From positions 1 to 37,264 of the forward strand of contig JAFEFW010000657.1 in the NCBI GenBank assembly GCA_018240405.1: a stretch of 37,264 nucleotides of DNA. The letters run 5' to 3'. Position 1 is the stretch's first letter, and every line of letters begins with the position of its first letter. Source of the stretch: Pseudomonadota bacterium. Its GTDB lineage: Bacteria > Pseudomonadota > Alphaproteobacteria > Acetobacterales > Acetobacteraceae. This document shows positions 1-37,264 of the stretch, one piece after another. Under the pieces are notes generated by a model. It did no database searches, had not been told where the DNA came from, and was given only the letters and a program-made list of their open reading frames with translations. The position numbers and the translations under genes were made by a program.

Positions 1-73
1 ACGACAGCGCCAGCATGGCCAGGAGCGCAAGCCCTGTGCCGAATCTCCGCAGTCGTTGGAGCCACGCCTTCAC
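1..73 (-). CDS. Partial exported protein, N-terminus only (gene runs off the left edge)
   Basis: An open frame begins at a GTG (73-71) four bases past the csoR stop. A GAGG ribosome-binding site lies seven bases upstream, inside the end of csoR. The 24 visible codons encode two basic clusters (Lys, Arg, Arg-Arg) and then a hydrophobic run rich in Leu, Ala and Gly, which looks like a Sec signal peptide or a first membrane anchor. The short spacing implies co-transcription with csoR and therefore probable metal control. In such positions one often finds a periplasmic copper protein or an efflux component, but nothing visible here identifies the product. It could also be a chance open frame because only 73 bases are available. 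Confidence 0.45.
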   Translation of the reverse strand, partial: MKAWLQRLRRFGTGLALLAMLALS

Positions 74-77
74 CTGA

Positions 78-353
78 CTACCTCGTCATCCTGCCGATGG
101 TCGTAATGAGTTCCTCGACCTTCTGTCTTTGCTCGAGGACATTACCGGAACTGAAGGCGCCGGCAACACAGTGCGATACATGGTCCCGCAAGACCTGCTC
201 CTCCACCTTATGCAGCGCCGCCCGCACGGCGTTGATCTGCGTCAACACGTCGACGCAGTAGCGATCGTCCTCGACCATCCGGATCAGGCCACCGACTTGT
301 CCCTCGATGCGGCGCAGCCGCCCGGTAACCGTCTTCTTCACGTCGTCATTCAC
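78..353 (-). CDS. csoR: CsoR-family copper-sensing transcriptional repressor
   Basis: This 91-residue all-helical protein of the CsoR/RcnR (DUF156) family has the usual family length. CsoR proteins bind operator DNA as tetramers and release it when Cu(I) binds. The Cu(I)-binding triad is present as Cys33, His58 and Cys62, with the same spacing (25 and 4) as in Mycobacterium tuberculosis CsoR. Cys at the third position favours copper sensing over the Ni/Co RcnR type. The N-terminal stretch holds the basic residues (Lys6, Lys7, Arg12, Arg14, Arg15) expected to contact DNA. It is divergent from the copper ATPase gene, and the shared intergenic region carries a matching inverted repeat, so CsoR very likely represses both itself and copA. 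Confidence 0.93.
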   Translation of the reverse strand: MNDDVKKTVTGRLRRIEGQVGGLIRMVEDDRYCVDVLTQINAVRAALHKVEEQVLRDHVSHCVAGAFSSGNVLEQRQKVEELITTIGRMTR

Positions 354-364
354 CGGCGCCGTCC

Positions 365-392
365 TTGATACTATACCCAGGCAGGGTATATA
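365..392 (+). promoter_or_regulatory. copA promoter with embedded CsoR-like operator
   Basis: A -35 like hexamer TTGATA (365-370) is followed after 16 bases by TATATA (387-392). Between and across them lies a perfect inverted repeat, TATACCC-N5-GGGTATA (372-390). This is the ATACCC/GGGTAT type of dyad known from CsoR operators. The dyad fills the spacer and touches the -10, so a bound repressor would block polymerase. On the other strand the same dyad overlaps a TATAGT hexamer that could be the csoR -10. Seen directly: both hexamers and the dyad. Inferred: occupancy by the adjacent CsoR. Confidence 0.75.
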
Positions 393-447
393 GCATGGGA
401 CCGGCCCGATGTCACGCGGCGCCGACGCGTCACCTGGAGTGCGATCG

Positions 448-2829
448 ATGAGCGACAGCCACGCCCACTGCCACCACCATCATCATCCCGGCGGGCATCA
501 CCACGGCGCGGCGACCGAAGCGGTGATTGATCCGGTCTGCGGCATGCGTGTTGATCCGCGGACCTCGCCGCACCTCGCCCGCCACGCAGAGCGCGATTTC
601 CATTTCTGCTCCGCCCGCTGCCGCGATAAATTCGTTGCATCGCCGGAGGCTTACCTTGGGGACAAACCCGAGACGCAGACGCTTCCGAAAGGGACCATCT
701 ACACCTGCCCGATGCATCCCGAGGTCCGGCAGGAAGGCCCGGGCACCTGTCCGATCTGCGGCATGGCGCTGGAACCGCTGGTGATCACCGCCGAAGCAGA
801 GCCGAATGCCGAACTAGCGGACATGAAGCGGCGGTTCTGGATCGGGCTTGTCCTGTCATTGCCGGTCGTGGTGCTGGAAATGGGCTCGCACATCCCTGCC
901 CTCGGCCTGCATCACCTGCTCGGCGCCCAGCTCTCCAACTGGATCCAGTTCGCGCTGGCAACACCGGTCGTGCTCTGGGCCGGCTGGCCGTTCTTCCAGC
1001 GTGGCTGGGCGTCGCTGATCAGCCGCAACCTCAACATGTTCACGCTGATCGCCCTCGGCACCGGCGTCGCCTGGACATACAGCGTGGTCGCAACGATCGC
1101 GCCCGGCGTCTTCCCGGCCGGCTTCCGCGGTCCCGACGGCGCCGTCGCCGTTTATTTCGAGGCCGCCGCGGTCATTACAGTACTGGTACTGCTCGGCCAG
1201 GTGCTGGAACTGCGGGCACGCGAGCAGACCGGCGGCGCTATCCGTGCCCTGCTGAACCTCGCGCCGAAGACAGCCCGGCGGCTACGCGCCGGCGGGGACG
1301 ATGAAGAAATCCCGCTGGCGGACGTGCAGTCCGGCGACCGGCTGCGCGTCCGGCCGGGCGAAGGCGTGCCGGTGGACGGCCTGGTCCTGGAAGGAGCCAG
1401 CGCGGTTGACGAGTCCATGGTTACCGGCGAATCCCTGCCGGTGCGGAAGGCGACAGGCGACCGCGTAATCGGCGGCACGGTGAACGGCACCGGTGCGCTG
1501 ATCATGCAGGCCGAAAAGGTCGGCGCCGAGACGATGCTGTCGCGAATCGTTGCCATGGTGGCGGAAGCGCAGCGCAGCCGCGCGCCGATCCAGCGCATGG
1601 CCGACACCGTCGCCGGCTGGTTCGTTCCGCTGGTGCTGCTGGTCGCCGTCGCGACGTTCGCGGCCTGGGCGCTCTGGGGCCCGGCGCCGGCGCTCAGCTA
1701 CGCCCTCGTGGCAGCGGTTTCCGTCGTCATCATCGCCTGCCCCTGCGCGCTGGGCCTGGCGACACCCATGAGCATCATGGTCGGCGTCGGTAAAGGCGCC
1801 AGCGCCGGCGTGCTGATCAAGTCCGCCGAGGCGCTGGAGCGGATGGAGCGGGTGAACGTCCTCGTCGTCGACAAGACCGGCACGCTGACCGAGGGCAAGC
1901 CAAGGCTTACGAGCGTGGTTCCAGCGGCGGGCCTGTCCGGGGACGACCTGCTGGCCCTCGCCGCAAGCCTGGAACGCTCCAGCGAACATCCGCTGGCGGC
2001 CGCCATCCTGGCCGCGGCGCGTGATCGCGGTCTGGCCGTGCCGGAGGCCAGCGACTTTGCCTCCATCACCGGCAAGGGCGTCACCGGCATCGTCAACGGA
2101 CGCCACATCGCGCTCGGCAATGCGCGCCTCATGGCCGACAGCGGCGCCGCCCCGGACGCGCTGGCAGCACAGGCGGAGACACTGCGGCAGCAGGGCGCCA
2201 CGGCGCTGTTCCTCGCCGCGGATGGCCAGGCGGCCGGGATCGTGGCGGTCGCCGATCCGGTGAAGCCGACCACGTCGCAGGCGCTGTCGGCGCTGCAGCA
2301 GGATGGCATTCGTATCGTCATGCTGACCGGCGACAACCGCACCACCGCCGACGCCGTCGGCCGCATGCTGGGTATCGACGAGGTGCACGCCGACGTCCTG
2401 CCGGAGGACAAGAACCGCGTCATACGGGACCTGCGGGCGGCTGGCCATGTCGTCGCCATGGCCGGCGACGGCGTCAACGACGCGCCCGCATTGGCCGAGG
2501 CGGATGTCGGCATCGCCATGGGCACCGGGACGGACGTGGCGATCCAGAGCGCCGGCGTGACGCTGGTGAAGGGCGATCTGACCGGCATCGTCCGCGCCCG
2601 CGCGCTGAGCCGGGCCACGATGCGGAACATCCGGCAGAACCTGTTCTTCGCCTTTATCTACAACGCGCTGGGCGTGCCGGTCGCGGCGGGCATCCTGTAT
2701 CCCGTCGCCGGTCTGCTGCTCAGCCCGGTGATCGCAGCCCTGGCCATGTCGCTGAGTTCCGTCTCCGTCGTCGGCAACGCGCTACGGCTTCGCAGCCTGC
2801 GCCTGCCGGCGGTTGACGGAACGCCATAG
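448..2829 (+). CDS. copA: Copper-translocating P1B-type ATPase (CopA-like) with His-rich N-terminus, YHS and heavy-metal-binding domains
   Basis: This is an inner-membrane ATPase that exports Cu(I). ATG 448 is preferred over the in-frame ATG 409 because GGAG lies nine bases upstream and 409 would leave almost no leader after the predicted transcription start. The 793-residue product opens with a His-rich segment, then a YHS-type metal domain (about residues 27-66, DPVCGM and FCSARC), then a heavy-metal-binding domain (about 85-112, YTCPMHP and CPICGM). The membrane core has the CPC ion motif (about 431-433), the phosphorylation loop DKTGTLT (Asp about 475), the SEHPL nucleotide motif, GDGVNDAP, and the last-helix YN and MSxSS residues typical of copper pumps. 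No GMTCxxC HMA domain is present. It diverges from csoR across a CsoR-like operator, which implies copper induction. Confidence 0.93.
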
Positions 2830-2841
2830 AGGAATGGCGAA

Positions 2842-2901
2842 GACGACCCTCTGACACAGCCGACCGATGGTCGTCCCTGGGTGCCACGGGGGTTTTGTCT
2901 T
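2842..2901. terminator. Probable intrinsic terminator after copA
   Basis: Two stems lie between the convergent copA and vapC stops. GACGACC (2842-2848) pairs with GGTCGTC (2869-2875). A second compact stem, CCCTGG-gtg-CCA-c-GGG (2875-2890), has one bulged C and is followed by GGTTTTGTCTTTG. The second stem plus the T-rich tail is the better terminator for copA. The two stems share base 2875 and may compete. Assignment rests on the structure only. Confidence 0.45.
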
Positions 2902-2943
2902 TGCCATCTGCACATGTGCGTTGACGGCGGATCGTCGCCGGCC

Positions 2944-3330
2944 TCACGCCGGCCGGATGTCGGTGCGCGTGAAATCGTTGCCCTTGAACAGCAGACTTCT
3001 CCCACGTGCCTTCGCCAGCGCATAAGAGGCACAGTCACCGAGATTGAGGCAGGCTGGATGCCGACCCTTGCCGAAGCGCAGGAAGGCATCGCGGGCGACG
3101 CGGACCGTAACGTCATCGAGCGCCACCACGTCCATGGTTTCCTCGACAAGTGCATCGAGGACAGTCAGCATCGCCGTGCCACGCCGCCCAACGACAACAA
3201 GCGACGTCTCGAGCAAGGTCATGGCTGACAGCAGAGGTCGTCGGGGGGCGTCGCTGATCAGAGCACGAAACGATTCCCGCTCGGGCTCATCGAACAGGAT
3301 TGCGATAATCGCCGAGGTATCGACGACCAT
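2944..3330 (-). CDS. vapC: VapC-type PIN-domain ribonuclease toxin
   Basis: This 128-residue protein is a single PIN domain of normal VapC length. Known VapC toxins are Mg-dependent endoribonucleases that cut tRNA or rRNA and are held inactive by a partner antitoxin. The acidic active-site residues are visible: Asp4 in the opening VVDTSAI motif, the Glu in TLLETSLV (about 41), the Asp in LGDCASYA (about 99), and the Asp in KGNDF (about 118). Its ATG immediately follows the TGA of the upstream antitoxin gene with no gap, so translation is coupled. The family assignment is firm. The RNA target cannot be read from the sequence. Confidence 0.9.
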   Translation of the reverse strand: MVVDTSAIIAILFDEPERESFRALISDAPRRPLLSAMTLLETSLVVVGRRGTAMLTVLDALVEETMDVVALDDVTVRVARDAFLRFGKGRHPACLNLGDCASYALAKARGRSLLFKGNDFTRTDIRPA

Positions 3331-3675
3331 TCAGCGCGGCAGCCCGTCATCGCCATACAGACTGTCCTCGTTGAAGTTGGGATCGATGTCCGGGATGGCG
3401 TCCGCGAGAGCAAGAAGTTCGTCGATCCTCCGCTGGCGGTCGTTCGCCAAGGCGGAACTTCGATCACGAAGCTGCACACCGTGCTCAATAAACCGGACGC
3501 CGGCGCGGCCGAGTGCATCCGCGACACGGCGAACGGTCGCTGGCGGAGCAGTGCCGGCCTCCACCCGCCGCAACGTTGCAATGGATACGCCGGCGTTGTG
3601 TGCAAGCAGACCCTGCTCCAGGCCGAGCAAAGCGCGGCCGGCGCGAAGCTGTTCCGGAGATGGCTGAGCACTCAT
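3331..3675 (-). CDS. Antitoxin: XRE-like HTH domain joined to a VapB-like C-terminal tail
   Basis: The 114-residue product has two parts. Residues about 5-60 form an XRE-type helix-turn-helix of the kind seen in short alphaproteobacterial regulators (EQLRAGRALLGL, then HNAGVSIATLRRVEAG). Residues about 70-114 form an acidic linker ending in SLYGDDGLPR, which resembles the C-terminal toxin-binding tail of many VapB antitoxins. VapB proteins usually carry an AbrB or ribbon-helix-helix DNA-binding domain, so the HTH here is unusual. The gene abuts vapC and sits directly under a promoter with two direct repeats, which fits an autoregulating antitoxin. The antitoxin role is inferred from position and tail. 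Confidence 0.82.
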   Translation of the reverse strand: MSAQPSPEQLRAGRALLGLEQGLLAHNAGVSIATLRRVEAGTAPPATVRRVADALGRAGVRFIEHGVQLRDRSSALANDRQRRIDELLALADAIPDIDPNFNEDSLYGDDGLPR

Positions 3676-3681
3676 GAGCGC

Positions 3682-3714
3682 TATATATCACACGAGCGAA
3701 AAATATCAACGAGC
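3682..3714 (-). promoter_or_regulatory. Toxin-antitoxin promoter with two direct repeats; predicted leaderless start
   Basis: Read on the minus strand, TTGATA (3709-3704) and TATATA (3687-3682) are separated by 16 bases. The expected transcription start, about seven bases downstream, falls on the A of the antitoxin ATG at 3675, so the mRNA would be leaderless. On the plus strand two direct repeats, ATATCA-C-ACGAGC (3685-3697) and ATATCA-ACGAGC (3703-3714), overlap the -10 and -35. They lie 18 bases apart and are candidate operators for the HTH antitoxin. The segment is conspicuously AT-rich for this window. Confidence 0.6.
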
Positions 3715-3728
3715 AAGTCACCCGCGCC

Positions 3729-6407
<2,679 letters not shown>

Positions 6408-6425
6408 GTGAAGGAGGAACCCCCT

Positions 6426-7583
6426 ATGAGCGAGACAACAACGGCGCCCATCGTACGCGCCAAGAAGGGCGTCGGCCTGTCCGGCGTGACGGCCGGCAAT
6501 ACCGCGTTGTGCACAGTCGGCCGCGCCGGCAACGATCTGCACTATCGCGGCTACGACATTCTGGAATTCGCTGACACAAGTGAGTTCGAGGAGATCGCCT
6601 ACCTGATCGTGCACGGCAAGCTGCCGACGCATGCGGAGCTGGCCGGCTACAAGGCAAAGCTGCGCGCATTGCGTGGCCTGCCGATGTCGGTGAAGACAGT
6701 GCTGGAAGCACTGCCGGCCGGTGCGCATCCGATGGACGTGATGCGCACCGCCGTGTCGGCGCTGGGCTGCGCGCTGCCGGAGAAGGACGATCAGAACCAG
6801 CCGGGCGCTCGTGATATCGCCGACCGCCTGATGGCGAGCCTCGGGTCCGCGCTGCTCTATTGGTACCACTACTCCAACAACGGCAAGCGCATCGACGTCG
6901 AGACCGATGACGATTCCATCGGCGGGCACTTCCTGCACCTGCTGCACGGCAAGACACCGTCGGCGGAACATGTGCGCGCGATGCACACGTCATTGATCCT
7001 GTACGCGGAGCATGAGTTCAACGCCTCGACCTTCACGTGCCGTGTCGTGGCAGGCACGGGCGCTGATATGTATTCGGCCATCACCGCTGGCATCGGCGCG
7101 CTGCGCGGGCCGAAACATGGCGGCGCGAACGAAGTCTCCTTCGAAATCCAAAGCCGCTACAGCACGCCTGACGAAGCCGAAGCCGATATCCGCAAGCGCA
7201 TTGAGCAGAAGCAGGTCGTCATCGGCTTCGGCCATGCGGTCTATACGATCGCCGATCCGCGCAACAAGGTGATCAAGGAAGTTGCGCGCCGGCTGTCGAA
7301 AACCAAGGGCGACATGAAGCTGTTCGACATCGCCGACCGCATCGAGGCGACGATGTGGGATGCGAAGAAGATGTTCGCCAACCTCGATTGGTTCAGCGCC
7401 ATCTCCTACAACATGATGGGTGTGCCGACCGCGATGTTCACGCCGCTGTTTGTCATTGCGCGCACGTCCGGCTGGGCCGCGCATGTGATCGAGCAGCGCA
7501 TCGACAACAAACTGATCCGCCCGACGGCTAACTACATTGGCCCGGAAGACCTGAAGTTTGTGCCGATTGATCAGCGCGGCTGA
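6426..7583 (+). CDS. prpC: 2-methylcitrate synthase PrpC
   Basis: PrpC condenses propionyl-CoA with oxaloacetate to 2-methylcitrate, the entry step of the methylcitrate cycle. The start is ATG 6426 with AAGGAGG just upstream; an in-frame GTG at 6408 would place the ribosome site inside the gene. The 385-residue product matches E. coli PrpC nearly end to end as I recall it, for example [46 protein letters not shown] and [10 protein letters not shown]. The citrate-synthase catalytic residues are present as His231 (PKHGGANE), His270 (GFGHAVY, where E. coli has HPVY) and Asp321 (NLDWFSA). It forms an operon with prpD and ends at a clear intrinsic terminator. Confidence 0.95.
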
Positions 7584-7609
7584 CGCCTTACCTCAAGGTC
7601 GCAAAGCAA

Positions 7610-7644
7610 CCGCCGCGGCAGCGATGCCGCGGCGGTTTTGTTTT
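7610..7644 (+). terminator. Intrinsic terminator of the prpDC operon
   Basis: A perfect 11-bp stem, CCGCCGCGGCA (7610-7620) with TGCCGCGGCGG (7625-7635), encloses a GCGA tetraloop and is followed by TTTTGTTTT. Two A residues before the stem extend pairing into the T-tract. It begins 26 bases after the prpC stop. Confidence 0.93.
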
Positions 7645-8067
7645 CCATACGCGGCTGCAACGCTGCCCCTGCACATTTTTTTGCGACTTTCAAGCCATGG
7701 ATGGTTGCTTTTCGTTGACATCCACAGCGGAGACGCGGAATAGCGATTCTGTGCCCGCGAATCGATTCGTCCGATCTGTGTTCGGAATCGGTGCGTGGGG
7801 TTGGTCAACAGAAGGACGGTCGATGGGCCGCGACACTGCAAGGCCTGAGAAGAGTCGATCAAGCACTGAAATGAGTGCTCATGGGCGTGCTGTTGTGCAT
7901 GCCGGTCACGTCCGCCCGATCGATGGAGACAACCCGCCTGCTGGTTTGATTATGCAACAAATACCAGGGCGCGTTGGCGAGCGGCGCCAAACCCGCACAA
8001 CGCTCGCAACCCGGCCCCTTCGGGAGCGCACGACAGCGATACGCCCGACCAAGAAGGAGATTTGCAG
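7645..8067. other. Long non-coding leader region upstream of the histone-like gene
   Basis: No convincing coding frame is visible in these 423 bases. They contain a T8 run (7676-7683), a TTGACA hexamer (7715-7720) without a good -10 partner, a perfect 12-bp palindrome CGAATCGATTCG (7758-7769), and a small hairpin AGCACT-GAAATG-AGTGCT (7862-7879). The length suggests a long 5' leader or an unannotated small RNA between the prpDC terminator and the KA-rich protein gene. Neither is proven. Confidence 0.4.
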
Positions 8068-8499
8068 GTGAGCACTGACGAAAATACGGAAGACACCAAG
8101 TACGCCCAGCCTCTGGCAATGCGTGCTGCGACGAAAAAGGCCGCACCCAAAAAGGCTGCTGTGAAGAAGGCGGCACCAAAGAAGGCGGCGGTCGCGAAGA
8201 AGGCCGCCGCGCCGAAGAAGGCCGCTGCCGCCAAGAAGGCCGCGGCACCGAAGAAGAAGGCGGCAGCACCCAAGAAGGCCGCGGCACCGAAAAAGAAGGC
8301 AGCGGCACCCAAGAAGGCCGTAGCGCCGAAGAAGGCCGCTGCCGCCAAGAAAGCAGCCGCACCGAAGAAGAAGGCGGCGGCTGCGCCCAAGCGGGCCGCT
8401 ACACCGAAGAAGGCCGCCGCACCGAAAAAAGCGGCGCCGCGCAAGAGAGCCACAGCGAACCAGGCGCCCGCGTCCGCCGCGCCAGCCGCTGACTCGTAG
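8068..8499 (+). CDS. Histone H1-like Lys/Ala/Pro-repeat protein, probably DNA-binding
   Basis: GTG 8068 is preferred as the start because AAGGAG (8054-8059) sits eight bases upstream; a TTG at 8062 is the alternative. The 143-residue product has a short polar N-terminus (residues 1-20, with several Asp and Glu) and then more than 100 residues made of KKAAAPKK-type repeats, ending in an Ala/Pro-rich tail. Such basic, low-complexity chains resemble eukaryotic H1 tails, AlgP/HC1-type proteins and the C-terminal arms of some HU proteins. They are expected to be disordered and to bind nucleic acid non-specifically through charge. No folded domain is seen. It stands alone between two terminators. 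A nucleoid role is inferred from composition only. Confidence 0.8.
   Translation: MSTDENTEDTKYAQPLAMRAATKKAAPKKAAVKKAAPKKAAVAKKAAAPKKAAAAKKAAAPKKKAAAPKKAAAPKKKAAAPKKAVAPKKAAAAKKAAAPKKKAAAAPKRAATPKKAAAPKKAAPRKRATANQAPASAAPAADS
8233..8310 (+). repeat. Two tandem copies of a 39-bp coding repeat
   Basis: Two near-identical 39-bp units (8233-8271 and 8272-8310) encode KKAAAPKKKAAAP, differing mainly at wobble positions. A degenerate third unit starts at 8311. Shorter KKAA/APKK units flank them from about 8130 to 8440. Copy number could change by slippage or recombination and would be easily miscounted in short-read assemblies. Confidence 0.75.
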
Positions 8500-8521
8500 G
8501 ATCGCGTCCACTCCTACACGC

Positions 8522-8553
8522 AAGAAAGGCGCCTCACCGGCGCCTTTCTTTTT
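8522..8553. terminator. Bidirectional intrinsic terminator
   Basis: A perfect 12-bp inverted repeat, AAGAAAGGCGCC (8522-8533) with GGCGCCTTTCTT (8539-8550), has a 5-base loop and a T tail to 8553. The A/T ends of the arms give a T-tract on both strands. It can therefore end the histone-like gene on the plus strand and the sugar-acid kinase gene on the minus strand, whose stop is at 8576. Confidence 0.9.
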
Positions 8554-8575
8554 GCCGCAGGCGCAGCGTTGAACG

Positions 8576-9844
8576 TCAGTCAGCCAGTATGCGGAACGCT
8601 TTCACGAAGAAATCGGTAGCGCCGAAGTTGCCGGATTTCAGCGCCAGCAGAAGATCCGGACCACTACCCGCAGCACAGGTCCACGGCACGCCAGGATCGA
8701 TCTCGGCGCCGATACGAAGCGAGCGCACACCCAACCGTCCGACAACCGCGCCGGACGTTTCACCGCCAGCAACGACAAGCTGCCGTACGCCCCTGGCCAC
8801 CAGCCCTTCGGCAATCCGCGCCAGCGTTTCCTCCACCAGAGCACCAGCCTGTTCGCGGCCAAGCTTCGCCTGCAGCGCGGCAACTTTCTCCGGTGGCGCC
8901 GATGCCGCGATCACCACTGGCTTGTCGCCCAGCTTGTCGCCAGCCCAGGACAATGCCGTCGCACTCATGGTCGCGGCATCCGGCGTCGCCAGCGGATCGA
9001 GGTCCAGCACCGGCAGATGGTCGCGCGCAAAACCAAGCTGCGCCAGCGTCGCGCGCGAACACGATCCCGCCACCACCGCACGCGGCCCATCGATGTTCGG
9101 CAGCGCCGCGCTGTCGGCCCGCTCCGGCAACAATCCGGCCTTGCGGAAATTCGCGCCGAGCCCGATTGCTATGCCGGAGCCGCCGGTGAGCAGCGCGTGA
9201 CCAGCTGCGGCCTCGCCGATGGCAAACAGATGCGCATCCGTGATCGCATCAACAATGGCGTAGCGCCGCCCCTGTTCCTTCAACCGCGTCATCGCATCGC
9301 GGGTCGCCGCGGCGCCTTGGTCGACAGTGACGAACGGAACCAATCCGACTGTGCCGTCGGTTTGCCGCGAGAGCACGCGCACAAGGTTTGCATCCGTCAT
9401 TGGCGTCAGCGGATGGTTCTCCATACCGCTCTCGTTCAACAGGACGCTGCCGACGAACAGATGCCCCTGGTAGATGGTGCGCCCGTTGGTCGGGAACGCC
9501 GGGCAGGCCAGCGCGAAGCCGCAGCCCAATGCCGCAACCAGCGCATCGGCGACCGGGCCGATATTGCCCTGCTCCGTGCTGTCGAACGTCGAGCAGTACT
9601 TAAAGAAGAACTGCCGCGCGCCGGCATCGCGCAACCACGCCAGCGCGGCGAGGCTCTCATCCACGGCCTGCTTCACCGGCGCCGTGCGCGACTTCAATGC
9701 CACCACGACCGCATCAACATCCGGCACCGGCTGTCCCGCCTGCGGCACACCGATGACCTGGACCGTGCGCATGCCGCCGCGCACCAGCATGGAGCAAAGA
9801 TCTGTCGCCCCGGTGAAATCATCAGCGATAGCACCCAGCAGCAT
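8576..9844 (-). CDS. otnK: Four-carbon acid sugar kinase family protein (OtnK-like, DUF1537)
   Basis: The family phosphorylates four-carbon acid sugars such as 3-oxo-tetronate before aldol cleavage. The start is ATG 9844, because GGAGG lies eight bases upstream and the product then opens with the family signature LLGAIADDFTGATD; the ORF could be extended 16 codons to 9892. The 422-residue length matches the family. Further family segments are KYCSTFDSTEQGNIGP (about 82-97), ACPAFPTNGRTIYQGHLFV (about 113-131), LTGGSGIAIGLG, the C-terminal nucleotide-binding segment VAGGETSGAVVGRLG and the closing AGSGPDLLLALKSGNFG. Partner genes of the usual pathway (otnC, otnI, denD) are not adjacent, so the substrate is unknown. 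It converges on the histone-like gene at a shared terminator. Confidence 0.85.
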   Translation of the reverse strand: MLLGAIADDFTGATDLCSMLVRGGMRTVQVIGVPQAGQPVPDVDAVVVALKSRTAPVKQAVDESLAALAWLRDAGARQFFFKYCSTFDSTEQGNIGPVADALVAALGCGFALACPAFPTNGRTIYQGHLFVGSVLLNESGMENHPLTPMTDANLVRVLSRQTDGTVGLVPFVTVDQGAAATRDAMTRLKEQGRRYAIVDAITDAHLFAIGEAAAGHALLTGGSGIAIGLGANFRKAGLLPERADSAALPNIDGPRAVVAGSCSRATLAQLGFARDHLPVLDLDPLATPDAATMSATALSWAGDKLGDKPVVIAASAPPEKVAALQAKLGREQAGALVEETLARIAEGLVARGVRQLVVAGGETSGAVVGRLGVRSLRIGAEIDPGVPWTCAAGSGPDLLLALKSGNFGATDFFVKAFRILAD

Positions 9845-9957
9845 GGTCGGTCCCTCCGTTCCCTCAAGCCGTTCCATTTCGTCCGCAGTCACGTGTCGCG
9901 CGCCGGGCCACTAGGGGCGGCGTAGCGGGTGCAACGCGTCGGCCGCGTCTTCGATTG

Positions 9958-11007
9958 TCAGGACGCCGCGCTGCGGTCCAGTACCGACGCCAACAGCGCC
10001 GCCTGTTGCGGCCAGGATGGCAGTGTTCGACCAGCCTCCCAGGCAACGGACGCCATGTCGCGGCGCAGACTGTCATCGAAGATCAGGCGCCGCAGCGCCT
10101 TCGACAATTGTTCGACATCGCCTGGTGCGCACACCACGCCAGCCTCCGGTGGCACCAGCGTCGGCGCAACGCCGGTAGCGGTGACAGCGACCGGCAGGCC
10201 GCGCCGCAGCGCCTCGGCCAGTGCCATGCCGTAGCCTTCGTACCAGGAGGTGAGCGCGAACAGATCGGTGTTCCGCCAAAGCGACTCCATTGTATCGGGC
10301 GCCATTTCGCCGGCGAACGTCACCTGCCGGGCGATCTGCAGTTCCTCGGCCAGCGCCATAAGTCCGTGCGCGTGCACGGGATCGCGGTCAGCACCGCCGA
10401 CAATCGTCAGACGCCAATCGAGATCGAACAGCCGGCTGAGGGATCGCATCAGTACGTCATGACCCTTGCGCGGTATCAGCGTACCAACCGACAGGATTGC
10501 GCAGCCGCCGTCACGTGAACCGGAACTGCGCGGCAGGTCCTCCATGCCAGGCACAATGGCGGTGATGCGTTCCAGATCCACTTTGAAGTCCGCCGCAAGA
10601 CGCTCCGCCGTCTGCTCGCTGGTGGTGACCAGCCGCGGCACGGCGGCAAACAGAGTGGCCTCCAGCGTGCCGAGACGTTGCGCGACCTCCTGTGACAACC
10701 CGGTCTCCTGCGACACCGGGTGATGAATCAGCGCCACCGCCTCCCGCGGCGTCATCGCCGGCGCCAGGGCGGCGAAGGCCGGCAGCGCCTGCCCGTCGAT
10801 CAGGGCTATGCTGTCAGCAGCCAGATCGGCCCAGGCGGCATGCGCCGCATCAATCGCTGCCTGGTCCGGATCGGGGAATCGCCCCGCCAGTTCGACCATC
10901 CGCACCCTGTGCCCCTGGGCTCGCAGCCCTTCCACCATCCTGCGGTCATACAGCGCACTGCCGGAGATTGTGTCGAACGGGGCCGGAACCATCAGCGAGA
11001 CTTGCAT
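9958..11007 (-). CDS. Family 4 glycosyltransferase (GT-B fold)
   Basis: This 349-residue cytoplasmic glycosyltransferase transfers a sugar from an activated donor to an unknown acceptor. The N-terminal acceptor domain begins VSLMVPAPFDTISGSALYD, with the Gly/Ser-rich loop typical of GT4 enzymes. The C-terminal donor domain shows ILSVGTLIPRKGHD (about 181-194) and the E-x7-E motif EGYGMALAEAL, followed by GLPVAVTATGVAPTLV. There is no signal peptide or membrane segment. It lies 113 bases upstream of the sugar-acid kinase on the same strand and is divergent from the M20 peptidase, so no cell-envelope cluster surrounds it to indicate its product. Confidence 0.85.
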   Translation of the reverse strand: MQVSLMVPAPFDTISGSALYDRRMVEGLRAQGHRVRMVELAGRFPDPDQAAIDAAHAAWADLAADSIALIDGQALPAFAALAPAMTPREAVALIHHPVSQETGLSQEVAQRLGTLEATLFAAVPRLVTTSEQTAERLAADFKVDLERITAIVPGMEDLPRSSGSRDGGCAILSVGTLIPRKGHDVLMRSLSRLFDLDWRLTIVGGADRDPVHAHGLMALAEELQIARQVTFAGEMAPDTMESLWRNTDLFALTSWYEGYGMALAEALRRGLPVAVTATGVAPTLVPPEAGVVCAPGDVEQLSKALRRLIFDDSLRRDMASVAWEAGRTLPSWPQQAALLASVLDRSAAS

Positions 11008-11102
11008 AGTGCTCGGTTTAGCAGTCCCAAGCGCGTTATCATACGGTGACGGCGCCCAGCCGAGCGCCTAATGACCATCCGTTGCTTTCCAAGGAGTGCG
11101 CA

Positions 11103-12512
11103 ATGCCGGTCCCGACCCAGGCCACGCTTGATAAAGTTCTTGCGCATGTAGATGCGACCCTGCCGCAGGCGCGGGACACGCTGTTCGATCTGCTGCGCAT
11201 CCCTTCCATCAGCGCGCAGCCGGCGCATGCCGCCGACTGTCAGCGGGCCGCCGCATGGTGGCGCGACCAACTGACCGGCCTGGGTTTCGAAGCGACGGTG
11301 CGGCCAACCGCCGGGCACCCGGTGGTGGTCGGTCACTTCGCCGGACCCGGCGATTACACGGGGCCGCATATCCTGTTCTATGGCCATTACGATGTGCAAC
11401 CGGTCGACCCGCTGGACCTTTGGCACAGCCCGCCCTTCGACCCGCAACTGGTCGATGGTCCGCACGGCAAGCGCTACGTCGCGCGCGGCGCGGTCGACGA
11501 CAAAGGCCAGACGCTGATGTTCCTGGAGGCGCTGCGCGCATGGCACAGCACCGGCGGCGGCATTCCGGCACGCATCACCGTGCTGATCGAAGGCGAGGAG
11601 GAGGTCGGATCTGTCAACCTCGATCCATTCCTTACCGCCAATAAACAGGAACTCGCCGTCGCGGACGTGGCGCTGATCAGCGACACCGGCATGTGGGACG
11701 TGAACACACCGGCGGTTTCAACGCGGCTGCGCGGCATGACCTATGCCGAAGTCACGCTGAAGGCCGCCAATCGCGATCTGCATTCCGGCATCTATGGCGG
11801 ATCGGCGCTGAACCCGATCAATGCGCTGACCAAGATCCTGGGTGACCTGCACGACGAAAATGGCCGCATCCAGTTACCGGGCTTCTATGACCGCGTCGTC
11901 CCGGTCTCCAACGCACAGCGCGCGCAGTGGGATTCGATGGGCTTCGACGAGAAGGCGTTTCTCGGCAGCATCGGGCTCGCGCACCCGGTGGGCGAGCGTG
12001 GCTACTCGGCTCTGGAGCGGCTGTGGGCGCGGCCGACGGCCGATATCAACGGCATCTGGGGCGGCTACACCGGCGCTGGCAGCAAGACCGTGATCGCATC
12101 CGAGGCCTCGGCCAAGGTCTCGTTTCGCCTGGTACCAAACCAGGACCCCGGCGAGGTCTTTGAGCAGTTCCAGCGTTTCGTGACGGAGCGCCTGCCGCCG
12201 GACGCGACGGCAACGTTCGCGGAGTATGCGCGTGCGCCAGGTATTGAGGTGAATGTCGACAGCCCGCATGTGCGCGCCGCGCTGGACGCGCTGGGTGAGG
12301 AGTATGCGAAGCCGGCGGTGCTGATGGGATGCGGCGGCTCGATCCCGGTGGTGACGTCGCTGAAGTCGATCCTTGGCGTGGACTCGCTGCTGGTCGGCTT
12401 CGGCTTGGATGACGACCAGGTGCACAGCCCGAACGAAAAGTTCGAGGAGGCCTGCTACCACCACGGCATCCGCTCCCACGTCCGGCTGCTGGCCAAGTTC
12501 GCCGGGGGATAA
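11103..12512 (+). CDS. M20-family metallopeptidase (dipeptidase)
   Basis: This cytoplasmic di-zinc exopeptidase belongs to the ArgE/DapE/CPG2 superfamily, and its length (469 residues) and motifs fit the M20 dipeptidase branch. ATG 11103 is chosen because AAGGAG lies six bases upstream; an in-frame start at 11046 adds 19 unlikely residues. Metal and catalytic motifs are in order: FYGHYDVQP (zinc His and catalytic Asp), ARGAVDDKGQ (bridging Asp), EGEEEVGS (general-base and zinc Glu), ISDTGMW (zinc Asp) and, near the C-terminus, DDQVHSPNE (zinc His). The lid/dimerisation domain sits between, with NRDLHSGIYGG. It is a single gene with no obvious operon partner. The true substrate (dipeptide or acylated amino acid) cannot be told. 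Confidence 0.88.
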   Translation: MPVPTQATLDKVLAHVDATLPQARDTLFDLLRIPSISAQPAHAADCQRAAAWWRDQLTGLGFEATVRPTAGHPVVVGHFAGPGDYTGPHILFYGHYDVQPVDPLDLWHSPPFDPQLVDGPHGKRYVARGAVDDKGQTLMFLEALRAWHSTGGGIPARITVLIEGEEEVGSVNLDPFLTANKQELAVADVALISDTGMWDVNTPAVSTRLRGMTYAEVTLKAANRDLHSGIYGGSALNPINALTKILGDLHDENGRIQLPGFYDRVVPVSNAQRAQWDSMGFDEKAFLGSIGLAHPVGERGYSALERLWARPTADINGIWGGYTGAGSKTVIASEASAKVSFRLVPNQDPGEVFEQFQRFVTERLPPDATATFAEYARAPGIEVNVDSPHVRAALDALGEEYAKPAVLMGCGGSIPVVTSLKSILGVDSLLVGFGLDDDQVHSPNEKFEEACYHHGIRSHVRLLAKFAGG

Positions 12513-12997
12513 GCGCGGACAGGGCGGGCTAGACCGGCCTCGGCGCCACGTCCCGGCGCCCACACAGGCTGTCATGACAGCGGCTGAACAAGCCGTCGCC
12601 ACGCATTGGCATAACCGTAGGCGCGCGGCCCAATTCACGTATCGCGGAAACGAGCGGACCGGCAGGGACTGCCTCTCCTCCGTCATGGCGTGCGCAGACT
12701 TATTGGCGCTGACTTTGGGTCTGGCGTCCGGCAAGCCTGCGCCGCCGATACGCTGTCGTCATAGTGTACAGCGCCGCTTTCGATGGCGCGGCATGCAACT
12801 CGCCCTCCCTCGGCACGTTCCCCGCCCGGTTCCGCTGCGCAGTCGCGGGCCGGCCTGTGGCCGGCCTGCACAGGTGAACCTGTCATGCGCACCGGGAGGC
12901 GAACTCAACGGCAGGCCCGAGCGTTCCAGCCGGCGCAAGGCAATCGCCATGCGCGTCTTGACACGCCTTAAGCTATCTGAAGGACGCCTGTCCGCCG
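12513..12997. other. Intergenic region before the kaiC-like gene, with palindromes
   Basis: No supported gene is present in these 485 bases. Two structures stand out: a perfect 14-bp palindrome GCTGTCATGACAGC (12568-12581), and a dyad ACAGGT-GA-ACCTGT (12870-12883) about 115 bases before the kaiC-like start. A TTGACA (12958-12963) has no -10 at a proper distance. GGCGCC repeats at 12542-12560 can form a hairpin, but without a T-tract. Confidence 0.4.
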
Positions 12998-14509
12998 ATG
13001 ACCGATCCCAGCCCCGCCACTCCGCCGCGCATATCGACCGGCGCCGCCGGGCTTGACACGATCCTGCAGGGCGGGCTCGCCGCCAACCGCCTATACCTGA
13101 TCGAAGGCGAACCGGGCGCCGGCAAGACCACATTGGCGATGCAGTTCCTTTTGGAGGGACGCAATCGCGGCGAGCGCGTCCTCTACGTCACCCTGTCGGA
13201 AACCGCCGAGGAACTCGCCACCGTCGTTGAATCGCATGGCTGGAGCCTCGAGGGCATCGACCTGTTTGAGCTCGCCGCCGCCGAGGCCGCACTCGGCACC
13301 GAGCGGGCGATGACCCTGCTGCACCCTTGGGAAGTCGAGCTTGGCGAGACCGTCAGGCTGATTACCGATGAGGTGGAGCGGACCGGTGCGGTTCGCGTCG
13401 TCTTCGACAGCCTGTCGGAGATGCGGATGCTGGCACAGGATGCGTTGCGGTTCCGCCGCCAGATCCTGGCGTTGAAGCAGTTCTTCGCCGGCCGCGGCAC
13501 CGCCGTCCTGCTGCTGGACGACATGCTGCAGAAGGCCGGAGCGGACCAGCATCTGCGCAGCCTCTGCCACGGCGTTGTCACGCTGGAGCGGCTGAGCCGC
13601 GACTTCGGCTCCACGCGCCGCCGCCTGGAAGTGGCCAAAATGCGGGGCGCCTCGTTCCAGGAAGGCTGGCACGACTACACCATCCAGCGGGGCGGACTGA
13701 TCGTATTCCCCCGGCTCGATGCGACCAGGCATCACGTGCCCTTCGTGGGCGAACCCGTGCCCAGCGGGCTGAGCGAACTGGACGCCATGCTGGAGGGCGG
13801 GCCGCTGCGAGGCACCTGCGCGCTGCTCAGCGGACCGTCAGGCACCGGTAAGTCGACGCTCGCCATGCAGTACGTCCACGCCGCGGCGGAGCGTGGCGAG
13901 CACTGCGCCATCTACCAGTTCGACGAACGTGTCGGCACGCTGCTGGAGCGTGTTGCCAAGCTCGGTCTCGACCTTGCTCCTCATATTCAGGCCGACAAGG
14001 TTGTGCTGATGCAGATCGATCCCAGCGACCTTTCGCCGGGTGAGTTCATTGAGATGCTGCGGCAGGATGTCGAAGCCAACGACACCAAGCTGGTGGTGAT
14101 CGACAGCCTGAACGGCTACCTGACCTCGATGCCGCAGGAGAAGCGGCTGGTGTTGCAGTTGCACGAACTGCTCTCCTACCTGAACCAGCGCGGCGTGCTG
14201 ACGCTGCTGGTCAGTCCGCAGTTCGGATTCATTACGGCGCGCGAGCGACCGTTGAGCATCAGCTACATCGCCGATGCCGTCCTGCTGTTGCGCTTCTTCG
14301 AGGTCTCCGGTCGCGTGCGCAAGGCGATCTCAATCGTCAAGAATCGTGGTGGCGCGCATGAGGACACGATCCGCGAACTTCGGATCGAGGAGCAGGGTCT
14401 GCGTATCGGCCCCGTGCTTTCGTCCTTCACCCATGTGTTGACCGGTGAGCCGCTGTTCACTGGCGATGCTGACGGGCTGATGCACGTCCAGGACGAGCCG
14501 GATGCTTGA
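12998..14509 (+). CDS. KaiC-like double-domain RecA-fold ATPase
   Basis: This 503-residue KaiC-family protein has two RecA-like domains, as in cyanobacterial KaiC. Domain 1 (about 12-245) carries Walker A GEPGAGKTT (37-45) and a reduced catalytic pair, TLSETAEE. Domain 2 (about 248-490) carries Walker A GPSGTGKST (279-287), a Walker-B-like LVVIDSLNGY, and the phosphosite region SISYIADAVLLL. There the KaiC Ser431/Thr432 pair is replaced by Ser422-Tyr423. This is the pattern I associate with proteobacterial KaiC-like proteins that act as timers or stress regulators without a full clock. The last 8 bases overlap the hybrid kinase start, so the two are made together. No kaiA or kaiB is in the window. 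A circadian role should not be assumed. Confidence 0.88.
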   Translation: MTDPSPATPPRISTGAAGLDTILQGGLAANRLYLIEGEPGAGKTTLAMQFLLEGRNRGERVLYVTLSETAEELATVVESHGWSLEGIDLFELAAAEAALGTERAMTLLHPWEVELGETVRLITDEVERTGAVRVVFDSLSEMRMLAQDALRFRRQILALKQFFAGRGTAVLLLDDMLQKAGADQHLRSLCHGVVTLERLSRDFGSTRRRLEVAKMRGASFQEGWHDYTIQRGGLIVFPRLDATRHHVPFVGEPVPSGLSELDAMLEGGPLRGTCALLSGPSGTGKSTLAMQYVHAAAERGEHCAIYQFDERVGTLLERVAKLGLDLAPHIQADKVVLMQIDPSDLSPGEFIEMLRQDVEANDTKLVVIDSLNGYLTSMPQEKRLVLQLHELLSYLNQRGVLTLLVSPQFGFITARERPLSISYIADAVLLLRFFEVSGRVRKAISIVKNRGGAHEDTIRELRIEEQGLRIGPVLSSFTHVLTGEPLFTGDADGLMHVQDEPDA

Positions 14510-16619
14510 AGCGGGCCACACCGCCGCCACCTCCGACACCGTCCTGATCTTGATCCCGGACGCCGGCAACGCTGGCGGTGCCGAGGCGTTGCTCTCCCGC
14601 AACGGCATAACCTGCCGCCTCTGTTCCGACATGCACGATCTTGCCGAGGCGGTCGGTCCGGACGCAGGAGCCGTGCTGATCGCCGACGAGGTGCTTTGGC
14701 AGCACGGGCTCGACCATATCGGCCGCCGCCTGGCGGAGCAGCCCCAGTGGTCCGACCTGCCATTCATCGTGCTGACCCGCGGCGATACCAGCACGCGGCG
14801 CACCTTGCTGGAACTGCACCTGCCCGACCGGCTGGGCAACGTCGTGTTCCTGGAAATGCCGCTCAGCTCGCTCAGCCTGGTGAGTGCGGTACGCTCTGCC
14901 TTGCGGGCGCGGCGCCGGCAGCGGCAGGTGGGCGCCAACCTGCTGGAGCAGCGGGCCGCGGCGGCCGCACTGCGCGAGAGCGAGGCGCGCTTCCGCCATA
15001 TGGCCGATAGCGCCCCGGCGCTGATCTGGATGACCGACGCCAAGGGCGACGTCACGTTCATGAACATGCACCATGGCCACACCTTCGGTCATCGCGTCGG
15101 CGACCTGCTGCGCTACGGCTGGGGTGCGCTGGTGCTGGAGGAAGACCGGGCCGCCTTCGAAGAAGCGTTTAGTACCGCATTCAGTGCGCGGACCCCCTTT
15201 GCCGCCGAAATCCGCATCTGCGATCGCGAGAACCGCATACGCTGGCTGCGCTGTGAGGGCGTTCCGCGCCTGGATGATGAAGGCCGCTTCCTCGGCTACA
15301 CAAGCTGCTGCCTCGACAGCACGGAGCGGCGGCTGGCGACCGCGGAGCTGGAACGACGCGTCGAGGAGCGCACCGCCGAACTGTCGAAGGCACTGGCCCA
15401 GCTGAATGCCGAGGTGGCGGAGCGCGAGCGGGCTGAAGCGGCGCTGCGCCAGGCGCAGAAGATGGAAGCGATCGGCCAGCTCACCGGCGGCATTGCGCAC
15501 GACTTCAACAACATGCTGCAGGCCATCGCCGGCTGCCTGGAGCTGATCGAGAAGTACATCGGTCAACAGCGTGCCGCGCGCGCCGCCCCCTATGTCGCCG
15601 CCGCGCGACAGGCGGTCGAGCGTGCTGCTCGGCTGACGCACCGGCTGTTGGCCTTCGCCCGCCGCCAGACCCTCCAGCCAATGCCCATCGAGCCGAACCG
15701 GCTGGTGCGTGAGATGGAGGAGATGATCCAGCGCACGGTCGGGCCATCGATCCAACTGGAGATGGATCTGGCGGACGGCACGTGGTGCGTATTGTGTGAC
15801 CAGAGCCAGCTTGAGGCGGCGCTGCTGAACCTGTGCATCAATGCACGGGATGCCATGCCCGACGGCGGTACGTTGACAGTCCGTACGGCGGACCGCGAGC
15901 TGGATTGGCGCGATTTGACCGGCCAGGATGAGGCACGCCCCGGCCGGTATGTGGAGATCAGCGTGCGCGACAATGGCACCGGCATGCCGCCGGATATCCT
16001 TGTGCGCGCTTTTGAGCCGTTCTTCACCACCAAGCCGTTTGGCCAGGGCACCGGCCTTGGCTTGTCGCAGCTGTATGGCTTCCTGCGTCAATCCGGCGGG
16101 TTCGTGCGGCTGGAGAGCCAGATCGGGCTGGGCACCACGGTCCGTCTGTTCCTGCCATGGTGTGCTGACCGCCCGGAGCGGAACGATCTGACGGTGGAAG
16201 CGGATGCCACCGACGAATACCCAGTCATTGCATCCGGTATGCCGCAACCGACGGTTCTGGTGGTGGAGGATGAGACGGCGATCCGCCGGCTGATCGCCGA
16301 CGCCCTGCGTGAGATGAACTGTGCGGTACTGGAGGCCGAGGACGGGCCGGCGGGCCTGCAGGTGGTCCGGTCGGGCAGGCGGATCGACCTGCTGTTGACC
16401 GATGTCGGTCTGCCTGGGCTGAACGGCCGCCAACTCGCCGACGCGGCGCGCGAGACCCGGCCCGACCTTCCGGTGCTGCTGATCACCGGCTTTCCTGGCA
16501 CGGCGTTGGCAGACATGAAGGCGATCGGCATGGACGTGATGCGCAAGCCGTTTGCCCTCGACGCGCTGCTCGGCCGTGTCCGCACGCTGCTGAGCCCGGC
16601 ACTGGCGCCGCGGGCATAG
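14502..16619 (+). CDS. Hybrid sensor histidine kinase (pseudo-receiver, PAS, HisKA, HATPase, receiver)
   Basis: This 705-residue cytoplasmic hybrid kinase has no membrane segment. Residues about 12-135 look like a degenerate receiver-type domain. A PAS domain follows (about 160-275), then a coiled coil (about 278-320). HisKA has the phosphorylated His333 in [11 protein letters not shown]. The HATPase domain shows [15 protein letters not shown] and [10 protein letters not shown]. The C-terminal receiver (about 584-700) has acidic residues EDE (589-591), phospho-acceptor Asp634 and Lys682. The start codon overlaps the end of the KaiC-like gene (ATGCTTGA), so the ATPase is its likely input or output partner. 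No separate DNA-binding regulator is adjacent, and the phosphorelay target is unknown. Confidence 0.9.
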
Positions 16620-16849
16620 CCGCGCCGGCCCGGCAGCATCGGCGGCCATTGTGGCGGTGACGCATGACTGCAGCGCACCGATCCCGACCGAAAATGCTTG
16701 CAATCTCTGTGCGGCACGCCGATATCGGCTTGGTGTTTCCGTAATTGCGTGATGCGCGGGCGCCTGTTCGCCCGAGGTTCCGGAAAATTCATTCTGAACC
16801 CGTTTGCCCCCTGCCGATCGCGCCGGGGCGGCGAGCCGACAGGCGCCAT

Positions 16850-18124
16850 ATGGCGCCGGAGCAATCTGACCTCTTGACTGATACGACCTTCGCGACCCTT
16901 GGGGTCGCCGAACCGCTGCTGCGCGCGCTGGACGCACGCAAATTCCATGTTCCCACCCCGATCCAGGCAGACTCCATCCCGCCCCTGCTGGCGGGGCGCG
17001 ACCTGCTGGGCATCGCCCAGACCGGCAGCGGCAAGACCGCCGCCTTTTCCCTGCCTCTGCTGCAGCACCTGGCGGCCCAGCACGTGCGTCCGGCCCCATT
17101 CGCGCCGCGCGCGCTGATCCTGGCGCCGACGCGCGAGCTGGCGCTGCAGATCGATGAGACGGTCCGGTTCCTGTCGGTGCATCTGCGCCTACGGACGGCC
17201 GTCATCATCGGCGGCGCCTCGCGTTTCAAGCAGGTCGAGACCATGCGGCGCGGCGCCGACATCGTTATCGGCACACCTGGCCGGGTGTGCGACCTGATGC
17301 AGACGCGCGAGCTGAACCTGGCCGGCGTGCGGCACTTCGTGCTGGATGAAGCTGACCGGATGCTCGACCTGGGCTTCATCAAGGATATCCGCCGCATCGT
17401 CTCGGCGCTACCGATGCCGCGGCAGAACTGCCTGTTCTCCGCCACCATGCCGGCCGAGGTGGCAACGCTGGCGCAAGGCCTGCTGCACAGCCCGGTGCGG
17501 GTGGAGATTGCCCGCAAGGAAGAAACCGCGCCGAAGATCGAGCAGTTCGTCCATCACGTGCCGCAGGCCGCGAAAACCGGGCTGCTGCTGTCGTTGCTGG
17601 ATGATGCCGACCTGAGCCGCGTCATCGTGTTCACGCGGACCAAGCATGGCGCCAACAAGCTGGCGACCGTGCTGGAGCAGAAGGGCATCCAGGTCAACGC
17701 CATCCACGGCAACAAGAGCCAGCCGCAACGCGAGAAGGCGCTGCGCGAGTTCCGCACCGGCCGAGCGCGGGTGCTGGTGGCGACCGACATTGCCGCCCGC
17801 GGCATCGACGTCACCGGCATTTCGCATGTGGTGAACTTCGACCTGCCGGCGGAGCCGGAAAGCTATGTGCACCGCATCGGCCGCACCGCGCGCGCCGGCG
17901 CCGCGGGCGTGGCGATCGCCTTCTGTGATCCAACGGAGCGCGGCACGCTGCGGCAGATCGAACGGATGGCAAAGGCGCCGATCACGGTGGTTGGCGATGC
18001 GCCCCCGCCGGAGGCTCGCTCTGCACCGGCAAAGCCGAAGCGGCCTGGCCAGGGTCAGCGCAAGCGCTTCAGCCCCCGGAGCCGGAACGGTGGCGACCGC
18101 GGCAGCCTGCGGACGGCGGCGTAG
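16850..18124 (+). CDS. rhlE: DEAD-box ATP-dependent RNA helicase, RhlE type
   Basis: This cytoplasmic RNA helicase remodels RNA and ribonucleoproteins. All family motifs are present in order: the Q motif (FHVPTPIQ), motif I AQTGSGKT, Ia PTRELALQ, Ib TPGR, II DEAD in VLDEADRML, III SAT, IV VIVFTRTK, V ATDIAARGID and VI HRIGRTAR. A basic tail after about residue 380 (KPKRPGQGQRKR, RSRNGG) is typical of RhlE proteins and likely binds RNA. ATG 16850 is chosen because the protein then starts just before the FATLGVAEPLL helicase entry; the frame is open upstream to 16745 but that stretch has no family character. The ribosome site (AGG, six bases upstream) is weak. The product is 424 residues. Confidence 0.9.
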   Translation: MAPEQSDLLTDTTFATLGVAEPLLRALDARKFHVPTPIQADSIPPLLAGRDLLGIAQTGSGKTAAFSLPLLQHLAAQHVRPAPFAPRALILAPTRELALQIDETVRFLSVHLRLRTAVIIGGASRFKQVETMRRGADIVIGTPGRVCDLMQTRELNLAGVRHFVLDEADRMLDLGFIKDIRRIVSALPMPRQNCLFSATMPAEVATLAQGLLHSPVRVEIARKEETAPKIEQFVHHVPQAAKTGLLLSLLDDADLSRVIVFTRTKHGANKLATVLEQKGIQVNAIHGNKSQPQREKALREFRTGRARVLVATDIAARGIDVTGISHVVNFDLPAEPESYVHRIGRTARAGAAGVAIAFCDPTERGTLRQIERMAKAPITVVGDAPPPEARSAPAKPKRPGQGQRKRFSPRSRNGGDRGSLRTAA

Positions 18125-18388
18125 CGGTCGCGGATACAATCTTGTCTCCGAGCGCCACAGCCTGGATTGTCTTCATCCACGCTGTCTGAGCGTGTCGCAC
18201 GGGACGCCGGACGATGCGGCGCAGGCCGGCTACGACCATAGTGGGTCTGCGTCCCAGCGGCGGCGAAAGGCGTATGCGCCGGCTGTTGTTCCCTCGTCAT
18301 AGCGGCCTGCGCGGGTCGAGGGTGGAGAGCCAGGTGAGCAAACGATCGGTGCCGTGCCAATCGACGCCAGCCCTGGCGCTGCCCGCCC

Positions 18389-19477
18389 CTACTCCACCAC
18401 CGACAGCGTAAGAGAGCGGAAGGCGATCGCCAGGCGGCGGTCGTCGTCCTCGTTACAAGCCTGGCGCGGGCTCATCGCGTCGGGGTGTTCGAACACAATC
18501 TCGGCTCCGTTGCCGCCTTGCAGCAGGCGGCCGGGGATCTCGAACGCCACCAGATCCCGCGGCAACGCGTCGAACCGCTGCACCGTTTCACCATTAATCT
18601 GCACGCGAAGGCGTTGGGCTGCCAGGCGCGGCGGTGAAACGAAGGGCACGACGTCCATCTCCAGGCGGAAGCGCTCTGCCGGACGCAAGGCCGGCAAGCG
18701 AATCACGCTCCGGTCGTCAATCGACCAGCAGAACCCGTTCTCCTGTCCCGACCACCCAGCGCCCAGGTAGCCGGCAGCGTTGCCGGCGGAGCCAAAGGCT
18801 ACATCGATTCGCGCCGGCCGTGTTTCGGCGGCTGCCAGACGTACGCCTTCTGCAGGACGCAGCGCGTGGGCGCGGCGCAACATGGTGATCCAGGATGCGA
18901 CATCGACGTCCGGGACGCGTGCGCGTGGCGCCAAAAAGGTCACGTAGCCGACCATCAAGCGAGCATCGATCACCTCCACGGATCCAGCCGGATGGCCCGG
19001 CCGCTCCGCCTGCACCCACAGCAGAACGCCCGGGCCGTAAGCCGCAAGGCCCTGGCGCAGGTCGTTGAGGTCGTTGGCGAGCAGCGGCTCATTCTGCCGG
19101 AACACCAGGATCTTCTCGCCTGAGGTCAAATCGGCGATCAGCTTGTCCGCCAGGAAAGGCACGACCCGTGCCTGCTGCTGGTGCAACGCGGCCGGGTCCG
19201 CCGCGCCGATGCGAACATCCGCATGGTAGGCAATGCCGTAGCGTCGCAAGTTCACCATGTACTCGTCGTTCATCGGCACGATCACGATCTGCGCCGGATC
19301 GCCGACGCCTTCAAACCGCGCGGCCAACGCCGTCACCAGGTTGCGCACCGGCATGCCGCCAAAGCGAAGCAGGCCAAGCGGCTCCGCCCCGACGCGGCGC
19401 TGCACCAGGCCAAGCTCGCAGTTGTCGCCAAGACTTTCGAACTGCGTCACCAGATTGACGTCAGAGAGGATCGACAT
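18389..19477 (-). CDS. Uncharacterised two-domain protein A: 'SLGDNCELGL' domain followed by beta-sandwich-like domain
   Basis: The function is unknown. The 362-residue product has two parts. Domain 1 (about 10-205) opens with FESLGDNCELGLVQRR and EPLGLLRF; Cys20 and His85 (RYGIAYHAD) are also kept in its paralogue. The SLG-x-NC and YGxxxH patterns recall DUF1796, described as putative papain-like cysteine peptidases, so a Cys-His catalytic pair is possible. Domain 2 (about 218-362) has GYLGAGWSG, MDVVPFVSPP, EHPDAMSP and RRLAIAFRSLTL. It reads as a beta-rich module like those appended to some envelope glycosyltransferases. ATG 19477 has GAGG a few bases upstream. No signal peptide is seen. 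The protein at 22787-23992 has the same two domains in the opposite order. Confidence 0.8.
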   Translation of the reverse strand: MSILSDVNLVTQFESLGDNCELGLVQRRVGAEPLGLLRFGGMPVRNLVTALAARFEGVGDPAQIVIVPMNDEYMVNLRRYGIAYHADVRIGAADPAALHQQQARVVPFLADKLIADLTSGEKILVFRQNEPLLANDLNDLRQGLAAYGPGVLLWVQAERPGHPAGSVEVIDARLMVGYVTFLAPRARVPDVDVASWITMLRRAHALRPAEGVRLAAAETRPARIDVAFGSAGNAAGYLGAGWSGQENGFCWSIDDRSVIRLPALRPAERFRLEMDVVPFVSPPRLAAQRLRVQINGETVQRFDALPRDLVAFEIPGRLLQGGNGAEIVFEHPDAMSPRQACNEDDDRRLAIAFRSLTLSVVE

Positions 19478-19649
19478 AGCGCCTCATAGTCCGAAAATCA
19501 TTGCCGTAGAAATATAGTCGCCGATCAATCGCAGTGACCGGTCCATCCGGAAAGATCAGGCCGGCTGACCATCACGGGAAATCAGCCCTTAGCCGGCGCG
19601 GCGACCGGCGATGAATCGCATGCACCCGTTTCCGGTGTAAGCTGCCACG

Positions 19650-20363
19650 ATGACCGAAGCGAACGACCGGATTCTGGGCGTATTGGGCGGTATGGGCCCG
19701 CTGGCAAGCGCCCACTTCATGCTGCGCCTGACCCTCCTGACCCCCGCTACGCGGGACCAGGAGCATATCCCAACCGTCCTATGGTCGGACCCGCGCATAC
19801 CAGACCGCATTGCCGGCCGCGCCGGTACCGGACCGGATCCGCTGCCATGGTTCCTGCGCGGGATCGACGGCCTGCGCCAGGCCGGTTGCGGCGCCATCGC
19901 TGTTCCCTGCAACACCGCGCATGCCTGGCACGATGAGATGGCAGCCGGAGGCCTGCCGATCCTGCACATCGTCGACGCCGCCGCCGCGGATCTGGACACG
20001 CTGCGCCTTGGATCGCGCCGCATCGGCGTCATGGGCACCGTGCCGACCTTGCAACTGCGGCTGTATCAGGACCGTCTATCCGCCCTTGGCTGGGACTGCA
20101 TCCAGCCGACCGAGGAGGAGATGCAGCGCCTGGTGCTGCCGGCGATCGCGCAGGTGAAGGTGAACCGCATGGCCGGGGCCTACGCTCCGCTGGTCGAAGC
20201 GGTGAACAATCTGGCGTCGCGCGGCGCCGCGGCCGTCGTGCTGGGCTGCACGGAAATTCCCCTCGGCATCCTCGCCGGCCCGCAGGAGGCGTTACGCGTA
20301 CCCGTCGTCGACACCATCGACTCGCTTGCACGCGCATCGATCCGCTGGGCTCGGCCCGGCTGA
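19650..20363 (+). CDS. Aspartate/glutamate racemase family protein
   Basis: This 237-residue PLP-independent racemase is of normal family length. It opens with the family signature ILGVLGGMGPLAS. The two catalytic cysteines are visible as Cys87 in AVPCNTAHAW and Cys200 in VLGCTEIP. Both are Cys with the expected spacing between the two pseudo-symmetric halves, which fits aspartate racemase-like enzymes rather than one-Cys homologues. The likely role is interconversion of L- and D-aspartate or a similar acid, but the family includes hydantoin racemases and decarboxylases, so the substrate is open. Its stop lies 17 bases from that of hflX, with which it converges. It is transcribed divergently from protein A. 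Confidence 0.87.
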   Translation: MTEANDRILGVLGGMGPLASAHFMLRLTLLTPATRDQEHIPTVLWSDPRIPDRIAGRAGTGPDPLPWFLRGIDGLRQAGCGAIAVPCNTAHAWHDEMAAGGLPILHIVDAAAADLDTLRLGSRRIGVMGTVPTLQLRLYQDRLSALGWDCIQPTEEEMQRLVLPAIAQVKVNRMAGAYAPLVEAVNNLASRGAAAVVLGCTEIPLGILAGPQEALRVPVVDTIDSLARASIRWARPG

Positions 20364-20380
20364 AAGGCACCGGCGGAAGA

Positions 20381-21802
<1,422 letters not shown>

Positions 21803-22139
21803 CCTTGGTTGCGTCGAACAACTGGATCGGCGCGCCTGGCATCACGGTGCTGATCGCATGCTTGTAGACAAGCTGCGTGTGTCCGTCCCGCCGCAGCAGG
21901 ACAGAGAAATTGTCAAACCACGTGATGATTCCCTGCAGCTTCACACCGTTGACCAGGAATACCGTCACCGGCGTCTTGCTTTTCCGCACATGGTTCAGGA
22001 AGACGTCCTGAACGTTCTGCGACTTCTCATTGGCCACGGCCATCTTCCTTCTTTTTGCCCCAACGGGTTCGATTGACGTGCAGTCCCCGACGGGTCGTGG
22101 CACGGCCGCCGGTTTATCCTTATAACCGCAACGAAGTTT

Positions 22140-22790
22140 TCAGGTAAGCTCACAAAGCCGAGAGGCAAGCCCCTCTGCTGTTGGAAAATGGATATCCGGG
22201 GCGGCATGGTCAACACCCCCATCATGCGCCGCATCGCCTAGCAGAACAGCGGTCAGGCCGGCAGCCTGAGCGGCACGCATATCCAGCGCGGTATCGCCGA
22301 CATACCAAACCTGTGGGGTGGGCGGGACGCCCATCTTGCTGAGTGCCAGCAACAGCGGCGCCGGATCCGGCTTGTCGGCCGTGGCGTCGCCGGCCCCGAC
22401 AACGGGTCCAAAGTACCTGCTCCAGCCCAGATGTGTCACCTCGCGCCGCAGGAAGGCGCCGGCCTTATTCGACACCACGCCCTGTGGTCGTCGCTCGCCA
22501 GCGCGCAACAAGGCTTCTATCCCCGGCATCGGCGTCACGTGCTGCAGATGGTTCTGCGTCAGCGACTGGTAGAAAATATCCCGCGCGTCCGTCCAACGCT
22601 CACCGAACATGACCGGAAAGCTCTCGCGCATCGAGACCCGGACCCGGTTGCGCGTGTCCTCCACGGTCCACAACGGCAGGCTAAAAGCGGTAAACGCGGC
22701 GTTCAGCGCGGCCGTGATGCCTGCCCAGGCATCCACCAGCGTATTGTCCCAGTCATACAGGACAACGGCAGGCGCCGAACTGGCCGTCAC
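22140..22790 (-). CDS. HAD-superfamily hydrolase (phosphoglycolate-phosphatase-like)
   Basis: This 216-residue phosphatase has a helical cap of the Gph/subfamily IA type. HAD motifs are present: I DWDNT (Asp13 nucleophile, Asp15), II VVSNK (Ser), III the Lys in ADKPDP, and IV GDTALD. The DWDNT variant rather than DFDGT is seen in a subset of alphaproteobacterial HADs. Its GTG start (22790) overlaps the stop of uncharacterised protein B in a GTGA, so the two are translationally coupled. The gene ends about 97 bases before hfq on the same strand. The substrate is unknown, but the coupling suggests a small phosphorylated metabolite or sugar phosphate linked to protein B. Confidence 0.86.
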   Translation of the reverse strand: MTASSAPAVVLYDWDNTLVDAWAGITAALNAAFTAFSLPLWTVEDTRNRVRVSMRESFPVMFGERWTDARDIFYQSLTQNHLQHVTPMPGIEALLRAGERRPQGVVSNKAGAFLRREVTHLGWSRYFGPVVGAGDATADKPDPAPLLLALSKMGVPPTPQVWYVGDTALDMRAAQAAGLTAVLLGDAAHDGGVDHAAPDIHFPTAEGLASRLCELT

Positions 22791-23992
22791 GCCGGCTCAC
22801 TGGTGCGACGTTGCAGCCCACTCAACACCACCGCGTTGGCGCAGATCCGCAGCCAGCCATCGAACGAGAAATTGTGCGCGTTGTCCTCAGGGGCAAAGCG
22901 GTCGATGTATCCCTTCAGCAACCCCGGCCGCACCACCTCGACGGTCCCAGCCGGACGGTCGGGTTCCGCCGGCATGACCCACAGCAACGTGTTCTCGGCG
23001 TAGCGGTTGAGCGACATGTGCAGCGGCAGGATCTCTTCCTCTGCAATCGTGACGTCCCGCTTGTAGACGAAGATCTTTTCGCCGGCCTGCAGCTCCTCGA
23101 TGAACTTGCGCTGCAGGAACTTCAACCGGGCGGATTCCTGTTCCCGCATCAGCCAGAGGCTGCGCTGCCCTTCGTAGACGAAGGTGTGGTAGACGAGGCC
23201 GAACTTCTTCTCGTGGATCATGTACTCCTTGCGCGGCCCGCCCTCCAGGCGCGGGTCGATGTCCTCGATCGCGCCGAGTCCGTCGAACTGGGACTCGATG
23301 CCGCGGATCAGGTTGCGCATGAAGGTGCTGGAGAAGCGCAGCAGGCCGAGCGGTTCAGAGTCGCAGCGGCGCTGGAACAGGCCAAACTCGCAGTTCTCGC
23401 CCAACGATTCGAACCGCATGGCGATCTGCGGAATGGTCAGGCCGGTGCGCCGCATCGCCCACTCGGCAATGTCGACATGGCCGCGCATGGTGATCCGGTC
23501 GGTTCCCGGGCCGAGCATCAGGCCGGGGGGCAGTCTTGAGGGGTGATCGCCGGCGTCCGTGACCCGGTAGACCCTGACCTCGGCAACCGAGAAGGACAGA
23601 TCGCGCTCGTCGCCGTTATCGGCAAAGTCCTTCGGCCGGACAGCATCCGGATGCTGCAGGGTGATCAGCACCTTCTCAGGTGTGTTCAGCATGGAACGGG
23701 ACAAGCGATAGGCGAGAAGGGTCGGACGGAAGAGGGTGGACGATCCGACCACCGCATCGTTGACCGAGACGATCAGGCGCTGGCTTGGCAATTCCGGCGG
23801 GTGGACGAACGGCACCACGTCCAGCGTGATGATGTATTCCTCCGCCGGCTCCAGCCGCGGCAGGATGATGTGGCTCTCTGCACCGAGGCACCAGGTAAAC
23901 TCAGGTTCCGACCGGGCCCAGCCGCCGCCGAGATAGGCGAGGCTGTTGCCCGAGGTGCTGAACCGGATCGTCAGGTCACATTCCAGGCCCAT
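22787..23992 (-). CDS. Uncharacterised two-domain protein B: beta-sandwich-like domain followed by 'SLGENCEFGL' domain
   Basis: The function is unknown. From ATG 23992 the product is 401 residues. An open frame reaches 24178, but the extra 62 residues look non-coding; no strong ribosome site supports either start. Domain 2 comes first (about 3-145: YLGGGWARSE, LDVVPFVHPP, QHPDAVRP). A linker follows (about 145-190). Domain 1 is last (about 190-390: FESLGENCEFGLFQRR, EPLGLLRF, FGLVYHTF, LQAGEKIFVYKRD, NTLLWVMPAEPDRPAGTVEV). Cys201 and His269 match Cys20 and His85 of protein A, which has the domains in reverse order. The stop overlaps the HAD gene start in GTGA. There is no signal peptide, so both proteins are probably cytoplasmic. 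Confidence 0.8.
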   Translation of the reverse strand: MGLECDLTIRFSTSGNSLAYLGGGWARSEPEFTWCLGAESHIILPRLEPAEEYIITLDVVPFVHPPELPSQRLIVSVNDAVVGSSTLFRPTLLAYRLSRSMLNTPEKVLITLQHPDAVRPKDFADNGDERDLSFSVAEVRVYRVTDAGDHPSRLPPGLMLGPGTDRITMRGHVDIAEWAMRRTGLTIPQIAMRFESLGENCEFGLFQRRCDSEPLGLLRFSSTFMRNLIRGIESQFDGLGAIEDIDPRLEGGPRKEYMIHEKKFGLVYHTFVYEGQRSLWLMREQESARLKFLQRKFIEELQAGEKIFVYKRDVTIAEEEILPLHMSLNRYAENTLLWVMPAEPDRPAGTVEVVRPGLLKGYIDRFAPEDNAHNFSFDGWLRICANAVVLSGLQRRTSEPA

Positions 23993-24349
23993 GCCAATCT
24001 TTATCCCAGGGCGGCCACAGCGCGTTCTTCCGGCGCCTGCCCACAAGCGCGTGAGAGACCGTTGTATGGGATTGTTTTGCGATGAGGCAAGGACTTGCAG
24101 CAGGACGGTACGTGGCAGGCAAAACATCCTGACGTTGCGCGGCCGCGAACCGCGGCATTTATCGAATCCTCTATTCAATGGAGGCGCGGCGTTGATGCCT
24201 CAACCGTCGAACAGGAGCACGGGGCACGCCTTCTGACCAGCACGCGCGCCGCCAGCCGAATTCGGCACGGAACCATGGTCTGGACGCATCCGCACCCGTC
24301 GCAGAGCGCGCTTGACGCCATCAGGGCGGCCATCCATGTCTGCACCGGC
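23993..24349. other. Divergent intergenic region between protein B and lipA
   Basis: These 357 bases lie between divergent starts and must hold promoters for both. No good -35/-10 pair is visible. A TTGCGC (24133-24138) is followed after 17 bases by TTTATC, which is a poor match. The lipA frame is open back to 24095, so part of this region could be an N-terminal extension, but it has no LipA character. No other gene or RNA is recognised. Confidence 0.35.
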
Positions 24350-25348
24350 ATGTCAACGACCCGTCTCACGATTGATCATCGCGCGTCCCGCAGCGAGACC
24401 GCTCCGCGGCACCCGGAGAAGGTCGGACGCCCGGACAACCCGATCCAGCGCAAGCCGGCCTGGATCCGGGTGAAGGCGCCGACGCATCCGGTCTATCACG
24501 AAACCCGGCACCTGATGCGCGACAATGGTTTGGTGACGGTCTGCGAGGAGGCCGCCTGCCCCAATATCGGTGAGTGCTGGTCGCAGCGGCACGCCACCAT
24601 GATGATCATGGGCGACACCTGCACGCGCGCCTGCAGCTTCTGCAATGTCCGCACCGGCCAGCCCAATCCGCTGGAAGCCGACGAACCGGCCCGCGTCGCC
24701 GACGCCGTCGCCCGGCTCGGCCTGCGGCACGTGGTAATCACCTCGGTCGATCGTGACGATCTGGCGGACGGTGGCGCCGCGCATTTCGCCGCTGTCATCG
24801 CCGCGCTCCGTGCCACGGCGCCCGAAACCACAATCGAGATTCTGACGCCGGACTTCCTGCGCAAGCCTGGCGCCATTGAAACCGTGGTGGCGGCGCGTCC
24901 CGACGTGTTCAACCACAATCTGGAGACCGTGCCGCGCCTGTACCCAACCATCCGGCCCGGCGCGCGCTACTATCAATCGCTACGGTTGCTTGATCGGGTG
25001 AAGCAGATCGATCCCTCTATTTTCACGAAATCCGGCCTGATGGTCGGCCTGGGCGAGAACCGCGCGGAGATCGCGCAGGTCATGGACGATCTGCGCGTGG
25101 CTGACGTCGATTTCCTGACCATCGGCCAGTACCTGCAACCGACCGTCAAACATGCGGCGGTCGACCGGTTCGTGACGCCGGAGGAATTCGCCGAGTATGC
25201 CGCGCTCGCGCGCGGCAAGGGCTTCCTGCTGGTGTCGGCCACACCGCTGACCCGCAGCTCCTACCACGCCGACGCCGACTTCGCCGCATTGCGCGCCGCG
25301 CGGGCGCGACGGTTGAACGGGCACGACACGATCCATGCCGACGCCTGA
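24350..25348 (+). CDS. lipA: Lipoyl synthase LipA (radical SAM)
   Basis: LipA inserts two sulfurs into octanoyl groups on lipoyl domains. Both iron-sulfur clusters can be read. The auxiliary cluster ligands are Cys65, Cys70 and Cys76 (C-x4-C-x5-C), and the radical-SAM ligands are Cys91, Cys95 and Cys98 (C-x3-C-x2-C). The C-terminal RSSYHA carries the serine ligand of the auxiliary cluster. ATG 24350 gives 332 residues, near family length. ATG 24275 is an alternative, and neither has a strong ribosome site. The stop overlaps the next start (TGATG), so lipA and the RatA-like gene are coupled, an arrangement I recall as common in Alphaproteobacteria. Confidence 0.96.
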
Positions 25349-25803
25349 TGCCGACACACGCTGAGCGGCAGATCGTCCCGTACACGCCGGAGCAACTCTT
25401 TGAGCTGGTGGCCGATGTCGGGAAATACCCACAGTTCCTGCCCTGGTGCATCGGCGCGCGGGTGCGCGGCAGTTCGCCCACCGGCCTGGTGGCCGACCTC
25501 ACGATCGGCTTCGGACCGTTCCGGGAGACCTTCACCAGCCGCGTAACGCTCGATCGCCCGCACCGTGTGAAGGTGCGCTACGAAAACGGCCCGTTCCGGT
25601 ACCTGAACAACCAATGGGACTTCAGCCCGCATGAGCGGGGCTGCGAGGTGGCGTTCTTTGTCGACTTCGAGTTTCGCAGCAGGATTCTGCAGGCGGCAAT
25701 CGGCGTGGTGTTCAACGAGGCGGTCCGGCGTATGGTGAACGCCTTCCACAAGCGGGCGAACGAGATCTATGGACCGTCCGCGCTGGTCAGGAGCGCCACA
25801 TGA
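25348..25803 (+). CDS. START-like RatA/COQ10-family protein
   Basis: This 151-residue SRPBCC/START-like protein is of the RatA/COQ10 type. The family signature is visible at the N-terminus as YTPEQLFELVADVGKYPQFLPWC and at the C-terminus as FNEAVRRMVNAFHKRANEIYG, the long helix closing the hydrophobic cavity. Eukaryotic COQ10 binds ubiquinone. E. coli RatA has been reported as a ribosome-association toxin. In alphaproteobacteria the lipA neighbour is usually annotated as a coenzyme Q-binding protein. The gene overlaps lipA by one base and the aldolase by four (ATGA), so it sits in the middle of a coupled three-gene operon. The ligand is not determined here. Confidence 0.88.
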   Translation: MPTHAERQIVPYTPEQLFELVADVGKYPQFLPWCIGARVRGSSPTGLVADLTIGFGPFRETFTSRVTLDRPHRVKVRYENGPFRYLNNQWDFSPHERGCEVAFFVDFEFRSRILQAAIGVVFNEAVRRMVNAFHKRANEIYGPSALVRSAT

Positions 25804-26882
25804 TCCAAGCCCCGCTCGTCTACGCCCCGCCCCGGCTCGATCGCTCGCTGCCGCCGATCCGGATCAACCTGTTCTCCGACACGCAAACCCGTCCGTCGCC
25901 AGCAATGAAGGACGCGATGATGCGAGCCGAGGTCGGCGACGAGCAGAACGGCGACGATCCGACGATCGAGGCGCTGTGCGATCGCATGGCCGCGCTGATG
26001 GGCAAGGAAGCGGCGGTGTTCCTGCCGACGGGAACGATGTGCAACCAGATCGCGATCCTGACGCATTGCCGTCCGGGCGACGAGATCCTGGCGCATGAGA
26101 GCGCGCATATCATTGCCAATGAGGGCGGCGGACCGGGCGCGCTGGCCGGCGCCGTCGTTTGGGGATTGCGCGGCGCGCGCGGCATGTTCGACAGCCAGGC
26201 CATTGGCGCGGCGCTGCGGGAGAGACGGCGTAACTCGCCGCCACAGACGCTGCTGGCGGTGGAACAGACCTCCAATGCCGGCGGCGGATCGGTTTGGCCG
26301 CTGTCGCTGCTGAACGACGTATTAGGCACCGCGCATGCCGAAGGCATGAAGACCCACATGGACGGCGCGCGGCTGATGAACGCCGTCGTGGCGTCCGGCG
26401 TGCCGGCGGCGCAGATGGTGGACGGGTGCGACTCCGTGTGGCTGGACTTCACCAAGGGGCTGGGCGCGCCGCTGGGCGCCGTGTTGTGCGGATCGGCTGC
26501 CTTCATTGATGAGGCCTGGCGCTGGAAGCAGCGGCTGGGTGGATCACTGCGCCAGGGCGGTGTCTGTGCTGCTGCCTGTCTCTATGCGCTGGACCACAAT
26601 GTCGACCGGCTGGCTGAGGACCATGCGAACGCCAAAGCCCTGGCCGAGGGACTGGCCGCGATTCCGAGGTTAGCCGTGGAGACACCGGAGACCAACCTGG
26701 TGTTCTTCGACACGCGCGGCACAGGACAGACTGCCACAGAACTCGCGGCAAGCGTGCGCCGCGAGGGGCTGTCTGTGTCGGTCGTGGGCGCCTATCGTGT
26801 GCGCGCCTGCACGCACCTCGATGTAACCGCGGCCGACATGGCCCCGGCCGTGGAGATCATTGCGGCGGCATTGCGATCCTGA
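25800..26882 (+). CDS. ltaE: Low-specificity L-threonine aldolase (PLP enzyme)
   Basis: This fold-type I PLP enzyme cleaves threonine or allo-threonine to glycine and acetaldehyde. The 360-residue length is normal. Family segments are NLFSDTQTRPSPAMKDAM and GDEQNGDDPTIEAL near the N-terminus, FLPTGTMCNQIAI (about 74-86), HMDGARLMNA (about 186-195, the Asp that pairs with the PLP ring), and the Schiff-base Lys219 in LDFTKGLGAPLGAVL. It is the last gene of the lipA operon (4-bp overlap with the RatA-like gene). A functional link between lipoylation and threonine cleavage through glycine and the glycine cleavage system is attractive, but it is inference. Confidence 0.92.
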   Translation: MIQAPLVYAPPRLDRSLPPIRINLFSDTQTRPSPAMKDAMMRAEVGDEQNGDDPTIEALCDRMAALMGKEAAVFLPTGTMCNQIAILTHCRPGDEILAHESAHIIANEGGGPGALAGAVVWGLRGARGMFDSQAIGAALRERRRNSPPQTLLAVEQTSNAGGGSVWPLSLLNDVLGTAHAEGMKTHMDGARLMNAVVASGVPAAQMVDGCDSVWLDFTKGLGAPLGAVLCGSAAFIDEAWRWKQRLGGSLRQGGVCAAACLYALDHNVDRLAEDHANAKALAEGLAAIPRLAVETPETNLVFFDTRGTGQTATELAASVRREGLSVSVVGAYRVRACTHLDVTAADMAPAVEIIAAALRS

Positions 26883-27011
26883 GCGGCGACCATTCGGCCC
26901 CGTTCTGGAGGGCGCAGCCAGGGCTTCCTGTCGTCACGCACGGCTGATGCCGCCACGCCGGCTTTGGCTGCAAGGACGCCGCTGCCGTCATCAGCAGCGT
27001 GCCATGCCGCA

Positions 27012-27026
27012 TTAACGCAATCTTAA
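27012..27026 (+). promoter_or_regulatory. Perfect CtrA-type box (TTAA-N7-TTAA)
   Basis: TTAA (27012-27015), seven bases, then TTAA (27023-27026) exactly fits the full binding consensus of the alphaproteobacterial cell-cycle regulator CtrA. It lies 48 bases before the EF-hand protein's GTG start, where a CtrA-controlled promoter would be. Such a box is rare by chance in GC-rich DNA, and I saw no second one in the window. Binding is inferred. Confidence 0.55.
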
Positions 27027-27073
27027 GCGCTTGCTCGCTACGGTTGGGGCATTCAGTCCGGAGGCTACTCCCC

Positions 27074-27703
27074 GTGCGTGCCCTGATGATGATGCTGGTG
27101 CCATTCGCCTTTTCCCCGGCACTCGCCGAGAACCAGCCTGCCGGTCCCGTCGCGGCGCCACCGCCAGCGGTGACAGCACCGGCACCCGTCACCGTGCCGC
27201 CGGTGCCGCCGCAGGCGACGGCAGCCGCCCCATCCTCCACACCGGCTCCCGTGGCCGCCAATGCCAGCGTGCCGCCACCCCAACCGCCAGCGCGCCGCAA
27301 ACGGATCACGTGGGAGGAGCGGTTTGAACAAGCCAATCTTGGCCAGAACGGTCAATTGACGTTGCAGGAGGCCAAGGGCGGCTACCCCACGATCGCCCGC
27401 AACTTTCAGGACATCGACACGACCAACAAAGGCTATGTGACGAAGGACGACATCCGCGCATGGCGCGCGCAGCAGAAGGCAGCGCGCAACGCCGCCCCGC
27501 GGCCGGACGACCCGCTGCGGCCTCGGGCCGCCTATCTGCAGTCCGTGTCCTCCAGTCAGAACCGGGTCAACGCAAGCACGACGCAAACCGTGGCAACGCC
27601 CAGGGCTGAGCCGGCTGCCACCCCGGCGACGGGTGGCGCGACGTCAGCCCCGTCAGCCGCGGAGCGCGCAGCCGGAACCGGGCCGGAGCAAGACGGGGAG
27701 TAG
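27074..27703 (+). CDS. Secreted Pro/Ala-rich protein with degenerate EF-hand pair
   Basis: GTG 27074 has GGAGG nine bases upstream and opens a signal peptide ending near SPALAEN; the open frame further upstream is unlikely. The mature 209-residue chain has a Pro/Ala/Val-rich linker (about 25-80), then an EF-hand-like pair (about 85-140), then another Ala/Pro/Thr-rich tail. Loop 1 (NLGQNGQLTLQE) and loop 2 (DTTNKGYVTKDD) keep the central Gly, the hydrophobic position 8 and the acidic position 12. They lack several Asp ligands at positions 1, 3 and 5, so calcium affinity is doubtful. The function is unknown; the periplasm is the likely location. A CtrA-type box lies just upstream. Confidence 0.78.
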   Translation: MRALMMMLVPFAFSPALAENQPAGPVAAPPPAVTAPAPVTVPPVPPQATAAAPSSTPAPVAANASVPPPQPPARRKRITWEERFEQANLGQNGQLTLQEAKGGYPTIARNFQDIDTTNKGYVTKDDIRAWRAQQKAARNAAPRPDDPLRPRAAYLQSVSSSQNRVNASTTQTVATPRAEPAATPATGGATSAPSAAERAAGTGPEQDGE

Positions 27704-27763
27704 GCGCACGGTCACGCAAACGGGCGATGTATCGCGACGCAGGAATGCGCGATACTCGTCCGC

Positions 27764-28663
27764 ATGCCCATTATCGAACCGAAACCCTGGCGGCGGCAGT
27801 TCTTTGACCACGTCCCGTGCCCGGCCGGGGTGATGATCCCGCTGGCTGACACCGACGCCTGGACGTTGCTGCCGGACCACCGCTGGATCTACGACAAGCT
27901 GGCCGTCGCCCTGTCACAGGGGCTGCAGGGCGCACCGCATGGCGTGATGCCACCCGCCTATCCCGTGTTTTCCAAGCCGATGATGAACCTGCGCAGCATG
28001 GGTGCGGGCAGCCGCGTCATTGCCTCCGCGGCTGACTATGACGCGGCGATGGAAGCCGGCCACTTCTGGTGCACGCTGTTGACAGGCGCCCATGTCTCCT
28101 CGGACGCGGTGCTGGTCGACGGCAAGGCGCAGTGGTGGCGCCACGCCACCGGCATCCCCCTCGACGGCGGCACCTTCGACTACTGGCACATCCACAGCGA
28201 ACCATTCCCCGAGATCGAGGAGTGGTGCGGCCCCTGGGCGGCGAAGCACCTGCGCGGCTATACCGGCATGATCAACTTCGAGACCATAGGTGGTCGCATC
28301 ATCGAGGCGCATCTGCGGTTCGCCGACCAATGGCCCGACCTGTACGGACCGGGCTGGGTCGAGGCGCTGGTCGGCCTCTACGCCAACAAGCGCTGGGTGT
28401 TCGACGACACCAGTCGCATCGACGGCTACAGCGTGGTGCTGTTCGGCCCGCACGGCCCCCGCTACCGCTATCCGCCGGAGCCCATTCAGGCGGCAGTCCG
28501 CGCCATCCCCGGCGTGCTGAGCCTCCAGCTTAGCTTCTTTGAAGACAAGGACCCCGCGCACCACTCCATGCCGCCGGGCGGCTTCCGCCTCGCCACGATC
28601 AACACGACGTCGCTGGAAGCGGGTCGCCAGGCTCGCGATATGCTGCGCGGGCACTTTTCATGA
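27764..28663 (+). CDS. Uncharacterised protein with ATP-grasp-like motifs
   Basis: I do not recognise a named family. The 299-residue product shows features in the order expected of an ATP-grasp fold. A Lys lies in VFSKPMMNL (about 69-77), followed by a Gly-rich turn, RSMGAG. A strand pair includes HVSSDAVLVDGKAQWW (about 110-125). A possible metal-binding end is GYTGMINFETIGGRIIEAHLRF (about 165-186), where Glu and Arg echo the E-x-N-x-R of ATP-grasp ligases. There is no signal peptide or membrane segment. The start lacks a clear ribosome site. It stands between the EF-hand gene and the AI-2E transporter, with gaps of about 60 bases, so co-transcription is possible. The ATP-grasp reading is inference. 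Confidence 0.6.
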   Translation: MPIIEPKPWRRQFFDHVPCPAGVMIPLADTDAWTLLPDHRWIYDKLAVALSQGLQGAPHGVMPPAYPVFSKPMMNLRSMGAGSRVIASAADYDAAMEAGHFWCTLLTGAHVSSDAVLVDGKAQWWRHATGIPLDGGTFDYWHIHSEPFPEIEEWCGPWAAKHLRGYTGMINFETIGGRIIEAHLRFADQWPDLYGPGWVEALVGLYANKRWVFDDTSRIDGYSVVLFGPHGPRYRYPPEPIQAAVRAIPGVLSLQLSFFEDKDPAHHSMPPGGFRLATINTTSLEAGRQARDMLRGHFS

Positions 28664-28723
28664 TGTGATCAAACCGAACCGCCCGGGGCGCGTTATGCGC
28701 CGGCGATGTATGAGGCGGAACGG

Positions 28724-30643
28724 ATGCCGGACGAGGCGCGTGGACCCGACAGACAGCCGGCCACGGTGCCGCCGGCCGAGACACCTGGCCTGAGCGGACT
28801 GTTGACGCTTGCCGTCGCGGTCGTCGTCATTGCCGGACTCTATTTAGGCCAAACGGTCCTGATCCCGATCACCCTGGCGGTGCTGCTATCCTTCGTGCTG
28901 GCGCCGCTGGTCAATCTGCTGCGGCAGATCTACCTCGGGCGTGTGCCGTCGGTCCTGGTCGCGGTCATCCTGGCACTCGGCGTCATTCTCGGGGTGGGCG
29001 GGCTGCTTGGGACACAGGTGGCCGCGCTGGCGCCCAACCTCCCGACCTACGTGACGCGCATTCAGGGCAAGATCGACTCGCTGCAGAACGTGACGCTGAG
29101 CCAGGCGAATGTCCTGCTCCATCGACTGGGGCAAGCCACCACCTCGAAGCCAGCCGAACAGTCAACGTCCGCGCCCGGTCCTGCACCGGTGCCTGTGATC
29201 GTCCGCCAACCTGATCCGACGCCGCTCGAGATCGCCGAAAAGCTGATCGCGCCGATCGTGAATCCGCTGGCGACTATGGCGATCGTATTGATCGTTACCA
29301 TATTCATCCTGCTGCAGCGCGAGGATCTGCGCGACCGGTTGATCAGGCTGTTCGGCTCGTCTGACCTGCATCGCACGACGGTGGCGATGAATGACGCGGC
29401 GCGGCGCCTGTCGCGCTATTTCCTGACGCAACTTGCGGTCAACGCCACCTTCGGACTGGTCACCGGCATCGGGCTGTACTTCATCGGCGTGCCGTCAGCG
29501 ATACTGTGGGGCGTGCTCGGCACACTCCTGCGTTTCGTGCCTTATATCGGCGCACCTCTGGCAGCAGCCCTGCCGATCGGACTGGCAGCGGCCGTGGAGC
29601 CTGGCTGGTCGATGCTGCTGTGGGCGGCGGGTCTCTATCTGGTGGTGGATGTGCTGATCGGACAAGCCGTCGAGCCGCTGGTCTACGGCCACAGCACCGG
29701 CCTGTCGCCGTTCTCGGTGGTCGTTTCCGCCACGTTCTGGACCTGGCTGTGGGGGCCGATCGGGCTGATCCTGTCCACCCCGATGACGCTCTGCCTGGTT
29801 GTCCTCGGCCGCCATGTCGAACGGCTCGAATTTCTCGACGTCCTACTCGGTGACCGCCCGGCGCTGACGCCGGTGGAGAGCTTCTACCAACGCATGCTGG
29901 CCGGTGACCCGGATGAGGCGCGCGAACAGGCCGAGGTGCTGCTGAAGGATCGCCCGCTATCCTCCTATTACGACGAGGTGGCGCTGAAGGGCCTGCAGCT
30001 TGCCGCCAACGATCGCGCCCGCGGCGTGTTGACGGAAGGGCAATTGCAGCGGATCCGTCAGTCCATGCAGACGCTGGTCGACGACCTAGACGAGTACGAC
30101 GATGCGGAACCGGAAACGCGCGAGGAGCTGGACGATGCCACCACCGCGCCGTCGCGCGCGGAGCAGGACCTGCCGCGCCATCCGGCTCCGGGGCCGCTTG
30201 CGCCAAACGATCTGCCGGCCAGTTGGCGCGGTCCAGCACCCGTGCTGTGCATAGCCGGCCGCGGGCCGCTGGATGAAGCCGCGTCCAGCATGCTGGCGCA
30301 ACTACTCCACAAGAACGGCATCGCGGCGCGTGTGCTGCGGCACGATGCTGTTTCGCGCGCCCATATCGGATTGCTCGATGTGCAGGGCGTGCAGATGGTG
30401 TGCCTGTCCTATCTGGAGCTGGCCGGCACACCTTCGCATGTGCGCTACCTCCTGCGCCGGCTTCGGCAGCGGCTGCCGCGGGCCAAGCTGCTGGTTGGGC
30501 TATGGCCGGCCGAGCAGCAGATTCTGACCGACGATCGGCTGCGCGCGGCGGTGGGCGCTGATGTTTACACCGCCTCGCTGCGCGAAGCTGTCGAGGCCTG
30601 TCTTGACACGGCTCGGGCCGATGCGGAGCCTATCGCCGCGTAG
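28724..30643 (+). CDS. AI-2E family transporter with extra C-terminal alpha/beta domain
   Basis: ATG 28724 has GAGG eight bases upstream; ATG 28706 is the alternative. Counted from 28706, two N-terminal helices (about 33-70) and a third (about 84-105) precede a periplasmic-type segment with a Pro-rich insert (about 145-175). Five more hydrophobic segments follow to about 370, including RFVPYIGAPLAAALP, LLWAAGLYLVVDVLIGQAVE and PFSVVV, the core of the AI-2E/TqsA/PerM family. Members export varied small molecules, so AI-2 itself is not implied. After an acidic linker (about 460-490), residues about 512-632 form an alternating beta/alpha domain resembling B12-binding or flavodoxin-like folds but lacking the DxHxxG cobalamin motif. 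It is about 645 residues against about 350-400 for simple members. Confidence 0.85.
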   Translation: MPDEARGPDRQPATVPPAETPGLSGLLTLAVAVVVIAGLYLGQTVLIPITLAVLLSFVLAPLVNLLRQIYLGRVPSVLVAVILALGVILGVGGLLGTQVAALAPNLPTYVTRIQGKIDSLQNVTLSQANVLLHRLGQATTSKPAEQSTSAPGPAPVPVIVRQPDPTPLEIAEKLIAPIVNPLATMAIVLIVTIFILLQREDLRDRLIRLFGSSDLHRTTVAMNDAARRLSRYFLTQLAVNATFGLVTGIGLYFIGVPSAILWGVLGTLLRFVPYIGAPLAAALPIGLAAAVEPGWSMLLWAAGLYLVVDVLIGQAVEPLVYGHSTGLSPFSVVVSATFWTWLWGPIGLILSTPMTLCLVVLGRHVERLEFLDVLLGDRPALTPVESFYQRMLAGDPDEAREQAEVLLKDRPLSSYYDEVALKGLQLAANDRARGVLTEGQLQRIRQSMQTLVDDLDEYDDAEPETREELDDATTAPSRAEQDLPRHPAPGPLAPNDLPASWRGPAPVLCIAGRGPLDEAASSMLAQLLHKNGIAARVLRHDAVSRAHIGLLDVQGVQMVCLSYLELAGTPSHVRYLLRRLRQRLPRAKLLVGLWPAEQQILTDDRLRAAVGADVYTASLREAVEACLDTARADAEPIAA

Positions 30644-30953
30644 ACAACACTGGCGTCTGCAGGTGCATTAAGGCATCAAGGCCATTCCTTGGCTGTAAGG
30701 ATGGCGCGTATGTATGCGTGGTGGTCCGGGACGATTGCTGGCGTCCAGCGGCAGGAGCCTGAGCCTCGCACATCGCACAATCGGGCTCGGCCCGGCCACT
30801 CGCAAGCTCCGGCGTTAAGGCCATTGCTGTTCCGGACTGGTCATGCAACTGCAGTACGACACCTGCGCCGGCGATGATGCGTCGGCAATGTCAGTGACCG
30901 GGCAGCAGGCTTTACTTGACTCCAAACCGCCCACTCCGCGGCATCAGGCACGG
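30644..30953. other. Intergenic region before the EEP-family gene
   Basis: No supported gene lies in these 310 bases. The sequence AAGGCCATT occurs twice (near 30678 and 30818), the second time as part of TTAAGGCCATT; TTAAGGC also appears near 30669. No clear promoter or terminator is seen. The downstream frame is open back to 30843, but that stretch looks non-coding. Confidence 0.3.
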
Positions 30954-31832
30954 ATGCGGCCCAAACCCAGGAGCACCCGAACGGGCCCTGGAATGTTTAC
31001 TGCGCTCCTGTGTGGGATTTTGCTGACCGTCCCAGCCGCCGCCGCGGATCTCAAAATCACCACCTGGAACCTGGACTGGCTGACGACGCGCCCGTCCAGC
31101 GCGCCCTACCTGCCGCCCGACGTTACGTTACGGCAGGACGCAGACATCGCTCGGCTTGCCGCTTATGCACAGCAATTGAACGCCGATGTCATCGCCATCC
31201 AGGAAGTCGATGACTGGCAGGCGGCGGTCCGGCTGTTCCCGCGCGACCGCTACGCCGTTCACATGACCCGCGACCACGTGCTGCAACGCGTCGGCATCGC
31301 CGTCCGGCGGGGCATCCGGTACGATCCCCATCCCGACGTGACGGCGCTGGCGAACAACAACCTGCGCAGCGGCGCCGACATTACGCTGCACCTGGGTGCC
31401 CGCGACCTGCGCGTGCTGGCGGTGCACTTGAAGAAGGGTTGCACCCATCAGCCGCTGCAACGGCCGCAGGGCTCCTCCTGCCGCGACCTGCAGGCGCAGA
31501 TTGAGCCGTTGCAGGATTGGATCCGCCAGCGCGCCGCAGCGGGCGAGGCGTTCATCATTCTCGGCGACTTCAACCGTTGGATGGACGGGCGCGATGCATT
31601 CCTGAAGGCATTGCGCCAGGCCGCGCCGCTGGCACGCGCCACCGAAGGACGTAGTTCGCCCTGCTGGGGCAACGAGACTTTCATCGATCACATCCTGGCC
31701 GGCGGCCCGGCGGCCGAGTGGATGCAGCCGGAGACGCTGAAGGTGCTGGTCTATCAGGAGACCGATCCGGCCTGGAAACAGCGCCTTTCGGACCACTGCC
31801 CCGTGTCGGTGCACATCAGCGTTCCAGACTGA
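30954..31832 (+). CDS. Exported endonuclease/exonuclease/phosphatase (EEP) family protein
   Basis: The product begins with a basic n-region (RPKPRSTR) and a hydrophobic stretch ending PAAAADL, a signal peptide, so it is likely periplasmic or secreted. The EEP metal-dependent phosphoesterase core follows, with TTWNLDW (Asn), IQEVDD (metal Glu), LGDFNRW (Asp/Asn), FIDHIL and the C-terminal LSDHCPV (catalytic Asp-His). The family includes DNases, sphingomyelinases and phosphoinositide phosphatases, so the substrate (nucleic acid, lipid or other phosphodiester) is unresolved. ATG 30954 is chosen to give a normal signal peptide; ATG 30993 is possible. The mature part is about 260 residues, normal for the fold. 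Its stop is two bases from that of the convergent P450 gene. Confidence 0.85.
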   Translation: MRPKPRSTRTGPGMFTALLCGILLTVPAAAADLKITTWNLDWLTTRPSSAPYLPPDVTLRQDADIARLAAYAQQLNADVIAIQEVDDWQAAVRLFPRDRYAVHMTRDHVLQRVGIAVRRGIRYDPHPDVTALANNNLRSGADITLHLGARDLRVLAVHLKKGCTHQPLQRPQGSSCRDLQAQIEPLQDWIRQRAAAGEAFIILGDFNRWMDGRDAFLKALRQAAPLARATEGRSSPCWGNETFIDHILAGGPAAEWMQPETLKVLVYQETDPAWKQRLSDHCPVSVHISVPD

Positions 31833-31834
31833 CG

Positions 31835-33016
31835 CTACGCGGCGCGCAGCCGCACCGGCAGGCTGCTCAGGCCACGCAGCGTGTTGTTGTATCGACGTTT
31901 TGGTTCACCATCGACCTCGATTGCCGCGGCGCGGCGCGCCAGCGCTGTCAGCACGGCTTCGCCCTCCAGCCGAGCAAGGACGGCGCCGACGCAGCCATGG
32001 ATGCCGCTGCCGAAGCCGACATGGCCGGCATTCTTGCGGGTGATGTCGTAGTCGTCCGGCCGATCCCATCGGCGCGGGTCGCGGTTGGCGGCGCCCAGGA
32101 ACATCAGCACCTTGCTGCCTTCCGGAAGCGTCTCGTCGCCGATCGCGACGTCGCGCGTCGTGGTGCGGAAGAAGGTCTGCACCGGGCTTTCCAGCCGCAC
32201 CGCCTCTTCAAACGCCGCGCGCGCCAGGGATGGATCGGCACGCAGCCGCTGGAATTCCCCGGGGAAGCGCGCCAGGCAATACAGCGCCGCACCCAGCCCG
32301 TTTACAGTCGTATCGACGCCCGCCGTCAGCAGCGAGCGCACCAGCACTTCCGCTTCCGCCTCGGTCACGATCCCCTCGTCGGCCGCGGCATGGATGACGG
32401 CGCCGAAGCCGGTTGGCGCCAGCGCGGAGCGCTTCGACTGCGCCACCACCCAGGCCAGAACCGGTTCGGCATCCGCCACCGCGGCCTGGAAGAAATCGTT
32501 GCGCGGCCCGAAGCTGTTGAACACCATGTTGCCGTACGGCAGCAGGAAGCGCCGGTTCTCCGGCGGCATGCCGACGGCGTCGGGAAACACCGATAGCGGG
32601 TAGGCCTCGGCCAGGTCGGCGATCGCGTCGAAGGCTTCCCGCGCCAGCAGCTCGTCCACCAGCGCCTCGGCGGCCGTCGTGAACGACGCCCGCAAGGCCC
32701 GGACGGCTGCCGGCGACAGCACCTTGTCCATCAACCCGCGCGTCCGGTCATGCAACGGCGGATCCGTCTCCAGCAGCAGGCTCGGCAGGCGCCAGGGTTT
32801 CTCCTTGGCGAAATCCGACAGCCCGACGCCGCGCGCGCTGGAAAATGCGCCCCAGTCCAGCAGCATCGCCCGCACGTCGTCATAGCGAGCCACCGCGTGG
32901 ACACCATAGGCGGGAAGGAAGACCACCGGCCCGGCCTCCCGCATCGCGGCATGTGCCGGGAACGGGTCGTCGAAGAACGCCTGGCAGAACGGATCAATGT
33001 CCAGGGTCGGTATCAC
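31835..33016 (-). CDS. Cytochrome P450, CYP199-like
   Basis: This soluble bacterial P450 of 393 residues starts at GTG 33016, with GGGAGG six bases upstream; the frame upstream to 33070 lacks family character. The oxygen-binding I-helix motif AGVDTT (232-237), the K-helix E-x-x-R (Glu271, Arg274) and the heme loop FGSGIHGCVG with the axial Cys342 are all present. Long stretches such as SSARGVGLSDFAKEKPW, YPLSVFPDAVG, LLPYGNMVFN and KRRYNNTLRGLSSLPVRL match what I recall of CYP199A enzymes, which demethylate or hydroxylate para-substituted benzoic acids. No ferredoxin or reductase gene is adjacent. The exact substrate is inferred from family resemblance only. Confidence 0.9.
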   Translation of the reverse strand: MIPTLDIDPFCQAFFDDPFPAHAAMREAGPVVFLPAYGVHAVARYDDVRAMLLDWGAFSSARGVGLSDFAKEKPWRLPSLLLETDPPLHDRTRGLMDKVLSPAAVRALRASFTTAAEALVDELLAREAFDAIADLAEAYPLSVFPDAVGMPPENRRFLLPYGNMVFNSFGPRNDFFQAAVADAEPVLAWVVAQSKRSALAPTGFGAVIHAAADEGIVTEAEAEVLVRSLLTAGVDTTVNGLGAALYCLARFPGEFQRLRADPSLARAAFEEAVRLESPVQTFFRTTTRDVAIGDETLPEGSKVLMFLGAANRDPRRWDRPDDYDITRKNAGHVGFGSGIHGCVGAVLARLEGEAVLTALARRAAAIEVDGEPKRRYNNTLRGLSSLPVRLRAA

Positions 33017-33087
33017 CGCGCACCTCCCTGCGCTTGTGGCAGGCGGGAGTTGCGGCACCCAGGCCTGCAACGCCCACCCTCAATCCC

Positions 33088-34809
33088 TCAGGCGGACGTG
33101 CTGCGGACCAGCTTGCCGGGGCGCGATCCGGTTTCCTCGCCGTTCTCGAACACCGGCGTGCCGCCGACCAGCGTCGCGGTATAGCCGTCGGCACGCTGCA
33201 CCAGGCGCTTGCCGCCCGCCGGCAGGTCGTGGCGCAGTTCCGGGTGATGCAGGCGCAGTCCAGCCAGGTCCACGACGTTGACATCCGCCTTCTTGCCTGG
33301 CGCCAGCCGCCCGCGGTCATGGAAGCCGAAGAAGTCGGCGGTTTCGCTGGTCAGGCGCTTGACCACGAACTCCAGCGGGAAGCGCGGGCCGCGGTGGCGG
33401 TCACGCACCCAGTGCGTCAGCATGTAGGTCGGCAGCGAGGAATCACAGATTTGCCCGCAATGTGCGCCACCATCGCCGAGACCCAGGATGGTGGCCGGGT
33501 CGGCGATGCCGCCCTGCACAACCCCGTGGTCGCCATGCACGTAGTTGGTCACCGGATAGAACAGCATGCGGTCGCCGTTCCCACCGGTCAGGTAGTCGTA
33601 ACAGAACTCTGCCGGCGTCAGGTTGGTCTTCGCCGCCATCCCCGCAATCGACTTGCTGTCATCCGGCTCATAGTCCGGCGGATCGCCGAGCACGTATTGG
33701 CGGTCCCAGCGCGTGGCGATCGGGCGCTGCAGCGGAGGCAGAATGGCGAGCAGTTCTTCCGACGCCTCCTGCCCCAGGATCTCGGCGCGCACCGCCGGGT
33801 CACGCAGCCGTGCCAGCCGTTCCGCCACCGACAGTTTCGCCAGCGCAGCGAAGGCCGGCCGGGCGGCGAAGGGGTTCAGCGACGTCGTCAGGCCGAGGAT
33901 GATGCCGACCGGCCGCCCTGCCACCTGTGCGGTGATCGCGGCACCATTCGCCCGCGCCTTGCGCACACCGTCCATCAGGCGGTTGTAGCGCTGCGGGTCA
34001 TACGAGCGATCCGTCAGCAGGAACCACAGCGGCCGCTGCGTGGACTTCGACAGCTGGGTCATCCACTCGAATTCCGCTGCCTCATCCTCGAAGTCCGACA
34101 GCATGCCGAAGGCGCCGCTGCCGGTACGGCCGAGTGCGGCGCCGATGCCGAAGAGTTCCTGGTTCTCCGAGTAACGGCCAGGGACGAGGTCGCCCTTGGT
34201 GGTCTTGTGCTGGTCGGTGCGCGAGGTGGTGAAGCCGAAGGCGCCGGCGCGCAGCGCTTCCTCCGTCAGGCGGGACATCGCCTCGATATCCGTTGCGGTA
34301 GCGATCTCGCGGCGGACGGCGCGATCGCCCATCACGTAGACGCGCAGCGGGTGGTGCGGCACCTGTGCGGCGACGTCGATGGTGCGCGGCAGCCGTTCCA
34401 GCGCGTTGAGGTAGTCCGGGAAGGTTTCCCAGTCCCAGGCGAGGCCTTCGGCGAGCGCGATGCCGGGAATGTCCTCGACGCCCTCCATCAGGTCGATCAG
34501 GCAGTCATGGTCGGCCTTGCGCACCGGCGCAAAGCCGACGCCGCAATTGCCCATCAGGATGGTGGTGACGCCGTGCCAGGAGGATGGGGCCAGCACCGGG
34601 TCCCAAGTCGCCTGGCCGTCGTAGTGGGTATGGATGTCGACCCAGCCGGGCGTAACGATTTGCCCATCGGCCTTGATCTCGCGCCTGGCGGGGCCCGCCT
34701 TGCCGCCGACCTGGGTGATGCGGTCGCCATCGATGGCGACGTCGCCGGTGTAGCTTTTCGAGCCTGTGCCGTCGACGATCGTGCCGCCGCGGATGACGAT
34801 GTCATGCAT
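33088..34809 (-). CDS. N-acyl-D-amino-acid deacylase family amidohydrolase
   Basis: This 573-residue amidohydrolase (TIM-barrel, D-aminoacylase type) removes an acyl group from N-acyl-D-amino acids or related compounds. The metal site is visible: His60 and His62 in DIHTHYDGQ and Cys89 in GNCGVGFAP. The His-to-Cys spacing of 27 equals that in Alcaligenes D-aminoacylase. The N- and C-terminal strands ([30 protein letters not shown]) form the small beta domain. [14 protein letters not shown] carries a further catalytic Asp. Many family members have other substrates such as dihydroorotate-like rings, so the name is a family label. It is on the same strand as the P450 gene, 71 bases upstream, and may share its transcript. 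Confidence 0.88.
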
Positions 34810-35154
34810 CGGGGAAGTGGTCCTTAAGTGATGAAGCGGCGAGCATTGCGCAGGCGGTGTGGGGGCGCAAGGTTTTGCCCACCCGTCAGTCCGCCAGGGA
34901 GCGGGCGCCGCCTGCGCTGGTGTCGGCGACTTTGCTGATCCACGCAGCGCCGCGAAGCTTCACGCAGGCGCCTTCCCGGTCATCCCCGGTGCAGCCAAAA
35001 CGGCACCGGCCGCACGGCTGCTTCGAATGCAGCATGAAATGAGCGCACGCCGGTGCTGCATGATGAACCCCATGAAGCTCTACGGTGCGTCGTGCTCTCC
35101 GTGCATCATCCTTACAGCAGCAACAATCGCGCGGATGCAGCCCGCGCGTACCAC
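34810..35154. other. Intergenic region between the deacylase and alpha/beta hydrolase genes
   Basis: No gene is supported in these 345 bases. ATGCAGCA (35027-35034) and TGCTGCAT (35054-35061) form an 8-bp inverted repeat. The only other structure is the hairpin at 35128-35148, described separately. A promoter for the deacylase must lie here on the minus strand but cannot be picked out. Confidence 0.35.
35128..35148 (-). terminator. Possible weak intrinsic terminator of the alpha/beta hydrolase operon
   Basis: A perfect 7-bp stem, CGCGCGG/CCGCGCG, with a 7-base loop starts 6 bases after the hydrolase stop on the minus strand. It is followed there by ATTGTTG, a poor T-tract. The stem is strong, but the tail leaves termination uncertain. 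Confidence 0.4.
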
Positions 35155-36030
35155 CTATCGGAGCCGCCCCAAAATCTCCTCCAGCACCGGCATCAGGAAC
35201 CGCTTCATTGTCGGGTAATCCTCGGTCATCGGGAAATGCCCAATGCCCGGCATTGGAATCCATACCGCGCCCTTGATCGCCGCCGCCAGTTCCTCACCCT
35301 CTTTGAAACCGGTGGAGGGATCGTACTCGCCGTTCATGATGTAGACCGGGCAGCGTGAGGTATCGATCTGATGCGCGGTCTCCCGCAGGTCATGCTCGAT
35401 ATTGTAATAATTCAGGTCGCCCGCGAACACGCCCGGCGCACCCTGGCTGTACGACCAGGCAACCTCCCGCTTGTATTTCTCCGGCGACAGCGGACCGTTG
35501 ATGCAATACATCGCCGCCGCCGCCCGGTCCGCGCCGTTCACGCGCGGATGCCGGAAGTAGCGGAACGCCGCGCGGATATCGTCATCGCTGCCGACACCGG
35601 TTTTCAGCCCGGCCTCCAACCCGATGACCGCGCCATACTCGTCCGGACAGGCCAGCGCCAGGTCCGGGGCAAGGTGCCCGCCCATCGAACTGCCGATGAA
35701 CACCGGCTTCTCACAGCCCAGTGCCCGCTTTAGTGCGAGGTGAAAGTCGATGAAGAACGACTTCGTCAGGCGATATTCCTGCGCCCACCACTCCTGCGAT
35801 TCAGGCGGCAGCGATTTCCCATGATACGGCAGGTCGGGCACGATCACGCGGAACCGGCTGGTCAGGTCCGGATCTTCCAGGAAATGCCGCCACTGCTTGC
35901 CGTCCGATCCGGCGGTGTGCTGGCAGATCAGCGGGATGCCCTGCCCTGCTTCTTCGAAGTATACGCGGTACTCAACGCCCTGGATTTCGAGCCAGATGTA
36001 ACGACCGACAGCGGCCTCGAACTTTGCCAT
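35155..36030 (-). CDS. Alpha/beta hydrolase
   Basis: This 291-residue soluble alpha/beta hydrolase has Ser115 as nucleophile (GSSMGG), Asp237 (GEYDPST) and His265 (GIGHFP) as the triad, and HTAGSDGKQW near the oxyanion-forming loop. ATG 36030 has GGAGGG eight bases upstream. The fold includes esterases, C-C bond hydrolases and dehalogenases, and the substrate cannot be read. The gene directly follows the SCP2-like gene with 15 bases between them, so they form an operon. Together with the upstream deacylase and P450, the region looks like catabolism of hydrophobic or aromatic acids, but no complete pathway is visible. Confidence 0.87.
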   Translation of the reverse strand: MAKFEAAVGRYIWLEIQGVEYRVYFEEAGQGIPLICQHTAGSDGKQWRHFLEDPDLTSRFRVIVPDLPYHGKSLPPESQEWWAQEYRLTKSFFIDFHLALKRALGCEKPVFIGSSMGGHLAPDLALACPDEYGAVIGLEAGLKTGVGSDDDIRAAFRYFRHPRVNGADRAAAAMYCINGPLSPEKYKREVAWSYSQGAPGVFAGDLNYYNIEHDLRETAHQIDTSRCPVYIMNGEYDPSTGFKEGEELAAAIKGAVWIPMPGIGHFPMTEDYPTMKRFLMPVLEEILGRLR

Positions 36031-36045
36031 GGTTCAGACCCTCCG

Positions 36046-36441
36046 TCAGCGGTTATTGGCGACGTCGCGCAGGACGTCGAGCAGCCGCGTCAATGCGGCG
36101 AAATACGCCCAGTACAACTCGGCGTTGCCGCGCACCTGGCAGGTTTCCGCCCGGACACCGGCGTAGAGGTTCTGGTAGCGCGGTGGCGGCACCGGCATCA
36201 GCAGGTTGCGCCAGAAGGTCGCGTCGGCGCTGATGGTGATGTCGACCGGTTCGGTGGCGGTGACGAACGGCTTGATGGCCGTCAGCACGCCGTCGCGGAA
36301 GCTGACCAGCCGCGCGGCGCCCTCGGTTTCCATTGCCACGTTCAGCGTCATATCGCGGGAGACCTGGCGGAACGCGCCGTCCCGGTTGATCCGCTCGCGC
36401 AACCGCTCCGCCGTTCCGGCGTCGAACACACCCACTGCCAT
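36046..36441 (-). CDS. SCP2 sterol-binding-like protein
   Basis: ATG 36441 starts a 131-residue product; the much longer open frame upstream to 36684 is antisense-like and ignored. The pattern is that of small bacterial SCP2-like proteins: an initial helix (AERLRERINRDGAF), paired strands (MTLNVAMETEGAARLVSFRDG), a TEPVDITISADATFWRNLL segment, PPPRYQNLYAG and a final helix WAYFAALTRLLDVLR. SCP2 domains bind lipids or fatty acyl chains in a hydrophobic tunnel. It precedes the alpha/beta hydrolase by 15 bases in the same operon, suggesting that it presents a hydrophobic substrate to that enzyme. Family assignment is moderate because the sequence is short and divergent. Confidence 0.68.
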   Translation of the reverse strand: MAVGVFDAGTAERLRERINRDGAFRQVSRDMTLNVAMETEGAARLVSFRDGVLTAIKPFVTATEPVDITISADATFWRNLLMPVPPPRYQNLYAGVRAETCQVRGNAELYWAYFAALTRLLDVLRDVANNR

Positions 36442-36613
36442 GACCAGACATTTCCTGTTGGCCTGGTGTATCCAGGCGCTGTTAGGCGACGTTATCGGGT
36501 GGCCCTGGAGGTGACAAGTTTGGCTGGTCGCAAGGGCGGGACGCCGCGCGTCCGGGGCGACCCCGGACGCTGGCTGGGTATCGATCCGCACAGCGCCGGT
36601 GAGGCGCTCTCTC

Positions 36614-37114
36614 CTACATCGTGTGCCCCTGATGCGTCGCCGCGCCGCCACCGCCGGCCAGGGCCGGGTCCAGCATGCCGGCAATCATCGCAACATGTGC
36701 GGTGATCAGGAACAGACCAACCAGCGCCGCGTGCACACCAAGCCAGCGCCGGTGTGGCCAGCCCTTGCCGTAGACGCGCAACTCCAGCAGGGCGATTCCG
36801 CCGAGCGGGACGATGCCGAACAGGTAGAAGCCGACGGCGATGACGTCGATAGGGCCGCGCCAGCCATTGCTCAGCGTCAGCGGAATGGCCGCGGTCGCGG
36901 TCAGGTAGACGAACACGACCGCGAAGTACAAGCCGACCAGGATGCCGGCCCAGCGGTTGAGGAAGCGCACCGGTCCGGTGGTTTCGTTGCCGAACAGGAC
37001 AGCCAGTTCGGTGATGGCCACTGTCTCGGCCAGGATGACCGGGATCGCCATGAATAACAGCAGGTTCCATGGCTGGTTCTCGGCCAGCAATTGCATGTAA
37101 TGGGTCATCGACAT
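36614..37114 (-). CDS. Small membrane protein with four predicted helices, function unknown
   Basis: This 166-residue protein has four hydrophobic segments (about 18-40, 55-77, 88-110 and 126-146). Short, sometimes charged loops separate them, and the tail is Gly/Ala/His-rich (ending THQGHTM). The opening MTHYMQLLAENQPWNLLLFMAIPV is a conserved start I have seen in uncharacterised bacterial integral-membrane proteins labelled as permease or DUF. Conserved-looking polar residues are Glu30 and Glu36 in AETVAITE and His126 in WLGVHAALVG. The start could be the first or the third codon (both ATG). There is no strong ribosome site. It is separated from the SCP2-like gene by about 170 bases on the same strand. 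No function is assigned. Confidence 0.72.
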   Translation of the reverse strand: MSMTHYMQLLAENQPWNLLLFMAIPVILAETVAITELAVLFGNETTGPVRFLNRWAGILVGLYFAVVFVYLTATAAIPLTLSNGWRGPIDVIAVGFYLFGIVPLGGIALLELRVYGKGWPHRRWLGVHAALVGLFLITAHVAMIAGMLDPALAGGGGAATHQGHTM

Positions 37115-37264
37115 TGCTTGTAAATCCGTCTGGGCGCGCGGGCACTCGGCGGCACCGCCGGGTCGTGCGCGATGGGTTTGGGGATCGGCTAACGCGGTTC
37201 ACCCCAGACGGCGAGGCGGCGGCAGGTCCGGCATGGCAAGCCAACCCTCGAGCCGGCGGGACGG

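Follow-up and report, generated by a model that had tools for sequence, protein, structure and literature searches.

Two neighbouring proteins of an Acetobacteraceae bacterium carry the same two modules in opposite order and belong to a family related to DUF1796

Two genes on the minus strand of the window (the whole stretch of 37,264 nucleotides analysed here, from a contig of an Acetobacteraceae genome) encode proteins in which the same two domains appear in opposite order. The arrangement raises two questions: how did the two orders come to lie side by side, and what might a protein built from these modules do?

The two proteins and their modules

We call the half carrying the SLGxNCE motif S and the beta half b. 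The features on which the analysis turns, all on the minus strand (a point that the preliminary description left out), are the following.

18389..19477, minus: protein A, 362 aa, order S-b, ATG at 19477
18860..19462, minus: S domain of A, DUF1796-like with Cys and His (profile match, hhalign, viral papain-like models)
18410..18796, minus: b domain of A, a DUF7024-related, carbohydrate-binding-module-like jelly roll
19418..19420, minus: codon of Cys20 of A, the predicted nucleophile
19223..19225, minus: codon of His85 of A
22787..23992, minus: protein B, 401 aa, order b-S, ATG at 23992
23576..23962, minus: b domain of B
22823..23434, minus: S domain of B
23390..23392, minus: codon of Cys201 of B
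23186..23188, minus: codon of His269 of B
22140..22790, minus: HAD-type hydrolase directly after B, distinct from the FkbH-like gene discussed below (synteny; named by eye)

In A, the S domain covers approximately residues 6-206 and the b domain residues 228-356. The open frame of B extends upstream of its ATG as far as a TTG at 24178, and its 3' end overlaps the gene for the HAD-type hydrolase by 4 bp. When the two proteins were compared by BLASTP the matching segments were swapped, residues 4-206 of A aligning with the S half of B (34% identity, E 6e-39) and residues 224-352 with its b half (36% identity, E 2e-25), as the preliminary description of two domains in reversed order had held. The swap goes far beyond chance: the fetched loci contain 145 matches to S and 110 to b, and both orders recur in other genomes. 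The matching halves also share a predicted fold, the order of strands and main helices being equal in AlphaFold models compared by eye. Neither A nor B had any Pfam or NCBIfam match at E 1, and a search of PDB chains with the sequence of A gave no match. Judged by sequence, A and B are two-module members of one large family and, with no signal peptide seen by eye, they are probably cytoplasmic.

Distribution and the origin of the two orders

In the genome from which the window comes (7.37 Mb in 681 contigs), five contigs carry S, and a further one carries DUF7024-like repeats preceded by a GT4 domain. S was also found in 40 of the 120 genomes searched from the same family and in 18 of the 20 from the same genus. 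Named genomes, when scanned, yielded 175 confirmed places; the 80 loci kept are mainly from Acetobacteraceae and Rhodospirillales, together with Methylobacterium, Nitrospirillum and a few others. Architectures were tabulated for 151 open frames with S or b, counts that include repeats (the two genome collections share some genomes) and frames cut at locus ends: b-S is the commonest (68), followed by S (48), b (13) and S-b (9), with b-b-S (5), S-S (4), b-b-S-S (2, a single S falling into two matches), six b (1) and S-S-S (1) as rarer forms. The earlier suggestion that the two domains function together in either order is correct only in part. Both orders do occur, but S was found without a detected b in 53 of the 151 frames (some of them cut at locus ends), and b is also fused to GT90, GT61, TylF or GT4 and accompanies WcbI-like domains, the matches of the latter in the b-fusions of L104, L185 and L180 lying below the Pfam cut-off.

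Protein B belongs to a b-S subfamily whose other members are 55-74% identical to it. Of the 17 loci of this subfamily (L074-L089 and L098), 16 show the order B-HAD-hfq-hflX and the remaining one, L081, is cut after B; the names HAD, Hfq and HflX were read by eye from sequence. A divergent lipA gene lies on the other side of B in nine of these loci. In a tree of S domains the 14 B-type rows, a set picked by synteny, make up a single clade into which no other row falls (support 99-100). The S-b proteins likewise group together as a single clade in either domain tree, with 8 rows and support 100 for S and with 7 rows and support 98 for b. Both are quick trees from which near copies and three viral rows were omitted, and that of b spans only 129 columns. 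We conclude that the module order was swapped long ago, and that one origin suffices for the sequences sampled.

In relatives, the A-type gene sits at another place in the genome. A is 52-57% identical to S-b proteins elsewhere, and 11 of 13 A-like stretches from members of the genus hold an S-b relative of A (52-56% identical); in all 11 the contig with this relative, a draft contig, differs from the contig of the genome's best S hit, and for five genomes (G001, G006, G008, G009 and G512) a B-type locus was also fetched and confirmed by its neighbours. The preliminary description had seen here a domain swap between neighbouring paralogues, and the spacing of only 3.3 kb between A and B in this genome would fit a recent local duplication accompanied by such a swap. 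We give that account almost no credence: A and B are 34-36% identical to each other, as against the 52-57% of A to the S-b proteins and the 55-74% of B to the syntenic b-S proteins, they fall into separate clades in both trees, and in L080 the starts of the two genes that enclose A in the window, for a racemase and a helicase, are separated by 762 bp, too short a space for A. On trees, identities and synteny we reject the local swap, and A and B are neighbours here through later gene arrangement.

Kinship of the S and b domains

Profile comparison relates b to the DUF7024 (PF22895) repeats (99%, E 6e-18), while none of 44 b copies matched the PF22895 model itself at E 0.1, and we take b to be a sister family of DUF7024 that lies outside Pfam's own model. 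In the same genome as A and B, DUF7024 repeats follow a GT4 domain; one such protein (L024:5282-9538) has 1418 aa and six tandem DUF7024-like jelly rolls. Models predict that b folds as a jelly roll similar to that of carbohydrate-binding modules, and b is a likely ligand-binding domain, as had been proposed. CBM22, CBM35, CBM36 and CBM6 share this fold but only 6-16% identity with b, and sugar binding by b is putative. Since Eph receptor and toxin domains score like the carbohydrate-binding modules in fold searches with b, the jelly roll is no proof of sugar binding.

The Cys and His that the preliminary description had singled out in both S domains were placed correctly and are conserved. 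Cys20 and His85 are invariant in an alignment led by A (57 rows), and Cys201 and His269 in one led by B (50 rows), both being chosen sets with most of the divergent copies left out; the two residues are also invariant in a 20-row S alignment. Across 92 S copies the Cys is kept in 91 and the His in 82, and the sole copy that lacks the Cys (the first copy of L113) lacks the His as well. Replacement of the His was seen in S copies of L121, L126, L131, L133, L113, L127, L068 and L135, and it is Asn in three of four Methylobacterium or Beijerinckiaceae copies; these four, from loci that carry FkbH, are among the ten copies without His. In the AlphaFold models Cys20 directly precedes helix 21-28 and His85 lies within strand 82-90 of A, and Cys201 opens helix 201-209 and His269 lies within strand 266-273 of B. 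A further alignment, A7, was dropped, as it had no invariant column and 23% mean identity, b fragments being judged to have fallen onto S.

A lead to DUF1796 (PF08795), named by Pfam 'putative papain-like cysteine peptidases', was borne out by profile comparison: S and DUF1796 are homologous (hhalign 96.5%, E 9.3e-10, 149 columns), with the Cys aligned and negative controls, and in both profile alignments their conserved His residues are one column apart. In ten aligned DUF1796 proteins the Cys and the His never vary, nor do one Gly and one Leu. Like S, DUF1796 has an LGxxC start and a later His, the offset being 65-68 residues in A and B as against 86 in one DUF1796 protein (L139), whereas the motifs FESLGxNCEFG and EPLGLLRF are specific to S. 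The PF08795 model was reached by 3 of the 92 S copies (best E 2e-4), A and B not among them, and a separate scan with it matched none of 20 relatives and, likewise, nothing in the control genomes, so that it carries no weight. As A and B have no Pfam match at E 1, we regard S as a distant sister family of DUF1796, rather than a member, on the strength of these profile comparisons.

Searches of the PDB with the S and DUF1796 profiles gave only rows of E 0.33 or worse, none of them a credible match for S, and with the b profile none; PDB fold searches with the models of A and B were filled by b matches, and so neither point to a solved fold for S nor speak against one. A comparison of predicted structures was headed by viral proteins named papain-like, which may be DUF1796 proteins named after Pfam, and in PHROGs two of the 92 S copies matched one unnamed family (E 0.008). 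Our literature search found no paper on DUF1796 or DUF7024 and no described function of DUF1796, and neither PF08795 nor DUF1796 appears in the main text of a classification of papain-like proteins (PMC10318531).

Members of both families were also seen on mobile elements. An S domain with 23% identity to A (E 3e-11) is encoded at 23809-24420 of Erwinia phage phiEt88, and the phage genome of L138, in which S was seen too, is probably the same phage. In a Lederbergvirus of Escherichia (L145:2932-3624) a DUF1796-like gene lies between tailspike/esterase and integrase, a site that often houses O-antigen-changing genes. Plasmids of Priestia and Terribacillus (L143, L144 and L146) carry DUF1796 genes at up to five places per plasmid, where they adjoin wecB, glycosyltransferase or pseudaminic-acid genes.

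Given this kinship, S could be a true papain-like cysteine peptidase or amidase that b aims at a glycosylated target. The Pfam name of the sister family, the names of the matching viral models, and the Cys at a helix start with the His in a strand all agree with this. The DUF1796 label is itself 'putative', however, the fusion and gene partners described below include glycosyltransferases, methyltransferases, FkbH and ACP, and DUF1796 genes sit amid polysaccharide genes on the three plasmids, so that we hold peptidase activity to be quite improbable.

Gene partners and a proposed reaction

S is fused to GT61 in five loci (C153 of the window's own genome, L097, L106, L110 and L095), and the b-S protein of L060 is fused to a sulfotransferase. 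WcbI, TPR repeats and S occur in single proteins at L101:101-3670, where b is present too, and L068:7579-10398, WcbI scoring above the Pfam cut-off in both. The capsule enzyme WcbI (PF18588) is thus a fusion partner of S but shows no homology to it (hhalign 0.3%, with a WcbI alignment of three rows only), and S as a WcbI relative was rejected.

In a census of neighbours (at most 3 genes per locus, 54 loci, long proteins cut to 450 aa) FkbH_N was the commonest family, with 8 of 125 genes, and no glycosyltransferase was among the best 25 of 118 families, which moved our reading from a polysaccharide cluster to an FkbH/ACP partner. All six FkbH-like neighbours tested passed the NCBIfam FkbH model. 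Among the matches listed, 11 of 34 FkbH places in the 120 family genomes lie within 6 kb of S as against 0.25 expected, and 7 of 29 in the 20 genus genomes as against 0.28, which leaves 23 and 22 places, respectively, that are not near S. These expectations were computed from genome sizes and ignore contig ends, the number of candidates scored in each genome was capped, and the FkbH profile, having been built from S neighbours, may favour such copies. Two split FkbH genes counted as one place each, and S rows were removed from both sets: one from the family set and, from the genus set, 13 that were short or second parts. FkbH stands beside S-b in 5 of 11 genus stretches, and in the clusters of L185, L177, L180 and L104 a b/WcbI-like gene, an ACP, FkbH and S-b occur together.

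With a small, custom-built ACP profile and distances taken stop to stop, an ACP or FkbH lay no more than 3 kb from S in 4 of 8 S-b loci and in 21 of 55 mixed ones; of the 17 B-type loci one had such a match, which belongs to another gene. ACP by itself was found at this distance in 25 of the 80 loci, in one of them as part of another gene's surroundings, and neither was found in 54 of the 80, many of which are cut at contig ends; in a further 29 loci with 1.5-kb flanks, a set that overlaps the 80, 14 have an ACP or FkbH. Five of six ACPs tested passed the Pfam cut-off. Two of the 16 ACP places in the window's genome are near S genes (C573, at 60 bp, and C653, at approximately 1.7 kb), and in the window itself there is no FkbH or ACP match beside A or B. 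As a separate observation, a GlcNAc 2-epimerase gene (L057:6636-7823) adjoins a b-S gene, this family making up 3 of the 125 census neighbours.

The FkbH and ACP genes beside some family members suggest enzymes that attach small acid groups to sugars. We propose that S is a Cys-His acyltransferase acting from a carrier protein onto a glycan held by b, a reading to which we assign somewhat less than an even chance; acyl transfer, the ACP donor and the glycan acceptor are all what we infer. The Cys of S would act as the nucleophile that accepts an acyl group bound to an acyl carrier protein (ACP), and S would hand this group on to a sugar or glycan, with b holding the glycan acceptor; where an FkbH-like gene lies nearby, the group could be glycerate, delivered as glyceryl-ACP. 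For A and B, which have no such neighbours, the ACP may come from elsewhere in the genome, or the function may differ.

That ACP-dependent glycan acylation is the best reading of S follows from a precedent in BtrH together with findings on WcbI. The ACP:aminoglycoside acyltransferase BtrH is placed among papain-like proteins in PMC10318531 and offers a precedent for such a protein passing an ACP-bound acyl group on to a sugar-like acceptor; it has a PF14399 N-terminal domain, and its likeness to S is one of analogy only. For WcbI, PMC4104973 describes contacts of Cys14 and His201 with the acetyl group of the bound acetyl-CoA, reports no activity in three assays, and proposes an acceptor-presenting partner. 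Against an acyltransferase stand A and B themselves with no FkbH or ACP beside them, the B subfamily, which in 17 loci has none of its own, the 54 of 80 loci with neither gene within 3 kb, the FkbH places that are not near S, and the ten S copies that lack the His.

Those ten copies, like the fusions of S to glycosyltransferase domains, would suit a non-catalytic S that docks glycan enzymes or ACP as a scaffold and in which Cys and His are structural. We consider this unlikely, though by no means negligible, as the Cys is so nearly universal in S, the one copy without it also lacks the His, and both residues are invariant in all ten DUF1796 proteins. Alternatively, S might act on an ACP thioester as a thioesterase or in small-molecule building, with b binding a non-sugar ligand, given that FkbH and ACP serve polyketide pathways too and that acyl-CoA dehydrogenases (up to 4 of 125) and, at C653 of the window's genome, an AMP-binding ligase are found among the neighbours. 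The recurrent glycosyltransferase, WcbI-like and GlcNAc-epimerase partners argue against it, and its probability seems to us low.

Extending the acyltransferase proposal, FkbH might make glyceryl-ACP, S (and by extension DUF1796) acylate through its Cys, b present the glycan, and the fused WcbI belong to the same machine, an unrecognised glycan-acid system whose modules would be the kind of partner proposed for WcbI; this wider scheme is speculative and, as a whole, unlikely to hold.

The literature found describes no function for DUF1796 and no demonstrated activity for WcbI. The S family is widespread and a sister of DUF1796; with its conserved Cys and His, its modules that resemble sugar-binding ones and the FkbH and ACP genes nearby, it makes a concrete reaction testable for S, DUF1796 and WcbI. 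Its two module orders show that S and b require no fixed order.
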